Below are positions 1 through 64,000 of a stretch of 64,000 nt of DNA, one piece after another. The position numbers and the translations under genes were made by a program. The notes below the pieces were generated by a model. That model made no database searches. It saw only the letters and a program-made list of their open reading frames with translations, and was not told the DNA's origin. The stretch's first letter is position 1. Every line of letters starts with the position of its first letter. This stretch comes from Bifidobacterium bifidum ATCC 29521 = JCM 1255 = DSM 20456 (GTDB taxonomy: Bacteria; Actinomycetota; Actinomycetes; Actinomycetales; Bifidobacteriaceae). The DNA is taken from contig NZ_AP012323.1 of NCBI RefSeq assembly GCF_001025135.1, positions 1,860,001 to 1,924,000 of the forward strand, given 5' to 3'.

Positions 1-181
1 CCCGGGTCACCGTCGCGGCCTTGTCCGGTTTCGCGACGGGAGCGGCGGCCTGCATATGCCGCACGACCAGCCATCCGCCGCCGACGAGCACCGCCACGAT
101 GACCAGCACGACGACGAGCGCCCTGACGGGCGAATGCGATGCCGTCGTCCTGTGATGCCCTTTTCCCCGGATGTGCCCCAT
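1..181 (-). CDS. Membrane or secreted protein, N-terminal part (runs off window)
   Basis: Only the first 60 or so residues are present; the gene continues beyond base 1. The start is taken at the ATG whose complement ends at 181 because an AAGGAG lies 6 bases upstream; a second in-frame ATG at 199 lies upstream of that site. The peptide has a basic N-terminus (MGHIRGKGHHRTT) followed by a hydrophobic stretch at about residues 22-38 (ALVVVLVIVAVLVGGGW), then an Ala/Pro/Lys linker. This looks like an uncleaved signal anchor of a type II membrane protein. No catalytic domain is visible, so the function is unknown. Confidence 0.6.
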   Translation of the reverse strand, partial: MGHIRGKGHHRTTASHSPVRALVVVLVIVAVLVGGGWLVVRHMQAAAPVAKPDKAATVTR

Positions 182-199
182 CGTACGCTCCTTGCTCAT

Positions 200-685
200 C
201 TCGTCCTGATGGTTCTCAGTCTAACGCCCGTCAGCTACTGTCCAGTAAGCGGACACGACACGCGCGGGCGAATCTCCCATACGACACAAGCACAGACGTG
301 CGACACGCGCGGGAAACCGGCATATGCAATCACATTGCGGCGGCATCTTTCTTACTATGTGAACGATGACATCATTATGCCACGGTAAACGAAGGGGGTA
401 GAATGACTGCTTGGAGACGGACGGACAATGGCGTACCTCCGCCCCCCCTGCTTCGCTACAAGGGACGATACGCCTTGCCCGGATGACCGGTCGCGCGGAT
501 TATGCACAACCGGCTTTCTCATATCATGACCACACAAATCCCAGCGGACATTCAGCTTTTCGCGGCTTACCGATTCCCCACCAGTCACACAGCATCGACC
601 CACGCGCCGGCGGCTCCAGCCTGCTGCCATAATACGGGCTGCAATAGTCGTTCTTGACGTCCCTCGAGAAAGACCCGGAAAAAGC
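200..685. other. Intergenic stretch without a recognisable gene
   Basis: Between the membrane protein start and the tRNA-Ser terminator I see no reading frame with protein-like composition and no RNA gene. The open frames here either cross the tRNA or have random-looking composition. The region must contain the promoter of the leftward membrane protein gene. Confidence 0.4.
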
Positions 686-712
686 AAAAAGCCCCGGGCA
701 AACGTCCGGAGC
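686..712 (-). terminator. Terminator after tRNA-Ser
   Basis: On the minus strand GCTCCGG pairs with CCGGGGC (one G-U pair) around a 7-9 base loop and is followed by TTTTTG. It lies directly 3' of the tRNA-Ser, as expected for a factor-independent terminator. Confidence 0.7.
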
Positions 713-720
713 CTAGTCGG

Positions 721-808
721 CGGAGACAGAGGGATTCGAACCCTCGAGCCGCTAAACACGACTAACACCTTAGCAGGGTGCCCCTATCGGCCACTCAGGC
801 ATGTCTCC
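721..808 (-). tRNA. tRNA-Ser (anticodon GCT)
   Basis: The minus strand folds as a class II tRNA of about 88 bases: acceptor arms GGAGACA and TGTCTCC, an anticodon loop CTGCTAA giving anticodon GCT, a long variable arm, and the T-loop GGTTCGAATCC. The anticodon reads AGC/AGU serine codons. CCA is not encoded. Confidence 0.93.
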
Positions 809-1106
809 ATGTTGCACATTGGCGCAACAACATGGCATCTTACCATCGTCCCCCGGACTTCAGCAACACGGTGTGCCGCACGCGGCGTCATACGGGGCCT
901 GACGGCGGGTCAACGCGCCGGATTCGAGTCGCCCGTGAACGTGACGATCCCCGCGACGATCAGCAGCGCGACGCCAGCAATTTCGCGGCGCCCTGCGCTC
1001 CGACAGGCCAGGCCACGCGCGGGCGGCAAAGAGATTGCGACGGCCGCTCCCCAACCGGTACGGCAAGGCCCGCTCCATCCCGGCCCGGCACGGTACGATA
1101 AGGGAT

Positions 1107-2399
1107 ATGAGTACCGCACCTAGACTGGCCGCCGCCAAACGCGATTGGGGGCATGACGAGACCGGCTGCACGGTGCTGCACATCGACATGGACGCCTTCT
1201 ACGCCTCGCTGGAAGTGGCACGTCATCCCGAACTCAAAGGCAAGCCGGTGATCATCGGCACCGGGACGCGCTCGGTGGTGTCGGCGGCGAGCTATGAGGC
1301 ACGGCGTTACGGCGTCAATTCGGCGATGGCGAGCGCCCGTGCCCGTCAGCTGTGCCCGGACGGCGTGTTCCTGCCGGTGGACATGCACTACTACCGGATG
1401 ATGTCTCGGCGCATCATCGAAGAGGTGTTCAGCCAGGTCACTGACCGGTTCGAGCAGGTTTCGGTGGATGAGGCGTATATGGACGTGTCGGGGGCGCTGC
1501 TCGCCTGGCAACGGCCGACCCGGATCGGCGCCTGGATACGGCAGGAGGTCGCCTCGCGGTTCCATGTGACCTGTTCGGTGGGCGTCGCCGCGAACAAGCT
1601 GGTCGCGAAAATGGCGTCGACGAATGCGAAGCCTGATGGCATGCTGCTGATTCCCGTCGCCCGGCACGCCGAGTTCGTACAGATGATGCCGCTGCGGGGC
1701 ATACCCGGCATCGGGCCTTCGCTGGAGCGGCGGCTGGCGGAGTGGGGCGTGAAGACCGTGGCCGACCTGGCGAAGATGAGCGAGCAGACGCTGGCCACGG
1801 CCATCGGCTCGCAGACCATGGCCCACGGCCTGTGTATGGCCGCGCGTGGCATGGATGGGCGTGCGGTGACGCCGTACACTCCGGAGAAGTCGATCGGCTC
1901 CGAGAGCACGTTCCCCGAGGACACGCGCGACATGCGCCGGGTATGCGACCTGCTGCGCCGGTGCTGCGACGAAGTGGCGAGCTCGCTACGCAGACGCGGT
2001 CTGGTGGCGCGGACGGTGACGGTGAAACTGCGGTTCGCCGATCTGAGCTACAAGTCGATGTCACACACCATGGAACGCGCCGAGGACACGGCCGCCGCGC
2101 TGTATCCGCAATCCGTAGAACTACTGTGCCGGATGCTGGGGATCGAGGATGGCGTCGCCGCCATGCGGAGCCCCGACACTCCCCTGCCGCGAGACATCCG
2201 GCTCGCCGGCATGAGCGCGAGCGGACTGGCGAGGTCGGCTGGTTCGACCGTGCAGCCGACGTTGGATGACGTGCTGGAGGAGACCGAGGCACAGTCCGCC
2301 GGAACCGTCACGCGGTCGGCGCGGCAGCGCGACGCGGAGCAGGCGCTGGACGCGATACGCCGCAAATACGGCAAGGGCGCGGCGTCGCTGGGATTGTGA
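1107..2399 (+). CDS. dinB: DNA polymerase IV (Y family, translesion)
   Basis: This 430-residue protein is a Y-family polymerase that bypasses DNA lesions. The palm carries the metal-binding motifs HIDMDAFYASLE (near residue 22) and SVDEAYMDVSG (near residue 120), and a helix-hairpin-helix region follows (GIPGIGPSLERRLAEWGV). The C-terminal little-finger region includes EKSIGSESTF. The frame is open to a TTG at 1035, but I prefer the ATG at 1107, where family similarity begins; its AAGGGA is only 2 bases away, so the transcript may be leaderless. The length is slightly above the usual 350-400 residues because of a C-terminal tail. It converges on dapC with only 23 bases between the stops. Confidence 0.93.
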   Translation: MSTAPRLAAAKRDWGHDETGCTVLHIDMDAFYASLEVARHPELKGKPVIIGTGTRSVVSAASYEARRYGVNSAMASARARQLCPDGVFLPVDMHYYRMMSRRIIEEVFSQVTDRFEQVSVDEAYMDVSGALLAWQRPTRIGAWIRQEVASRFHVTCSVGVAANKLVAKMASTNAKPDGMLLIPVARHAEFVQMMPLRGIPGIGPSLERRLAEWGVKTVADLAKMSEQTLATAIGSQTMAHGLCMAARGMDGRAVTPYTPEKSIGSESTFPEDTRDMRRVCDLLRRCCDEVASSLRRRGLVARTVTVKLRFADLSYKSMSHTMERAEDTAAALYPQSVELLCRMLGIEDGVAAMRSPDTPLPRDIRLAGMSASGLARSAGSTVQPTLDDVLEETEAQSAGTVTRSARQRDAEQALDAIRRKYGKGAASLGL

Positions 2400-2422
2400 G
2401 CCGGTGGGTGAGCCGACCAACA

Positions 2423-3601
2423 TCAGCGCGAGAGACGCCTCGCCGCGTCGGCGACGGCATCGTCACTCGCGGTGGCGGAGAAGCGCAGGCATTCCGGCGC
2501 TCCGTAGAACTCCCCGGGGCTCGCTATGATGCCGAGCGCGGCCAGATCGTCCATGTCGCGCCAGCAGTCGCCCGACTTCGCCCGCACCCACACGTACAGC
2601 GCCCCCTGCGGCATGCGGGCGTCGTATCCGGCGGACCGCAGCGCGCCGACCAGCGTCTTCAGACGGCGGCGATAGCGCGTCCATTGGGTTTTCGCCGCAT
2701 CGAAATCACGCAATCCCGTGGCCATCGCGGACTGCACCGGACCGGGGATGATCTGCCCGATCTGCTTGCGGTACGCCGACATCTCACGCACCAGGCCGGC
2801 GTCTCCCGCGATGAACGCGGTCCGGTATCCCGCCATGTTCGACTGCTTGCTGAGCGAGTACAGCACTAGGATCCGGTCTGCGGTACCATCGCAGACGGTG
2901 GTGTTCAACGCGCACGGGGACGTCGCCAACGACACCGGCGTCGACGTGCCGGCCTCGGCACCGTCCACGTGGAAATCACGCGAATTCGACGACCAGCACA
3001 TCAGGGCATAGCACTCGTCGGACAGCACCACCGCGCCGATGCGACGCGCCGCCGCGACGATATCGGACAGCCAGCCGCCGGACAGCACGCCGCCGGTGGG
3101 ATTACACGGCGAATTGACCCATACCGCCTTCACACCCGGCACATGGCACCATGAGTCGACATCCGAGACGTCATCGACCTTCAGCACGCTCGCACCGGCC
3201 AGCTGCGTGCCGATCTCGTACGTGGGGTACGAGACCTTCGGCTGGACCACGACATCGCCCTCGCCGAGGTGCAACAGCGAGGCCATCAGCGCGACGGCCT
3301 CCTTGGAGCCGACCGTGGGCACAACGTCGGCGTTGATGGATTGCAGGTCCACGCCGCGCACGGCACGGAACCATTCGAAGATGGCGTCGCGCAGATCACC
3401 GGATCCGGCCGTCACCGGATAGCCGTGCGCGTTCTTCGCGTCCGAGGCCGCGGCAAGCGCCTCACGCACGGATTGCGGCACCGGGTCGACGGGAGAGCCC
3501 ACCGACAGGTCGACGATGCCGCCCGGCACCTGTGCCGCCTTTGTCTTGTACGGGGCGATGCGAGACCAATCGTATGGCGATGAATAAGCGTGAAAGCCCA
3601 T
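2423..3601 (-). CDS. dapC: Succinyldiaminopimelate aminotransferase-type PLP enzyme
   Basis: This 392-residue fold-type I aminotransferase probably forms N-succinyl-LL-diaminopimelate in lysine and peptidoglycan synthesis. Family features seen are NSPCNPTGG (near residue 165), DECYAL, and SLSKQSNMAGYR carrying the PLP-binding lysine (near residue 240). The frame is open upstream to 3805, but the ATG at 3601 has GAAAGGA at the right distance. Its position just downstream of a 7Fe ferredoxin gene matches the fdx-dapC arrangement common in actinobacteria, and this context supports DapC over other class I/II aminotransferases. Substrate specificity is inferred, not shown. Confidence 0.85.
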   Translation of the reverse strand: MGFHAYSSPYDWSRIAPYKTKAAQVPGGIVDLSVGSPVDPVPQSVREALAAASDAKNAHGYPVTAGSGDLRDAIFEWFRAVRGVDLQSINADVVPTVGSKEAVALMASLLHLGEGDVVVQPKVSYPTYEIGTQLAGASVLKVDDVSDVDSWCHVPGVKAVWVNSPCNPTGGVLSGGWLSDIVAAARRIGAVVLSDECYALMCWSSNSRDFHVDGAEAGTSTPVSLATSPCALNTTVCDGTADRILVLYSLSKQSNMAGYRTAFIAGDAGLVREMSAYRKQIGQIIPGPVQSAMATGLRDFDAAKTQWTRYRRRLKTLVGALRSAGYDARMPQGALYVWVRAKSGDCWRDMDDLAALGIIASPGEFYGAPECLRFSATASDDAVADAARRLSR

Positions 3602-3719
3602 GCTGGTCCTTTCCTCGACGTCCTCCGGCCGGCCGTGGCGTGTCACCCGGCGAAGGAACCGTGCTCTATGAAAGCGGCCGCCGCACAAGGCGACGGCCTG
3701 CAGAATGATACCGGGCGGA

Positions 3720-4043
3720 TCAGTCCTGATTCTGAGGCGGCAACGCGGCCACCTGCTCGGGATCGTGGCCGATCGGGCCGTGTGCGGAAGCACCGCCGAA
3801 ATCACCGACCTCGGCGAAGAAACTCACCGCGGCATCCTTGTACCAAGCCCACTCGTCGGGCAGGTCATCCTCGTAGAAGATGGCTTCGGTCGGGCACACC
3901 GGCTCACACGCGCCACAATCGACGCACTCGTTCGGATTGATGTACAGGGAACGCGAACCCTCGTAGATGCAATCGACCGGGCACTCGTCCACACAAGCCT
4001 TGTCCTTGACGTCCACGCACGGCTGGGCGATAACGTATGGCAT
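3720..4043 (-). CDS. fdxA: 7Fe ferredoxin (3Fe-4S/4Fe-4S)
   Basis: This 107-residue electron carrier has the ordered cysteines of the FdxA/FdxC family: one set in CVDVKDKACVDECPVDCIYEG (residues 9-29) and one in CVDCGACEPVCP (residues 40-51), followed by the acidic C-terminal tail typical of actinobacterial 7Fe ferredoxins. A strong AAGGAGGAG precedes the ATG at 4043. The gene sits 118 bases upstream of dapC in the same orientation and may be cotranscribed. The redox partner cannot be told from the sequence. Confidence 0.92.
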   Translation of the reverse strand: MPYVIAQPCVDVKDKACVDECPVDCIYEGSRSLYINPNECVDCGACEPVCPTEAIFYEDDLPDEWAWYKDAAVSFFAEVGDFGGASAHGPIGHDPEQVAALPPQNQD

Positions 4044-4127
4044 GACTCCTCCTTGGCTTAGCTTGACTTACCACAGTACGCGGCAACGGGGACGCACGGT
4101 CACGCTCCCGCCTTGCTCCACCCCGCG

Positions 4128-4161
4128 AAAGTCCCATTTAACGCGCACGAGATGGGACTTT
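4128..4161 (-). repeat. Palindrome of family A, copy 1 (murB 3' end)
   Basis: Arms AAAGTCCCAT (4128-4137) and ATGGGACTTT (4152-4161) form a perfect 10-bp stem 6 bases past the murB stop, so it probably ends the murB transcript. The same arms recur at 42542-42581 behind an unrelated gene. Confidence 0.7.
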
Positions 4162-4167
4162 GGGCGG

Positions 4168-5382
4168 CTAACGCAGGTCCATGCCGACGACGACCGGCTC
4201 GGGGACGAGGCGGACGCCGAACGCCGCCTCCACGCCGTCCTGCACGGCATGCGCCAGCGCCGCGATGTCGGAGGCGGCCGCATCCCCGCGGTTGGTCAGT
4301 GCCAGCGCGTGCAGCGTGGACAGGCCGGCCGGCGAGGATTCGTCGACCTTGAACCCCTTATGGAATCCTGCATGATCGATCAGCCAGGCGGCGGAGGTCT
4401 TCACGCCCGCCGTGCCATCCGGCAGCGTCGCGGGGAAACGCGGGGCGTCCTGCGGCAACCTATCGGCCGCATCGGCGGGAAGCACCGGATTCATGAAGAA
4501 GCTGCCGCAGCTGTGCCGGTCGGGATCGCGCACGACGGGCGTGTCCGCGCCTGCGGCCAGCTGGCGACGCTGCGCTTCGAGCGCGATGCGCACGTTGACG
4601 TCGCGCTTGGTGCCGGCCATCGCCGGCTGAAGATAACGCGCGGCATCCTCCAGCATCCCCTTGGCCGCACGGACCTTGAGCACGGCGTTGCGGATGGCCG
4701 CGGTCTCCATGCGGTCACAGACCTCGACTCCCAGCGCCTTGGCGAGCTGTCCGTAACCGACCGTGCCGGTGGCGCTGTGCCGCAGCGCGAATGTCACCGA
4801 CAGCACCACGTATCGCGGCGTCGGGAAGAACTCGCCGGCCGGCACCGCCGGAGCCTGATACATGCTCGTCTTGAGAGCGCTCATACGGTATCCGAATCCC
4901 ATGTCGGCAGCCGCGATGTTCAGCGTCCGCTTGTCCCGACGGTCCCACGCTTCCACGGATTCGACCGCGCCTGCGACTTCCTGTCCGTACGCGCCGATGT
5001 TCTGCACCACCGAGGCGCCGACTGTGCCGGGGATGCCGGACAGACCTTCCACGCCCTCCAGCCCGAGCTCGACGGTGAACGCGACGAAATCATCCCAGTT
5101 GCAGCCGGCTTCGGCGTTGACGTGCACGATTCGCTCGCCGTTCTCGACCGGCGCGGCCTCGTCGGGCACGGTGATCTGCCGGCGGGCGTCGCGCACGACG
5201 ACGCCATTGAACGGCCCATCAGCGACCAGCAGATTGGATCCGCCGCCAATCACGCATAGCGGCAGCCCTTTGGAGTCCGCGTCCTCCACCGCTTCAATCA
5301 CCCCGACGCGCGAGGTCGGTTCGATGAATCGGGCGATATGGCCGCCGACGCCGATAGTGGTCAGATCTGCAAAACTCGTCAT
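4168..5382 (-). CDS. murB: UDP-N-acetylenolpyruvoylglucosamine reductase
   Basis: This 404-residue FAD enzyme reduces UDP-GlcNAc-enolpyruvate to UDP-MurNAc, the second committed step of peptidoglycan synthesis. Seen in the sequence are TTIGVGG near the N-terminus, the FAD-binding VIGGGSNLLV (about residues 45-54), GLEGVEGLSGIPGTVGASVVQNIGAYG (in two pieces, about residues 107-133), SCGSFFMNPV with the proton-donor serine region, and a C-terminal NRGDA segment. The ATG at 5382 follows a short GAGAG purine run; upstream in-frame codons to 5451 look non-coding. A hairpin at 4128-4161 follows the stop. Confidence 0.94.
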   Translation of the reverse strand: MTSFADLTTIGVGGHIARFIEPTSRVGVIEAVEDADSKGLPLCVIGGGSNLLVADGPFNGVVVRDARRQITVPDEAAPVENGERIVHVNAEAGCNWDDFVAFTVELGLEGVEGLSGIPGTVGASVVQNIGAYGQEVAGAVESVEAWDRRDKRTLNIAAADMGFGYRMSALKTSMYQAPAVPAGEFFPTPRYVVLSVTFALRHSATGTVGYGQLAKALGVEVCDRMETAAIRNAVLKVRAAKGMLEDAARYLQPAMAGTKRDVNVRIALEAQRRQLAAGADTPVVRDPDRHSCGSFFMNPVLPADAADRLPQDAPRFPATLPDGTAGVKTSAAWLIDHAGFHKGFKVDESSPAGLSTLHALALTNRGDAAASDIAALAHAVQDGVEAAFGVRLVPEPVVVGMDLR

Positions 5383-5449
5383 GCTCTCTAGGGTACACGC
5401 GCCCGTCCCGCGAGCGGCGGCCGTGCGACGGCCGGGGCGATGAAACGAC

Positions 5450-5479
5450 AAAAGCCCGACCGGTGAAGGTCGGGCTTTT
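5450..5479 (-). terminator. Terminator of rpmG
   Basis: AAAAGCCCGACC pairs with GGTCGGGCTTTT around a tiny loop. It is 22 bases past the rpmG stop and flanked by A and T runs on the two sides, so it could work in both directions. Confidence 0.85.
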
Positions 5480-5500
5480 ACGACAAAGACTTGATAAAGC

Positions 5501-5671
5501 TCAGCGGGTCTCGCGGTGCACGGTCTGCTTGCCGCAACGCGGGCAGAACTTCTTCAGCTCAAGACGGTCGGGCGTATTACGACGGTTCTTCGTCGTGATG
5601 TAGTTACGCTCCTTGCACTCAGTGCATGCCAGCGTGATGCCCGGACGGATATCGGCGCTTTTGCTTGCCAT
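5501..5671 (-). CDS. rpmG: 50S ribosomal protein L33
   Basis: A 56-residue ribosomal protein of the large subunit. It begins [19 protein letters not shown] and has two CxxC pairs (CTEC and CPRC), so it is the zinc-binding form of L33. The family core [20 protein letters not shown] is recognisable. It is the last gene of a minus-strand unit with tRNA-Tyr, tRNA-Thr and tRNA-Met upstream, a frequent actinobacterial arrangement in which the tRNAs and L33 are processed from one transcript. Confidence 0.95.
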
Positions 5672-5719
5672 GTGGTTCACCTCTGTGGTCGTTGTTTACC
5701 GGTGGCTTACCGGCCTTTG

Positions 5720-5793
5720 TAGCGAGAAAGAGACTCGAACTCTTGACCTTACGATTATGAGTCGTACGCTCTAGCCAGCTGAGCTATCCCGCC
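5720..5793 (-). tRNA. tRNA-Met (anticodon CAT)
   Basis: The minus strand gives a 74-base cloverleaf with acceptor GGCGGGA/TCTCGCT (G-U at the first pair), D-arm GCTCAGCTGGCTAGAGC, anticodon loop CTCATAA and T-arm AGAGTTCGAGTCTCT. The paired first base and the rpmG context fit elongator tRNA-Met, though CAT could also belong to tRNA-Ile2. Confidence 0.92.
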
Positions 5794-5797
5794 AGAG

Positions 5798-5869
<72 letters not shown>

Positions 5870-5870
5870 G

Positions 5871-5952
5871 TGGCGGATAGTGGATTCGAACCACTGAAGC
5901 ACGAAGCGGCTGATTTACAGTCAGCTCCCTTTGACCGCTTGGGAAATCCGCC
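5871..5952 (-). tRNA. tRNA-Tyr (anticodon GTA)
   Basis: An 82-base class II tRNA on the minus strand: acceptor GGCGGAT/ATCCGCC, anticodon loop CTGTAAA, long variable arm and T-arm GTGGTTCGAATCCAC. It is separated from tRNA-Thr by a single base, so the three tRNAs and rpmG probably form one transcription unit. Confidence 0.93.
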
Positions 5953-5993
5953 ATGGCTGCTTGTCGAGGCTGTGGCCTCAACCGGCAACTTGG

Positions 5994-6838
5994 CTATCTA
6001 AACACAAGTCGCCAACTTTTGCAACTCGCGTGTCGCGCACGGCATGTCGCAAGTATTTCCAAGGTATCACGGCATCTCACCTTCGATACTCGCATCATGT
6101 TTTTCTGCGCAATGACGCCGGGAACGGCCATCTGAACATCCGCCAGACCGCATTGCCGCGTCGTTTCGCGGCGACGGCGCACCGGGCGTACAACCCGCGC
6201 AACGGTTCCGGCGACGGCGCGACGGACGTCGGACGCGCCGGCTGTCACATGGTCCGCGAGTTCGGCCAGATACGCGCCGAAATCGGACTCCCCTTCCGGC
6301 GTCACGGCTTCCAGACATTCGGCGATGCGACCGGCAATACCGCGCTCAGTGTCGACAGGCGACCATCTCACGCCCGCGCCCCATGCCGAATCGCACGCCT
6401 CGCGCCACGCCGCACGCCAAGCCCGCCCCATGCCGTTCGTCGCGTCCGGCGATCCGGTCTCTCCGACCGCCTCCATCAGGCCGAACCGCATCCGGCGTCG
6501 ATGCCGGCGCACCCTCGATGGGCGAGCACCGGGACCACCACCGAGCGCACGTCATCCGCCATCACGAAATCACGACCCTGCATCAGCGCCCGCGCACGGG
6601 TCATCGCCGCCACGTTGAGGCTGCCTCGCGGCGACACTCCGAACCGCACGCCCTGCGCGTCACGGGTCGCCGCGGACAGCGTCATTACCGCGAGCTCAAT
6701 CACCTCGCGGGAGCACGACAGCACACCGGCAAGCGCGTCGATGATGTCGCCGATGACCGCCGCCGACATGGCGGGAGTGTCGATCGCGATGTCTTCGTCA
6801 GCTCCGCCGTTGCTTTCGATACCTGTTGCGCGTACCAC
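5994..6838 (-). pseudogene. Fused remnants of a MoxR ATPase and a TgpA-type C-terminus
   Basis: Two minus-strand frames join near 6500. The first (6838 to about 6500) ends like the lid and C-terminal part of MoxR-type AAA+ ATPases: SPRGSLNVAAMTRARALMQG followed by RDFVMADDVRSVV and a terminal HR. Its Walker motifs are absent. The second (about 6512 to 5994) contains RAWRAAWREACDSAWGAGVRW and a later FGAYLAELADHV, which resemble the DUF4129 tail of transglutaminase-like TgpA proteins. In intact actinobacterial loci the order is moxR, a DUF58 gene, tgpA, so the order here fits an operon collapsed by deletion of its middle. The TgpA assignment is weaker than the MoxR one. No product is expected. 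Confidence 0.6.
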
Positions 6839-6879
6839 CCCAGTCGGCTCCGCCGACAGCCCCCGTCAGCGAGGTGCGG

Positions 6880-7638
6880 CTATTGTGCGGCGTCCCATAC
6901 GGCGCGGGACAGTTCGGTGATCTGGCTTGGGGCCACGGCTGAGGAGATGTCGTTGCTCATCACCGCGAGCACATACGGATGGGTGCCGAACACGATCGCC
7001 ACGTCGTTCTGAACGGCCGCCAGCTCGCCGGTCTTGTTGGCGACCTTCACACCGGACGGCACGCCCGCGGGAATCTTGGTGCGCCGCGTCTGGCCGAGCA
7101 GCAGCTGCATCATGCGTTCGCTGGCGTTTTTCGACACCAGCGTCCCGGCGTACACCTGAGAGAGGAACGAGCCGCAGTCGCGCGTCGAGGTCCAGTTCTC
7201 CACCGCGTTGCCCGAGGCCATGCCGGTCAATGTGCGCAGCTCCTCGCTGGAGGTGAAGCCGTATCGTTGCGCGATCGCGGTGACGGTGGCGATGGCGGCT
7301 TTGCCGTCGCCGTTGCCGATGCGCGACAGCAGCCCGTTCGCAGCTTCGTTCGAGCTGACGGTGATCATCTGCTTCAGCAGGGCGTCCACGTTCACGTCAT
7401 CGGTGATGGTGCCATGCTCGATGCCGTCGAACACGGCCAGCATGATGTAGAGCTTGACCAGTGACGCCGCCACGAGTTTCTCGTCGTTGACTGTGACGTC
7501 GCGGCCGCTTTCCAGATCGATGTAGGTCGCCGACCATGTGCCGCCGTACTGCGCGAGCTTGGTATCGAGCACCTGTTTGACGGCAGCGACACGCGTCTCA
7601 CTCGGGTCGGGTTCTTTCGGCGCTGCGGGCACGGGCAC
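6880..7638 (-). CDS. Class A beta-lactamase-fold serine hydrolase, probably 5'-truncated
   Basis: The 252-residue frame encodes a penicillin-recognising serine hydrolase: SLVK with the nucleophilic serine (near residue 59), SSN in the place of the SDN loop, and KTG (near residue 206). Relatives in actinobacteria are usually extracellular, held by a signal or membrane anchor. Here the readable frame starts at GTG 7638, which has GGGAGG 8 bases upstream, but it has no signal peptide or membrane segment. An out-of-frame zinc-ribbon start lies just upstream (7598-7690). If translated the product would be cytosolic and perhaps inactive in its normal role; a beta-lactamase activity cannot be claimed. 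Confidence 0.65.
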   Translation of the reverse strand: MPVPAAPKEPDPSETRVAAVKQVLDTKLAQYGGTWSATYIDLESGRDVTVNDEKLVAASLVKLYIMLAVFDGIEHGTITDDVNVDALLKQMITVSSNEAANGLLSRIGNGDGKAAIATVTAIAQRYGFTSSEELRTLTGMASGNAVENWTSTRDCGSFLSQVYAGTLVSKNASERMMQLLLGQTRRTKIPAGVPSGVKVANKTGELAAVQNDVAIVFGTHPYVLAVMSNDISSAVAPSQITELSRAVWDAAQ

Positions 7639-7690
7639 GGCCGTGACCTCCCGCGCTGATCGGCTTGCCGCAATTCGGACATACCATCAT
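7598..7690 (-). pseudogene. Zinc-ribbon N-terminal fragment out of frame with the hydrolase
   Basis: The ATG at 7690 opens MMVCPNCGKPISAGGH, the first half of a typical zinc ribbon, then reads a Arg-rich tail and stops at 7598. The hydrolase frame begins inside this fragment. Related bifidobacterial proteins join a CxxC zinc ribbon, a transmembrane helix and an extracellular domain; the second CxxC and the helix are missing here, consistent with a deletion plus frameshift. Confidence 0.55.
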
Positions 7691-7770
7691 GATTGCCTGC
7701 CTCATCGGAATTCCCTTGTATCGTCTTCCCTTCCCGCGCAGTCTACCAAACGAGTGCGGCCAGACATAGG

Positions 7771-7804
7771 AAAACCCCGGCGCATATCATGCGATCCGGG
7801 GTTC
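7771..7804 (-). terminator. Terminator of groES
   Basis: AACCCCGG (7773-7780) pairs with CCGGGGTT 31 bases past the groES stop, followed on the minus strand by a TTTTCC run. Confidence 0.8.
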
Positions 7805-7835
7805 CGTGCTGACGGCGCTGTCGTGCAGCGTTCAC

Positions 7836-8129
7836 TCAGCCAAGAATGGCGAGCACGTCACGAGAGGAGACGATCAGGTAGTCCTCGCCCTCGTAGTGCA
7901 CTTCGGTGCCACCGTACTTGGAGTACAGCACCTTGTCACCGACCTTGACGTCCATGGGGATGCGCTCGCCCTTGTCGTCACGACGGCCGGGGCCGACGGC
8001 CAGGACTTCACCCTGCTGCGGCTTCTCCTTGGCGTTGTCCGGGATGAACAGACCGGACGCGGTCTGGGTCTCGGCAGCGGCCTGCTTGACGATGATCTTG
8101 TCTTCCAACGGTGTGAGCTTGATCGACAC
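7836..8129 (-). CDS. groES: Co-chaperonin GroES (Cpn10)
   Basis: This 97-residue subunit forms the heptameric lid of the GroEL folding chamber in the cytosol. The family start [16 protein letters not shown], the mobile loop [21 protein letters not shown] (residues 20-40) and the [16 protein letters not shown] roof region are present, and the length is standard. A good AGGTGACCC ribosome site precedes the ATG. It stands alone, without groEL, as in other bifidobacteria. A CIRCE operator 124 bases upstream indicates HrcA control. Confidence 0.96.
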
Positions 8130-8252
8130 TGTGGGTCACCTCGTATTCTTGAAATCCAATCGTATGGTCCCGCGATGGAATGCCGCCATTCAGAGGCTGA
8201 CGATCACTTCGGGCATCATCCCTTCGCGCTAGCACTCATCGTAGCGCGATTG

Positions 8253-8279
8253 TTAGCACTCTGCCAACTCGACTGCTAA
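8253..8279 (-). promoter_or_regulatory. CIRCE operator (HrcA binding site)
   Basis: TTAGCACTC, a 9-base spacer, and GACTGCTAA match the CIRCE consensus (TTAGCACTC-N9-GAGTGCTAA) with one mismatch. A further half-site TAGCACTC lies at 8230-8237. The element is placed to repress groES through HrcA. Confidence 0.9.
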
Positions 8280-8304
8280 CGCTCTGAGAGAAAATCACAC
8301 GCAA

Positions 8305-9660
8305 TCACGACGAGCGGCGCGCGAGAATCGCCTCAAGGCCGGTTCCCAGCGAGTCGGAGGACGCATCCGGGGCATCCACGCTTGACCGCACCTCCGTCTG
8401 ATGGAACGCGTCGGTATCGTTCACCGAGGCGTCATCCATGACCGCGGCGACGGTGGCATCCGCATCCGCCTGCCCTGCATCGCCGCCGTCCACGGTGGCG
8501 GGCTGCTCGGCAACCAGTGCGGGAACGGCCTTCGCGACCTGCTTCGTCGATTTGATCTCCAGGCTCTCCGGCGCGGGCGCATGGCGGTCGACGCCATTGC
8601 GCGGCTCACCCAGCGAGAACGAAATCAGATCCTGAGACGCGGCCACTTCGAAGGCGTCCAAGGCCGCGGCCGGGTGCACCCGATCCAGTTCCGTGGTCAT
8701 GTCGCCGCCCGAGGGGGCGCTCCCCTCCTCGACGACCACTTCGGCATGGGAGTCCGCGGGCTCCACGACATTCGTCGCGGACTCGTCCGCGGACGGCTGC
8801 GCGACGGCATCCTGCCGCGGCTCAGGCTGCACGGCCGACGTTACGGCCGCTTCCGGCTGTTCCGATGCCGCATCCACATCATGCCGGCCGTTTTCGGACG
8901 CAGCCATCGCATGAGCCTTCTGCCTCGCCTCACGGGCGGCCAACGCGCGATCCTGCTCGATACGTGCGCGGTGAAGCGCCTGACGAATCTCCCGGCGTTC
9001 CATCACGTCGGTCTTCACTTCGGTCTCGGCAGAGGGATTCGCGGTGGCGGTTACCTGGTCACCGGCCGTATCAGCGATTGCCTTCGCCGCAGACTTGTCT
9101 GGGGACGTGGACTTTGCCTGAGACGGGGACTTTGCTCGCGGGCGGGCACTCGCCCCGGCCCGTTTCGCCAGACGTTCCCTGCGCCGCGCCTCGGCCAGCG
9201 CATGCTCCCAGCGACGGGCCTGACTGGAGGCCCGCACGCCCAACGCCAACACGACCGCCAGCAGCACGCCCGGAATCAGCGCGAACAGGGCGCTGAAAGG
9301 CAGGACCATCGACAGCACCAGTACCAGCACCGTGATCAGCAGCAGCGATAGCGCCAATATGCGCCGACGACGGACCGCCGCACGCCGAAGCTCGCGAATA
9401 TGCGCCACTTTCGCCGTGGTCGGCGTCGTGGTGCTCGTTTGCGCCCGCTGCATAATAGCCCCTTTCGGCTGCGGCGTATGCTCGTCGGAGAATCGAGTAC
9501 CGCTGTCGGCATCCACCAGATGCAACGACGACGAGTACCTGTCCTGACGGTGCTCGGCCACCTTTTTCATGCTGTTGACCGTCCGCCTGGGCAGCCAGCC
9601 AACCGCGATAACCATCAGAATCACCAGCACCACCACGGTGCTCAGCGACTCATAACCCAT
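8305..9660 (-). CDS. sepX: SepX/GlpR-type division membrane protein
   Basis: The N-terminus carries the actinobacterial SepX/GlpR signature: a membrane helix (about residues 5-22, STVVVLVILMVIAVGWLPRR) followed at once by a conserved basic segment (TVNSMKKVAEHRQDRYSSSL). Two further hydrophobic helices lie at about residues 100-145. The rest (150-451) is low-complexity Ala/Glu/Asp-rich sequence, presumably cytosolic. In Streptomyces and Corynebacterium this family is a membrane partner of the FtsZ division machinery. Neighbours (a RimJ-like GNAT, 5-FCL, FmdB and SAF genes) reproduce the conserved context. Homology rests on the N-terminal 50 residues; the long acidic tail is poorly conserved. 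Confidence 0.72.
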   Translation of the reverse strand: MGYESLSTVVVLVILMVIAVGWLPRRTVNSMKKVAEHRQDRYSSSLHLVDADSGTRFSDEHTPQPKGAIMQRAQTSTTTPTTAKVAHIRELRRAAVRRRRILALSLLLITVLVLVLSMVLPFSALFALIPGVLLAVVLALGVRASSQARRWEHALAEARRRERLAKRAGASARPRAKSPSQAKSTSPDKSAAKAIADTAGDQVTATANPSAETEVKTDVMERREIRQALHRARIEQDRALAAREARQKAHAMAASENGRHDVDAASEQPEAAVTSAVQPEPRQDAVAQPSADESATNVVEPADSHAEVVVEEGSAPSGGDMTTELDRVHPAAALDAFEVAASQDLISFSLGEPRNGVDRHAPAPESLEIKSTKQVAKAVPALVAEQPATVDGGDAGQADADATVAAVMDDASVNDTDAFHQTEVRSSVDAPDASSDSLGTGLEAILARRSS

Positions 9661-9684
9661 GTCCTTAAGAATAGGAGACTCCCC

Positions 9685-10359
9685 TTACGATTGCACTGAT
9701 TCCGGCATGGCGTGTCGAGCTATCAGACGATGGATGAACCCGTCGCCGGCGTCCTCGGCGAACAGGCTGTAGGTCTCATGATCGCGCCACTGCCCGTTGA
9801 CGAACATGTACCGGGGCCGCACGCCCTCATAATGACACCCCACTTTACACGCCACCCTGCGGGAGCGCTCGTTTTCCGGCAGTAATGCGATTTCCATGCG
9901 GTGCAGCCGAGGGCCGGTCGGATCACAGAACGCCCAGTCGGCGAGCAGCGCCACCGCCATCGGTGCGAAGCCATGCCCCGCGTACCGCTGATCGACCCAA
10001 TACCCGATCACACCGGTGCGCATGGATCCCAGATCTATCGCTCCCAGCGAAATCTGGCCGACGATATGCTCATGATAATCGATAGCGAACACCACTCCGC
10101 GGCCGGTCTGCTCGTTGTGACGCATCTGCTGCATCCACTGGTTGTAGGTCATCGGCGAGCCGTGCATGGGATCGCCTGACTCCCATGGATGCAACCACGC
10201 ATCGTTGCGCCACCGCACCTCGTTCCACTCCTCTTCGTCGTCCGCCGTGATCGGCCGCAGCTTTATCGGGCACTGCGGAATGCCGATCCACCGCGGCACG
10301 CGGATGGATGGCGCTGCCGGCTGCCGGAACACGGCGCATATCGATTGCAAAACGGACAC
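9685..10359 (-). CDS. GNAT N-acetyltransferase, RimJ/RimL-like
   Basis: A 224-residue acetyltransferase. It begins its GNAT fold at IKLRPITADDEEEWNEVRWRN (in two halves), continues with VGQISLGAI and GVIGYWVDQRYAGHGFAPMA, where the last part is the acetyl-CoA loop, and ends with the PENERSRRVACKVGCHYEG motif typical of the RimJ/RimL group. Members acetylate protein N-termini such as ribosomal proteins; the target here is unknown. The GTG at 10359 is preferred because homology begins soon after; an ATG at 10419 would add 20 residues, and neither has a clear ribosome site. It diverges from the 5-FCL gene. Confidence 0.78.
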   Translation of the reverse strand: MSVLQSICAVFRQPAAPSIRVPRWIGIPQCPIKLRPITADDEEEWNEVRWRNDAWLHPWESGDPMHGSPMTYNQWMQQMRHNEQTGRGVVFAIDYHEHIVGQISLGAIDLGSMRTGVIGYWVDQRYAGHGFAPMAVALLADWAFCDPTGPRLHRMEIALLPENERSRRVACKVGCHYEGVRPRYMFVNGQWRDHETYSLFAEDAGDGFIHRLIARHAMPESVQS

Positions 10360-10441
10360 GCACCCATTGTGCCATCGTCGCGTCTCCGACACGGCGCACC
10401 GTCCGCCGATGACGGACATTCGTCCGTGATAGAACGTAACC

Positions 10442-11134
10442 ATGAACCTTTGCCAACGCCGGCAGACGACCGATGCCGATATGTCGGACGATCTGCGCAA
10501 GAGACAGCTGAGACGGGACGCCATCGCGCGGCGTAAGACCGTGACGCGGCAGGAACGGGACGCGGCCGCGGCGGCACTGGCCGAACACATTGTGCCGTTG
10601 CTGGACTTGGTCGGCGTGCAGGCCGGCACGTCTGGCGTCATGTCCGCGCCACACGGCCGCGGACACCGGCCGCCGACCGTGGCCGCCTACGTGTCGATGG
10701 GCAGCGAAATCCCCATGCGGCCGCTGCTGTCCCTGCTGCTCGACCGCGGGCTGCGCGTCCTTGTGCCGCGCTTGGGCTCCGGTCTGGACGTGGGATGGGC
10801 TCTGCTGCCCGACATGGCCTCATTGCATGGCGTGACCTGCGAGGGAACCGGCATGGCACAACGGCCGGATGAGCCGGATACGCAGACGCTTGGCCCGGCG
10901 GCCCTTGGCGATGCCGACCTGATCATCGTGCCCGCGCTGGCCGTGGATGCGCATGGCGTCCGGCTTGGGCGCGGCGGCGGCTGGTATGACCGCGCGCTGA
11001 CATACCGACGCGGAGGCGTGCCGGTCGTCGCCGTCTGCTGGCCGTGGGAATGCATGGCAGACGACCTGCCCCGCCAGTCTCACGATATCCCGGTCGACTG
11101 GGTGGTCACGCCGCAGGGAGCCCAACGCCTGTAG
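10442..11134 (+). CDS. 5-formyltetrahydrofolate cyclo-ligase
   Basis: This 230-residue enzyme converts 5-formyl-THF to 5,10-methenyl-THF with ATP, recovering stored folate. Family features are the basic N-terminal RKRQLRRDAIARRK (ATP site), VAAYVSMGSEIPMRPLL, and the C-terminal signature PALAVDAHGVRLGRGGGWYDRAL. The ATG at 10442 has no clear ribosome site, so the transcript may be leaderless; the ATG at 10481 is an alternative start. The protein is somewhat longer than the roughly 190-residue norm because of an insertion after residue 55. Its place between GNAT, sepX and FmdB genes is conserved in actinobacteria. Confidence 0.9.
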   Translation: MNLCQRRQTTDADMSDDLRKRQLRRDAIARRKTVTRQERDAAAAALAEHIVPLLDLVGVQAGTSGVMSAPHGRGHRPPTVAAYVSMGSEIPMRPLLSLLLDRGLRVLVPRLGSGLDVGWALLPDMASLHGVTCEGTGMAQRPDEPDTQTLGPAALGDADLIIVPALAVDAHGVRLGRGGGWYDRALTYRRGGVPVVAVCWPWECMADDLPRQSHDIPVDWVVTPQGAQRL

Positions 11135-11287
11135 TTCGCCATCCGCGCAAGTTCGCGGAGGGAACAAAACGAGACGTCGAGCGGCGCGGTGTCCGCGTGA
11201 CGACTAGGATATGAACGGACTTGATGCGTATGCCGGGCATCGCATACGTGCCGGAATCATATAATGAGCTTCGACCAGGGAGGAACC

Positions 11288-11482
11288 GTGCCAACCTATC
11301 ATTACCGTTGTAAGAACTGCGGATACGATTTCACCGAGCAGCAGTCGTTCGAGGACGACCCGATCACCGTGTGCCCCCAGTGCGGGCAAGAGCAGGTGCG
11401 CAAGGTGTATTCCGCCGTGCCGATCGAGTTCAAGGGGCACGGCTTCTACCGCACCGACGGGCGCGGCGGCTCCGGCAAATAA
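11288..11482 (+). CDS. FmdB-family small zinc-ribbon protein
   Basis: A 64-residue protein with the FmdB-type zinc ribbon: YHYRCKNCGYDFTEQQSF and, 18 residues on, CPQCGQ, giving two CxxC pairs. The C-terminal GHGFYRTDGRGGSGK matches the Gly-rich tail of this family. The GTG at 11288 is chosen because GGGAGG precedes it by 5 bases; the upstream ATG at 11264 has no such site. The biochemical role of the family is not established; it usually sits next to 5-FCL genes in actinobacteria, as here. Confidence 0.88.
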   Translation: MPTYHYRCKNCGYDFTEQQSFEDDPITVCPQCGQEQVRKVYSAVPIEFKGHGFYRTDGRGGSGK

Positions 11483-11633
11483 GCAGCTGCCATTGGCGCG
11501 TTCGCCGTCTTCCGGCGGCCAGTGCTCGGCCCGCGCATGTGCGACACGCCCAAGATGTGGATAACTGCCGAGCCTTCGACCACATTTTCGTCACGGCTTG
11601 CGCATCGGAACAACGTTCAGTCACCATGCTTGC

Positions 11634-12293
11634 ATGGTGACTTTTTCTATATTGGAGAAGCTGAAGCGCCCCACGTTGCGCCAACGTCGGATGCTGCGGC
11701 TCACACGGCGGCTGATGGCGGCCTGTTGCACGGCCATTGCAGCATTCGCGACACTGCAATGCGTGACGGCGAGCATCGTCACGCAACCGGTCGTGGTGGC
11801 GGCACGGCTCATCCCACGCGGCGCGCGTATCGGCGCGGAGGACGTGGAGATCCGGCAGATGCCCGTATCGGATGGTTGGGATACGGCGCTCGATGCGGCG
11901 AATCAGGCGGCGGGAGGCATCGCGCAGACGGACATCGCCGCCGGGCAGCCGCTGTTCGGCGCCATAGTTTCGCGGCGGCCGGTGGCGGAACCCGGTCAGA
12001 CGGTGATCGATGTACGGGTCACCGGCACTGTGGACGGCATCGCGGCCGGTGATGTCATGGATCTGGTATCCGGCACCCCTTGCGACGCTTCGACTGGTAC
12101 GACTTCATCGCGTGACGAATCCGCAGGCGGCCGGTCATGCGTTCTCGCGCGATCGGCCACGGCGATGGATGCCGCCCATGACGATGCGATGACCGGCGGC
12201 ACGCTCATCACGTTCGCTTTGACTCCCGACGAAGCCATATCAATCATCAACGCACAGGAACTCGGTCCGATTATGGCCGTCACTGCGCAATAG
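11634..12293 (+). CDS. SAF-domain protein with signal anchor
   Basis: A 219-residue protein with a basic N-terminus, a hydrophobic helix (LMAACCTAIAAFATLQC, about residues 27-43) and an extracellular SAF domain (VTQPVVVAARLIPRGARIGA then EDVEIRQMPV), the fold shared by CpaB/RcpC and antifreeze-like proteins. SAF proteins of this context are secreted and poorly characterised. The ATG at 11634 is favoured, though no ribosome site is seen and ATG 11691 is possible. The last 80 residues are Thr/Ser/Asp-rich before a hydrophobic end (LITFALTPDEAISIINAQE). It follows FmdB on the same strand after 151 bases. Confidence 0.75.
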   Translation: MVTFSILEKLKRPTLRQRRMLRLTRRLMAACCTAIAAFATLQCVTASIVTQPVVVAARLIPRGARIGAEDVEIRQMPVSDGWDTALDAANQAAGGIAQTDIAAGQPLFGAIVSRRPVAEPGQTVIDVRVTGTVDGIAAGDVMDLVSGTPCDASTGTTSSRDESAGGRSCVLARSATAMDAAHDDAMTGGTLITFALTPDEAISIINAQELGPIMAVTAQ

Positions 12294-12317
12294 CTGCAGT
12301 TGCTCAGCCGCAGCAGC

Positions 12318-12353
12318 CACCTCCAGTCTCGCTGTTCGCGCGACTGGGGTGGT
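12318..12353. terminator. Bidirectional terminator between SAF gene and 12362 gene
   Basis: CCACCTCCAGTC (12318-12329) pairs imperfectly with GACTGGGGTGG (12343-12353). It lies between the stops of two convergent genes. There is no T run, so strength is uncertain. Confidence 0.5.
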
Positions 12354-12361
12354 CACCACAC

Positions 12362-12616
12362 TCAACGTTTGTCGTTGAAGATGGCCCAGTGGGGTGGCAG
12401 TTCGCCGAGGATGCGTTTGTCGTCGTCGGCCTCGCGCTGCTGCTCGGTACGCATATCGCCCGGTTCGAGTTTCACGCCGTCTGCATCGAAGCGCTCGGTT
12501 CCGTGGAACACGACGCGTTTGTGCTCGCGCCGCGTACGACGCGAGGCACTGTACGGCCTTGGCTCCGAGGCATCTGCGGCCACACGATCCCCGTCACCAG
12601 TAGTATCGCCGCTCAT
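12362..12616 (-). CDS. Small conserved-looking protein, third gene of the FHA operon
   Basis: An 84-residue charged protein without membrane segments. It begins MSGDTTGDGDRVAADASEPR, has a basic patch (SRRTRREHKRVVFHGTERFD) and ends LGELPPHWAIFNDKR. I do not recognise a family. The start is fixed by its 4-base ATGA overlap with the stop of the upstream helicase-like gene (12613-12616), which implies translational coupling and a linked function. A frame open further upstream (to 12700) lies inside that gene and is not needed. Confidence 0.7.
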   Translation of the reverse strand: MSGDTTGDGDRVAADASEPRPYSASRRTRREHKRVVFHGTERFDADGVKLEPGDMRTEQQREADDDKRILGELPPHWAIFNDKR

Positions 12617-15600
12617 CGCACATCCCCGTAGATCTCGCCGATGCGCGACACGATCGCATCGACCTCCTTGTCCGGGTTGACGAATGCGCCGACACTCCAC
12701 ACGCTCATCACCGACCAGCCCAGCGACGCAAGGTCCTGCATCAGGCCGCGATGCCGTTCACGCGTGGACTGCACGCTCATGAACTGCGCGTCGTCGGTCA
12801 GCACGGCCAGCGCGAACGGCTTGTCGGGCAACCCGACGACCATCGGAATGTGCAGGCCGCGGTCGAACCCGTAGTCGACGGCGGCGTTCAGTCCGCGGGA
12901 CCGCACGCGCTCCGCCAGATCATTGAACAGCACATTGTTCGACCGGGTGATGGTCACCGGACGCACCACGTGGTCGTCCAGCTGCTCCACCCAGCGCAGC
13001 ATGGCATGCAGCAGCTGCGGTCCGGGCTGGTGAAGTCGCTCATCGTCCAGATCAGACTCGTCGAACGCCGAAACGATATCGAGATGGCGGTCGCACAGCG
13101 CCAGCGCATCCAGCAGCATGGCACGTCCGCCTTCGCCCTCCAGCACGCCGAACTGCTGCAGCAGACGCCCATGCACGGTCTTCGCGTAGCACAACGACAG
13201 AATCACGTCCGTCGACTGGGCCCCGGCGATCTCCGGCAGCGCGACGATGCGCACGTGGCGCAGGAACTGCCCCATGGTCTTGTTCTTCGACGCCAGCGAT
13301 TTCAGTTCCGCACCGAGTCGCGAACGGAACGCGTCGGTGAGCGTGACCACGGTCAGCGTGTAGCCGACTGGCACCACGTTGAAACTCGCCGCGCGTTCGG
13401 TGATGATGCGGACGACCTCATCGATCTCCTGCTGGCTGCTCTCGACCAATCCGGTGGCCATGACCGGCGTTCCGTTCGCCTCGACCTTGTGGAAGGCCAC
13501 CCGGCCTTGCGACGGCTCGGTCGTGACGTCATAGCGCACCTCGCCATACCCCTGGGATTCCAAGAACGCGGCGAGCCTGGGCGCGCGCCGCACGGGGTGG
13601 GAGCGGACCTTCACGCTCGGCAGCAGCTCCATCAGCGCCTTCACGCTCGGCGAGGTCACGGTGGACCGGTGGGCCAGCACGGCCACCTGCTTCGCGCGGC
13701 AGACGATGGTCAGCAACTGGATGGCCGGAATGTGCGCGGCCGCGTCGATGATTGCCACGTCGGCGAGGGTCGTCGGATCGGTGAGCGCGGCAAGCGTGGC
13801 CGGGGTCGCCACGATGATGGGCTTGGCCGCGGCCAGGATCTCGGGGTGGTCACGGCGTATCCGGCTGAGCGGGATGCGGGTCTTGCCGGCCAGCACCGTG
13901 TGCAGCTGGTTGGATTCCTGCGTGCGGGAGAACAGCATTTCACACAGGCGGCGCATGGATTCCTGCGCGACCATCGGACCGACCGAACGCACGTGTTCGG
14001 TGTCCACCTGCGCGAAACGATCCGCAGCGGACTGCAACGCCGACCCATCCTGATTGGAGATGATCGCGGACGCCCGCACGATGTTCTCGAACACCGTGGT
14101 CCACCATGCCAGCTGCAGTTCGGCATCCACCGATTCCACCGGCACACGGCGCGTGTGCAGGTCCTCGACCAGTTCGGTGAGCCCGGCCGTCTGGAATTCA
14201 TGTTCGAGACGGCAGCGCTCCGGCAGTGTGTCCAGCGCGAGATGGTCGTCGAACAGCGCCTTCAGACGTTCCTCGACGGCGACGAAATCCTGCGATTCCA
14301 GATCGCCGCCCTGCACGGTGGTGGACAGTACGGCGTCCAGCGCCGTCAGGTCGCGGGCCAGCTCCTCCTGCGTGGCGATGATGTCGTCGAGTTTGTTCGG
14401 CAGCACCGGCCACCCGCCGTGAGGCACGAACATGCGCCATTGCGCGGCCTGCTTGGCCACGACCTGCAGCGCATCGTGCAGGTTCTCGACCTGTGCGCCC
14501 ACGCGCAGCAGGCTCTTGGCCTCCTTGATATGGCGGCGACGCTCCCAGAATCCGATAGTGGTGCCTTCGGCCTTGCGTTCGGCCTTGGACTTGCTCGACT
14601 CGATCATCGCGTCGATGTCGCGCTCGAAGATCTCCGGCTGGAACACGTCGAGCACGCGGCGCAGGTTCTTCAGCACCTGCACCTGACGGCCCCACTCCTG
14701 CTCGGTGTTCGGTATCGGGAACCCGCATGTCTGCACGGTGGACGACACCTGTTCACGGGTCAACGGCAGCAACTTGCGCAGCAGATCGACCACACGCTGG
14801 TAGACGGTCACAGCCTCGTCCTCGGACGTAATGGAGGCCTTGAACCAAGCGGTATCCTCCGGTCCGAGCGTGAATTCGCCGAGCTCGCCGGCACGCCTGA
14901 GCTTCGCCGCCCATTCGTCCAGATGACCGCCGATCTCACGCGCGGTCTCCTTGCGCAACCGCACTCGGGTGGCGGGATGCGCGGGCAACGTGGCGATTTC
15001 GGCGAGGTTCTGTATGGTCTGGTACGCGGACACGCCCCACTGCTTGTCGGTGCAGTGCAGGTCACCCAGATACCGGGTGAGACGGGAACGCACGCCGACC
15101 AGCTCATCGGCGATCTGGTCGAACCGGGAGCTGGCGACGCCGGGCTGGAATCCGACCGCGGCGATCAGCTGATGGTCGATGCTGTCATTGCAGCGCTCGT
15201 CCGAGACGTCGAGCACTTGGCCGCTGAGCTCATTGGCGCTGATGGCCTGACGGAAACGACGCTTCTGATCGGCGATGCACGGCACGTACAGTACGCTGCG
15301 GCCGTTCATCACGCAGCGCGACGCGATGGCGGCGGCGTAATCGGCGGTGTCACGCCCGTTGACGACATCGACTCCGAGTGAATGCCCGGCTGCGACCATA
15401 TCGGCCGCGTACCGCACGGCGTTGTCGACATCGCCGACTTCGAACTCGTTGTGCGGATCGGCGTCGAATGGGCTGAACGCAGGTGCGCCGGAGTCCTTGA
15501 GCGCTTCGGCGGCCTCCTTGCTGCCCGCGAGCGCGTCCAGCACCGTGTTGCCGGTCGCCCCCTCGGCCAGCGTATCGATAATGTGCTGGCTTTCGGCAAG

Positions 15601-16242
15601 AATCAGCGAGCCGGGCGACATGAAGCAGCCCAGGATAATCTGCCGCTCGATGGTGAAATCGGGGAACACCTTCTCCGCACGCTTGGTGATCGCCGCGAAC
15701 ACCGCGGACGTTTCGGGCGTGCCGCTCTCGTAGTTGGCGCCGTTGAACAGCTCCCGCTCGTCAAGTTCGACGTGCTGCTCGCGCATCACCGTCACGAACG
15801 CGGGGTTGAGCCGGACATGCCCGACGAACCGGATCACCGCCACATCGCCTTCATCCTGGGCGCTTTGCACGGATACCGGATACAGCAGCACCGGCATGGC
15901 ACCGTCGTCCCATGTGGCGACTCCCACGGTGAGAGACAGTTCCGCGACGCCGCTGACGCGCAGTTTCGCGGCCTTCTCGTCAAGCACCCGCTCCAGTCGG
16001 CGGTTCGCCGCACGCAGCATGCCGTTGTCGCGGAACAGCAGATCCAGCGACGCGCGGCCTCCCGCGAACAGCTGGGCGATGCCGGAGGGATGCGCATGGG
16101 TCAAATCGAGCTTCGCCCCAAGCTGGTTGATGTCCTCCAATGGGGACGGCACCAATCCGGCGCGGTACTGCTCATGCCATTGACGCATGCGTTCCAGCGA
16201 TTGGGGCGCCTGTTGCATGCTTTCGCTCATGACCCGACTCAC
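12613..16242 (-). CDS. Helicase-like protein with degenerate ATPase and nuclease motifs
   Basis: A 1209-residue protein laid out like DUF4011-type SF1 helicases with a C-terminal MTES_1575-like endonuclease fold. Where Walker A is expected (about residues 291-308) it reads VDVVNGRDTADYAA, lacking GKS/GKT. Where DEAS is expected (about 827-840) it reads VAIIDAAAHIPAIQLL. The C-terminal domain (about 1107-1200) keeps the shape ending LASLGWSVMSVWS but reads ALAVLTDD where a catalytic Glu normally stands. The frame is intact, so the protein is probably a non-catalytic scaffold. It starts with GTG overlapping the FHA gene stop (GTGA); an ATG at 16230 is also possible. It overlaps the next gene by 4 bases. 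Confidence 0.75.
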   Translation of the reverse strand: MSRVMSESMQQAPQSLERMRQWHEQYRAGLVPSPLEDINQLGAKLDLTHAHPSGIAQLFAGGRASLDLLFRDNGMLRAANRRLERVLDEKAAKLRVSGVAELSLTVGVATWDDGAMPVLLYPVSVQSAQDEGDVAVIRFVGHVRLNPAFVTVMREQHVELDERELFNGANYESGTPETSAVFAAITKRAEKVFPDFTIERQIILGCFMSPGSLILAESQHIIDTLAEGATGNTVLDALAGSKEAAEALKDSGAPAFSPFDADPHNEFEVGDVDNAVRYAADMVAAGHSLGVDVVNGRDTADYAAAIASRCVMNGRSVLYVPCIADQKRRFRQAISANELSGQVLDVSDERCNDSIDHQLIAAVGFQPGVASSRFDQIADELVGVRSRLTRYLGDLHCTDKQWGVSAYQTIQNLAEIATLPAHPATRVRLRKETAREIGGHLDEWAAKLRRAGELGEFTLGPEDTAWFKASITSEDEAVTVYQRVVDLLRKLLPLTREQVSSTVQTCGFPIPNTEQEWGRQVQVLKNLRRVLDVFQPEIFERDIDAMIESSKSKAERKAEGTTIGFWERRRHIKEAKSLLRVGAQVENLHDALQVVAKQAAQWRMFVPHGGWPVLPNKLDDIIATQEELARDLTALDAVLSTTVQGGDLESQDFVAVEERLKALFDDHLALDTLPERCRLEHEFQTAGLTELVEDLHTRRVPVESVDAELQLAWWTTVFENIVRASAIISNQDGSALQSAADRFAQVDTEHVRSVGPMVAQESMRRLCEMLFSRTQESNQLHTVLAGKTRIPLSRIRRDHPEILAAAKPIIVATPATLAALTDPTTLADVAIIDAAAHIPAIQLLTIVCRAKQVAVLAHRSTVTSPSVKALMELLPSVKVRSHPVRRAPRLAAFLESQGYGEVRYDVTTEPSQGRVAFHKVEANGTPVMATGLVESSQQEIDEVVRIITERAASFNVVPVGYTLTVVTLTDAFRSRLGAELKSLASKNKTMGQFLRHVRIVALPEIAGAQSTDVILSLCYAKTVHGRLLQQFGVLEGEGGRAMLLDALALCDRHLDIVSAFDESDLDDERLHQPGPQLLHAMLRWVEQLDDHVVRPVTITRSNNVLFNDLAERVRSRGLNAAVDYGFDRGLHIPMVVGLPDKPFALAVLTDDAQFMSVQSTRERHRGLMQDLASLGWSVMSVWSVGAFVNPDKEVDAIVSRIGEIYGDVR

Positions 16243-17900
16243 TTCCCTACCGCTTTGCGGTAACTCTTGTAGCCCTCATTGTTCTCCAGCGCGGCGTCGA
16301 TGTCCGATTTGCCCTGATCTTCCAGCCAATTATAGAGGTCATCGTACAGCAATGGATTCATGGCAAGGAACGGCAGCAGCTCTTCGCAATTCGCGATGGC
16401 GAACTGCTCGGTGTAGTCTTCCGTGGTCTTCGCCTGGTCAGAGGTGTACCCGTTGACTTCGATTTTCGGTTCGGCGGCGGCAAGCCTGCCTTTCGACACG
16501 AGTTCGAACACCGATCCCGGCTCGAATGCGGGTCGGAACGAACCGGTCGAGTCCGCCTCGTCGTCGTTCGGTTGCGCGAACCGGCGGTGCTCTTCCGGAA
16601 TCTCCCCGTGGGCGATGTCCGTATCGGCTTTCACGACGCCGTCGCCTGCCACGGCGCCGGCGGTGACTTCCACACCGGCCGCGTTGGCTGCGACCTCGTT
16701 CACCGCCTGACGGATGTCGTCGTGCGCCTCCTGATCGGATGACGCCTGCTGGAATCGGTCGTCGGACGGCTGTCCGTTCGCCAACTGATCCGCCTGCTCT
16801 GCGGGCGCGGTGGACTGCCCGGCCTCTTCGCTGTCCTCGGCGAGCGCGTCGGCGAACAGGTCGCGGGGCAACGCCACCACCGGCTTAGCATCGGCACCGG
16901 CCACGTTCAACGGCATGGAATCGGGCTCGCTCGGCTCATCGTTGGTCTGCGATTGGGCCGCGGTCACTACAGAATCAGATACAGCGGAATCAGCCGGTAC
17001 CGTATCCGCGGCGGACTCGGATGCCACGGTTCCAGAAGTCACGGTTTCAGGCGATGCCGTATCGGATGTCGCAGTCTCAGTGGATACGGCCGCGTCCGCG
17101 GCATCAACGGCATCCGCAGGCGCCGCATTCTCGGAGGACTCGGCGGCTTCCGGAACCTTGGTCTCGGCATCGCTCTCGGCAGCGTCGGCCTCAGCCGGCG
17201 ACACGGTTTCGGCCAGCACCGCGGCCTCAACGGGCATGGCAGCATCCGACGAAACGGCAAGCTCCGAATCCAGCTCAGCGGCGCCGGCCGCGGAATCCGC
17301 CGCCAATCCATCCGCCGTGGTCGTCTTCTGCGGCGGGAACGTCTGCGATGCGGCGGCATTCAGCTCACCGACACGCTTGCGCACGGTGGCAGCGCTGATC
17401 GCGGCGGTAGGTTCCCCGGCACGCAGGTCAAGAATGTCATCCACCGACATGTCGGCCACATCCGGCTCCTGCTTGACGGTCTCCAAAGCGTATCCGAACA
17501 GGTCGGGCACGACAAACGTGTCGCTCACCGGCTGCTCCACACGAATGAAATCGACGGGGACATCGCCGAATTGCAGGCGCATCGGTGAAGTCGGCAGCAG
17601 GAAATCGACGTTCGGCGGCAGACGCATGAGATCGCCATTGCCCCGCACCACATATGACCCGTTGGTCGAGCCCAGATCGCGCACGGTGCCGCCGCCGTTC
17701 TGACTCACCGCGAAGGTCGCATGGCGTTTCGACATGGACCGCGTGCCGTCCGCTATCTCCAGGCGTTCGGTGCCGTCATCGGGCAACGGCCGCAACGGCT
17801 TGCGCCCGATTTCGATGTTGTCTCCCGGCTTCACGGTTTTCTGATCGATGCCACCGATTCTCACCGTCCACTGCTGTATCGTCCGCTGATCGCCAGTCAC
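16239..17900 (-). CDS. FHA-domain protein with long acidic linker
   Basis: A 553-residue protein. Residues 1-115 form an FHA phosphothreonine-binding domain: IEIGRKPLRPLPDDG, then SMSKRHATF and DLGSTNGSYVV, which hold the GR, SxxH and NG residues of the family. Residues 165-460 are Ala/Ser/Asp/Glu-rich and probably disordered. A compact C-terminal module (about 480-553) includes EDYTEQFAIANCEELLPFLA and NWLEDQGKSDIDAALE and is unlike known domains. It starts with GTG at 17900 behind AGGAAGGG. It heads a three-gene coupled operon and, by family knowledge, should bind a Ser/Thr-kinase-phosphorylated partner. Confidence 0.82.
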   Translation of the reverse strand: MTGDQRTIQQWTVRIGGIDQKTVKPGDNIEIGRKPLRPLPDDGTERLEIADGTRSMSKRHATFAVSQNGGGTVRDLGSTNGSYVVRGNGDLMRLPPNVDFLLPTSPMRLQFGDVPVDFIRVEQPVSDTFVVPDLFGYALETVKQEPDVADMSVDDILDLRAGEPTAAISAATVRKRVGELNAAASQTFPPQKTTTADGLAADSAAGAAELDSELAVSSDAAMPVEAAVLAETVSPAEADAAESDAETKVPEAAESSENAAPADAVDAADAAVSTETATSDTASPETVTSGTVASESAADTVPADSAVSDSVVTAAQSQTNDEPSEPDSMPLNVAGADAKPVVALPRDLFADALAEDSEEAGQSTAPAEQADQLANGQPSDDRFQQASSDQEAHDDIRQAVNEVAANAAGVEVTAGAVAGDGVVKADTDIAHGEIPEEHRRFAQPNDDEADSTGSFRPAFEPGSVFELVSKGRLAAAEPKIEVNGYTSDQAKTTEDYTEQFAIANCEELLPFLAMNPLLYDDLYNWLEDQGKSDIDAALENNEGYKSYRKAVGK

Positions 17901-18118
17901 GTGCCGCCCTTCCTTTCACGCTCGTTCGCATACTATGTGCCATTGTGTCATGTCCCGCTGTGTTTTCAGGGATTGATGACCGATGAATTGACAACATTAT
18001 CGCATTGATGCCGGTATTTCGGATTGTAGCGCACACCGGTGCGGAACGCCCATGTCAGGCCGTGTCAGGCGTTCACAGAAGCGGTCTCGGCTCCGGTGCG
18101 CGGACCGCCGCATACGCG

Positions 18119-18154
18119 CAGACCCTGCGGCCGCATGTGCGACAGCAGGGTCTG
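18119..18154 (-). terminator. Hairpin downstream of rplL
   Basis: CAGACCCTGC and GCAGGGTCTG form a perfect 10-bp stem 39 bases past the rplL stop. There is no T run beyond it. Confidence 0.55.
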
Positions 18155-18192
18155 TGAAAAGCTGCAATGTGCGGGTTTCACTCCCGCGATCA

Positions 18193-18576
18193 TTACTTGA
18201 GCTCGACGGTGGCGCCAGCCTCTTCCAGCTGAGCCTTGGCCTTCTCGGCGTCTTCCTTCTTGGCCTTCTCCAGGATGGCCTTCGGAGCGCCATCAACCAT
18301 GGCCTTGGCGTCAGCCAGGCCAGCGTTGGTGATGGCCTTGACAGCCTTGATGACCTGGATCTTCTTGTCGCCGACAGCGGTCAGGACGACATCGAACTCG
18401 GTCTTCTCTTCCTCTTCGGCGGCAGCGCCGGCAGCCGGAGCGGCAACGGCGACGGCGGCCGGAGCGGCAGCCTCGACGTCGAACTTCTCTTCGAAGGCCT
18501 TGACGAACTCGGAGAGCTCGACGAGGGTCATTTCACCGAAAGCTTCCAGCAGCTCTTCGTTGGTGTACTTAGCCAT
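18193..18576 (-). CDS. rplL: 50S ribosomal protein L7/L12
   Basis: A 127-residue stalk protein that recruits translation GTPases. The N-terminal dimerisation part ([20 protein letters not shown]), the flexible Ala-rich hinge (residues 37-55) and the globular domain ([20 protein letters not shown] onward, ending ATVELK) are all present at normal length. It follows rplJ by 99 bases in the usual rplJL operon. Confidence 0.97.
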
Positions 18577-18675
18577 GATGGCTTCCTTTCATTCTGGCGG
18601 CGGCCTTCAGCGATTGCCGTCCGCCTGATGTGTGTTGTTTTCCGATTGTGGTTCATGCGGCAAGCCGCATGAGAA

Positions 18676-19197
18676 TCAAGCTGCCTTTTCCTGCTTCTCG
18701 CGCAGAGCGTCGATCGTACGCACGGCCTTGGTAGGCACAGCGACGAACAGGTACGCGGCCTTGGCGGTCGTGGCCTTGAGGTCGCCTGCGAACTTGGAGA
18801 GCAGCTGCGGACGGGACATCATGTCCGCCAGCTTGGTAGCACCCTCGCCGTCGTAGACGGTGCCGTCGGCATAACCGCCCGAGATAACGAGAGCCTTGTT
18901 GGTCTTGGCAAAGTCACGCAGCGTCTTCGCAGCCTCAATGAAGTCGCCCTTCACGAAGGTGATGGCGGTCGGGCCCTTGAGCAGGTCGTCAAGACCCTCA
19001 ATGCCCGCTTCCTTGGCGGCGATGCGCGCCAGCGTGTTCTTAGCCACAGTGTAGGAAGTATCGCGGCCTAGCTTTTCGCGCAGTTCGGAAACCTGCGGAA
19101 CGGTAAGCCCGCGGTACTCGGTCAGGTAGACAGCGTCGGCGTTACGGAACTGTTCCGTAAGCTGAGCGACTACCGCTTCCTTTTCGGGCCTCTTCAT
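18676..19197 (-). CDS. rplJ: 50S ribosomal protein L10
   Basis: A 173-residue base of the ribosomal stalk that holds L7/L12 dimers. It begins MKRPEKEAVVAQLTEQF, carries YRGLTVPQVSELREKL and ISGGYADGTVYDG, and ends in the helical tail that binds L12. The ATG at 19197 has GGAAGGA 6 bases upstream; the frame is open further to 19293, but that part is the leader. An L10-leader-like structured RNA precedes it. Confidence 0.96.
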   Translation of the reverse strand: MKRPEKEAVVAQLTEQFRNADAVYLTEYRGLTVPQVSELREKLGRDTSYTVAKNTLARIAAKEAGIEGLDDLLKGPTAITFVKGDFIEAAKTLRDFAKTNKALVISGGYADGTVYDGEGATKLADMMSRPQLLSKFAGDLKATTAKAAYLFVAVPTKAVRTIDALREKQEKAA

Positions 19198-19204
19198 GGC
19201 GTTC

Positions 19205-19395
19205 CTTCCTAGATCGGCCATTGATCCTGCGAAGTCCCGCGCACCCTGCCAGGGCAATAAAAAAGCCCTGCGCACAGGCAGAGCAACATACAACCGTTTC
19301 CGGCGAGCCGTATTACGGGCACATATTTCTCAACCTGCGCTGGCTTGGCGAACCAAACTTCGTGAGTGCTTGCACACTCCAACCAACGGTCTGTG
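19205..19395 (-). ncRNA. Ribosomal L10 leader with attenuator
   Basis: The minus-strand leader of rplJ carries a perfect terminator hairpin (GCTCTGC pairing with GCAGGGC, 19265-19284) followed by TTTTTT (19264-19259), placed about 60 bases before the rplJ start. Upstream are CCACAGACCG and CCAGCGCAGGTTGAG, resembling the protein-binding part of L10 leaders, in which L10 binds its own mRNA. The family call is by motif and position; exact limits are uncertain. Confidence 0.6.
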
Positions 19396-19404
19396 GTTTA
19401 CAAG

Positions 19405-20424
19405 TCATATAGAATACGGTCGCGAGCGGACACCTTCAACCCAGGCGTGTCGCGACCGTCCGCCCAGCACGAGCGCCGCTCCGGTAATGCCCGCCGACAG
19501 CATGGCTATGATGGCCACGACGGCATCGGAGCCGCGCAGGGCATCCCGTTTCCCGTTGCCATCGGACGAATCGCCGGCGTTCCCGGCGGCGGTACCCTGC
19601 GAGGTAAGGCCGAATTCCACGCCGGCTCTTTTCGTGGCGCCGTTCTCCGTCTCGTTTGCGATGACCCGCTCCCTTCCGGTGGAGCCGATGATCTGCGCCG
19701 ACCGGTGCATGACGCCTGCGATCTGCTCGGCGAGGAACCGGTACCCGTCGTCGTTGAAGTGAACGCCGTCGGCGTCATACAGCTGCCGCCGGTTCGCGGT
19801 CGCCGCGTACAGGTCGATGGTGTTCCAACGCTCGTCACGGATCAGCGACTCCTGTACGGGATGTAACCTGTTCACGGAGTTGACGGAGACATATTTGGTA
19901 CCGGGGGCGACCCGGTATGAGTGCGGTGAACTCGCGAAATACACGACCGGTCGGCTGGCGAGATCCCGGTACACCCTCACCAGCTCCTTCGCCTCGGTCC
20001 TGTACAGTGTCTCGTTCCAGTAGGCGTCCTTGGAATCGTTGGTGCCGAGCATGATGATGACGATATCGGGGGCGAACTCCTTGCTCTGCCGGAATTCGGC
20101 CGAATCCCAATATGACCAGCCCGTGCCCCGCAGCAGCGTGTCACCAGCGGCGCCGAAATTGCGCACGTCATAGCCACTGCCGAGGATGCGGCCGAGCCAC
20201 GCCGGATATGCGGTGTCGCCTTTCTTGCCGCCACTGGATTTGGAGCCGTCCGTAAGGCTGTCGCCCACGCATGCGATCTTGATGGGCGCGGCTGCGTGCG
20301 CTTCTCCCTCGCACGGCACCATAACCGCCAATAAGGTCAACGTCAGCACGGCGAGCGCCGCGGCGAGCAGACGGAACGGCGAATCGCCGGCGCGCGAATT
20401 GCGATGAATCACACGGTTCCTCAT
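19405..20424 (-). CDS. Secreted membrane-anchored SGNH/GDSL hydrolase
   Basis: A 339-residue esterase-like protein. A signal peptide (LLAAALAVLTLTLLAVMVP, about residues 19-37, ending near AHAA) precedes an SGNH domain: block I IACVGDSLTDGSKSSG, block III IMLGTNDSKD, and block V DADGVHFNDDG with the catalytic Asp and His. A C-terminal helix (AVVAIIAMLSAGITGAALVL) and basic tail anchor it. Likely substrates are O-acyl groups on glycans. It follows the giant anchored glycosidase gene in the same direction, which suggests that it removes acyl groups from that enzyme's substrate, but this is inference. Confidence 0.82.
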   Translation of the reverse strand: MRNRVIHRNSRAGDSPFRLLAAALAVLTLTLLAVMVPCEGEAHAAAPIKIACVGDSLTDGSKSSGGKKGDTAYPAWLGRILGSGYDVRNFGAAGDTLLRGTGWSYWDSAEFRQSKEFAPDIVIIMLGTNDSKDAYWNETLYRTEAKELVRVYRDLASRPVVYFASSPHSYRVAPGTKYVSVNSVNRLHPVQESLIRDERWNTIDLYAATANRRQLYDADGVHFNDDGYRFLAEQIAGVMHRSAQIIGSTGRERVIANETENGATKRAGVEFGLTSQGTAAGNAGDSSDGNGKRDALRGSDAVVAIIAMLSAGITGAALVLGGRSRHAWVEGVRSRPYSI

Positions 20425-20725
20425 GTCGCAGACCTCGCTATCCCTTCACGGCGTCAAGCATTATCAACGCCACGCTGCCAATACCATAAGTTTCTCACGG
20501 CAATCGTGGCCATAAGTGAGGATTTGCCAGCGAAGACCTATGCGGCTCACATCGGTCCGGAATGTTGACTAAACAGGCGGCATTCCATCGCGACACGCCC
20601 GGAGTGCTCAGCAAGATCGGCATGCCGAATTTCATGAAACGCCGCCATGGAGCCGATTCCCGCAAACGCGCGCGACGATTGTGCTACGCACTCCGGGCGT
20701 GTCGTGGTCGGAGGCTGCAAATAAT

Positions 20726-20762
20726 CGGCCCGTCGGACGAAAAATCTCCGTCCGACGGGCCG
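20726..20762 (-). terminator. Terminator of the anchored glycosidase gene
   Basis: CGGCCCGTCGGACG and CGTCCGACGGGCCG form a perfect 14-bp stem with a 9-base loop 17 bases past the stop. Confidence 0.8.
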
Positions 20763-20778
20763 ACCGCCCCATGGCGTC

Positions 20779-23700
20779 TCAGCGCTTGGCCAGTGCGAGC
20801 GCCGCGCCGGCCATGAGCGTCAGGGCCGCGGCGGCGATCGGAACGATGCCGGCACCGGTGGCGCTCAGCCCGCCCTTCTCGCCGGTATCGGGCTTGGTCT
20901 CGTCGCCCTTGCCCGGCTTGCCGGGATCGGGCTTGCCGCCGTCGTCAGGCTTGCCGTCACCCGCGCCGGGCTTGCCACCATCACCCGGTCCGGGCTTGTC
21001 ACCGTCATCCTTGGCCTTCAGCCCGTCGACGGCCGCATTCAGACTTGCGAGCGCAGCGTCAATCTCGGCCTGCGTCGCATCAGGATCGGCGGAGACCTTC
21101 TCGGCTGCGGCAAGCGCATCACGCACCGCCCGGACGGACTCATCCGTATACCCACCCAGATCCTTGGCCTTGACCTGCGCGATCACGGCGTTCAGCTCGT
21201 CCTTGCTCACCTTGCCGGGATCGGGATCCGGCGTCTCGGCGGGCTTCAGCCCGTCGATGGCCGCATCGATGGCGGCGACGAGCGCGTCAACCTGCGCCTG
21301 TTGCAGGGATTCGTCGGCGTCTCCGGCCTTCGCGGCCTTCACTGCGGCATCCATCTTCGCCCACGAGTCAGCCGTGTAGTCGGCCGCATTCAGCGCCTCT
21401 GCCCGCTTGATTGCCGCCTTCAGTCCGCTGCGGTCGATGAGACCGTTCGCGTATTCGACCTCGCCGAGCTTGAACTTCGCCTGCTTGATATAGCAGCGGT
21501 CGGTGGTGACGCCGCCGGGCCAGTTCTGCGAGAATTCCTTGTCCCAGTGACCGTACGTGTCCATGATGAACGTACCGTCGTCGAGCACCGCTACGCCCGC
21601 GTAGCCGGTGTCGCCCGACTTCGCGTTGTTCGCCCAGTCCTCGGCCAGCAGGATGCGGTATTCGCCGTCCTCCTGGTTAATGAGCTGGTCGTAGGTGCCG
21701 ACCCAGGCCACCCAGTCGCCGGCGTTCCAGTCGCTGCCGCCGTCGAACCGGTTGTTGCCGTTGAGATCGTAGTTGATCTCGCGGAACGTGACCAGCAGAC
21801 GGCCGGAAATCGGATCGTAGGCAATCTTGTGCCGTTCGCCCGCCAGCGAGCCGGGCAGATCCATTGGCTTGCTCCACGTCTCGCCTTCATCATCAGAGTA
21901 GATCAGTGTCGCCGGGTTGTTGTGCGACTGGCTGCGCGCCAAACCGATGATCCGCTTGCCGTCGGGAGAACGGAACATGCCGATCTCGCACATCTGGTAT
22001 GCGCTTTCGATGCTGCGCCATTGCGCAAGATACGGCTCCGATTCGCTCCACTGCTCGTCGCCGTTCTCGTCGAAAGTGAGGTACGTCCTGAAATTGACGT
22101 ACGCGTAGTTGTGGTAGACGCCCATCCATTTCTGGATGTCGTTGCCGTCGGAGTCCTTGAGCTGCACGAGGCTTGCCATGGCGACGATGGCATCGTTGTT
22201 GGCGTTGTCGTACGTGCGGTTGGACTGCCAGTGCCGGTATTCGGTCCAGGTCTCACCGTTGTCGTCGGAATACGATGTGTTCCATCCGTACCTGTTGCCG
22301 GCGGAGTCGGTGCCCCAGCCCGGGCAGGCGGTGATCATCATGATGCGTTCGGTGCCGTCGGCCAGGTTGAGCACGTACAGGGTCGGCGTCTCCTGCGAAC
22401 CGGCCCACGACGCGGGGATGTCGGTCTTGCGCGTCCAGGTGGCGCCGTCGTCGTCGCTGATCTTCATGATCAACGGTCCCTTGCCGTGCCCTTGCGGGAA
22501 CGAGGTGATCAGACGGCCGCTCTTCGTGCGGATCATGTCGGGCTGGCCGAAGTACTGGTTGGACGTGTCGAGTGACTTGTGCACGTCCATGACCTTCGTC
22601 TGGTCGAGCTTGTATTGCGGCAGCGTGTTCTTGATGGTGAGTTCGCGGCTCACGTTGACGGTCACCATGTCGGTGAATCCACCTCCCCGGACGGTAATGA
22701 CCGCCGTTCCGCGGGACACTCCGGTAACGGTGCCGGAGGCGTCGACCTTGGCGATGGTCGGGTCGCTCGACTCGAACGTGACTGTACCATCACCGTCGCC
22801 GCCCTGCAGGTTGGCGACGATGGTGTACGTCCCGCCGATGTACATATCGGTCTCATGCTCGGCGAGGTTGAGACCGGGCAGCAGCATGCCGGCCGCGATC
22901 TCGGTGTCGGAGAGCACGCGCTTGTAGATCTTCACCTCGTCGATCAGGCCAGTGAAGCCGGGGCCGCCGATCACGTCGATCGGGGCGACGACATCGTGCA
23001 TCTTCGTCCACGTGTTCGTCGCGCCGATCTTCGTGCCGTTGACGTACATGGTCAGTCCGGCTGCCTTGTCCTGAGTCCACGCGATGTAATACCACGTGCC
23101 CGGCTGGAAGTCGTACCGGAAGGTGAGCACGTCGCCGCTGGCGGTGCCGACACGGAAGCCGGATTCGCGGTCGGCGTCCATCTTGAGGTCGGCCGAGTAC
23201 TTGCCGTCCGCGCTCGTCATCACGGCCGAGCGGCCGGTGAGTTCGGCGTCGGAACGCACCCAGTAGCCGATCGTCCACGGATCCGTCTTCGCGATGTCGT
23301 TGCCGCCGGCCAGGGTCACGCCTTTGCCGTCCGTGACCTTGAGCGCCTTGCCGGACTTGCCGTCAACGTATTGCGCCGTGGCGTCGGCGGTGCCGTTGCG
23401 GGTGCCCCAGGAGTCGTTGGCGTTCGAGTTGTCGAACGAGTAGTAGTGCAGCCCCTGCGCCACGACCTGTGGCGTCACGGTGAGGGTGATGCTCGCCGAT
23501 TTCGTCGGGTCGGCCTTGGATGTGGCGGTGATTGTGGTGGAGCCCACGCCGGCGGCGGTCACCACGCCCTTGGCGGATACCGTGACGACGCCGGTCTTGG
23601 ACGAGCGCCATGTCACGGACGCGTTCAGCAGGTTCGCCGGCTTGAGTGTCGCGGTCAGCTGCTTCGCCGTGCCCAGCATGATCTCCTGGTCGCCGCCGTC

Positions 23701-26274
23701 GATAGCAACGGATTCCACCGTGCTCGTGCCTTGCGCCTTGAGGGATATGTACTTGTCGGTGAGCGTGTCGAGGTCACCCTTGAATCCGCTCATCTCATTG
23801 GCAAGCTGTGTGACCTGCGCGTCGGTCAGATACGAGTGCGAGGTCGTCACCGTCGTTCTGATCTTCGCGTACATCGCGTCGGCATCGGCCTGCAACGAGG
23901 GGATCTCGGTGACCATGAGCCTGATCTTGTTCACGTCGCGCACGCCCTCGGCGATGCGCTCCAGGCGCACGGACGACTTGGACACCTTGTCTCCGCTCTT
24001 CTCGCTCGGATAAATCAGGAACGGGTCGCCGGGCTCGAAGGCGTTGTGCGTGGCGTCGTTGAGCGGGTCGGCCACCCATGCGTCGTACGCCCAGCGCAGG
24101 AAGCCGCTGGTCTGCTCGCCCGCGTTGACCACCGACCAGTAGCTTTCGACCGGGGCGGACAGCGAGAAGTTGCCGGGCTCATGCTCGGTGCAGGAGTACA
24201 GCGTGGTGCGAAGGTCCTTTGCCTCACGCGCCTCGATCAGCCGGGTGAAGTCGGTGGGATGGGCCGCCGCCGCGGTGTCGCCGACGTTCAGGTCGGTGAC
24301 GCGCAGCGCCAGGTCGAACTTGTTGACGAAGCCGTCCATCGCGCCGGCGGTCTTCAACGGCACGTCGTGGATATTCCGTATCGAGTCGATCAGGTCGAAC
24401 GCGTCGGCGCTGAAGCCGCGCTCGTCGATGCCGATGTACGACTCATCGAACCAGCCCTTGTCCATCAGATGCTCGATGAGCTTGCGCAGGAAGTCGGTCC
24501 ACACGCTCCTCCAGCGCTCGGATCCGACCGTGTATCTCTCGGACTTCATCGTCCCGTTCTCCCAGTACGTGAAGTTGCCGTGCCAGGGCGCGATGCTGTA
24601 TATCACGATCTTGTCGCCGATGCCGAGTCCCTTGTTGAACGTCACCCACTTGTCGAAGTCGGTGAAGTCGTAGGTGAACCCGCCCCCGCTCTTGGTCCAC
24701 TTCACCATCGACGGGTAGTGGATGGCGTTGGCGCTGTAGGTCTGGCCGGACCATGCGTCCTCGTTGATGGTGGTTGTGATGGCGTGGCCGCCGATGGACT
24801 TGTACAGTTCCATGCTTGATCTGAGGATCTGCAGGTGCTCGTCCGAGAACGGGGTGACGCCGTAGTATTCCGCGGAGGAATACGGGTACTGCCACAGTTC
24901 CACGTCGAAGTTCTTCTCATACTCTGCCGGATCAGGCAGCGTAGCGGCCTTCACCTCGATGGTGTAGGTGAATGTGAGCGGCGTTTCCATCCCGTCTGCG
25001 GTGGCGGTCAGCGTGGTGGTGTAGGTGCCGGCCTTGGCGTCCTTCGGTATGGCGAACGATACCCAGATGTTCTGCACCTGATTGGCCTTCACCGTGATCG
25101 GGCCGCTTTGGTAGAGGATGTCGTTGCTTTCGGAGCGGTTGGTCTCGGTGGCGGCGGGCACCTCGCGGTTCGGGTCTCCGTAGCCGAGATAGCTGCCGTT
25201 GTATGCCTTGGTGGACTTGATGAACGTGGCCGTGACGTTGCTTTTGGCGATGACGTCGCCGCCCTGCGATGTCAGGTCGCTTGCGGTGACCGTCAGGTTC
25301 GAGACGGTGGTGCCGACCGCGGCGAGCGAGATCTCGCTGTTGACCTTGTCGTTCTTCCACGCTTTCAGCGCCCGGTTGTTCGTCGTGAGGGCCTTCACCT
25401 CGTCGAACCGCTTCTGCGTGTATTGCGTATCGGGGTCCACGATGCCGCCGGTCAGGTTCGGTGCCATCCTGGCGACGGTGACGTCGACGGTCTTGCTGAT
25501 GCCGGCCGCAGTCGAGGCCACGGTGATGGCGGTGGCTCCCGGCGCGACCGCGGTGACCGTGCCATCTGCGCCGACTGTGGCGACACTCGTGTCGCCGCTC
25601 GTGTAGGTCATGTCATCGATGGTCGCGTAATCGGGCGCCACCGTATACGAGATCCGCTTGCTGTCGCCAACGCCCAGCGTCATCGAGGTCGTGTCGAGTG
25701 TGACGCCGGTGACCACGTACGGCTGATGGGTCACGACGACCTTGGCGCAGTCGATCAGCGCGTTCGTGGAATTCGTGTCCCGCTCGCCTGTGGCCACCGC
25801 CTTGAACACGTGCTCACCTTCGTCAAGCCCGGTGAACGACGCGATTTTCGTCTCGTTGATGTTGGAGGCGTTGTACAGGCTGTACGTGCCTTTTTCCGCT
25901 CCGTCAATATAGTATTTCACCTTGCCCATGGGCCTGTTCTTGCCTGCATAGACGTCGATTGCGCTGCCGAAGAATCGGACCGTATACCAGATGTCCTCCG
26001 CCGGGAGGCTGTCGGATGGCGCCTTGGACCACGTATGCACGTCGTTGCCCGGATCCCAGGCGTTGTCGGCGAACGTGAAGTAGTTGCCGTCGCCGGTGAT
26101 CTTGGTGTGCGAGATGGTGGTGGTCTGCATGGGCTCGACGGCCTGCGCCCGCATCCCCGCGAAATGGGGGCCCATGACCGTCGCCAGCATCATGGATACC
26201 GTGGCGATCACGGCGGCGGCAGGTCTCCATGGAGAGCCACGACCGCGCAACCACATAGATATTCTTCGGTTCAT
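20779..26274 (-). CDS. Giant cell-wall-anchored enzyme: GH123-like plus sialidase-type propeller
   Basis: An 1831-residue surface protein. In order: signal peptide (to about residue 45); beta-rich module (50-185); Big-type domain (188-268); DUF4091/GH123-like catalytic region (about 300-840) with the Asp-Glu pair in SYIGIDERGF near 615; second Big domain (850-935); concanavalin-like LamG module (940-1135); third Big-like domain; a BNR/sialidase-type propeller (about 1225-1600) with Asp boxes SDDDGATW, SDDNGETW and SDDEGETW; two FIVAR modules (1611-1755); Gly/Pro/Lys wall-spanning linker; and LSATG, hydrophobic helix and KR tail, a sortase-type anchor. The propeller lacks a clear RIP motif, so true sialidase activity is doubtful. 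Start ATG 26274 follows GAAAGGA. It probably releases sugars from host glycans. Confidence 0.82.
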   Translation of the reverse strand: MNRRISMWLRGRGSPWRPAAAVIATVSMMLATVMGPHFAGMRAQAVEPMQTTTISHTKITGDGNYFTFADNAWDPGNDVHTWSKAPSDSLPAEDIWYTVRFFGSAIDVYAGKNRPMGKVKYYIDGAEKGTYSLYNASNINETKIASFTGLDEGEHVFKAVATGERDTNSTNALIDCAKVVVTHQPYVVTGVTLDTTSMTLGVGDSKRISYTVAPDYATIDDMTYTSGDTSVATVGADGTVTAVAPGATAITVASTAAGISKTVDVTVARMAPNLTGGIVDPDTQYTQKRFDEVKALTTNNRALKAWKNDKVNSEISLAAVGTTVSNLTVTASDLTSQGGDVIAKSNVTATFIKSTKAYNGSYLGYGDPNREVPAATETNRSESNDILYQSGPITVKANQVQNIWVSFAIPKDAKAGTYTTTLTATADGMETPLTFTYTIEVKAATLPDPAEYEKNFDVELWQYPYSSAEYYGVTPFSDEHLQILRSSMELYKSIGGHAITTTINEDAWSGQTYSANAIHYPSMVKWTKSGGGFTYDFTDFDKWVTFNKGLGIGDKIVIYSIAPWHGNFTYWENGTMKSERYTVGSERWRSVWTDFLRKLIEHLMDKGWFDESYIGIDERGFSADAFDLIDSIRNIHDVPLKTAGAMDGFVNKFDLALRVTDLNVGDTAAAAHPTDFTRLIEAREAKDLRTTLYSCTEHEPGNFSLSAPVESYWSVVNAGEQTSGFLRWAYDAWVADPLNDATHNAFEPGDPFLIYPSEKSGDKVSKSSVRLERIAEGVRDVNKIRLMVTEIPSLQADADAMYAKIRTTVTTSHSYLTDAQVTQLANEMSGFKGDLDTLTDKYISLKAQGTSTVESVAIDGGDQEIMLGTAKQLTATLKPANLLNASVTWRSSKTGVVTVSAKGVVTAAGVGSTTITATSKADPTKSASITLTVTPQVVAQGLHYYSFDNSNANDSWGTRNGTADATAQYVDGKSGKALKVTDGKGVTLAGGNDIAKTDPWTIGYWVRSDAELTGRSAVMTSADGKYSADLKMDADRESGFRVGTASGDVLTFRYDFQPGTWYYIAWTQDKAAGLTMYVNGTKIGATNTWTKMHDVVAPIDVIGGPGFTGLIDEVKIYKRVLSDTEIAAGMLLPGLNLAEHETDMYIGGTYTIVANLQGGDGDGTVTFESSDPTIAKVDASGTVTGVSRGTAVITVRGGGFTDMVTVNVSRELTIKNTLPQYKLDQTKVMDVHKSLDTSNQYFGQPDMIRTKSGRLITSFPQGHGKGPLIMKISDDDGATWTRKTDIPASWAGSQETPTLYVLNLADGTERIMMITACPGWGTDSAGNRYGWNTSYSDDNGETWTEYRHWQSNRTYDNANNDAIVAMASLVQLKDSDGNDIQKWMGVYHNYAYVNFRTYLTFDENGDEQWSESEPYLAQWRSIESAYQMCEIGMFRSPDGKRIIGLARSQSHNNPATLIYSDDEGETWSKPMDLPGSLAGERHKIAYDPISGRLLVTFREINYDLNGNNRFDGGSDWNAGDWVAWVGTYDQLINQEDGEYRILLAEDWANNAKSGDTGYAGVAVLDDGTFIMDTYGHWDKEFSQNWPGGVTTDRCYIKQAKFKLGEVEYANGLIDRSGLKAAIKRAEALNAADYTADSWAKMDAAVKAAKAGDADESLQQAQVDALVAAIDAAIDGLKPAETPDPDPGKVSKDELNAVIAQVKAKDLGGYTDESVRAVRDALAAAEKVSADPDATQAEIDAALASLNAAVDGLKAKDDGDKPGPGDGGKPGAGDGKPDDGGKPDPGKPGKGDETKPDTGEKGGLSATGAGIVPIAAAALTLMAGAALALAKR

Positions 26275-26434
26275 TTATGGACATCCTTTCTTTCACCTTT
26301 GAAAATCGGCCACCCTATTGTGTCCCAGCCTTTATCTTTGCCAGCTGTTTCTGATTGTCCAGTATGCCAATCGCGACCTTGCGCTCAGCATCCACTCAGT
26401 CTATGTGTTATGAAAGACAACGGCCTCGATCTTA

Positions 26435-26659
26435 TCAGGACACAAGCTTGGCGAGATCGTTGCCGTATTCGCCGAGCCTCGGCAGGTCGACCTCGCGCCC
26501 GTTGAACGGCTCCTGCTGCCATGAGCTGTAGGAGCATGTCACCGTGACGTCCTTGCCGCGCCGGTACTGGCTGTCGAGCAGCTGGCCGCTGATGTAGATC
26601 TCGCAGGCCACGATCTGATCGTCGTCTGCGGACGGATCGCCGCCCACCGTCAACACCAT
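26435..26659 (-). CDS. Small hypothetical protein or fragment
   Basis: A frame of about 74 residues from the ATG at 26659 (MVLTVGGDPSADDDQIVACE to LPRLGEYGNDLAKLVS). The composition is protein-like, with two cysteines (in VACEIY and VTCSYS), but there is no ribosome site and no signal peptide. The frame stays open upstream to 26773 with less plausible sequence. It may be the tail of a lost secreted protein. It precedes the giant enzyme gene on the same strand, 161 bases away. Confidence 0.35.
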   Translation of the reverse strand: MVLTVGGDPSADDDQIVACEIYISGQLLDSQYRRGKDVTVTCSYSSWQQEPFNGREVDLPRLGEYGNDLAKLVS

Positions 26660-26751
26660 CGTCGCGACGGGTGGTACAGGGCAGTCCGTTCTGTCCCTTA
26701 CATCCATCGTATTGCCGAGAGAGCAAACACACAAGACGGCACGATACGAAT

Positions 26752-26783
26752 CCGGCCCCCGCTGGAAAACCAACGGGGGCCGG
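26752..26783 (-). terminator. Terminator of the purine permease gene
   Basis: CCGGCCCCCGCTGG pairs with CCAACGGGGGCCGG (one mismatch) 24 bases past the permease stop. Confidence 0.8.
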
Positions 26784-26806
26784 GATTCAAGGCAGGGCAG
26801 ATGCCA

Positions 26807-28201
26807 TTACAGCACTGCCAGCAGGATGAAGTTGAGGATGAAGAGCAGCGAGACAATCCAGATGATCGGGTGAACGCTCTTGGCTTCCTTCTTGCAGGTC
26901 TTGACGATGCAGTAGGTGATGAAGCCGGCGGCGATGCCGTAGCTGATCGAGTACGCGAGCGCCATGAACACGGCGGCGAAGAACGCCGGAATCGCCTCGG
27001 AGATGTCGCTCCACTCGATCTCCTTGAGGCTGGAGGCCATCATGCAGCCGACGATGACCAGCACGCCGGCCGTCGCTGCGGACGGCACCGCGGAGATCAC
27101 CGGGGACAGGAAGATCGACAGCGCAAAGCAGATGGACACGACCACGGAGGTCAGGCCGGTGCGGCCGCCCGCCGCGATGCCCGCGGAAGACTCGACGTAG
27201 GTGGTGGTGTTCGAGGTACCGCAGATCGCGCCGATGGAGGTGGCGATCGAGTCGGCGAACAGGGCGCGATCCAGCTTGGAGGAGAAGCCCTTGCCGTCCT
27301 CCATGTGCTTCATGTCGTCATCGGAGAAGATGCCGGTGCGGCGGCCGGTGCCGATGAACGTGCCGAGCGTGTCGAACGTGTCGGACATCGAGAACGCGAA
27401 GATCGTGACCAGCACGAGCGGCAGTTTGGATACGTCGGAGAACAGCGCCGGGAAGCCATCGGCGCTGAAGATCACGCCGAAGGTCTGCGGCAGCTGGGCG
27501 AACGTGTCGGAGATGGACACGGAGTTGGACATGCTGGTCAGGCCCATCGGGATGCCGATGATCGCGGTGATGACGATGGTCAGCAGCATGCCGCCCTTGA
27601 GCTTGAGCACGGTGAACACGATGGCGAACAGCAGGCCGATCAGGAACAGCCACAGGGTCGGGGTGTTCAGCGTGGCCAGACCAGGCGTGGCGCCGGTGGC
27701 CAGGCCCTTGCCGGCGGCCTTGGTGTCCTTCGGGGTGAAGGTGACGAGGTTGACGTTGAGCATGCCGACGTAGGCGACGAATATGCCGATGCCGCCACCG
27801 ATGGCGTTCTGCAGCATGGGCGGGATCGCCTCGATGATCATCTTGCGGATCTTGGTGACGGTGATGATGATGTTGATGAGGCCGCACAGGAACACCATGC
27901 ACAGTGTCTCCTGCCACGTGAACTTCAGACCGAAGCACACCGTGTAGGTGAAGAACGCGTTGAGACCCATGCCGGCCGCCTGCGCGTACGGCACATTGGC
28001 GAACAGGCCCATGACGAGCGTGCCGATGATGGCCGCGATGATCGTTGCCAGGAACACGCCGCCCCACGGCATGCCGGTCTGGTGCAGGATCTGCGGATTG
28101 ACGACGATGATGTAGCTCATCGCGAAGAACGTGGTGAGGCCGGCCACGATCTCCGTGGACACGGTCGTGCCGTTCTCCTTCAAATGGAAGAACTTCTCCA
28201 T
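26807..28201 (-). CDS. AzgA-type NCS2 purine permease
   Basis: A 464-residue membrane transporter with about 12 or more hydrophobic segments. Family marks are the N-terminal LTTFFAMSYIIVVNPQIL, the early AAGMGLNAFFTYTV, FAFSMSDTFDTLGTFIG, and GTSNTTTYVESSAGIAAGGR, which place it in the AzgA/PbuG group that imports guanine and hypoxanthine or adenine. The ATG at 28201 lies just behind GAGAAAG; the frame extends to 28300 but upstream codons are not family-like. It is a single gene with its own terminator. A palindrome of DnaA-box-like repeats lies 130-173 bases upstream. The exact base transported is not determinable. Confidence 0.9.
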   Translation of the reverse strand: MEKFFHLKENGTTVSTEIVAGLTTFFAMSYIIVVNPQILHQTGMPWGGVFLATIIAAIIGTLVMGLFANVPYAQAAGMGLNAFFTYTVCFGLKFTWQETLCMVFLCGLINIIITVTKIRKMIIEAIPPMLQNAIGGGIGIFVAYVGMLNVNLVTFTPKDTKAAGKGLATGATPGLATLNTPTLWLFLIGLLFAIVFTVLKLKGGMLLTIVITAIIGIPMGLTSMSNSVSISDTFAQLPQTFGVIFSADGFPALFSDVSKLPLVLVTIFAFSMSDTFDTLGTFIGTGRRTGIFSDDDMKHMEDGKGFSSKLDRALFADSIATSIGAICGTSNTTTYVESSAGIAAGGRTGLTSVVVSICFALSIFLSPVISAVPSAATAGVLVIVGCMMASSLKEIEWSDISEAIPAFFAAVFMALAYSISYGIAAGFITYCIVKTCKKEAKSVHPIIWIVSLLFILNFILLAVL

Positions 28202-28330
28202 ACTTTCTCTGCTTCCTTGAATGTGCGAGGCCATCCGGCCTCGGCGAGACAAACTGCTATTCGCCCGGTTTCCCGAACACGCCCACCATAACATCTTCAT
28301 AAGTCATGGATGTTATGGTGTCGGACGGCC

Positions 28331-28374
28331 TGTGGATATATGTGGATAACCCGTTCTCCATCCACATATCCACA
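28331..28374. repeat. Palindromic cluster of DnaA-box-like repeats
   Basis: TGTGGATAT (28331-28339) and TGTGGATAA (28341-28349) on one side face ATCCACAT and ATATCCACA (28366-28374) on the other. TGTGGATAA is the complement of the perfect DnaA box TTATCCACA. The cluster lies between two divergent genes. Confidence 0.6.
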
Positions 28375-28426
28375 GAAATCCCGCCGTCGGTGGCGCGCGG
28401 GCCCCCGACCCGCTAGCGTTGCGCCC

Positions 28427-29329
28427 ATGAACGATTACGAACCGATACCGGGCGAGCCGACAGCCACCATGTTCCAGTCATTGGAACAGATTAGGCGGCA
28501 GACTCTGCAACGCTGCACCGCCACGGTAGGGCAGTCCGACCGCCAGCTGCTCTTCGGCATGACCACCGCTCTGGAACTGCAAGGCGTGCCGGTGCCCTCC
28601 CACTGCAATCTCGACACGGCCGCGCTGCATGTCACGGTGCGGACGCGCTCCGGCAGGCCTCATATTCGACCGTTGAAATCCGTCCCGGTCATTGTCCACA
28701 TCTGGAGCCATTGCACTCCGCAATCACTCATCCACATATCGAATGGCGTGCACGCATTGCACGTGTTTCATGTGTGGGCGCAGCTGTCCCCATATCTTTC
28801 GACAGAGGATCTTGTTGTGCTCGGAGATTCCATTCTCACGATGCTGGTACGCAATGGCGCGCCGGACGCGGACAAATTGTATCTGGAGTTGCAGCGTTTC
28901 ATAAAAGAGATGCCGCCGTTCCGAGGAAAAAGCATTTGCAGGCAAGCCATGACACTGGTACGCCCCAATATACGGTCTCCCGCCGAAAGCTCGCTACGGC
29001 TGGGCGTTCAACGCCACGGAATACCGGATGGACGATGCAATGTCGTGGTTCCTGGAATCACCTTTCGTTCAGGAGCAGCCATTTCGCTGGACATCGCATG
29101 GGTCGAGTTCAAGGTCGGAGTGGAATATGACGGCGATCATCATCGAACGGATAAGGTCCAGTGGCGCCGAGACAACGAAAAAAGGGAACGGTTGCGGGCC
29201 CACGGCTGGATATTAATCATCGTGACCGCTCAAAATCTGATTGACGAGATGTCGATTGCGGAACTGGCCCTGCGTATAGCAAGACGACTCGCCGAGCGCG
29301 GAGCTTCGAGGTCATCGCAATCAGCCTAG
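28427..29329 (+). CDS. Vsr/DUF559-type nuclease-fold protein
   Basis: A 300-residue protein. The C-terminal 90 residues follow the Vsr-like DUF559 fold seen in actinobacterial AbiEi-like proteins: LDIAWVEFKVGVEYDGDHHR, with acidic D and E residues and a DGDHH core, then a TDKVQWRRDNEKRERL segment and HGWILIIVTAQNL. The N-terminal 200 residues (a MTTALELQGVPVPSH region, later LYLELQRFIKEMPPFRGKS) resemble the helical AbiEi-type part. Catalytic residues appear intact. No partner toxin gene is adjacent. The ATG at 28427 is close behind GCTAGCGTT, suggesting a leaderless transcript. A role in DNA repair or antitoxin control is possible but unproven. Confidence 0.7.
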   Translation: MNDYEPIPGEPTATMFQSLEQIRRQTLQRCTATVGQSDRQLLFGMTTALELQGVPVPSHCNLDTAALHVTVRTRSGRPHIRPLKSVPVIVHIWSHCTPQSLIHISNGVHALHVFHVWAQLSPYLSTEDLVVLGDSILTMLVRNGAPDADKLYLELQRFIKEMPPFRGKSICRQAMTLVRPNIRSPAESSLRLGVQRHGIPDGRCNVVVPGITFRSGAAISLDIAWVEFKVGVEYDGDHHRTDKVQWRRDNEKRERLRAHGWILIIVTAQNLIDEMSIAELALRIARRLAERGASRSSQSA

Positions 29330-29540
29330 AGGGACTGGCAAGGAAGCACGGGTATCGGTATGACCGAAGACGATAGGCGTCGAATCATGCTATGACCGGG
29401 AACAACGCGAACGTTCTCGGGTGGAGCGGAGCGTGACAATCAAGAATGTCGTTGTACAACATCTGCAAAATCGCACAACACGGCAGTTGTCCAGCATCGC
29501 CGTCGCTTCTTCTATTCCGGAGCTCCCCCTCACAAACGCG

Positions 29541-29566
29541 AAGACCCCGCGCGGAGGCGGGGTCTT
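29541..29566 (-). terminator. Terminator of the pst operon
   Basis: AAGACCCCGC and GCGGGGTCTT form a perfect 10-bp stem with a 6-base loop 57 bases past the pstB stop. Confidence 0.85.
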
Positions 29567-29622
29567 GTGGCGATGGACGCGCGGGCGGATGCAACGCATG
29601 CGATCCGCCAGCGCGCCGCCGA

Positions 29623-30402
<780 letters not shown>

Positions 30403-30441
30403 ATGAATTCCTTTATTGATGTATATACAGTGTACGGCGGC

Positions 30442-31488
30442 TTACCGTTCGGACTTCACGGCGAAGACGCGAGCCACGACACGGCCGATGAGGTTGAGGA
30501 TCAGCACGATGATGATCAGCACCAGGGCGGCGGCCCAGGAGCGTTCCATCGGGATCGTGGTGACGCAGGAGGAGCCGGCGTTGGGCGGGCAGTTGGCACG
30601 CAGCTTGCTGTATTCCTGGTAGACGAACACGGGAAGCGTGGTCATCTCGCCGCTGAACAGGTTCACGTTGGTGAACGTCGCGTAGCCTGCGGTCATCAGC
30701 AGCGGCGCGGTCTCGCCGATCACTCGCGCGATGGCCAGGATGACGCCGGAGACGATGCCGGGCAGGGCGGTGCGCAGCACGATCTTGCAGATGGTGCGCT
30801 GCTTGGAAACGCCCAGCGCGTACGAGGCCTCACGCAGGTCGCCGGGCACGACCTTCAGCATCTCCTCACTGGTCTTGACGACGGTCGGGATCATCAGCAG
30901 CGAAAGCGCGACGGAGCCTTCGAAGCCGCTGATGGTGCCGGGGCCGCCGATGAGCGAGAACATCGAGTAGGCGAACAGACCGGCGACGATGGACGGGATG
31001 CCGCTCATCACGTCGACCAGCAGGCCGATGGACTTGGCGAGCTTGTTGCCGCGGGCCGCGTACTCGATCAGGTAGACCGCGCACATCAGGCCGACCGGCA
31101 CGGAGATGACCATGGCGCCCAAGGTGATCTCCAACGTGCCGATGATGGCGTGCAGCACGCCGCCGTATCCGCCGGAGGGCGTCTGGCTGCCGCCGACGAC
31201 GCCGGACATGTTGTACGAAAGGAAGTTGAGGTTCAGTCGCTTGATGCCGTTGGCGACGGTCGTCCACAGCACGGAGATCAGAGGGATGCACGCGATGATG
31301 AAGGCGAGGCAGATCAGGCTCTTCATGAAGACGTCCTTGCGCTTGCGGGACGCGGCGAAGGAACGGCTGGTCTTGAACCGGTCGAAGTCGATGTCGGGCA
31401 GTTGCTTGTCGTTGCGTGCGGCGGGCGTCTTCTTCACGGCGTTCGCGTCGACGCTGATGGTGCTCTTTACAGTTGCTTCACTCATCAT
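30442..31488 (-). CDS. pstA: Phosphate ABC transporter permease PstA
   Basis: A 348-residue inner-membrane permease with six or so hydrophobic segments after an unusually long 55-residue polar N-terminus. The coupling-helix region REASYALGVSKQRTICKIVL and the conserved ARVIGETAPLLMTAG mark PstA. The start ATG at 31488 overlaps the pstC stop (ATGA), so the two permeases are translationally coupled. Confidence 0.95.
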   Translation of the reverse strand: MMSEATVKSTISVDANAVKKTPAARNDKQLPDIDFDRFKTSRSFAASRKRKDVFMKSLICLAFIIACIPLISVLWTTVANGIKRLNLNFLSYNMSGVVGGSQTPSGGYGGVLHAIIGTLEITLGAMVISVPVGLMCAVYLIEYAARGNKLAKSIGLLVDVMSGIPSIVAGLFAYSMFSLIGGPGTISGFEGSVALSLLMIPTVVKTSEEMLKVVPGDLREASYALGVSKQRTICKIVLRTALPGIVSGVILAIARVIGETAPLLMTAGYATFTNVNLFSGEMTTLPVFVYQEYSKLRANCPPNAGSSCVTTIPMERSWAAALVLIIIVLILNLIGRVVARVFAVKSER

Positions 31489-32462
31489 GCGCTCGCTTTC
31501 TCGGTGATCTTACGGGCGACGAAGTTCACGAGGAACGTGATAACGAACAGCACGAGGCCGGTGCCGATCAGCACGGGCACGCCGATGTTCGGGTCGGCTT
31601 CCGGGTATTGCGCCGCGATGTTCGCCGCGATGGTCTGGTTCTGGGATGCCCGCAGCAGCTTGATCGAGTACGTCAGGCCGGGGGAAAGAATCATGAGGAC
31701 GGCCATGGTCTCGCCGAGTGCGCGGCCCAGGCCGAGCATGGATGCGGAGACGATGCCGGACTTGCCGAACGGCAGCACGGCCAGCTTGATCATCTCCCAC
31801 TTGGTGGCGCCCAGGCCGATGGCCGCCTCCTCCTGCAGACGCGGGGTCTGCATGAAGATGTCGCGCGACACCGAGGTGATGATCGGCAGGATCATGACGG
31901 CCAGCACGACGGCGACCGTGGCGACGGTTCGCGAGGGGCTGTCGGCGACCGACGGGTCATTGAGCGATCCATCGAAGATGTAGGTCCACCTCAGGTACTT
32001 CGCGAACCAGTTCCACACCGGCTGGATGGCCGGCACCAGAATCAGGCCGCCCCACAGGCCGTAGATGACGGACGGGATGGCGGCGAGCAGGTCGACCACG
32101 TAGCTCAGCGCGGTCGCCAGCTTCTTGGGTGCGTAATGCGAGATGAACAGGGCGATGCCGATCGAGATGAAAAACGCGATGATCAGCGACAGCGCGGAGA
32201 CAAGCACCGTGCCGAACACCAGCGGGCCCACGTACTGCCAGAAGTTGTGCGCGCGGTTGCCGGTGAATGATTCGATGGTGGCGGTGTTCGCGGCCTGATC
32301 GCCTCCGATCAGCGGCCACGCCTGAAACAGCAGGAACAGGAACACCGCCGCAAGCGCGACGAGAATGAGAATGCCGGCAGCATAGGCGATCGTCTTGAAC
32401 ACGACATCGCCGGTCTTGCCTGTACTGGCCGGACTGTCTGCCGCTTTGTCTTGCGAACTCAC
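31485..32462 (-). CDS. pstC: Phosphate ABC transporter permease PstC
   Basis: A 325-residue permease that pairs with PstA. It has an N-terminal membrane helix (about residues 25-48), FISIGIALFISHYAPKKLAT, EEAAIGLGATKWEMIKLAVL as the coupling segment and ALGETMAVLMI. A GGAGAA ribosome site precedes ATG 32462. It follows pstS after 128 bases that contain a strong hairpin. Confidence 0.95.
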   Translation of the reverse strand: MSSQDKAADSPASTGKTGDVVFKTIAYAAGILILVALAAVFLFLLFQAWPLIGGDQAANTATIESFTGNRAHNFWQYVGPLVFGTVLVSALSLIIAFFISIGIALFISHYAPKKLATALSYVVDLLAAIPSVIYGLWGGLILVPAIQPVWNWFAKYLRWTYIFDGSLNDPSVADSPSRTVATVAVVLAVMILPIITSVSRDIFMQTPRLQEEAAIGLGATKWEMIKLAVLPFGKSGIVSASMLGLGRALGETMAVLMILSPGLTYSIKLLRASQNQTIAANIAAQYPEADPNIGVPVLIGTGLVLFVITFLVNFVARKITEKASA

Positions 32463-32521
32463 AGGTTCTCCTTCGTATGCATTTTCAATGGTGGCTTCAC
32501 GGCCGTGTACAACCGACAGAA

Positions 32522-32559
32522 GCCGCAGACACCTTTCATTGTGTCAGGTGTTCTGCGGC
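32522..32559 (-). terminator. Intercistronic hairpin between pstS and pstC
   Basis: GCCGCAGACACCT pairs with AGGTGTTCTGCGGC (one bulge). On the minus strand it lies about 32 bases past the pstS stop. Such structures often allow more PstS than membrane subunits, by partial termination or by protecting the pstS mRNA. Confidence 0.65.
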
Positions 32560-32590
32560 ATCCGCCATACGGCGTGTCAGCTCACGCTGA

Positions 32591-33721
32591 TCACTTGGTC
32601 TTGATGGCCTCGATGGACTTGGTGACCTTCTCGACGATGTTGCTCGGCAGCGGGGCGGAGCCGGCAGCGGAGGAGGCGGTCTTCTGGCCTTCGTCGCTGG
32701 TCACGTAGGTGAGCCAGCTCTTGACGAACTTGGCGGTGTTGGCGTCCTTGTAGGCGGGGCAGGCGATGTCGTAGGAGACCAGCACGATCGGGTAGGCGCC
32801 CTTGGCTTTGGTGGCGTGGTTGATCTTCACGACCACGCGGTTGTCGCCCTTGGCGGATGTGTCGATCTCGGAATCCTCGATGACCTTGGAACCGGCGTCA
32901 GCGGAGATCTCGTTGTAGTTCTCGCCGACCTTGATGGCCGCGGTGCCCAGGTCGCCGACCTGGGAGAAGTCGGCGTAGCCGATGGTGCCGTCGGCCTGCT
33001 TGACGGCGGTGACGACGCCCGAGGTGCCCTTGGCGCTCTGCTGGCCGGGGATGTCAGGCCAGTTCTCGGAGAGCTCATGGGTCCAGGAGTCGGGGGCCTG
33101 GTCCTTGAAGTAGCTCACGAAGTTCTGCGTGGTGCCGGACTTGTCGGAGCGGTGCACGACGGTGATCTGGGTGTCGGGCAAGGTCAGGTCCTTGTTCTGG
33201 TTGGCGATGGCCGGATCGTTCCACTTGACGATCTTGCCGTCGAAGATCTTGGCGGCGGTGTCGGCATCGAGGTTGATGTGCTTGCCGGCGTCGGAAACGC
33301 CCTTCAAGTTGAAGATGATGGCGATCGGGGAGATGTAGACCGGCACGTCGAACGCGGTGGTGCCGTTGGCGCACGCCTTGTCGGAGGACTGGGTGACCTC
33401 GTCATCGGAGAGGGCCTTGTCGGAGCCGGCCCACGCGGTGGCGCCGCTCAGGAAGGTGGTGACGCCCGCGCCGGAACCGGTCGGGTTGTAGGTGACGTTC
33501 GCGCCGGAGTTCGCCGCCATGTAGGCGGAGATCCAGGCTTCCTCGGCCGCCTGCTGGGAGGTGGCACCAGCGCCGGAGAAGCTGCCGGTAATCTTCTCGG
33601 TCGAGGTGGAACCGGAGTTGTTGCCGGCGGACGAAGTGTTGTCGCCACAGGCGGCGAGCGACGCCAGCATCACGATGCCGGAAACCGCCGCGATGGAACG
33701 AACGAAGAGATTCTTACGCAT
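32591..33721 (-). CDS. pstS: Phosphate-binding lipoprotein PstS
   Basis: A 376-residue solute-binding lipoprotein. The signal peptide ends in the lipobox LASLAAC (cysteine near residue 24), and a Ser/Asn/Gly linker follows. The phosphate-binding signature FSGAGATSQQAAEEAW, later HRSDKSGTTQNF, and DIACPAYKD near the end are typical of PstS. The ATG at 33721 has GAGGAAAG upstream; the frame is open to 33763. It heads the pstSCAB operon and lies next to the senX3-regX3 genes that probably control it. Confidence 0.95.
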   Translation of the reverse strand: MRKNLFVRSIAAVSGIVMLASLAACGDNTSSAGNNSGSTSTEKITGSFSGAGATSQQAAEEAWISAYMAANSGANVTYNPTGSGAGVTTFLSGATAWAGSDKALSDDEVTQSSDKACANGTTAFDVPVYISPIAIIFNLKGVSDAGKHINLDADTAAKIFDGKIVKWNDPAIANQNKDLTLPDTQITVVHRSDKSGTTQNFVSYFKDQAPDSWTHELSENWPDIPGQQSAKGTSGVVTAVKQADGTIGYADFSQVGDLGTAAIKVGENYNEISADAGSKVIEDSEIDTSAKGDNRVVVKINHATKAKGAYPIVLVSYDIACPAYKDANTAKFVKSWLTYVTSDEGQKTASSAAGSAPLPSNIVEKVTKSIEAIKTK

Positions 33722-33820
33722 TGTTTCTTTCCTCTTATCAACTGTCATAGCGGCTCGTGTCATACGATTCAGAGCCGATTCCTTTTCATGACAGTTACTA
33801 GCCTATGGGCTGTTCGAGGG

Positions 33821-33855
33821 GTCGGAAGACAAAATCGGTAAACAGAAGATGAATA
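33821..33855 (-). promoter_or_regulatory. Possible RegX3/PhoP-type PHO box upstream of pstS
   Basis: On the minus strand TTCATC, TTTACC and TTGTCT recur at 11-base spacing about 100-135 bases upstream of the pstS start. Direct repeats with an 11-base period resembling GTTCACC are the form of actinobacterial PHO boxes. The match is weak. Confidence 0.35.
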
Positions 33856-33906
33856 GTTGCCGACCTTGCCACGTAGTTGGAATGCGCGGTTTGCGGGATA
33901 TGGTTC

Positions 33907-33938
33907 GGCCCGCCTGCACCGGGTGGTTCAGGCGGGCC
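33907..33938 (-). terminator. Terminator of regX3
   Basis: GGCCCGCCTG and CAGGCGGGCC form a perfect 10-bp stem with a 12-base loop 30 bases past the regX3 stop. It separates the regulator genes from pstS. Confidence 0.8.
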
Positions 33939-33967
33939 GAGGGCGCTTTATACCGGGTGCGGGCCGG

Positions 33968-34672
33968 TCACTGCTGCGGGCTGTCGATCTTGTAGCCGAG
34001 GCCGCGCACGGTGGTCAGGTACTGGAGATGGGCCGGATCCTCCTCGATCTTGGAGCGCACGCGCTTGACGTGCACGTCGAGGGTCTTCGTGTCGCCGACG
34101 TAATCGGAGCCCCAGATGCGGTCGATGAGCTGGTGTCGGGTCATCACGCGCCCCTTGTTCTGCATGAGGTATTCGAGCAGTTCGAATTCCTTGAGCGGGA
34201 AGAACACGCTTTCGCCGCGCACGGTGACCTGATGCTGGCCAACCTGCATGGAGATGTCGCCGCACACCAGCGGGATGTCGTCGTCGACCACACCGCTGGC
34301 CTCGACCGCGCCCTGATTGCGCCGCAGGACCGCGCGGATGCGCGCGAGCAGCTCGCGGAACGAGTAGGGCTTGGTCACGTAATCGTCCGCGCCGATCTCC
34401 AGACCGACGACTTTGTCGATCTCGGCGCTTTTGGCGGTGAGCATGATGATCGGCACGCGGCTCTGCTCGCGGATGCGCCGGCACAGGGCCGTGCCGTCGA
34501 TGCCCGGCAGCATCAGGTCGAGCAGCACCAGGTCGATGCCGCCCTTGGTGAACAGCTCCAGGCCCTCCTCACCGCTGGCTGCGGCGGAGACGTCGTAGCC
34601 CTCGCGCGTCAGCTGGTACACCAAGGGCTCACGATATGATTCCTCGTCTTCCACGATGAGAATGCGTGTCAT
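33968..34672 (-). CDS. regX3: OmpR-family response regulator, RegX3/PhoP type
   Basis: A 234-residue regulator: receiver domain (residues 1-115) with acidic pocket EDE near residue 8, phospho-acceptor Asp52 in LLDLMLPG, and the conserved Lys in DDYVTKPYS; then a winged-helix DNA-binding domain (about 130-234) with KEFELLEYLMQNKGRVMTR and HVKRVRSKIEEDP. It lies downstream of the histidine kinase gene and upstream of pstSCAB, all on one strand, so control of phosphate uptake is the natural reading. Direct proof of the regulon is not in the sequence. Confidence 0.88.
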   Translation of the reverse strand: MTRILIVEDEESYREPLVYQLTREGYDVSAAASGEEGLELFTKGGIDLVLLDLMLPGIDGTALCRRIREQSRVPIIMLTAKSAEIDKVVGLEIGADDYVTKPYSFRELLARIRAVLRRNQGAVEASGVVDDDIPLVCGDISMQVGQHQVTVRGESVFFPLKEFELLEYLMQNKGRVMTRHQLIDRIWGSDYVGDTKTLDVHVKRVRSKIEEDPAHLQYLTTVRGLGYKIDSPQQ

Positions 34673-34824
34673 GTTTACCTTTCACACATACTGTGTTCAA
34701 TGTCCGTACCGTCACCATCGTAGCGTGTTCCGGCACCGCCCGCATTCGGCTCCGAAGACTACGTTGCTTTTCCGCGGGTTTCACGATGGGTGGCCGACGC
34801 GCCGGGGAGACCGTGGCGGCGGGT

Positions 34825-36180
34825 CTACTCCTGCGTCGCGGCGTCGCCGCCTCCCGGCGCGCCGACGGTCTCGCCGGGCGCTTCGCCGTCATCCGCCCGC
34901 TCGCCGTCATCGTCATCCGGTTCGGGGGCGACCGGCAGCTCGATGGTGAACGTGGAGCCTTCGCCCTCGCGCGACCATACGGAGATCGTACCGCCGCACT
35001 CCTGCACGCAATGCTTGGTGATGGCCAGGCCAAGCCCCGAGCCGCCCGTGGCCCGCGACCGCGCCGGATCGACCCGGTAGAACCGTTCGAATACGCGGTC
35101 CAGCGACGCCGAGGGGATGCCGATGCCCTGGTCGATCACGCGAATCGTCATGGAGCTTGGGTCCTTGCACAGCGAGACGCTCACGCTGACCGTCGTGTAT
35201 TCGGGCGAGTAGCGGATGGCGTTTTCGACGAGGTTCTTCACGGCCATGGTGAGGGTCTCCCGGTCGACCATGATGGCGATGTCGCGCTGCGCCTCGTCGT
35301 CCGCGGCGGCGTCAGCGTCGACCGGCGCCTGCTCGCCGCGCAGCGACAGCCGTATGGCGATGTGCTTCGCACCGGCCTGCACCAGGTTCTCGCCGACGGC
35401 CGCGCGCACCACCGACATGGCGGATATGCGCTGCGCCTTGAGCATCGCCGGCGCGTCCTGCGCGCGCTGCAGTTCGATCAGGTGGGTCACCAGTTCGGTC
35501 AGCCGCGCGGACTCCTTGGTGATGCGGCCGGCGAAATACCGCACGGCGCCAGGGTCATCCGCCGCGTCGGAGACGGTTTCGGCGAGCAGCGAGATCGCGC
35601 CTGCGGGGGTCTTCAGCTCGTGGGAGACATTGGTGACGAAGTCGCGGCGCATCCGCTCGAACCGACGCTGCTCGGTCACGTCGTTGATGAACACCGCGTA
35701 CAGACCGTCGCAGATATGGCCGACGCGTACGCGCAGGTAGCTGTCGGAGGGCGCAGAGCTGCCGGCGGTGACACCTCGTCCGGAAATCGCGCTCGACATG
35801 CGGGTCAGGTCGAGCGAGACGCACATCTCGCGTTCCCGCACGCCCCCGTTCTCCACCACGACGTGCAGGATGTCGAGGATCTCGTCCTTGACGATCCAGC
35901 CGTTCTCGATGACATCGACGTTCACCTGGCTTTTGCTGGAGCACCGCACGGAACCGTTGCCGTCGCAGACGATCACCTCGGACGGCATGACGTCGATGAG
36001 CCCCTGTTCCGCCTCGCGCACCGGCACGTCGGTGCCGAACAGCGAGCCGGAATCGCTCCCCTGTCCCGCCAGCGTGTCGCGTTCGCCGGACTCGCGCCCC
36101 AGCGCGTACGACCTCGATACGGCAATCACCAACACGATAATCGTCACCAGCACCGCCAACGCCACATGCACCCATGTCAT
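34825..36180 (-). CDS. senX3: Sensor histidine kinase, SenX3/PhoR type
   Basis: A 451-residue kinase with one N-terminal membrane helix (VHVALAVLVTIIVLVIAV, residues 4-21), a PAS-like sensor region (about 50-190), a HisKA domain with the phospho-accepting His in FVTNVSHELKTPAGA, and a HATPase domain with NLVENAIRYS, DQGIGIPSASLDRVFERFYR and GGSGLGLAITKH. The single helix and PAS domain are typical of SenX3. The ATG at 36180 is taken as start although its purine-rich ribosome site is far (about 17 bases); the frame extends upstream. The C-terminal 30 residues are acidic and variable. It is 152 bases upstream of regX3. Confidence 0.88.
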   Translation of the reverse strand: MTWVHVALAVLVTIIVLVIAVSRSYALGRESGERDTLAGQGSDSGSLFGTDVPVREAEQGLIDVMPSEVIVCDGNGSVRCSSKSQVNVDVIENGWIVKDEILDILHVVVENGGVREREMCVSLDLTRMSSAISGRGVTAGSSAPSDSYLRVRVGHICDGLYAVFINDVTEQRRFERMRRDFVTNVSHELKTPAGAISLLAETVSDAADDPGAVRYFAGRITKESARLTELVTHLIELQRAQDAPAMLKAQRISAMSVVRAAVGENLVQAGAKHIAIRLSLRGEQAPVDADAAADDEAQRDIAIMVDRETLTMAVKNLVENAIRYSPEYTTVSVSVSLCKDPSSMTIRVIDQGIGIPSASLDRVFERFYRVDPARSRATGGSGLGLAITKHCVQECGGTISVWSREGEGSTFTIELPVAPEPDDDDGERADDGEAPGETVGAPGGGDAATQE

Positions 36181-36368
36181 CGGACCCGTCCCGCCTTTCC
36201 TCGGCCCTGCACCGCTCTCATCCACCCGCACCGATGATGCGGATGCGGATGGTTTCAGCGTAACGGCTCCGCACGTCCCGCCGCCAGCGCGACTACGTAA
36301 GTTTGCCAGTTGTTCAACTTGCCGTGTCCTTCCGCGGCACAGCCCGTCGGAGCGAGCCGCGCACGGCG

Positions 36369-37076
36369 TCACATGCGCCGCAGGATGTCGAGCACGATGC
36401 GGGCCGCGGTATCCGCGTATTCGGAGATGTCGAAGCCCTTGAACTCCTCGTAGTCGGTGTCGGCGTTGTCGCTCAGCGCGCGGATCACCAGCGCGGGTAC
36501 TTCGTTTCGGGCGGCGACGTGCGCCACGGATGCGCCTTCCATCTCGACGGCGTCGGCGCCGGTGTCGTGGATGACCTTGGCGATCTGCGCCGGCGTATCG
36601 ACGAAGTAGTTGCCGGACGCGATGATGCCGATGATGTGCGTGACGCCCATGGCCGCGAGCGCCTGGTCGGCGAGGGACAGCAGACGGTCGTCGGAGTGGA
36701 ATTCCTCGACGGGCTGCTGCTCGGTGCCGGGCTTCCATTGGCCGACGAGTCGCATGTCGGTGTCGAGGTAGCGCAGTGTGCCGCCGAGCACCACGTCGTT
36801 GATGTGCAGGTTCCGGTTGAGGTTGCCGGCGATGCCGGAGAAGATCACCGCGTCGGGATGGTATGCGTCGATCAGGTGCTGGGTGGTGGCGGCGGCGTTG
36901 ACCAGTCCCATGCCGCCGACGGTCGCGACGGCGGTGACGGTGCCTCCGTCGTTGGTTCCCAGCGTGCCGCGCGTCACGTCGAGGCCGGCTTGGCGGTCGT
37001 GGGTGACGTCGTTCAGTGATGCGGCGATGAGTGCGACTTCGTCGTCCAATGCGCCGATGATGGCGATGGTGGTCAT
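36369..37076 (-). CDS. mtnN: 5'-methylthioadenosine/S-adenosylhomocysteine nucleosidase
   Basis: A 235-residue enzyme that cleaves MTA and SAH to adenine and the thioribose or ribosyl product, clearing by-products of methylation. It begins MTTIAIIGALDDEVALI with an acidic residue in the general-acid position, and carries AVIFSGIAGN, DAVEMEGASVAHVA (purine and ribose contacts) and VIRALSDNAD with the catalytic Asp. GGAAAGGA precedes the ATG. It sits 47 bases downstream of aroG on the same strand and may share its transcript. Confidence 0.93.
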   Translation of the reverse strand: MTTIAIIGALDDEVALIAASLNDVTHDRQAGLDVTRGTLGTNDGGTVTAVATVGGMGLVNAAATTQHLIDAYHPDAVIFSGIAGNLNRNLHINDVVLGGTLRYLDTDMRLVGQWKPGTEQQPVEEFHSDDRLLSLADQALAAMGVTHIIGIIASGNYFVDTPAQIAKVIHDTGADAVEMEGASVAHVAARNEVPALVIRALSDNADTDYEEFKGFDISEYADTAARIVLDILRRM

Positions 37077-37123
37077 GGGAATCCTTTCCGTGTGGTTGTT
37101 CGTGAAGAGTGATGGACGCCGTT

Positions 37124-38362
37124 TCAGCGCCAGCGCCGGGCGGACACCGCGTCGGCGAGCTCGTGCAGCAGCCGTTCCGTCTCGTCCCAGCCGATGCAGC
37201 GGTCGGTGATCGACTTGCCGTAGACCAGTTGGTCGAGCGGGGCCGCCGGCTGGTTGCCGCTTTCGATGAAGCTTTCCATCATGATGCCGGTGATGCCTTC
37301 CTCGCCATCGGCTATGCGCCGGGCGATGTCTCGCACGACCTCTGCCTGCCGGTGCTCGTCCTTGCCGGAGTTGCCGTGCGAGCAGTCGATGATGAGCCCG
37401 TGGGTGGCGGCAGATTCTGCCGGCATCATCGCGCGCACGTCGTCCATCGCACGGCGCACGGATGCGGTGTCGTAGTTCGGCCCGTGGATCGAGCCGCGCA
37501 GCACCACGTGGCAGTCCGGGTTGCCGAGCGTCTCCACCGCGCAGGCCCGGCCCATGTGGTCGATGCCGAAGAACGTGTGCTGCTGCGCGGAGGCGTAGCA
37601 GCCGTTGACGGCGGCCTTGACGGACCCGTCGGTCGCGTTCTTGAATCCGATCGGCATCGACATGCCGCTGGCGAGCTGGCGGTGGACCTGCGATTCGGTG
37701 TTGCGGGCGCCGATCGCGCCCCAGCTGACCGCGTCGGAGATGAACTGGGGGCTGGTGGGCTCCAGGAATTCCGTGGCGGCGGCGAGTCCTTCGCCCAGCA
37801 CGCCGATCAGCGTCTTGCGCGCGAGCAGCAGGCCCTTGCGGATGTTGTGGCTGCCGTCGATGTCGGGGTCGTTGATCAGCCCCTTCCAGCCAACCGTCGT
37901 TCGCGGCTTCTCGAAGTACACGCGCATCACGATGAGCAGTTCGCCTTCGGTCTCCTTCATCACCTTCGACAGCCGGTGCGCGTAGTCGAGCGCGGCGTTC
38001 GGGTCGTGCACCGAGCAGGGGCCGACGATGACGAGCAGACGGTCGTCCTGCCCATACAGGCAGGCGCGTATCTCGTCGCGCGAGTAGGCGACGATCTCCT
38101 GCGCGGCGGAGTCAAGAGGCAGTTCCGCCAACACCTGGGCCGGGGTGGGCAGCGGTTCGAGCTCCAGCACACGGCGGTTGATGATACGGCTGACGCCCAC
38201 CTGATCCTCCCAGCGCGGCACGCCCGTGGCGAGCAGCGGGTTCTTGCCCTCGTCCATGGCCTGCCGGATGGCCCGCAGCTCCTCCGGCGTGTTCAGCGGC
38301 TTCGGGCCGGCGTGACGCGGCGTGCCCTGCGGCGTACGCTCTCCCATGTTCTGCTGCTGCAT
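37124..38362 (-). CDS. aroG: DAHP synthase, type I (AroG-like), paralogue 1
   Basis: This 412-residue enzyme condenses phosphoenolpyruvate and erythrose 4-phosphate to DAHP, opening the shikimate pathway. Motifs are LLVIVGPCSVHDP, RVYFEKPRTTVGWKGLINDP, GAIGARNTESQVHRQLASG, GFKNATDGS and DCSHGNSGKD, which cover the metal and PEP sites. The ATG at 38362 has AAGGAGA 9 bases upstream. The frame stays open upstream to 38701, including another ATG with a strong ribosome site at 38641 (see separate entry). It has an N-terminal extension of about 30 residues relative to the second copy at 41258. Feedback specificity (Phe, Tyr or Trp) cannot be read here. Confidence 0.94.
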   Translation of the reverse strand: MQQQNMGERTPQGTPRHAGPKPLNTPEELRAIRQAMDEGKNPLLATGVPRWEDQVGVSRIINRRVLELEPLPTPAQVLAELPLDSAAQEIVAYSRDEIRACLYGQDDRLLVIVGPCSVHDPNAALDYAHRLSKVMKETEGELLIVMRVYFEKPRTTVGWKGLINDPDIDGSHNIRKGLLLARKTLIGVLGEGLAAATEFLEPTSPQFISDAVSWGAIGARNTESQVHRQLASGMSMPIGFKNATDGSVKAAVNGCYASAQQHTFFGIDHMGRACAVETLGNPDCHVVLRGSIHGPNYDTASVRRAMDDVRAMMPAESAATHGLIIDCSHGNSGKDEHRQAEVVRDIARRIADGEEGITGIMMESFIESGNQPAAPLDQLVYGKSITDRCIGWDETERLLHELADAVSARRWR

Positions 38363-38467
38363 GACGTGATGTCTCCTTGCCTTGTTCTCTCCCCCAAGGA
38401 TAAGGCACGGCCCTGTACTTGGCCATACACGGGCCGCGCCAGCCCGTATCCGCCGCGCATGACGAAC

Positions 38468-38501
38468 GTCCCCATGCCCCGCGTCGAACGGGCACGGGGA
38501 C
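38468..38501 (-). terminator. Hairpin upstream of aroG
   Basis: GTCCCCATGCCC and GGGCACGGGGAC pair except for one central A/C mismatch. It lies about 105 bases before the aroG start and could be a terminator or attenuator. No T run follows. Confidence 0.5.
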
Positions 38502-38503
38502 AT

Positions 38504-38641
38504 TACGATGTTCTGGAGCGCTGCCGTCTCGCCGGCCGCGGCGTCCTTGTAGTCGCCGGCCGCGATCGCGACCACCGGCAACACCGCCAGGATCGTCTTC
38601 CAGGGAGTTTTGCGCCCTGAGTGCCGTGCCGATTCCGCCAT
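38504..38641 (-). other. Orphan translation start with a membrane-like peptide, upstream of aroG
   Basis: The ATG at 38641 has a near-perfect AAGGAGG 8 bases upstream and opens MAESARHSGRKTPWKTILAV followed by LPVVAIAAGDYKD, a basic N-terminus and a short hydrophobic stretch. The frame has no stop and runs on in register into aroG, but the sequence between residues 45 and 93 does not look coding and crosses the 38468-38501 hairpin. It may be a small membrane peptide that lost its stop, a leader peptide, or the start of a longer aroG product. Confidence 0.35.
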
Positions 38642-38893
38642 CACGCGCCCTCCTTCACCGACGCGAACAACGTCACGCCTTCGCCCACAGTTGCCGTGCA
38701 TTCATCATGATGAGCCATGCCCTTTCAGTCTTCTTTGACTTGCGCCACGCTGCGGTCGCGCACTAATACCCCCCTGCCCGCGCTGGCACCTATGCCAACA
38801 CGCGCCGGTATCCGCGGTGTTTCTTGAAGGAGAGGAACCACCGCTTGAACTCTTATGCGAGCCTAACATGAAACGGGAAAAAAACGGGGGCAC
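38642..38893. other. Spacer with no recognisable gene
   Basis: About 250 bases between the orphan start and the arsR promoter. The open frames here have random-looking composition. The promoter of the leftward aroG unit should be in this stretch. Confidence 0.4.
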
Positions 38894-38930
38894 TTGATTT
38901 ATACAAGAGTTGTTGTACAATATTTCTTGT
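38894..38930 (+). promoter_or_regulatory. arsR promoter with overlapping palindromic operator
   Basis: TTGATT (38894-38899) and TACAAT (38916-38921) at 16-base spacing form a plausible -35/-10 pair. The palindrome TTGTACAA (38913-38920) covers the -10, and flanking ACAAG (38903-38907) and CTTGT (38926-38930) are symmetrical around it. This fits an operator for self-repression by the ArsR-type protein. Confidence 0.55.
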
Positions 38931-39004
38931 CAATTGGATATCGCTTCATAACATGAGCGCAGCATCACACGCGACAGGTGTCATGAGGCACGGAAGGAAC
39001 GGAC

Positions 39005-39610
39005 ATGGCACAGGCTTCCGACACGGCGCAACCGCAGACGCCGCCCCGCCGCGACAACCCCGCGACAGTCACCGACACGAACCGCCTGAAGGCGCTGTCG
39101 CACCCCACACGACTGCGCATACTGACCGTGATGAGCGACACCGAACCCGTCACGGTCGGCCAGATCGCCGAACAGCTCGGAGAATCGGCCGGAACGGTCA
39201 GCTATCACCTGAAACAGCTCGAAAAGGCCGGATTCGTCACGCAAACGCCATCACCCGACGGAGACAACCGCAGAAGCTGCTGGCTGGCCGCCCAACGCAG
39301 ACTGGAAATCAACGCGGACGCGGCCGTCGATTCGGCAATGGCGACGACAATGGATCAGGTCAGCTCCACGCTTCGGCAAGAGGCATGGCAGCGATACAGG
39401 TCGGCCTCTGACAACCTGCCCAAACAGTGGACGGACCCAACGGTGACGAGCAGCAGCGTGCTGCGGCTGACAAGCGAGGAATACGCGCGCATGTCACAGG
39501 AGTTGCGCGAGCTCTTCAACACATGGACATCACGCGACCTCGCACACGAGGAAGGGGACGGCTCGCAACCCGTCATGCTCAACATCGACGCCTTCAGATG
39601 GCTGCCATAA
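39005..39610 (+). CDS. ArsR-type winged-helix transcription regulator
   Basis: A 201-residue regulator. Residues 23-85 form the ArsR HTH: NRLKALSHPTRLRILTVMSD, then VTVGQIAEQLGESAGTVSYH and LKQLEKAGFV. The C-terminal half is helical with no metal-binding CxC motif, so it is not an arsenic sensor by sequence; a transporter repressor of the PadR/ArsR style is likelier. AAGGAACGGAC precedes the ATG. It is followed after 121 bases by an MFS transporter gene on the same strand, its probable target, and its promoter carries a palindrome. Confidence 0.85.
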   Translation: MAQASDTAQPQTPPRRDNPATVTDTNRLKALSHPTRLRILTVMSDTEPVTVGQIAEQLGESAGTVSYHLKQLEKAGFVTQTPSPDGDNRRSCWLAAQRRLEINADAAVDSAMATTMDQVSSTLRQEAWQRYRSASDNLPKQWTDPTVTSSSVLRLTSEEYARMSQELRELFNTWTSRDLAHEEGDGSQPVMLNIDAFRWLP

Positions 39611-39731
39611 CGGCGGCCTGACATACCCTCTCACCCCACGCCCTGCGCCCACAATGCAATGGGCGAGCGCAAGCATACGCAATTTCACCCCTCGACGCAC
39701 AACACCCCTCAACTTATTCAAAGGAAACATC

Positions 39732-41114
39732 ATGCCCGAATCATCGCAGGCGCAAACCGCGCCACACCGCGAACGCACTTCCCCGCAACGCAGTGAATCG
39801 CTGTGGGGCAACCCCACATATCGTCAATGGTTCACTGCAGACACCGCCTCGACGATCGGAGCCGCGATGAGAGGCTTCGCGATCTCGCTGATCGCCTTCT
39901 CGCTCACCCAATCGGTGGTGCTCGCCGGATGGCTCGCCACGTTCAGCCAAATTGCCACGCATGTCAGCGACGTGTTCGGCGGCACGGTCGTGGACCGGCA
40001 CAACCGCAAAGGGCTCATCATCGCCAACGCCGTGTTCGGCACGCTGCTGTGGGGAACGGTGTTCGTGCTGATCGCCCTGCATGCGATCGCATTCCCGATA
40101 TTCGCCATCGTGACGGTCGCGGCGTCAGCGGTCAACGGACTACTCGCCAACGCGACCAACGCGATGCTGCGCACGATCATACCGACCCGCGAATATCCGA
40201 AGGCGCAAAGCCTCAATCAGGGGCGCGATTCCGTGGTCAGCATCGCGGGATCCCCGCTCGGCGGTGTGCTGTACGCGGTCGCGCCGTGGCTGCCGTTCGC
40301 GGTCGCCTCGCTGATGTACGCGATCAGCGGTGTCAGTGCCGCCCAGCTGCGCGTCGACGAACATGTCCGCGACATGGTGACGACAGATCGCAAGAGCAAG
40401 CGCCCCGACACCGCGTCGCAAGCGGACTGCACGTCCGATGCCGCCGTCGCGCCCGACGCCGATGCGACAGCAGAGTCGGCGCACACCTCGTTCTTCGAGG
40501 ATTTCATCGAAGGATGGCGCTGGACGCTGCGCAGGCACACGCTGCTGGCGATCTGCGTAATCGCCGCGCTGGTGAATTTCGGGCTCAACGGCGTGTTCGC
40601 CGCGGTGAACCTGCAACTGGTGAGCACCCACGTGGACTCCGTGCGACTCGGTTTCGTCAACACCGTCATGGGAGTCGGCATGCTGATCGGCGCGGTGATC
40701 GCCGCACGGGTATGCGAGCGAGTGCACATGGGCACCGGTCTGGTCGTCCTGTCGGTGACGTCGCTGCTGACATTGCTGCCGATGCTGTTCAGCAACGATT
40801 ACCTGGTGATACTGGCGTCATCGCTGATCGTCGGGCTGCCCATCCCCACCATCAACTCGCTGCTGATGGGATTCGTGTTTGCCAAAGTGCCGAGCGAGAT
40901 GCAGGGACGTGTCGAGTCGGCGAGCGGCATGCTGTCGATGATACCCACGCTGTTCTGCTCAGCGCTCGCCGGCTCCCTGCTGCCACGCATCGGGTTCGGC
41001 GCCACGATTGGCCTGTTCCTGGCCGTGCTTGCGGTCAATGTGGTCATCGCGCTGCTGATGCCGTCGATCCGCTCGCTCCCCGCCGCCGACCACTGGGACG
41101 ACGCGTCGCTGTGA
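39732..41114 (+). CDS. MFS transporter, probable drug/metabolite exporter
   Basis: A 460-residue major facilitator with about 12 hydrophobic segments. It begins MPESSQAQTAPHRERTSPQR, then ADTASTIGAAMRGFAISLIA (TM1) and GGTVVDRHNRKGLIIANAVF with the loop 2-3 motif. A charged central loop (about residues 215-265, TTDRKSKRPDTASQADCTSD) splits the two halves. It resembles the MFS_3/enterobactin-exporter-like group, whose substrates vary. AAAGGAAAC lies before the ATG at 39732. It forms an operon-like pair with the upstream ArsR gene and is closed by a terminator. Confidence 0.85.
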   Translation: MPESSQAQTAPHRERTSPQRSESLWGNPTYRQWFTADTASTIGAAMRGFAISLIAFSLTQSVVLAGWLATFSQIATHVSDVFGGTVVDRHNRKGLIIANAVFGTLLWGTVFVLIALHAIAFPIFAIVTVAASAVNGLLANATNAMLRTIIPTREYPKAQSLNQGRDSVVSIAGSPLGGVLYAVAPWLPFAVASLMYAISGVSAAQLRVDEHVRDMVTTDRKSKRPDTASQADCTSDAAVAPDADATAESAHTSFFEDFIEGWRWTLRRHTLLAICVIAALVNFGLNGVFAAVNLQLVSTHVDSVRLGFVNTVMGVGMLIGAVIAARVCERVHMGTGLVVLSVTSLLTLLPMLFSNDYLVILASSLIVGLPIPTINSLLMGFVFAKVPSEMQGRVESASGMLSMIPTLFCSALAGSLLPRIGFGATIGLFLAVLAVNVVIALLMPSIRSLPAADHWDDASL

Positions 41115-41150
41115 CGATGCATCACTGAAGCAGCGCCAATGCAAAAAAAC

Positions 41151-41192
41151 GGTTCGGCGCGGCCTCTCGAACAGACAAGGCCACGCCGAACC
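41151..41192. terminator. Bidirectional terminator between MFS and second DAHP synthase genes
   Basis: GGTTCGGCGCGGCCT pairs with AGGCCACGCCGAACC (one mismatch). An A7 run lies before it, giving a T run for the leftward transcript of the DAHP synthase gene. Confidence 0.85.
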
Positions 41193-41257
41193 TACGTATA
41201 TGCTAACAGCCATGTATTGTGGCATGCCCCACCTAGCGGCCTAGGCCGGGCACCGGA

Positions 41258-42388
41258 TCAGAGCGCGCGACGCGCGTCGATGGCGTCGGCGAGCGTGTGC
41301 AGCAGCTCCTCGGTGCGCTCCCACGGCACGCAGGAGTCGGTGACCGACTGGCCATACACCAGCTGGTCGAGCGGTGCCGGTTTCTGATGCCCGCCCTTGA
41401 GGAAGCTCTCCATCATGACGCCGAGGATGCCCGGCTCTCCATCGGCGATACGCGAGGCGATGTTCTCAATGACCTCGGCCTCGACGTTCTCATCCTTGCC
41501 GCAATTGCCGTGCGCCGCATCGATGACCAGACCGCGTTCGCTCGGACCGCTCGCCTTCGACGCGCGCAACGCCTCAAGCGCGGCCGCCACGGAAGCCGCA
41601 TCGTAGTTCGGGCCGGTGTTCGACCCACGCAGGATCAGATGGCAGTCCGGGTTGCCCTTCGTTTCGGCGGAGATCACGCGGCCATCCAGGTTGATCGACA
41701 GGAAATGGTGCTCGAACCCGGCCGCGAAACACGAGTCGGCGGCCGGCTTGATCGAACCGTCGGTCGCGTTCTTGAAGCCGATCGGCATCGACATGCCGCT
41801 CGCCAGCTCACGATGCACCTGCGACTCCGTGTTGCGCGCGCCGATCGCCCCCCAACTGATCAGATCGCAGATGTACTGCGGCGTAATCGGATCCAGCCAT
41901 TCGGTCGCCGTCGGCAGCCCCAGGCCAAGCACGTCGGTCAGCACCTTGCGCGCCAGCCACATGCCCTTGCGGATATCGAAGCGGCCATCCAGATCCGGGT
42001 CGTTGATCAGACCCTTCCAGCCGATCGTCGTGCGCGGCTTCTCGAAATACACGCGCATCACGATCATCAGTCGGTCCTCAAGCTCGCCCTTGAGCGCCGC
42101 AAGACGCTGCGCGTACTCGTGCGCCGCTTTCGGATCGTGAATCGAGCACGGGCCGACGATGACCAGCAGACGATCATCGCGACCGTGCAGGATGTCGCGG
42201 ATCTGCTGACGCGATTGCAGCACCAGGTCGCTCATATCATCGGTGAGCGGCAGTTCCCTGAGAAAATACCGCGGTGCCGGAATCGGGTCGAGCTGGCGAA
42301 TGTTCACGTCCACCGTTTCAGGGAACACGGCATTCCCGCCCAAATGCCGCTCGTCCTCGGAACTGTCCGGACCACGAAGCCCTGCCAT
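41258..42388 (-). CDS. DAHP synthase, type I, paralogue 2
   Basis: This 376-residue protein catalyses the same first shikimate step as the 37124 copy, with LLVIVGPCSIHDP, RVYFEKPRTTIGWKGLINDP, GAIGARNTESQVHRELASG, GFKNATDGS and DAAHGNCGKD. It lacks the longer N-terminus of the first copy, and the two differ throughout, so they are old paralogues rather than a recent copy. The ATG at 42388 has AAGGAGA upstream; the frame is open to 42538. Two isozymes would allow separate feedback control by different aromatic amino acids. Confidence 0.93.
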   Translation of the reverse strand: MAGLRGPDSSEDERHLGGNAVFPETVDVNIRQLDPIPAPRYFLRELPLTDDMSDLVLQSRQQIRDILHGRDDRLLVIVGPCSIHDPKAAHEYAQRLAALKGELEDRLMIVMRVYFEKPRTTIGWKGLINDPDLDGRFDIRKGMWLARKVLTDVLGLGLPTATEWLDPITPQYICDLISWGAIGARNTESQVHRELASGMSMPIGFKNATDGSIKPAADSCFAAGFEHHFLSINLDGRVISAETKGNPDCHLILRGSNTGPNYDAASVAAALEALRASKASGPSERGLVIDAAHGNCGKDENVEAEVIENIASRIADGEPGILGVMMESFLKGGHQKPAPLDQLVYGQSVTDSCVPWERTEELLHTLADAIDARRAL

Positions 42389-42541
42389 CGCTCTGCTCTC
42401 CTTCCGCACCGCAGGCCGGCGTCTTTCGACCCGCGCCCTCACGTCGCATACCAATACCGAACACACAATAGTAGGTGCCGTCGGAATACGGAAAACAACG
42501 GCTGCAATGCGGGCACGGCGGAGCCGCGAAACCGTCACCCG

Positions 42542-42581
42542 GCGAAAGTCCCATTCCGGCGGCTGCGGATGGGACTTTCGC
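42542..42581 (-). repeat. Palindrome of family A, copy 2 (nuclease gene 3' end)
   Basis: GCGAAAGTCCCAT (42542-42554) and ATGGGACTTTCGC (42569-42581) form a perfect 13-bp stem 17 bases past the nuclease gene stop. The AAAGTCCCAT/ATGGGACTTT core is identical to that behind murB (4128-4161). Confidence 0.7.
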
Positions 42582-42598
42582 GGGATGGAGATGGGGCG

Positions 42599-43633
42599 CT
42601 ATTCGCAGGCGACGCCGTCGCCGTCGCGATCGAGTTTGGTCGAGTAGCCGGGCTGCCCTTTGTATAGCGGCGCTTTGCCGGCTGCACGCACCGCGGCGCA
42701 GTTCTTGTAGTAGACATCGGAACTGTCGCCGTCAGACGGAGCGGCCGGCTCCACCACCGTGCCCGACTCGGACTGTTCGCCCGATGAACCGTCCTGCGAT
42801 GAGCTGCCTTGCGACACGTCCTCCTGCGGCGCCACTGATTCCGCGCCGTCGCCGGTCGGAACGGTCTGGGCCGGGCAGGACGACAGCACGCGCGACATCG
42901 CATCATGCTCGGCCTGCGTCACCCACAGCGAGTACTTCGCCTTCACGCCGATCTGCCGAGCCACGTATGAGCAGCGGAACGATTTGTTGGCGGGCAGCCA
43001 GGTCGCCGCGTCGCCGTCGGACTTGCGCTGGTTCGACGGGCCGTCCACCGCGAGCAGGTTGTACGGGTCATTCGCCAGCTGCTTGCGCCGGTCGGCGATC
43101 AGCTGCTGCGCGCCCTTCTGCCATGCGTCCGACAGCGCCACCACATGATCGATCTGCACGGCCGCCGAGGTGCTTTGCCCGCGCACGAAATCAATCACCG
43201 CGGCGGTGTACGGGTCGACGAGCCGACCGCTGGTCACCACGCAATTGTGCGTACCGGCCTTGTGAGTCTTGTTGGTGAGGTCACGGTTGAGGATGTCGTT
43301 GCGCGTGTCGCACCCGTTGTGGTCGACGTCGGCCCATGCCGCGCCGAACTGGTCGCGCGAATAACCGGTTTTCGGTGCACGTCCCTTGACCGGCAACGTC
43401 TCCAGCACGCTCGTGGCGAGCTGTCCGCCGGACGCGGAAGCCGAGCTTGACGGTTCGGACGACTCAGCCGATTCGGATTGTCCGGACGACTGACGCTCAG
43501 CCGACCCCGCATCGGAGCCGGGAGTTCCGCATGCGCCGACGGTCAACACGAACGCGATCGGGATAAGACACGTCAGTATTCGATTGAATGTATTGAATGA
43601 TGTGCGGCTTCCGACCAACGCTTTCTTCATCAT
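42599..43633 (-). CDS. Secreted lipoprotein nuclease: DUF1524 HNH plus Excalibur domain
   Basis: A 344-residue exported protein. A signal peptide ends in the lipobox-like VLTVGAC (cysteine near residue 35), followed by a Ser/Gly/Glu linker to about residue 72. The DUF1524 HNH nuclease spans about 80-250: WADVDHNGCDTRNDIL, QIDHVVALSDAWQKGA and LLAVDGPSNQRKSDGD hold the HNH-type His and Asn residues. A second Ser/Gly/Glu linker leads to an Excalibur calcium-binding motif, LDRDGDGVACE, at the C-terminus. It probably degrades extracellular DNA. GAGAAAG precedes the tandem ATG start. Confidence 0.88.
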   Translation of the reverse strand: MMKKALVGSRTSFNTFNRILTCLIPIAFVLTVGACGTPGSDAGSAERQSSGQSESAESSEPSSSASASGGQLATSVLETLPVKGRAPKTGYSRDQFGAAWADVDHNGCDTRNDILNRDLTNKTHKAGTHNCVVTSGRLVDPYTAAVIDFVRGQSTSAAVQIDHVVALSDAWQKGAQQLIADRRKQLANDPYNLLAVDGPSNQRKSDGDAATWLPANKSFRCSYVARQIGVKAKYSLWVTQAEHDAMSRVLSSCPAQTVPTGDGAESVAPQEDVSQGSSSQDGSSGEQSESGTVVEPAAPSDGDSSDVYYKNCAAVRAAGKAPLYKGQPGYSTKLDRDGDGVACE

Positions 43634-43736
43634 GCAGCTTTCTCTGGGCTTATTCCGCTATGCCGCAACCGATGCGCGGTCCTCTGGCTAGAAACATCAT
43701 TGTCATCCAACAATAGCGGAAGACCGCCGCCAATGA

Positions 43737-43797
43737 CGATTCCCCACATCGAACGGCACATTCCTTTCGTAAAATGTCCATCCGACACGGGGAATCG
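43737..43797 (-). terminator. Hairpin downstream of pepC
   Basis: CGATTCCCC (43737-43745) and GGGGAATCG (43789-43797) are perfect arms, and CGGCACATT and AATGTCC inside extend the pairing with gaps. It lies about 50 bases past the pepC stop and may end that transcript. Confidence 0.5.
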
Positions 43798-43847
43798 ACG
43801 AAATCGGTCATTCAGTCTCGTGCTCGACGCACGGGCCGATACCTCGC

Positions 43848-45203
43848 TCAGGCCAGCGCACCCATCGGATCCCATGCGGGGAGCATGGTGGCGGGCTCGG
43901 CGAGCGCGGCCTGATACTCGGCCGGGAGCATCGCCTTGGGCACGGCCACCTCGTACACGTACTCGGTGAACCAGTCGTCGCTCATCGTGAAGTAGCCCTT
44001 GTCGGCAATCTTGTCGCCCCAGGAGTTCTCCACGCGCCAGCGACGGGTCGTGGTGCCGTCATCGGCCACGTCCACGCCGACGAACGCCATCGCATGGTTC
44101 ATCGCGGAGTCGCCGAAGCGTACGCGCGACTCCTTGTCCATGTCGAAGTCCACATCGTAGACGCTGCCGTACTCGAACAGGTCAGTCGCCCACGCGCCGC
44201 GCTCGCGATCCATGAACGGACCGCAGTCCGCGCCGAACCACACCGGGATGCCCTTTTCGGTCAGGATCGCGCGCACGCAATCCTTCATGAACTGGTTCGG
44301 CACGTTCAGGTACTCGGTCGGGTTGCCGCCGGCCACGTTGCCCAGGTGCTCGATGCCGATCTTCTTGCCCTTGGCGTGCTCGCGGCGCGGATCGTCCACG
44401 AGGCACACGTAATCCTCAAGGTCGGCGGTGCCCACGTACTTCTTCCAGAACTCGACGGGCGTGATTTCGCCGTCGCGGTGGAACATGCCCTCGGAGTCGG
44501 TCCACTCCCAGTCGAAGCTCTTCGGCGGCTCGCCCAGGTGAATCGTCAGGATGCGGTGGCCGGCGGCGACGGTCTTGGCGACCTCGTCGTCGATCGACGC
44601 GGGGTCGGAGTACATGTGCGCCACGGCAGTGTGCAGCAGGTGGCGCAGCTGCGTGTTCATAGCGCCCGTGTTCTTCGAGGATTCGGTCTCCGGGAACAGG
44701 TCCTTCGGCACGGCACCGTACTTCTTGTACACGTTCAGCGCCATCGTCCACTGGCCTCCGTCACCCATCACGTCGGCGAGCAGGTGCTGGATCAGGCGCG
44801 AGTCGGACGGCTCTCCGGCACGAACCAGCGCGGCGACGTCCTGCAGGAAGTAGTTGACACGCTCCAGCTTGTCGAAGTACATCGCGTAGTTCTGGGAGAA
44901 CTCGAACTCCTTGACGCCGAGGTTCTTCTTGGCGACGAAACGGGCCACATTCAGCGAGCTGAACAGCCAGCAGCGACCGGAACGGTCCTGATGGGTGACC
45001 TCGCCGTTGTCGACGGTGACGGAGAAGCGGCGCTGCAGCAGACGGGAACGGTCATAGTTCAGCGCGACCTTGTCGATACCGGCGGCGGTGACGGCGTTCA
45101 TGGCCAGACGGTTGGACTGGCTGGCATCGAATGATGTGACCAGATCGTTCAGCTGCTCGCCGGACAGCGGTGTGATTTCAGACGATGACGTGTTCTCGGT
45201 CAT
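43848..45203 (-). CDS. pepC: Aminopeptidase C (bleomycin hydrolase family)
   Basis: A 451-residue C1B cysteine aminopeptidase, cytosolic, that trims N-terminal residues from peptides. The papain-type triad is visible: Cys in DRSGRCWLFSSLN (near residue 70), His in MNHAMAFVGVD (near 365) and Asn in VENSWGDKI (near 390). The length is that of PepC/bleomycin hydrolase. The ATG at 45203 has AAAGGAGC upstream; the frame extends to 45608 but those codons overlap the tail of the next gene and are not family-like. It helps meet the amino-acid needs of a peptide-using gut bacterium. Confidence 0.94.
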   Translation of the reverse strand: MTENTSSSEITPLSGEQLNDLVTSFDASQSNRLAMNAVTAAGIDKVALNYDRSRLLQRRFSVTVDNGEVTHQDRSGRCWLFSSLNVARFVAKKNLGVKEFEFSQNYAMYFDKLERVNYFLQDVAALVRAGEPSDSRLIQHLLADVMGDGGQWTMALNVYKKYGAVPKDLFPETESSKNTGAMNTQLRHLLHTAVAHMYSDPASIDDEVAKTVAAGHRILTIHLGEPPKSFDWEWTDSEGMFHRDGEITPVEFWKKYVGTADLEDYVCLVDDPRREHAKGKKIGIEHLGNVAGGNPTEYLNVPNQFMKDCVRAILTEKGIPVWFGADCGPFMDRERGAWATDLFEYGSVYDVDFDMDKESRVRFGDSAMNHAMAFVGVDVADDGTTTRRWRVENSWGDKIADKGYFTMSDDWFTEYVYEVAVPKAMLPAEYQAALAEPATMLPAWDPMGALA

Positions 45204-45254
45204 GCTGCTCCTTTGACTTGGGACGTGCGCGGCCGGTTTTGTGGCCGCAATGAA

Positions 45255-45285
45255 ACGTGGCATCCAGCGTTTGACCGGATGCCAC
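45255..45285 (-). terminator. Hairpin downstream of the coiled-coil gene
   Basis: CGTGGCATCC and GGATGCCACG form a perfect 10-bp stem, followed on the minus strand by TTTCATT. It is about 154 bases past the coiled-coil gene stop and 50 bases before pepC. Confidence 0.6.
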
Positions 45286-45438
45286 GACGGGTCTCTAATG
45301 AGTGTAGCGGCGACAGCGGATTCCCGCCATCGAACCGGTTCAATACCTTGATTCGGCAGGAGCTCGGCGACTTCTACAGCCGCCTGCGGGCCGGACGGCG
45401 AAGCCCGGCATCCGACGCTTCGGAATCCCGGCCGACTG

Positions 45439-46905
45439 CTATTCGGCGGTTTCGGCCTCGCCGGCCTCGGTGTGCTCGGCCACATGCTCGGCGACCGGCT
45501 CGGCGGCGACCGCTTCCGCATCCTGATTGTCGTCATGCTCCGCGACGGCATGCGACTCATACGCCGGTGCCGGCTCATCCTGCGCGGCGGCATTGTACAG
45601 CGGCACATCGGGCGCTCCCTGATGCGACGCGGCGCCAGGCCGCTCCGCCCCCTGCTCGTTCATGAACCCGAATCCGCTGAACGCCTTGGTAAACATCGAA
45701 CGCAGCTCGGACACGCGCTGCGTGATGGCCGCCTCACGCGATTGCAGCTCGGCGATGCGCCCCTGAAGATCCTCCAGCTCGACCTGCGCGGCCTTGCGGC
45801 GATCCTCGATCTGCGACGCCGCATCCTCGCCGGCCTTTTCCAGGATCTGCGCGGCCTGATCGTCGGCCTCCTTGCGCTTGCTCGCCGCATACGTGTCGGC
45901 ATCCTCGCGCACGGTCTTCGCCTGGCCGATCAGCTCGTCGGATTCCTTCTTGGCGGCCACGCGACGCTCTTCGAGGTTTTCGAGCAGCTCGCTCACCTTC
46001 TTGGTCGCTTCGTCCTGCTGGGCGGCGATGTCAGTGCGAATCTGCTCGACCTCGGCGTTGACCTGGCTCATCGTCTGCGTGTGGCGGACCTCGGCGTCGT
46101 CGCGAATCTCCTGCGCCTTCGCCTTGGCCGCATCGATAATCTCGCCCGCCCTGCGCTGCGCGTCGGCCATCATCTTGGACACCTGCTCGCGCACGTCGGA
46201 CAGTTTCTTGTTCGCCTCCGCGAGCGCCGCCTGAATCTGGTCGTTGGACTCGGACTTGAGCTTGGCAATCTCCTCGTTCGCGCTCCTGCGCTGCGAGGCG
46301 ATCTGCTGGGTCGCCTTCGCCTGCATCTCGGCGATCTCGCGCTCCTGCTTGGCGCGCTCCGACGCCATGCGCTTTTCATGCTCCTCGCGCGAATTGGTGA
46401 GTTCGAGATCGACGGACTGACGCTGCTCGGTCACGATCTTCGCCGTTTCGGCGCGCAGCTGGGCGGCGTCCTGCTGCGCGCTGGTCGTAATGGTCTGCGC
46501 CTGATTGGTGGCGTTGCCGGTAATCGTATCGGCCTTGGCCTGAGCGTCATCGAGAAGATGCTGCGCATCCAGCTTCGCATTGTTGATCAGCGTCTCCGCC
46601 TGAGCCTTGGCGGACGCGCGAGTCGAGGCGGCATCCTGCTTGGCACGCTCCAACAGCTCGGTGCTGGTCTGCTCCGCGGAGGCAAGCATCTGCTGGGCGT
46701 TGGCGCCCAACGAGGCGAACGTGTGGTTCTTGGACGACTGACGGTTGCGCTCCTCCTGCAGCTTCGCCTGCAACTGCAGCAGACGATCCCCGTCCTGCTT
46801 GATCTGCGCACGCAACGCGGCCAGCGTCTGCTGCGCGCTGGCAAACGCCCGGTCCACCTGCTCCTTATCGTATCCACGTATCACAATCGGGAACTGGTCC
46901 GCCAT
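45439..46905 (-). CDS. DivIVA-like long coiled-coil protein
   Basis: A 488-residue protein starting FPIVIRGYDKEQVDRAF, the membrane-binding DivIVA-type motif, followed by an almost continuous coiled coil (about residues 25-400) rich in Ala, Gln, Glu and Lys, then an acidic, disordered tail ending EAGEAETAE. In actinobacteria such proteins (DivIVA/Scy-like) mark cell poles or organise the cytoskeleton. It is too long to be the standard DivIVA. GAAAGGAACC precedes the ATG. The conserved start and the coil are clear; the precise role is inferred. Confidence 0.78.
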   Translation of the reverse strand: MADQFPIVIRGYDKEQVDRAFASAQQTLAALRAQIKQDGDRLLQLQAKLQEERNRQSSKNHTFASLGANAQQMLASAEQTSTELLERAKQDAASTRASAKAQAETLINNAKLDAQHLLDDAQAKADTITGNATNQAQTITTSAQQDAAQLRAETAKIVTEQRQSVDLELTNSREEHEKRMASERAKQEREIAEMQAKATQQIASQRRSANEEIAKLKSESNDQIQAALAEANKKLSDVREQVSKMMADAQRRAGEIIDAAKAKAQEIRDDAEVRHTQTMSQVNAEVEQIRTDIAAQQDEATKKVSELLENLEERRVAAKKESDELIGQAKTVREDADTYAASKRKEADDQAAQILEKAGEDAASQIEDRRKAAQVELEDLQGRIAELQSREAAITQRVSELRSMFTKAFSGFGFMNEQGAERPGAASHQGAPDVPLYNAAAQDEPAPAYESHAVAEHDDNQDAEAVAAEPVAEHVAEHTEAGEAETAE

Positions 46906-47053
46906 GTTCGGTTCCTTTCGCCATTACACCTGCTCGTTAGCACAACCACACACGACTGTACCGCATGGCGTCAAGCCCACGCCAGAAACGCGACGAACCA
47001 TACGCGAACGTACACACATGCCAGCAAGAAACCAGCTGCATCCCAGCAAAACG

Positions 47054-47731
47054 TCAGGCGATGAGAATATCCCCGGACGACGGCTGCAGATAATAACGGA
47101 CCGTCTCGCGCACCACATCGCGCCCGGCACGCACCTGCTGGCGCAGATCCAGGCCGTTCTGCAGCCTGCTGCCGCCATTGATCGGAGGGAAGCTGACGAA
47201 GCCGGCCAGCACACGATCCTGTGTCGCCGTCCAGTGCAGCAGCTGGTAGAACAGCGAATTGCATACGAACGTGCCCGCGTCGGAACTGAGCGTGGCGGGT
47301 ATGCCGTCGCGCGCGAAATCGTTGATGATGGCCCGCAACGGCAAACGGGTCCAATATGCGGCCGGGCCGTCCTTGATGATCGGCTCGAACCGCGGCAGCG
47401 CGTTGTCGGCGTCAGGGCGGGCAGCGTTCATCAGGTTCGTGGCGCAGCGTTCCATCGCCACGCTGTGCGCCGCATGCTTGAGACCGGTCGCGATCACGAT
47501 GTCCGGCCGGGTCGCGTCCAAGGTCTCCAGCAACGTGGGCCAAGCGTTGGCGAAGCTGACCGGGAGCGCCACGGTGTTGATGGACACGTTGGCGTCATGC
47601 AGCGGATCGTCCACGTCGGACGGCTCCCCGATGCCGTCGCGGACGAGCGCCTCGGGCACTTCGTACGACGGGTTGACGTCGATGTTCTCGTAGTGGTCGA
47701 ACCCACAAATCACGACATTGAGCTGCTGCAT
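47054..47731 (-). CDS. pcp: Pyroglutamyl-peptidase I
   Basis: A 225-residue C15 cysteine peptidase that removes pyroglutamate from peptide N-termini. It has the N-terminal CGFDHYENIDVNPSYEV (substrate loop), MERCATNLMNAARPD, and the catalytic cysteine in LSSDAGTFVCNSLFYQLLH. The C-terminal part is slightly longer than in the Bacillus enzyme. It lies 33 bases downstream of ispD on the same strand, so it is probably cotranscribed, although the two functions are unrelated. The weak start context makes readthrough coupling plausible. Confidence 0.9.
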   Translation of the reverse strand: MQQLNVVICGFDHYENIDVNPSYEVPEALVRDGIGEPSDVDDPLHDANVSINTVALPVSFANAWPTLLETLDATRPDIVIATGLKHAAHSVAMERCATNLMNAARPDADNALPRFEPIIKDGPAAYWTRLPLRAIINDFARDGIPATLSSDAGTFVCNSLFYQLLHWTATQDRVLAGFVSFPPINGGSRLQNGLDLRQQVRAGRDVVRETVRYYLQPSSGDILIA

Positions 47732-47764
47732 GATGCCAGTGTACCCCGCGAACGCCTGCCGCTG

Positions 47765-48565
47765 CTATTGCTCGCGGACCTGGGCGAACACCTGATGCAT
47801 CCGTTCGCGTGCGAGACGCTTGCGGATCTCCAGCGAGATCTGCTCGGCCTGGGGCAGGTCGTCGCGCGTGGTGATCTTCATGTTGGTCCGGGAGCCGGCC
47901 ACGATGGCGACCGGGACGTCGGGCAGGTAGTCGACGACCACGCGCGTATCATCGGTCGGATGGAAATCGGGGTCGCGCGAGGCTAGCTCGTATGCGCGGC
48001 GGATGGTCTCGAACCGGAATGCCTGCGGAGTCTGCGCCCGGAACATGTTCGCGCGGTCCGGGACGGAGCGCACGACCTTGCGGTCGCCCAGATCCTCGGT
48101 GAGCAGCATCGTGTCGGTGGAGGCGAATGCGACCGTGGCTGCCTCGAACTCGTCCAGCGCGGTGACGCATCCGTCGATCGAGGACTGCTCGACAAACGGG
48201 CGCACCGCGTCGTGGATCAGCAGTTTCGCGCGGGGCGGGATGCCAGCTGCCCCCAGCGCCTGCAGAGCCGCCGCAGTGCTGTCGGCGCGTTCGGCGCCGC
48301 CGTCAATGATCATGCGCACCTTCGGGTAGCCGGCCTCATCGACCAGGCGTTCCACTTCATCGCGCACCTGCGGGTTGACGACGACGATGGTGTCGGTGAC
48401 ATGCGGGTTCTGCTCGAACGCCTCGATGGACCAGCAGACGATCGGCTTGTCGTCGACGCTCACCAGCTGCTTGGGGTTGTCCGGATCGAAGCGCGTGCCG
48501 AAGCCGGCGGCCAATACCACGGCGACGACCGGTGCTTCGGGTTCTCTGTCATCTCTCTGAGTCAT
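47765..48565 (-). CDS. ispD: 2-C-methyl-D-erythritol 4-phosphate cytidylyltransferase
   Basis: A 266-residue enzyme of the MEP isoprenoid pathway that forms CDP-ME from MEP and CTP. Seen are VVAVVLAAGFGTRFDPDNPK (CTP-binding loop), KLLIHDAVRPFVEQ, and DDTRVVVDYLPDVPVAIVAG followed by MKITTRDDL near the C-terminus. The ATG at 48565 is chosen by homology; the site before it (GGTGGGCGG) is modest, and the frame is open to 48784 across a repeat-rich spacer that is clearly non-coding. Confidence 0.93.
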   Translation of the reverse strand: MTQRDDREPEAPVVAVVLAAGFGTRFDPDNPKQLVSVDDKPIVCWSIEAFEQNPHVTDTIVVVNPQVRDEVERLVDEAGYPKVRMIIDGGAERADSTAAALQALGAAGIPPRAKLLIHDAVRPFVEQSSIDGCVTALDEFEAATVAFASTDTMLLTEDLGDRKVVRSVPDRANMFRAQTPQAFRFETIRRAYELASRDPDFHPTDDTRVVVDYLPDVPVAIVAGSRTNMKITTRDDLPQAEQISLEIRKRLARERMHQVFAQVREQ

Positions 48566-48687
48566 ACCGCCCACCGTATGACCCGCCCTGCCCGGGTGTG
48601 ACGGAAGCCACACTCTTCTGCACGGAATTTTTTCTGATTCGACGACGAACAGGCCGCCGACACCGGTGTCGGCCCCGCCGCAACGGG

Positions 48688-48894
48688 CTATCTCGCTTTC
48701 GAGGGGTTGATTTCGGCTCGGCCGAACATCTATCTGCGTTTCAAGGGGTTGCCAAAACACGATACCGCGAGTATTAAGCGCCAAACGCCATTGGAATCAT
48801 GCGGTTTAGGGCCTTGGGCTACTTGGCCATCAACCTCACGAAACGAAGATAGATGTTCCCGACCGGTGGAATCAACCTCACGAAACGAAGATAG
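48688..48894. repeat. Inverted pair of 42-bp tandem repeats
   Basis: Four copies of a 24-base unit lie in the ispD-pgeF spacer: two in plus orientation (48688-48711, 48730-48753) and two in minus orientation (48829-48852, 48871-48894). The minus copies read CTATCTTCGTTTCGTGAGG and are identical; the plus copies read CTATCTCGCTTTCGAGGGG and CTATCTGCGTTTCAAGGGG. The step is exactly 42 bases on both sides, and the linker ends in GAACAT on both sides. See finding. Confidence 0.85.
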
Positions 48895-48928
48895 CGGCCC
48901 GATTCGTCACAACCGAGGCAAATCGGGG

Positions 48929-49939
48929 TCAGCCGCGCATGATCAGGGCGAGCAGGCGTCCCTCGTGCGCCTTGCCGGCGAGCGAGGCGCGGCGGTGGGA
49001 GTACCACAGCGGGTTCTCCAGCGTGCACATGCTGTGGCGCACGGTGCTCCAGCGGTCGGCGAGCGCAGGCTCGCCTTCGCCGTCGGCGGCACACAGCGAG
49101 GCAAGCTCTTCGTCTTCATACAGGTATTGGGAGGCGGCGTTGACGCGCGGGCGCGAATCGACGATGCTGTCGGCGGGAACACCCGCCTTGGCAAGCTCCA
49201 TGCGGGCGGCCTTGGCGATGTCGATGCCGGGGCCTCCGAATCGCGTCAGAGTGAACGTACCGGGGAATTGCGCGTCGAACTCGCCGGCGATGGCGTCGCC
49301 GACCTCGTAGCAGTCGCCGCAGATGCACGGTCCGAGCGTGGCCGCGATGCGCTCCGGCGCAGCGCCCTTGGCCACCATCGCATCAATCGTGGCACCGATG
49401 ATGCCGCGCTGCAGGCCCTTGCGCCCGCAGTGAGCGGCGCCGATCACGCCGGCCTGGGCGTCGGCCATCAGCACCGGCAGGCAATCCGCAGCGAACATGC
49501 CCAGCGCCACACCCGCGCGATACGTGACTTGCCCGTCCGCCTCCACGACGGTCGCGGCCTGCGCCTCGCCGTCGGCGGTCACCTCACCGGGCGTGCCGGA
49601 CACATCGAAGCCGAACGGGGTGTTCAGATGCCATGATGCATCCACGTCCACCGCACGCCCGGAATGCACCTGACTGACCAGCGAGAGCCCGCAGCCGACG
49701 GATTTCGCGAGCGACACGCGATTGGCGAGAATCGCCTGCAGGTCGTCGCCGCCCTTGCCGCCGAGATTGCAATCGCCGAAATCGCCGTGGCTCACCCCGC
49801 CCAGGCGCGTGGTGTAGACGACAGTGACACCAGGCGCCAGCGCGATCGGGATCGTCACTGGAACCGGGTTGCCCTCCTCGTCGGTGGGGCTGATGGCGTT
49901 GCTGTCCAGAATCTCATCATCAAACTGCGTATCGCTCAT
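48929..49939 (-). CDS. pgeF: Laccase-domain protein, PgeF/YfiH family
   Basis: A 336-residue member of the multicopper-oxidase-related YfiH family. Members act as purine nucleoside phosphorylase/adenosine deaminase (LACC1-like) or in peptidoglycan editing (PgeF). Zinc or copper ligands are seen in LSLVSQVHSGRAVDVD, FAADCLPVLMAD, AAHCGRKGLQRG and GPCICGDCYEVG. It is longer than the usual 240-260 residues, with an N-terminal extension of about 30 and an insertion near residue 110. AAGGAATC precedes the ATG. It lies 48 bases downstream of the U32 gene, so the two probably form an operon. Confidence 0.88.
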   Translation of the reverse strand: MSDTQFDDEILDSNAISPTDEEGNPVPVTIPIALAPGVTVVYTTRLGGVSHGDFGDCNLGGKGGDDLQAILANRVSLAKSVGCGLSLVSQVHSGRAVDVDASWHLNTPFGFDVSGTPGEVTADGEAQAATVVEADGQVTYRAGVALGMFAADCLPVLMADAQAGVIGAAHCGRKGLQRGIIGATIDAMVAKGAAPERIAATLGPCICGDCYEVGDAIAGEFDAQFPGTFTLTRFGGPGIDIAKAARMELAKAGVPADSIVDSRPRVNAASQYLYEDEELASLCAADGEGEPALADRWSTVRHSMCTLENPLWYSHRRASLAGKAHEGRLLALIMRG

Positions 49940-49987
49940 GATTCCTTATCCTATGTGATTGCATGCTCTTCGGCTCGGCGATTGGCG

Positions 49988-51580
49988 TCAGGCGGCTTTG
50001 AGGGTGGGGTGCTTGGTGCGGGAGCGGATCGCGGCGTTGACCGGCACCTCATGCGGGCACGGCATGGAGAACACGTGCGCCGGATTGTTGATGGCTTGCA
50101 CCCAGTTGCCGTCGGCGTCGCGAAGGCCGTTTTCGGGCACGGTGTAGATGAGCGGCGCATCGCCCGGCAGCAGGAATTCGATCTCCTGGCCGGGTTCGAT
50201 CTTGTTGCGGCTCATCAGCGTGACGCGACCGCCTTCGTCCGGGCTCCACGACAGCACTTCGCCGACGACCAGCCATGAGCGGAAGTAGCCGCTGCGGTTG
50301 GTGTTCTCGGTGACCTTGCGGTCCGGGTAGTAGAAGCCGGTGGAGTATTCGCGGTGAGCGACCTTGTAGGGTTCCTCTTTCAACCATTCGGGCAGTGTGA
50401 CGGGCGGCGCGGGCGCGACGGCCGCATGCTGCCAGCCGTTCGTGTCGATCGGGGACTCGTCGCGCGTGTTCGATTTGCGGCGCGTGCTGCGGGCCTGTTG
50501 TTCAAGATCGGAGATACGGTCTGGGGCGGTGGGGCTCTGGCCGACTTCCAGGACGCCGTCGTCGCCGGGGACGCCGGCGAAGGCGACGTCGGCCTGTTCC
50601 ATGATGTGGTCCGTGAGATCGGCACCGGACAGTTCCGCCGCGTACGGGTCATCGTTCAGCCAGACGGGGGCGGGCGCGTCGGTGCGAATCACGCGGTCGT
50701 GGAACGGGCGCAGCGTGTTGCCGTCCGCGGCCTCGAAACCGCGCTGCACCATGTATTCGTTGACGGCGGTCTTGTAGGCGTTGGTCATCGCGGCGATGTA
50801 GTACGCGCTTTTGGCCCGGCCCTCGATCTTGAGGCTGGTGGCGCCGGAGTCGATCAGGTCATCCAGGTGCTCCATCATGCACATGTCCTGCGAGTTGAAC
50901 AGGTACGTGCCCTCTTTGGTCTCCTCGACCGGGAAGTACTGGCCGGGACGCTTCTCCTCGACCAGCGAGTACTTCCAGCGGCACGGCTGCGCGCATTCGC
51001 CGTGGTTGCCGTCGCGACCGGTCAGATAGTTGGAGATCAGGCAGCGTCCGGAGAACGCCATGCACATCGACCCGTGCACGAAGCATTCGACATCCATGTC
51101 GTCGGGAATGTTGGCGCGGATGTCTCGCACGGCCTGCAGATCCATCTCGCGGGCGAGCACGACGCGTCTGGCGCCGAGGTCGTACAGCGCGTTGGCGGCA
51201 CCGTAGTTCGTGACGCCCGCCTGCGTGGAGACGTGCAGTTCCAGCTCGGGGGCGACGCTATGCGCGGTCATGAGCACGCCGATGTCGGTGACGATCAGCG
51301 CATCCACACCGGTGCCGGCCAGCTGGCTGATGTATTCCTGGATGGCCCTGACCTCGTTGTTGCGCGGCAACACATTGCAGGTCACATATACGCGGGCGCC
51401 CCGCGCATGGGCGTAGCGGGCGCCCTCTTCGAAGTCCTCCAGGCTCAGGTTCTTCGGAGCACTTCTCATGCCGAACGCCTTGCCGCCGCAATATACGGCG
51501 TCGGCCCCGTAATCGACCGCAGCCTTCAGCCCGCGCAGGTTGCCCGCCGGAGCCAGCACTTCCGGCTTACGCCGGGCCAT
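49988..51580 (-). CDS. U32 peptidase-family protein (RNA hydroxylation type)
   Basis: A 530-residue U32 protein. Members such as RlhA and TrhP take part in hydroxylation of rRNA or tRNA; some are described as collagenase-like. The N-terminus reads KPEVLAPAGNLRGLKAAVDYGADAVYCGG (in pieces), and the family signature VECFVHGSMCMAFSGRCLIS with clustered cysteines, plus HGECAQPCRWKYS, suggests an iron-sulfur site. Residues 300-400 include a long variable insertion. The ATG at 51580 starts the family homology, but no ribosome site is seen; GTG 51601 or ATG 51619 are alternatives. A C10 tract lies 87 bases upstream. Confidence 0.85.
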   Translation of the reverse strand: MARRKPEVLAPAGNLRGLKAAVDYGADAVYCGGKAFGMRSAPKNLSLEDFEEGARYAHARGARVYVTCNVLPRNNEVRAIQEYISQLAGTGVDALIVTDIGVLMTAHSVAPELELHVSTQAGVTNYGAANALYDLGARRVVLAREMDLQAVRDIRANIPDDMDVECFVHGSMCMAFSGRCLISNYLTGRDGNHGECAQPCRWKYSLVEEKRPGQYFPVEETKEGTYLFNSQDMCMMEHLDDLIDSGATSLKIEGRAKSAYYIAAMTNAYKTAVNEYMVQRGFEAADGNTLRPFHDRVIRTDAPAPVWLNDDPYAAELSGADLTDHIMEQADVAFAGVPGDDGVLEVGQSPTAPDRISDLEQQARSTRRKSNTRDESPIDTNGWQHAAVAPAPPVTLPEWLKEEPYKVAHREYSTGFYYPDRKVTENTNRSGYFRSWLVVGEVLSWSPDEGGRVTLMSRNKIEPGQEIEFLLPGDAPLIYTVPENGLRDADGNWVQAINNPAHVFSMPCPHEVPVNAAIRSRTKHPTLKAA

Positions 51581-51666
51581 TCGTTGTTGAGATTCAAGCA
51601 CCCCACCAGTGTAGTGCATGGAATCTGGTGCCAATGTCGCGCCTCTGACATCAGGCGTCAAGTACA

Positions 51667-51676
51667 CCCCCCCCCC
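51667..51676. repeat. C10 homopolymer between the U32 gene and the IS element
   Basis: Ten consecutive C bases, 86-96 bases upstream of the U32 start and 22 bases from the left end of the IS. Such tracts vary in length by slippage. It lies in the likely promoter region of the U32 gene. Confidence 0.8.
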
Positions 51677-51698
51677 TTAACAAAATCCGCTCGGCGAG

Positions 51699-52880
51699 TT
51701 CTAGTGATCGTTGCAACACCTGACCTACCGCAAGGAGGGTCAGGTGACCGGGAGCCACCGAAACGAAGACCGTGGCGGGGAACGCCGTTGGGCGTTCAAC
51801 GGCGTCGAATATCCGACGAGGAAGCTGATGTGCGAGGCGAGGCGCGAGGAGTACGTGCGTCTGCCGGACGAGGAGGGCATGAACTTCACCCAAGCCGCCC
51901 ATGCGGTCGGGGTCTCCAAGCGCAACGGCAAGGTATGGCGCAACGGGCGCACCCGCGCCACCGGGAGGAACAAAAAGGCAAGCATGGACTGGTATCGTTC
52001 CACCATGGACAAACCCAAACGGATCCACGCGCGCTACCTCAATCAGGAGGAGCGCATCCCGATCGCCGACCGGCTGCGCCCGGGCGATTCGATCCGCGCC
52101 ATCGCCCGGCTGTCGGGACGCGACCCCGGCGCGGTCAGCCGCGAGGTCGAGCGCAACAGGAACCCCGGGACCGGCGACTGCGAGCCCTGCCGCGCCCAGC
52201 AGAAGGCGGCCGGCCGGCTCAAACGCCCCAGACCGCGCAAGGCGGCCGACGGCACGCCGTTGTGGGCGGAGATACCGGCCGGGTTGCGCAGGCATTGGAG
52301 CCCGGAGCAGATATCCAACCGGCCGAGGCGGAGGACCGGGCGGTCCCCGGCCACTGGGAGGGCGATCTCATCACCGGCAGCCGCAACAAAAGCGCGATCG
52401 GCACGCTCGTCGAGCGCACCACCAGGTTCACGATCCTGCTGCACCTGCCCGACGGGCACGACGCCGAACACGTCCAGCGGGCCATCATCGACAAAATGGC
52501 CTCGCTGCCCGAACTCCCGCGCAATTCGCTGACCTGGGACCAGGGAGCCGAGCTCGCCCTGCACAAGCGCATCACCACCGCGCCGGACATGCAGGTCTAC
52601 TTCTGCGACCCGCACAGCCCGTGGCGGCGCGGGTCGAACGAGAACACCAACGGACTGCCGCGCCGGTACTTCCCCAAAGGCACCGACCTATCCGTCCACC
52701 CGGAGGACTACCTCGACGCGGTCGCCGAGGAACTCAACGACCGGCCACGCAAGACCCTCGGCTTCATGAAACCAAGCGAGAAGATCATCGAACTACTCGA
52801 CGCCGCGTGATAGCCTCAACAACCGACAACGTGGCCATGGAAGGCCGCTCAAACCTCAGGCGCTGCAACCACCACTAGAA
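51699..52880 (+). mobile_element. IS30-family insertion sequence (inactive)
   Basis: The element spans about 1182 bases and is bounded by imperfect inverted repeats, left TTCTAGTGATCGTTGCAACA and right TTCTAGTGGTGGTTGCAGCG, matching at about 21 of 26 positions. The transposase gene has an internal deletion and frameshift. No clear target duplication is seen at the ends. IS30 elements usually make 2-3 base duplications, too short to judge here. Confidence 0.82.
51744..52810 (+). pseudogene. IS30-type transposase with internal deletion and frameshift
   Basis: The frame starting at GTG 51744 (AAGGAGG before it) reads an IS30 N-terminus with helix-turn-helix region (YLNQEERIPIADRLRPGDSI, then RAIARLSGRDPGAVSREVER) and reaches HWSPEQISNR near 52320. 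At that point family proteins have about 100 more residues before the catalytic domain; here the sequence jumps to PAEAEDRAVPGHWEGDLITG in another frame. The catalytic domain then continues with LTWDQGAELALHK, VYFCDPHSPWRRGSNENTNG and a stop at 52810, so the DDE residues survive. The break joins two similar IS-N/ER-P segments and prevents translation of a whole enzyme. Confidence 0.85.
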
Positions 52881-52917
52881 TCCACCTCATGCAACGCATG
52901 ACTGGGGTGGCCATGCC

Positions 52918-52937
52918 CTGGAGTCGCAAGACTCCAG
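52918..52937. repeat. Short hairpin beside the IS
   Basis: CTGGAGTC, a GCAA tetraloop and GACTCCAG form a compact perfect stem. It lies between the IS right end and the 52951 palindrome. No gene is attached to it. Confidence 0.5.
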
Positions 52938-52950
52938 TGAGACTACAAAA

Positions 52951-53026
52951 GCAGGCTCTCAAAACTCGCGGATAGACAAGGAAAACCGCTATTCCACCGG
53001 TGTATCTGCGAGTTTTGAGAGCCTGT
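52951..53026 (-). repeat. Palindrome of family B, copy 1 (aldo/keto reductase 3' end)
   Basis: Arms 52951-52974 and 53003-53026 (24 bases, two mismatches) share the core GCTCTCAAAACTCGCAGATA with the palindrome at 59504-59581. It starts 4 bases beyond the reductase stop, so it may end that transcript. Confidence 0.75.
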
Positions 53027-53030
53027 CGCC

Positions 53031-53891
53031 TTAAAGCCTCACAAGCTCGTCGGGGGTGAGCTCCAAATCGCCGGCATGCAGGCTGTCGAGGATGGTCTCG
53101 GGGCGGTGGGCGCCGGGGATGACGAAGACATGGTCGCCCTTGGCGAGCTCCCACGCGAGCACGACCTGCTGGTAGGAGACGCCACGAGCCGCCGCGATCT
53201 CGCGGAACGGGTCGAACTTGGTTTCGTCCTTGGGCTTGCGGAAGCCGCCCAGCGGGCTCCAGCACACGAAGTTCAGACCGACTTTCGCCGTGTATTCCAG
53301 CGTATCGGCGGTGTCGAGGTAGATCGGCGAGTACTGGTTCTGCACGGCGATGAGCTTGTCGCCGAGGATGCCGCGCGCGATGTCGATCTGCTCGATGGAA
53401 GCGTTGGAGATGCCGGCCTCCTGCGCCACGCCCTCGTCCACCAGCTGCTTGATGGCTTCGACGGACTCGTTGTACGGCACCTTCGGGTCGGGGCGATGGA
53501 AGTAGAGCAGGTCAATCGTGTCGACGCCGAGCGCGAGCGCGCTCTCCTTGCCGCGCTTGATCAGGTTTTCAGGGCGCCCGTCCACGTCCCAGGTGGGGCG
53601 GCCGTCGGTGAAGTTGCGGAAATGACCGACCTTGGTGGCGATGGTGACCTCATCCTTCGGGCCGTTCCAAGAGGCCATGGCCTCGCGGATCAGCTTTTCG
53701 CCGGTCTGCTCTTCGCCGCCGGAGCAGTAGTAGGCCCAAGCCGTGTCGAGGTGACGGCAGCCGGCGTCGAGTGCGGCGTGGATGGTCTCGATGCCCTTAT
53801 CGTGGCCGAGGTTGTTCTCGATGGTCAGCGGCATTTCGCCGAGGCCGATGGCGGTGGTGCCGAACGGACCGAGGTTGCGGTGCAGTACCAT
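53031..53891 (-). CDS. Aldo/keto reductase
   Basis: A 286-residue NADPH-dependent reductase of the AKR superfamily. The catalytic tetrad region is visible: HLDTAWAYYCSGGEEQTGE (Asp and Tyr), TIATKVGHF (Lys) and LLYFHRPDPKVPYN (His). The C-terminal cofactor segment includes VCWSPLGGFRKP and VIPGAHRPETI. The ATG at 53891 is preferred because AAGGAG precedes it by 6 bases; the upstream ATG at 53912 only gives the codons that contain that site. Substrate is unknown. It diverges from nrdH across a repeat-containing spacer. Confidence 0.9.
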   Translation of the reverse strand: MVLHRNLGPFGTTAIGLGEMPLTIENNLGHDKGIETIHAALDAGCRHLDTAWAYYCSGGEEQTGEKLIREAMASWNGPKDEVTIATKVGHFRNFTDGRPTWDVDGRPENLIKRGKESALALGVDTIDLLYFHRPDPKVPYNESVEAIKQLVDEGVAQEAGISNASIEQIDIARGILGDKLIAVQNQYSPIYLDTADTLEYTAKVGLNFVCWSPLGGFRKPKDETKFDPFREIAAARGVSYQQVVLAWELAKGDHVFVIPGAHRPETILDSLHAGDLELTPDELVRL

Positions 53892-53961
53892 GTGCATCTC
53901 CTTGATGGTCATATAGTGTCGCCCTCCACAATACGCCGAGGCCGCGGCGGATACGACCCCG

Positions 53962-54127
53962 GTAGCAGCGAACGGTTCTCAATAAGAAACGTGCGAGGAT
54001 TCCGCACAATTTCGCACAATCGCACAAATAGGCAAAGTCCCGGAATTCCAGGGCTCAGCCGATTTTGATGTTCATTTCGGCCGACAGCAGGCTCGCACCT
54101 TTCTTATTGAGAACCGTTCGCTGCTAC
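53962..54127. repeat. MITE-like element with 36-bp inverted repeats
   Basis: Arms 53962-53997 and 54092-54127 are inverted 36-base copies with one mismatch (outer end GTAGCAGCGAACGGTTCTCA). The 94-base interior holds three CGCACAAT-like repeats and a short palindrome CCCGGAATTCCAGGG. There is no open frame. It looks like a miniature inverted-repeat element. Confidence 0.75.
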
Positions 54128-54221
54128 AAATCCGCCCGGAGACCGCTCATGTGACTATCCCCACATTTCACACCGACACCAAAAATCCACCATCGCCCAA
54201 AATCGGCATCATCCCAACGAA

Positions 54222-54300
54222 ACACTACATATAGTGACCACACACTGCGCGCGACACGACTTGTAGGGGTTCTTGACTGCAAATTACAACGCTGTAGTCT
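54222..54300 (+). promoter_or_regulatory. nrd promoter with probable NrdR box
   Basis: ACACTACATATAGTGA (54222-54237) resembles the palindromic NrdR box of ribonucleotide reductase operons. TTGACT (54273-54278) and TAGTCT (54295-54300) at 16-base spacing form the likely promoter of nrdH, 43 bases before its ATG. The second NrdR box usually paired with the first is not clear. Confidence 0.55.
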
Positions 54301-54342
54301 GAGCGAGTCAACACGTTCACCCCAGCGCATCAAGGGAGCAAC

Positions 54343-54600
54343 ATGACCGTCACCGTGTTCACCAAACCGTATTGCCCGCAGTGCGACGCCACCAAGCGCC
54401 AGCTCACCAAGCAGGGCGTGATTTTCGAGACCGTGAACCTGGAGCAGAATCCGGAGACCCTGGCACAGCTGCAGCATGCCGGCTTCCAGCAGGCTCCCGT
54501 CGTGATCACCCCCGATGCATCCTGGACCGGCTACCGCCCGGACCTGATTCGCGAGCTGGCCAAGAAACTGGCCAAGAAGACCGCGCCGGTGGCCGCATGA
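54343..54600 (+). CDS. nrdH: NrdH redoxin
   Basis: An 85-residue glutaredoxin-like protein with thioredoxin-like electron supply that reduces class Ib ribonucleotide reductase. The redox motif CPQC (residues 11-14, [17 protein letters not shown]) and WTGYRPDLI near the end are family features. AAGGGAGC precedes the ATG. It is the first gene of nrdHIEF and overlaps nrdI by 4 bases. Confidence 0.95.
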
Positions 54601-55169
54601 ACGGCAGCGCCCCCGCCACCCCCGGCACGCCCCAGCCTCATCCGCGCAGCACCCCGATCGACCTGACCGCCGCGCACGCCATCCCCGCCGCCGACAGCAC
54701 CACGCCCAGCACCCCCGAGCAGCCGGCCGGCAACACGGTCGAGCACATCGGCGCAGTCGTGTACTTCTCCTCCGCCTCCGAGAACACGGCCCGGTTCATC
54801 GAATCCTGCCAGCTGAGCGGCATCGGCATCGCCGTGTACCGCATCCCCCTCAAGCCGGGCTCGGCGCCGCTCAACGTGCGCGAGCCGTACGTGCTGATGG
54901 TGCCGACCTACGGCGGCGGCGACGCGAAAAAGGCCGTGCCGCCGCAAGTGAAGCGCTTCCTCAACAATCCCGCGAACCGCGCGTGGATCCGCGGCGTGGT
55001 CGCGTCCGGCAACACCAATTTCGGCACCGCATACTGCGCGGCAGGTGACATCATCGCCGCGAAATGCCGTGTGCCGTTCCTCTACCGTTTCGAGCTTATG
55101 GGCACGCGAGAAGACACGCGCAAGGTGCGCGATGGACTCGCGCGTTTCTTCCGGGACCACCGCGGCTGA
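54597..55169 (+). CDS. nrdI: NrdI flavodoxin-like protein
   Basis: A 190-residue flavodoxin that activates the manganese radical cofactor of NrdF. The flavin-binding core is clear: [32 protein letters not shown] and [17 protein letters not shown]. An unusual Pro/Thr/Ala-rich N-terminal extension of about 45 residues precedes the fold (family members usually start near [12 protein letters not shown]), so a later start is possible, but the ATG at 54597 overlaps the nrdH stop (ATGA), the normal coupling. The gene is followed by nrdE after 50 bases. Confidence 0.92.
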
Positions 55170-55219
55170 ACGCGCCACAATCACCGTTATTCCAGTTACT
55201 CCAAGGGAAAACTATACTC

Positions 55220-57415
55220 ATGACTGACTTCACCGACACCGAGCTGCCGCTCGACAACACCACCGACACCACTGTCGAGCAGTACGATCCGGCGCACGAC
55301 TACCATGCGCTCAACGCGATGCTGAACCTGTACGACGCCGATGGGCGCATCCAGTTCGGTAAGGACAAGGCCGCCGAACGCGAATACGTCACCGGCCACG
55401 TGGCCACGAACACGAAGCGCTTCGAATCCACCGGCGAGCGCCTGCGCTACCTGATCGACCACCAGTATTACGCCCCGGCGGTGTTCAAACGCTACTCCCC
55501 CGAGTTCCTGGACGGCTTCTACGCGCACGCCGAATCCTCCGGATTCGAGTTCGGCACGTTCCTGGGCGCGTTCAAGTTCTACACGTCATACGCGCTGAAG
55601 ACGTTCGACGGCAAACTGTATCTGGAGGACTTCCCACAGCGTTGCGCGGCGGTCGCGCTCGAATTGGCGGCCGGCAACGAGCAGCGGGCCGTCGAATACC
55701 TCGACGAGATGCTCTCCGGCGCGTTCCAGCCGGCCACGCCGACGTTCCTGAACCTCGGCAAGGCGCAGCGCGGCGAGGCGGTCAGCTGCTTCCTCGTGCG
55801 CATCGAAGACAGCATGGAGTCGATCTCGCGCGGCATCAACGCGGCCCTGCAGCTGTCGAAGCGCGGCGGCGGCGTGGCGCTGCTGCTCAGCAATCTTCGC
55901 GAGCTCGGCGCCCCGATCAAGCACATCGAGAACCAGTCGAGCGGCGTGATCCCGGTCATGAAGCTGCTGGAGGACTCGTTCTCGTACGCGAACCAGCTTG
56001 GCGCGAGGCAGGGTGCCGGCGCGGTGTACCTCAATGCGCATCATCCGGACATCCTGCGCTTCCTCGACACGAAGCGCGAGAACGCCGACGAGAAGATTCG
56101 CATCAAATCACTGGCGTTGGGCGTCGTAATCCCGGACGTCACGTTCGAGCTGGCCAAGAAGAAGGCCAAGATGGCGCTGTTCAGCCCGTATGACGCGGAG
56201 CGCGTGTACGGCAAGCCGTTCGCCGACATTTCCGTCACCGAGCATTACGACGAGATGGTGGCCGACGACCGCATCAGGAAAACCTATATCGACGCGCGCG
56301 AGTTCTTCACGACGCTGGCCGAAATCCAGTTCGAATCCGGCTACCCGTACATCGTGTTCGAGGACACGGTGAACCGCGCGAACCCGATCGCCGGGCGCAT
56401 CACGATGTCGAACCTGTGCTCCGAAATCCTGCAGGTGCAGGAGGCGAGCTCCTACAACGAGGACCTGACCTACTCGCACGTCGGGCGCGACGTGTCCTGC
56501 AACCTCGGCTCGCTGAACATCGCCAAGGCGATGGACGCGGGCCTGGCCGGCACCGTCGAGACGGCGATTCGCGCCCTGACGTCGGTGTCCGAACACACGC
56601 GCATCGACGCGGTGCCCTCGATCCGCCGCGCGAACGATGAAGGGCACGCGATCGGCCTGGGACAGATGAACCTGCACGGTTTCCTCGCCCGCGAGGGCAT
56701 CCAGTATGGTTCCGAGGAAGCGCTCGACTTCACCGACATGTATTTCATGACGGTCGCCTACCACGCCTACCGCGCCTCGCACACGCTGGCCGTCGAGCAC
56801 GGCACGGCGTTTCGCGGCTTCGCCGATTCGGCGTACGCCAAGCCGGCCGGCGAGGGCAATTATTTCGACAAGTACACCGACGGCCGCCGCTCCCTCGCCC
56901 CGCGCACCGAACTCGTGCGCGCCCTGTTCGAGCGTTTCGGCGTCGCGATCCCGACCGAGGCCGACTGGGCCGAGCTGCGCGACGACATCCTGCGCGACGG
57001 CATCTACAACCAGAACCTGCAGGCCGTGCCGCCCACCGGCTCGATCTCGTACATCAACCATTCCACCTCGTCGATCCACCCGATCGCCTCCAAGATCGAG
57101 ATCCGCAAGGAAGGCAAGCTCGGGCGCGTCTACTACCCGGCCGCCTACATGACCAACGAGAACCTCGAATACTACAAGGACGCCTACGAAATCGGCTGGA
57201 AGGCCATCGTCGACACCTATGCCGAAGCCACGCAGCATGTGGACCAGGGACTCTCGCTCACGCTGTTCTTCCCCGACACCGCCACCACCCGCGACCTCAA
57301 CAAGGCCCAGATCTACGCCTGGCGCAAGGGCATCAAGACCCTCTACTACATCCGCATCCGCCAGCAGGCGCTGGAAGGGACCGAGGTGCAAGGCTGCGTC
57401 TCCTGCACGCTCTGA
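55220..57415 (+). CDS. nrdE: Class Ib ribonucleotide reductase, large subunit
   Basis: A 731-residue catalytic subunit that reduces ribonucleoside diphosphates to deoxy forms. Conserved parts are [19 protein letters not shown] with the active-site cysteine in [32 protein letters not shown] and the C-terminal redox tail GCVSCTL, which receives electrons from NrdH. The ATG at 55220 has AAGGG 11 bases upstream. Length and tail match NrdE rather than NrdA. Confidence 0.96.
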
Positions 57416-57421
57416 GGAATC

Positions 57422-57518
57422 GGTGGATGATGTATGCGTATACCGCCTTTCTTCGGCGCTCGACGTACCTTCGTACGCCTTCGGCCTCAGACGGCGGTCT
57501 CCACACACGTCATCCACC
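57422..57518 (+). promoter_or_regulatory. Structured nrdE-nrdF spacer (nested hairpins)
   Basis: GGTGGATGA (57422-57430) pairs with TCATCCACC (57510-57518); inside, ACCGCC pairs with GGCGGT, and CGTAC-CTTC-GTACG forms a small hairpin. Such a structure just after nrdE can act in mRNA processing or partial termination to set NrdE:NrdF ratio. Confidence 0.45.
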
Positions 57519-57565
57519 AATTCCGCTCCACAGCCCTGCGCACGCCCGCAACTCAAGGAACCCAC

Positions 57566-58694
<1,129 letters not shown>

Positions 58695-58698
58695 CGGA

Positions 58699-58847
58699 TG
58701 TGTGCCCTCGCACGGTGGCTGAAATTGCGTCACCGTGTGAGGCGCACAGCGTGACGGTACCCTGAAAACCGTTGCAAATACTGGGCTCTAGCAACACCGT
58801 CACTGTGAGAGGGCACACACAGTGACGGTGGCCTCACACAGTGACGC
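58699..58847. repeat. Nested GTCAC-type palindromes after nrdF
   Basis: Two pairs of long arms nest: 58699-58713 with 58805-58819 (14 of 15) and 58727-58743 with 58831-58847 (16 of 17). In addition, CACCGTCACTG (58795-58805) and CAGTGACGGTG (58820-58830) form a perfect 11-bp pair. It begins 5 bases past the nrdF stop. Confidence 0.7.
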
Positions 58848-58935
58848 TTTGAGCGGTACCCCTGCGCCCCTCAGCGCGACGGTTCTTTGCATGAGGGGCT
58901 ATCAACCGTTGGAATCGCACCGGTTACGCGCGTAG

Positions 58936-59502
58936 GCGTTCGCCAGCGGAGTGGCGGCGCTGACGGCCACGTTCACGACCGTGCTGAACCGCGGCGACCA
59001 CGCGATCTTCTCCGACACGGCCGGCACGCTGCTGTCGGTGGACAATACGTTCATCTCGCCGTTCAACGCATGGCTCATCAACCGCGGCTTAGTCACGCTG
59101 CCGCTGCGCATGAGGCAGCACAACGCCTCGGCCCAGGCCATCGCCGAACACCTGCAATCACTGCCGCAGGTGCGGTTCGTGGCGTATCCGGGGCTCGAAT
59201 CGCACCCGCATCACGCATTCGCCGCCAGCCAGCTCGCCCGCCCGGACGCCGGTTTCGGCGGGGTACTCACGTTCGGACTGAACACCGACCATGACGGACA
59301 CAACCGTTTCGTCAGCAAACTCAACGTCATCACGTCGGCGGTGTCGCTCGGCCATGACGAAAGCCTCATCGTGTTACTGGGCGAAGACGACGAACGGCAG
59401 TACCTGTATCCGCCCGGGTTCCATCAGGGTTTCTTCCGTCTCGCCGTCGGTCTGGAGGATATGGACGACCTGATTCGCGACATCGACCACGCGCTTAGCT
59501 GA
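58936..59502 (+). pseudogene. Cys/Met-metabolism PLP enzyme remnant lacking the PLP lysine
   Basis: The frame, preceded at once by a TAG, reads fragments of a MetY/MetB-type O-acetylhomoserine sulfhydrylase: AFASGVAALTATFTTVLNRG, then DHAIFSD joined directly to TAGTLLSVDNTFISP, and that joined to FNAWLINRGLVTLPLRM. In family proteins about 75 residues and about 90 residues are expected at the two joins; the second missing block contains the PLP-binding lysine. The end (YPGLESHPHHAFAASQL, then SLGHDESLIV to FRLAVGLEDMDDLI) is intact. The deletions keep the frame, so a peptide may be made, but it cannot bind PLP normally. Confidence 0.8.
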
Positions 59503-59503
59503 G

Positions 59504-59581
59504 GTCACGCTCTCAAAACTCGCAGATAGAGGGGCTTTTCAGTCGAGAAGCCCCTCTATCTGCGAGTTTTGAGAGCGTGAC
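59504..59581. repeat. Palindrome of family B, copy 2 (34-bp perfect arms)
   Basis: Arms 59504-59537 and 59548-59581 are perfect inverted copies of 34 bases (outer end GTCACGCTCTCAAAACTCGC) with a 10-base loop. It lies between convergent genes and its core matches the palindrome at 52951-53026. Confidence 0.85.
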
Positions 59582-59582
59582 T

Positions 59583-61841
59583 TCAGCGGCCTCCGAAAGA
59601 TCCGCCGCCAATGCCGCCGGAGGAGCCCCCGAAACCGCCACCGCCCGAGAACGAACCGCCCGAGATACCGCCGAAACCGCCACCACCGGACGTCGCCGCG
59701 TGGATGACGGAGCCGATCTCGGAGAAACCGGCATTCAGCCGCGCGCCGAAGTCACCAAAGTTCGCGCTGAACGACGCCGGGTCGAAACCACCGCCGACGC
59801 CGCCGGCACCCGCCCCGGCGGTCGGACCTCCCATATAGCCATACCCGTACGGGCGGTAGCTCCAGTACAGCAGCGAGCCGGCGCCATGCGCGTCCAGCCA
59901 TTGCGGATCGGTCACCTGCGGGTACGCCTTGGCGAACTCCGCCATCACGCGGTCCGAAATGCCGAACGCCGCGGCATACACCAGATACCGGTCCCACAGC
60001 ACCATGTCGGCCACCCCGCGGTCACTGAAATTGCTGAAATCCTGCAGATACCGGTACAGTCCCTGCACCTGTCCCGCATACCGTTGGCCGGAAGACGTCA
60101 GCACGCTGGACGCAGCATATGAGCACACGACGATCGACAGCATCATGATCGGTGCGGAAATGATCAGCGCCAGTGCAATATTGCCGCCGAACACCGCGAT
60201 GATGCCGGAGACCAGCGCCAGTGCGGCGCCGAGGCCGCCCATCCAGCTGGCCAGCGTGCCGCCGTTGCGCGTCGCTCCAAGCATCGCGAACTCGGACGAG
60301 CACGCTTCGGTGAACAGGTTCAGCGCCTTGTACCCGTTCTTCCAGTCCTCGCAATGCCGCTTCATGCCGTCCAGATCGAACACGGGAGATCCGACGCGCT
60401 TGGAGACCTTCTGCATCAGGCTCAGCGCGGCACGCTCGCTCTGGCTCAGGTTGAGCTCCCGCTCCGCGTCCTTGTCGAATCCCGCCGGCAACAGCACTAT
60501 GGTCATCGTCTTGCCCAGCGACTTCGCCTTGCCCTCGTCGGCGCCAATCATGCCGGCCAGCCGCACGTTGTCGGCATTGCTCATATCGATGCCCCGGTAC
60601 AGGCTCGACGGACCCGGATAGATGGCGATCGCCTTCTTCGAGGCGAGCGACAGCATCGTCGCCGTCATCTGCAGCGAGTCGACACTGCCCTTGGACAGTC
60701 CCATGACATCCGCCATCTTCGCGGCCGAGGCAGGGCTCATGTCCGGCGGCTCACGCCAGTATTCGATGTCGCCGTGGTATTGGGATTCGCGATAGCTGCG
60801 CACCGCCGCGACCATGCCGATGACGAACAGCGCCAATCCGGCGAGGACTACTGCGATCCACAAGGCCACGCGCACGCGGGCCGGGCCGGCCTGCTGTTGC
60901 CGCCACGCGATTTCCTGCTGGTCTTCGGATTGCTTCAGCTTCGGCAGGTACGTGCGGCCGGTCTGCTGGCGCACCCACGCGGCATCGCCCTGCCGCCATC
61001 CGGACGGAGGCTTGACGGCGGAGGCGTCGTAGGCCGCCACCACGTCGAGATACTGCCCGGCGCGAACATCGGACGCACTGAAACGCAGCGAGCCGTCGTC
61101 CATCCGGGAGGTTTCGGAGACGCCGGCGTAGTGCAGCCATGCCCAGCTGCTGGAGGCGTCGATGCCGTCGGGGAAGCGCACAATTCCGGTGACCTTGCCG
61201 ATGGGGATCAGGTTGCTGTCACCGAACGGCTCCCACTGCCACGATGCCACGTCCTTGTAGAGCGTGGTGCCGCCGTGGAGCGTCATCGTCACGTCGAACT
61301 TGAGACTGCTGGCTTTTTTGGTCGCGGGGATGTTCCAGCCGATCTCCACGTCTTTCGACCGCCGCGAGGTCGTGTTGTCGCTGATCTCGTACCCGTCCTT
61401 GGCGGGATCGAACGGCTGGGGGTTCTCGGCCCCGTCGGTCACGTCCGCGATGTACCAGTGCCCGGCGTATTCGCGGTCCCATGACGTATCGGAATGGTCG
61501 GCCGGCGATGCCAGCGCGCCCTGCTCATAGTTTTCGCCGGCGGTGACGTTGCGCACGCTGATGTCGGTGATGTTGGTCAGGCCGTCCTCTCGCAGCGTGT
61601 ACTTCTGGTACAGCTGCCGCCATGGTGTGTCGCCGTCGCGCGTGCGGAGCTTCATGTCGATGTGCTGGGTAACCTTCAGGCTGCCGTCGGCTTGAACCGC
61701 GACGTCATAGTCCAGCGTGCGGTAGCTCAGGTCGGGCGAGCTTCCGCTCAGCATCAGGCCGGCGCCGATGACGATGGCGAAGACGACGAGTGTGCCGGCC
61801 AACGCCGTTGCCAGCGAGCGGAGCAGACGTTTCAGGTTCAT
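59583..61841 (-). CDS. DUF2207-type membrane protein
   Basis: A 752-residue membrane protein. It has an N-terminal signal anchor (about residues 10-30, ALAGTLVVFAIVIGAGLML), an extracytoplasmic beta-rich DUF2207 domain (about 35-290, including DLSYRTLDYDVAVQADGSLK), two or three further membrane helices (about 335-360 and 530-580), and a C-terminal Gly-Gly-Phe-Ser rich tail (GGGFGGSSGGIGGGSFGGR). Function of the family is unknown. The ATG at 61841 has GGAG 6 bases upstream. It follows lemA on the same strand after 56 bases, and a lemA-DUF2207 pair is common in bacteria. Confidence 0.85.
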   Translation of the reverse strand: MNLKRLLRSLATALAGTLVVFAIVIGAGLMLSGSSPDLSYRTLDYDVAVQADGSLKVTQHIDMKLRTRDGDTPWRQLYQKYTLREDGLTNITDISVRNVTAGENYEQGALASPADHSDTSWDREYAGHWYIADVTDGAENPQPFDPAKDGYEISDNTTSRRSKDVEIGWNIPATKKASSLKFDVTMTLHGGTTLYKDVASWQWEPFGDSNLIPIGKVTGIVRFPDGIDASSSWAWLHYAGVSETSRMDDGSLRFSASDVRAGQYLDVVAAYDASAVKPPSGWRQGDAAWVRQQTGRTYLPKLKQSEDQQEIAWRQQQAGPARVRVALWIAVVLAGLALFVIGMVAAVRSYRESQYHGDIEYWREPPDMSPASAAKMADVMGLSKGSVDSLQMTATMLSLASKKAIAIYPGPSSLYRGIDMSNADNVRLAGMIGADEGKAKSLGKTMTIVLLPAGFDKDAERELNLSQSERAALSLMQKVSKRVGSPVFDLDGMKRHCEDWKNGYKALNLFTEACSSEFAMLGATRNGGTLASWMGGLGAALALVSGIIAVFGGNIALALIISAPIMMLSIVVCSYAASSVLTSSGQRYAGQVQGLYRYLQDFSNFSDRGVADMVLWDRYLVYAAAFGISDRVMAEFAKAYPQVTDPQWLDAHGAGSLLYWSYRPYGYGYMGGPTAGAGAGGVGGGFDPASFSANFGDFGARLNAGFSEIGSVIHAATSGGGGFGGISGGSFSGGGGFGGSSGGIGGGSFGGR

Positions 61842-61897
61842 GGCGATCTCCAATGATCAGCAGCGGCGATGGTTCCGGCGGTCGGTGACGTCGGGCG

Positions 61898-62470
61898 TCA
61901 GAAACGCACCTGCGGCACCTGGCGGGACCCCTCGTCGGCCTGGAAGTACTGTGCCTGCTCGAAGTGGAACATGCCGGCGATGATGTTGCTCGGCACCGTC
62001 TCGATCTTGGTGTTGTACTTGAGCACCACATCGTTGTAGAACTGCCGCGCGTAGGCGATCTTCGTCTCCAGGTCCTTGAGCTGCGCCTGCAGATCCATGA
62101 AGTTCTGGTTCGCCTGCAGCTGCGGGTACGCCTCCATGGTCGCCTGCAGGTTGAACAGCGCGCGGGACAGCGCGTTTTCGGCGGTGGCACGCTCGACGGT
62201 GGTCGCGTTCGGGTTCGCCGCGGCCGCAGCGGCTCCGGCGCGCGCCTGGGTCACCTGGGTCAGCACGGAGGATTCATGCCCGGCGTACCCCTTGACCGTT
62301 TCGACCAGGTTCGGTATCAGGTCGGCGCGCTGCTTGAGCTGCACGTCGATCTGTGCCCAGCCGTTCTTCACGCGATTGCGCAGCGCGACCAGCGCGTTGT
62401 AGGCACCGACCGCCCACAGCACCAGCGCGATGATGACGACGATGACTATCGCCAGAATGATCCACCCCAT
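61898..62470 (-). CDS. lemA: LemA family protein
   Basis: A 190-residue LemA protein: an N-terminal membrane helix ([20 protein letters not shown]) followed by a helical domain with the family signature [21 protein letters not shown] and [15 protein letters not shown]. Members are membrane proteins of unclear role. GAAGGAG precedes the ATG at 62470; the frame extends upstream to 62665 in non-coding sequence. It heads a two-gene unit with the DUF2207 gene. Confidence 0.92.
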
Positions 62471-62544
62471 GTGCACTCCTTCGTATCGTTGTTGCCGCCA
62501 TTGAAGCATGACTATGTGAAATGATACGTCACCGTGTCGCCGTC

Positions 62545-63503
62545 CATGTCCTTCACTCCGCACGGTATCATCAAAGGACGTGGCCGCCCTCGCCGGCGTC
62601 GCGCAGAGCACCGTGTCGTATGTCATGAGCGGCAACCGGCCGATCTCGCAGAAGACGCGGGACAAAGTCGAGAAGGCGATGCGGGAGCTCGGCTACGTGC
62701 CCGACGCGCACGCCCGGGCCATGATCAGCAACCGCTCGCACATCATCGGTCTGCTCACCGAAACCACGGGGACCACGCAAGGCGCGGAGCTGTTCCCATC
62801 CTGCGGGCCATCCGCGCCACCGCGAAGGAACACGGCTACGACCTCATCCTGATGTCATCGACCTGCACGACCGAAGACCTCGCCGACATGCGTCGGCTGG
62901 GCAAAGGCAACCTCGTCGACGCATTCATCATGCTGGACATCCGGCATCATGACGGGCGTCTGAAATCCGCAATGAAACTCGGCCTGCCCATCGTGCCGTA
63001 CGGCGACCCCGGCGAGCCGTACCACTACCATTGCGTGGACTCCGACACGAAGGCGATCGTGGGCATGGCGTTCTGGGAGATGCACGCCATCGGCGCGAAG
63101 AAAGCGGTGATCGTCGAGGACCCGCGCGGCGACCACGAGTTTCCGTTCATCAACATCTTCGACCGGGAGAGCGTCATATGCGCCGAACGGCATGGGATAC
63201 AGCTGGAGCGGTTCGAGGCGAAGGACACGCGCTGGCAATCGTTCGAGCCGCTGACAGGGAAGTTCCCGGAGTGGAAGGGCAACGGCGTATGCATTTACAC
63301 CCGCTCGCCGCGGACGCTGGCGTGGATAGAGCAGATGATGCTGCTCACCGGCGTCACCCCAGGCAAGGACATCGGGCTGATCGGCGAGGGCGGTCGAAGT
63401 CGCCATCGAGCAGATCGAAGGCAAGGAATTCGAGCCCGGCGTAGAACGCACGCCGCCGAGATTCACCCGCCGCGAGACCACGATTCTCGGATTCGCGGGC
63501 TGA
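62545..63503 (+). pseudogene. LacI-family regulator broken by frameshifts
   Basis: Three different frames hold successive parts of one LacI protein. The ATG at 62545 is out of frame with the HTH ([20 protein letters not shown], about 62565-62625), which runs to TQGAELFP near 62795. The next frame continues with ILRAIRATAKEHGYDLILMS and the periplasmic-binding-like core to DIGLIGEGG near 63390. After a gap the third frame ends AVEVAIEQIEGKEFEPG and ILGFAG with a stop at 63501. About 30 residues are also missing at the last break. The natural ligand and target are unknown. Confidence 0.85.
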
Positions 63504-63602
63504 GGCCGCACAAGGGGCATGCGGCCTTTGCCGCAGGCCACATCCGGAAACGGTGCCATCTCACTTACCGTGGCGAATGCCCCGCCAGGCCGGATCATCC
63601 CC

Positions 63603-63722
63603 AAATTACGGGTTGAAATTGTCGATATCTATGATTCCCCGTGCGAAATCGCCGTTTTAGGGCCCGAAAGCGGCGATTTGACACGGGGAATTGCGAATAA
63701 CGACAATTTCAACCCGTAATTT
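63603..63722. repeat. 120-bp three-tier palindrome
   Basis: Outer arms 63603-63624 and 63701-63722 are perfect over 22 bases; the middle pair is ATTCCCCGTG (63634-63643) with CACGGGGAAT (63682-63691); the inner pair is AAATCGCCG (63646-63654) with CGGCGATTT (63671-63679). The internal loops are symmetrical (9 and 9 bases; 2 and 2 bases). Confidence 0.85.
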
Positions 63723-63762
63723 GACGTGCAGGATGGGCGCGCGGCACAGAAAACACAAAAAA

Positions 63763-63785
63763 GGGAGCCCCGTGATGGGGCTCCC
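63763..63785 (-). terminator. Terminator of the last gene
   Basis: GGGAGCCCC and GGGGCTCCC form a perfect 9-bp stem, followed on the minus strand by TTTTTT (63762-63757). It is 92 bases past the stop of the gene that enters from the right edge. Confidence 0.85.
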
Positions 63786-63876
63786 CGTAAGTGAGGCGCA
63801 GGCTACCCGCGTTGGCTCAGAGGACGCCGGCTCTCGGACGTCGAGCCGTTAGTGCGAGCGGCCATGCCGCAAGAGA

Positions 63877-64000
63877 TCAGTTCTCGAACGGATCGAAGTC
63901 GCGACGCACGCGGCGGCGCGGACGCTCGGAGCGCTCCACGCGGTCGGCGCGGTACTCGTCGTAGTTCTCGTCGGTCGCGTAACGCGGGTTGCGATCGTAA
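63877..64000 (-). CDS. Unidentified protein, C-terminal end (runs off window)
   Basis: Only the last 40 residues are visible, ending RRRVRRDFDPFEN. They are rich in Arg, Asp, Glu and Tyr (NPRYATDENYDEYRADRVER), like the tail of a nucleic-acid-binding or disordered-tail protein. The protein family cannot be recognised. A terminator lies 92 bases beyond its stop. Confidence 0.55.
   Translation of the reverse strand, partial: YDRNPRYATDENYDEYRADRVERSERPRRRVRRDFDPFEN

Follow-up and report, generated by a model that had tools for sequence, protein, structure and literature searches.

A bifidobacterial operon encoding a catalytically degenerate helicase-nuclease, its detached C-terminal tail and an FHA partner: a probable scaffold from an order-wide core gene

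PriA is an SF2 helicase, and the nuclease fold of RecC is dead. In AddB and RecC, SF1 helicase domains that have become inactive are described as acting as scanners (PMC4824097, in part), and the PriA of Deinococcus radiodurans is described in an excerpt of PMC4504706 as having lost ATPase and unwinding activity while binding DNA and DnaB. Among the matches listed in open-licence PubMed Central text, there was no description of the large protein family, the tail or the gene trio considered here. PMC4921777 (in part) lists a Scardovia-clade insertion for an "FHA domain protein", which may or may not correspond to the FHA gene of this operon, and in B. breve 53 hypothetical genes are reported to be essential (PMC5514069, in part).

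The window is a stretch of 64,000 nucleotides from Bifidobacterium bifidum (NZ_AP012323.1, positions 1,860,001 to 1,924,000). Its minus strand carries an FHA gene followed by a gene for a 1209-residue helicase/nuclease-like protein (P0001) and an 84-residue gene (Table 1). The overlaps of 4 bases reported for both junctions in the first-pass annotation proved correct when the coordinates were checked (GTG at 16242, ATG at 12616). The start codons are predicted ones, and the big gene has another in-frame ATG 4 codons further inside. Part of the relatives share the overlap, such as L002 at both joints and L003 at the second joint only.

Table 1. Features of the operon and its surroundings, in positions of the window
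Feature	Position	Strand	Remarks
5-Formyltetrahydrofolate (5-FTHF) cyclo-ligase family gene	10442..11134	+	Convergent neighbour
SAF-domain gene	11598..12293	+	Convergent neighbour; also in 7/20 loci of other families
Small gene, 84 residues	12362..12616	-	Helicase C-terminal tail as detached ORF
ELPPHW motif of tail	12386..12403	-	Sole [DE]xPPHW DNA-pattern match in genome; reversed control also one
Big gene, 1209 residues	12613..16242	-	SF1 helicase (Upf1-like), catalytically degenerate; MTES_1575-type nuclease domain at C-terminus
Nuclease-like domain, residues 1108-1201	12640..12921	-	Pro1133 for first catalytic Asp, Leu1148 for Glu, Asp1150 kept
Walker B/DEAS box remnant DAAA, residues 833-836	13735..13746	-	From aligned columns
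P-loop remnant VDVVNGRDTADY, residues 291-302	15337..15372	-	GPPGTGKSQT in intact orthologues
FHA-LRV gene, 553 aa	16239..17900	-	FHA at N-terminus and LRV_2 at C-terminus, joined by long linker rich in Ala, Ser, Thr and Asp
LRV_2 domain, residues 492-540 of FHA protein	16281..16427	-	Pfam 35.7 bits (cut-off 27)
FHA domain, residues 31-89	17634..17810	-	GR...SMSKRH...STNG
rplL (L7/L12)	18193..18576	-	Upstream neighbour of operon in 20/24 family loci

The degenerate P-loop, the DAAA box and the ALAVLTDD segment at the nuclease Glu position, which had been read from motifs, were recovered unchanged from aligned columns. An intact P-loop elsewhere in P0001 was looked for, and no match to [AG]xxxxGK[ST] was found anywhere in the protein; the pattern occurred in a single one of 60 family rows (L059, at residue 42). 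None of these 60 rows has the Walker A Lys, the residue in the Walker B Glu column is A, G, T, S, L or D, and the second Arg of motif VI is retained in only 3. The first nuclease acid is Pro in 60/60 family rows, and in another comparison it is Asp in all 14 intact rows versus Pro in all 40 dead rows of four families; this second lost nuclease acid (Asp to Pro1133) is, at the level of sequence, an addition to the earlier motif readings. The second acid, Glu, is present in 2/60 family rows when rows are added to a fixed alignment. Judged by its aligned residues, the big protein is thus without those for unwinding or for cutting DNA. It might still be an enzyme with non-canonical active sites, binding ATP without the Walker lysine or holding a metal on Asp1150, Arg1161 and Arg1165, and the invariance of Asp1150, Ser1159, Arg1161 and Arg1165 in alignment A1 is in line with this. 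However, family members have other residues in place of the Walker A Lys and Walker B Glu, of the second Arg in motif VI (outside the 3/60 rows) and of two nuclease acids, and we regard such an enzyme as very improbable.

The DUF4011-type layout assigned in the first-pass annotation did not hold for P0001 itself, which has no Pfam DUF4011 match even at E 10, but it stood by way of orthologues, with DUF4011 above cut-off in L150, L128, L151 and L115 and absent from L101 and L096. The Pfam MTES_1575 score of P0001 was under the gathering cut-off (35.7 of 38.2 bits, E 9.6e-9). Among models of anti-phage proteins, PDC-S37 (PADLOC) matched P0001 at 3.5e-48 over three stretches, the best covering residues 934-1203 (helicase 2A and nuclease), ProA (NCBIfam NF058533) at 1.3e-44 and Hhe (NF042953) at 1.2e-14, a homology that agrees with the proposed origin from a DNA-defence-type helicase/nuclease. 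The scores are far under the NCBIfam equivalog cut-offs (152.2 of 1500 for ProA, 52.7 of 2000 for Hhe). When P0001 by itself was searched against PDB sequences, the matches were all chance-like, and a family profile was needed. This profile (A2) matched SMUBP-2 at 7e-6, followed by NAM7, Upf1 and Dna2 at 6e-4 to 7e-3. The similarity to helicases proposed earlier is thus clear by profile, from which P0001 is judged to share ancestry with the SF1 Upf1-like helicases (SMUBP-2/Upf1/Dna2). A full-length AlphaFold model from five alignment rows reached a mean pLDDT of 35, so it was not used for a fold search. A model of the nuclease domain (125 residues, pLDDT 74) aligned with 3hrl (Z 8.9) and 3r3p (Z 8.4) in VIA-align, and Foldseek with the same model matched nothing at E 0.001.

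The small protein had been taken for a third member of the operon. Its gene and its overlap stand, but the 84-residue gene is, by sequence, the detached C-terminal tail of the helicase itself. Peptides with PPH[WFY] at their end were found at 109 of 122 loci, in the next ORF at 94 and at the helicase end at 15, compared with 1/366 control strips. The tail is also present at loci with intact ATPase motifs, and it is fused to the helicase even inside the genus (G067). It was not found in 5/5 f6 rows, two f19 rows and the f40 locus. A restriction of the small gene to bifidobacteria was ruled out by the tails in loci of other families. As a DNA pattern, [DE]xPPHW was not enriched (21 matches versus 30 in the reversed control, 14 genomes); at the sequence level it is the location alone that is informative, not the frequency.

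The FHA domain reported for the partner protein scored 26.5 bits in Pfam (cut-off 20.7), and its GR...SMSKRH...STNG residues are at what we take to be the usual phosphothreonine-binding positions. The motif (GR, S..RH and NG positions) recurs in family loci. The FHA gene adjoins the big gene directly upstream in 26 of 29 Bifidobacteriaceae loci (21/24 plus 5/5 more), and in further family genomes, e.g., G033, G061 and G142, LRV_2 is encoded immediately upstream of the big gene. The trio is widespread in the family. The divergent family loci L228-L230 have no FHA neighbour, and a motif scan for the FHA gene in 20 loci outside Bifidobacteriaceae found none. The FHA partner thus looks like a bifidobacterial addition, as far as gene content tells. 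A suspected FHA-helicase fusion in a 1760-residue frame of G022 was ruled out, as the FHA ORF is separate. An FHA gene lies within the PFNA cluster of some species (PMC8430577, in part). The placement of the window at a PFNA kinase cluster was unsupported, with no kinase or FN3 in the ten neighbouring ORFs scanned; a 1831-residue neighbour carries GH123 domains.

The big gene was present in 112/112 genomes of the genus, 181/189 of the family and 394/396 sampled from the order. It was not found in 8 of the 189 family genomes, among them two of good quality, G152 (99% complete) and G177 (0.6 Mb, 95%), and it is therefore not strictly indispensable. The Walker A Lys is kept in 15/118 aligned rows, 14 of which also keep the Walker B DE, and it is gone from all rows in 16 of the 18 aligned families of the order. 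The catalytic loss itself was borne out, but not as a bifidobacterial oddity, since the Lys is missing from so many families of an order in which the gene is nearly universal. The dN/dS values of 0.03-0.12 over six pairs, and of 0.08-0.13 within each domain for the nearest pair, show at the codon level that the big protein is under strong purifying selection in Bifidobacterium, in agreement with the earlier view that selection maintains the catalytically dead frame.

Two families of the order still carry intact-motif orthologues, three of which lie near a shared neighbour gene. In a quick gene tree of 106 rows, for which no mixture model was used and in which long branches were flagged, 13/15 listed families formed one side of a branch. 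The Walker A Lys state requires at least 2 changes on this tree. The loss of the nuclease Glu requires at least 10, which means that the decay was repeated; the ATPase was lost before the nuclease in at least two families. Because intact orthologues persist in two families and the tree largely follows families, the big gene is, on sequence grounds, a core gene of the order that was inherited vertically and whose catalysis decayed. A reading of the intact copies as unrelated paralogues is not supported in view of the same tree and of the 5-FTHF-ligase neighbour, which is present in 13/29 loci (families f1, f3, f5, f6, f16, f18 and f35) and is kept at three f16 loci bearing the Walker A Lys (G472, G232 and G272). 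This argument is weakened by the absence of the neighbour elsewhere: within flanks of about 5-10 kb, it was not found in the other 7/10 f16 loci (L110 included), in two f4 loci or in the f40 locus.

The dead protein could also serve in anti-phage defence without catalysis, sensing phage DNA ends or replication intermediates and signaling through the FHA protein, and its nearest models are indeed the anti-phage proteins PDC-S37, ProA and Hhe. Defence genes usually spread patchily. The presence in all 112 genomes of the genus, the family-following tree and the partly conserved neighbourhood are unlike such a spread, and the scores are far under the model cut-offs (152 of 1500 and 53 of 2000 bits), which makes a defence role quite unlikely. 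A DUF4011 gene can also be core in other bacteria, as in P. aeruginosa, where each isolate has one flanking a defence hotspot (PMC10250203, in part). A role outside nucleic-acid processing, as a structural subunit or chaperone of another core machine (replisome, ribosome or transcription), would fit the upstream position of rplL in 20/24 family loci and the regions between motifs, which are about as conserved as the helicase motif regions. However, a look at 20 loci of other families found neither L7/L12 nor L10, and the motif V region (K-T-x-H-G-R) is still conserved; we consider this role unlikely, though less so than defence.

We suggest instead that the bifidobacterial big protein is probably a dead helicase-nuclease resembling RecC and AddB, which are dead helicase subunits of complexes that process DNA ends; it would be a nucleic-acid-binding scaffold with a PPHW docking tail and an FHA phospho-input. 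What suggests a scaffold role is that bifidobacteria and their relatives retain a giant protein without catalytic residues as well as its detached tail, accompanied in bifidobacteria by a predicted phosphate-reading partner. The ancestor would have been an SF1 helicase that had its ATPase motifs intact, carried a PD-(D/E)XK-type nuclease at the C-terminus and had a tail ending in PPHW; the ATPase residues were lost in most families and the nuclease acids in many. In the bifidobacterial protein, both RecA-like lobes, along with the dead nuclease domain, may hold nucleic acid or a partner enzyme. Its conservation makes the PPHW tail a candidate docking peptide, with a contact that would be older than catalysis and would have outlasted it. 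The FHA residues and the coupled operon point to FHA-LRV as a later regulatory subunit that may recruit a threonine-phosphorylated partner. More tentatively, at slightly under even chances, the gene would be an order-wide core helicase-nuclease in which catalysis died stepwise while the PPHW contact was kept through ATPase loss, nuclease loss and repeated fission and fusion, with bifidobacteria adding a phospho-reading subunit; the contact rather than the enzyme would then be the function, marking an unknown core complex. If true, the orthologues of sequenced species, some intact, some half-dead and some dead, would line up as an evolutionary series of a rare kind, leading from an anti-phage-type helicase-nuclease to a core pseudoenzyme. 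The PPHW peptide, being conserved, would offer a direct handle on the partner of the predicted complex, and a large protein nearly universal in the order would gain a testable role.

Compared with the known systems, PDC-S37, ProA and Hhe are homologous. The intact orthologues L128 (order) and L150 (class) exceed the cut-offs for DUF4011, AAA_11, AAA_12 and MTES_1575 and reach 820 and 916 bits, respectively, with PDC-S37, and they are likewise under the equivalog cut-off (868 for L150 and 801 for L128, of 1500). In contrast to these systems, the bifidobacterial protein is without the Walker A, the Walker B, the motif VI Arg and two nuclease acids, and its gene is a core gene whose scores are far under the equivalog cut-offs. 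RecC and AddB, as far as described in the source cited for them, are alike in retaining inactivated SF1 helicase folds. They belong to the UvrD-like SF1 branch with a RecB-type nuclease, whereas the bifidobacterial protein is Upf1-like and MTES_1575-type and is not known to have a motor partner. D. radiodurans PriA is likewise a bacterial pseudohelicase that has lost catalysis, with DNA binding and partner contact being features of PriA, while a nuclease domain, a split tail and an FHA partner do not appear in the excerpted description of it (PMC4504706). The actinobacterial FHA regulators FhaB and OdhI have the FHA domain in common with the operon FHA protein, with weak NCBIfam matches (19.3 of 200 and 16.2 of 125 bits), but the operon protein differs from both in its architecture (FHA-linker-LRV_2) and its genomic place.

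The genes for an FHA protein, a large helicase/nuclease-like protein and a small protein all lie on the minus strand and are joined by 4-base overlaps, so that the coupling proposed in the first-pass annotation is borne out by their coordinates. The closest named match of the large protein is from B. leontopitheci (86% identity), and its sole Pfam match, to the nuclease-type domain MTES_1575, scores 35.7 bits, slightly under the cut-off of 38.2. It also matches models of anti-phage helicase-nucleases: PDC-S37 (3.5e-48) and Hhe (9e-12) in PADLOC, and ProA (1.3e-44) and Hhe (1.2e-14) in NCBIfam, the latter two with scores far under the model cut-offs. The FHA protein carries an FHA domain (residues 31-89) and an LRV_2 domain (residues 492-540); the B. 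bifidum genome (G000) has four LRV_2 matches, one of these in the FHA gene. An antisense ORF covering the large gene is probably a by-product of high GC. Elsewhere in the window lie a separate nuclease-like gene, which matches MTES_1575 weakly (25.2 bits against a cut-off of 38.2), and a gene for a protein with a GH123 catalytic domain and Big_2, laminin-G and FIVAR domains.

Positions of the operon genes and other ORFs in the window
Feature	Position	Strand	Length (aa)
FHA gene	16239-17900	-	553
Large gene	12613-16242	-	1209
Small gene	12362-12616	-	84
Antisense ORF over large gene	12751-15381	+	876
Nuclease-like ORF	28310-29329	+	339
GH123 protein gene	20779-26274	-	1831

The proposed helicase ancestry of the large protein is supported by the match of a 25-member family profile to SMUBP-2 in the PDB (7e-6), followed by NAM7, Upf1 and Dna2 (6e-4 to 7e-3), with the matches falling on the lobe that holds the P-loop or on that of Walker B. 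Orthologues with intact motifs contain Pfam AAA_11, AAA_12, DUF4011 and MTES_1575. The predicted structure of the last 125 residues (pLDDT 74) resembles 3hrl (Z 8.9, 88 residues, 2.3 A) and the homing endonuclease I-Bth0305I (3r3p, Z 8.4). Because these Z scores exceed background by a modest margin only and Foldseek found no match to this model at E 0.001, a nuclease-type fold of the C-terminus is likely, not proven.

We aligned 118 members of the large-protein family. The Walker A Lys occurs in 15 rows (two others are gapped there), namely both rows of family f4, 11/19 of f16, one of f40 and one of f25, a doubtful fragment; 14 of these 15 rows retain the Walker B DE. It occurs in no row of the other 16 of the 18 order families aligned, and its replacements include R, A, Q, G, V, S and T. 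In the bifidobacterial family f1 (60 rows, L002-L061, including the apparent near-copy pairs L002/L007 and L003/L008), both the Walker A Lys and the Walker B Glu are missing from 60/60 rows, and the second motif VI Arg is retained in three, in agreement with the degenerate P-loop and DEAS box noted earlier. The loss of the nuclease Glu, also noted earlier, holds as well: the aligned position is mostly Leu in f1, f3, f8 and f12. The first nuclease acid is Asp in 14/14 intact rows versus Pro in 40/40 rows of these four families, a count that leaves out three divergent f1 rows; across f1 itself, Pro stands there in 60/60 rows. The nuclease site is intact in L150 (IEADGASYHSS), and the Glu is kept with the first Asp lost in f18 and f35. 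Both nuclease acids are present, but the Walker A Lys is not, in the f6 rows shown and in 4/5 f5 rows, and therefore the ATPase was lost first there.

A quick tree of 106 rows was built without a mixture model or the motif columns, with L150 and L161 chosen as its root; its long branches were flagged. Of the 118 rows, 12 were dropped (L160, L162, L132, L198, L057, L055, L135, L136, L137, L194, L157 and L158). In this tree, each of 13 of the 15 listed families makes up one side of a branch, with two changes needed for f16 and f12; the Walker A Lys state requires at least two changes, and for the nuclease Glu the minimum is 10. A convergent 5-formyltetrahydrofolate cyclo-ligase gene lies 1.2 kb past the operon. 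The same gene is found near the large gene in 13/29 other loci (f1, f3, f5, f6, f16, f18 and f35), including three f16 loci with the Walker A Lys (G472, G232 and G272), and was not found within the flanks of the other 16. This shared neighbour fits decay in place.

The suggestion that selection keeps the frame intact holds within Bifidobacterium, where dN/dS of the large gene, computed with our own Nei-Gojobori script, is 0.03-0.12 over six pairs. The nearest species pair gives 0.12, two pairs whose synonymous sites are near saturation give 0.05 and 0.07, and three closer pairs from a different species group give 0.03-0.05. In the nearest pair, all domains lie at 0.08-0.13, and this holds for the dead P-loop lobe as well.

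Judged from sequence, the third gene is the tail of the helicase. The small protein ends in DDKRILGELPPHW, and PPH[WFY] occurs near the end of the ORF just downstream in 94/122 loci versus 1/366 control strips from the same loci. The loci counted had sufficient flank and were taken once per handle, with two or more near-duplicates among them. In 15 of the 28 loci without such an ORF the peptide ends the helicase itself; two of the remaining 13 are f3 rows with PPHA, and the other 11, in which no tail was found, comprise five f6 rows, two of f19, one each of f8 and f1, and two from outside the order. Split and fused states both occur in f5, f12, f14 and f16, and in G067, of the same genus, helicase and small protein form one chain (residues 22-84 of the latter match at 87% identity). 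By number, the [DE]xPPHW DNA pattern shows no enrichment (14 genomes give 21 matches, versus 30 for the reversed control); it is present in 11 of the 14 genomes, and in 11/11 one match falls in the operon's small ORF, which in the B. bifidum genome is the only match. A further match at a frame end in G282 looks like chance. Among loci with an intact Walker A, the tail is fused in four of f16, whereas four further f16 loci and both f4 loci have it split. No tail was found in the f40 locus, in the f6 locus or in one of the two f35 loci. Since intact members also have it, the tail appears to be older than the loss of catalysis and to have outlasted it.

The FHA gene lies directly upstream of the large gene in 21/24 family loci read with flank and in 5/5 additional ones; the three exceptions (L228-L230) are the most divergent members. 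An FHA-like motif, sought with one regular expression, was found in no ORF of 20 other-family loci, where upstream genes include guaA and Usp. Because of this distribution, the FHA gene probably joined the operon within the bifidobacterial family.

The sample counts indicate that almost all members of the order have the large gene and that its distribution outside the order is patchy. Homologues, which could include paralogues, were found in 112/112 genus genomes, 181/189 family genomes (some weakly, as in G188 at 1e-8 and G122 at 2e-16) and, with a 20-row profile, 394/396 order genomes of at least 90% completeness (357/359 without 37 own-family genomes), the best match per matching order genome being 1e-37 or better. 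The class sample of 98 genomes yielded 19 matches, 7/7 in the order and 12/91 outside it, the latter including 7/7 genomes of f35. No homologue was found in the order genomes G249 and G304 or in eight family genomes (G123, G152, G161, G166-G169 and G177), G167 giving a marginal match (0.07) when the threshold was relaxed to E 0.1. G152 (99% complete) and G177 (95%) are of good quality; they may have lost the gene and could then be used as natural knock-outs. This absence from a few good genomes counts against the mode of action suggested below and against the earlier view of the operon as a phospho-regulated scaffold. In L275, from an 88% complete genome (G077), the C-terminal part of the gene is spread across several frames, through either error or decay.

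Sequence comparison establishes the ancestry, the loss of catalytic residues, the purifying selection in Bifidobacterium, the conserved tail and the family-specific FHA neighbour. We suggest that the dead helicase lobes and nuclease domain may hold nucleic acid or a partner enzyme, that the PPHW tail may dock onto a partner or onto the large protein, and that the FHA protein would recruit a phosphorylated protein. The family models and pseudohelicases are already known, and a DUF4011 gene is also core in P. aeruginosa, according to PMC10250203; no core pseudohelicase-nuclease of a whole order, with a conserved tail split off, was found among the matches listed from open-licence PubMed Central text. 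Chi recognition by AddB and RecC is attributed to their inactivated helicase domains (PMC4824097), and the large protein may likewise use dead helicase domains as binding elements. D. radiodurans PriA, which lacks ATPase activity yet retains binding to DNA and DnaB (PMC4504706), could be a model for such binding by the large protein.
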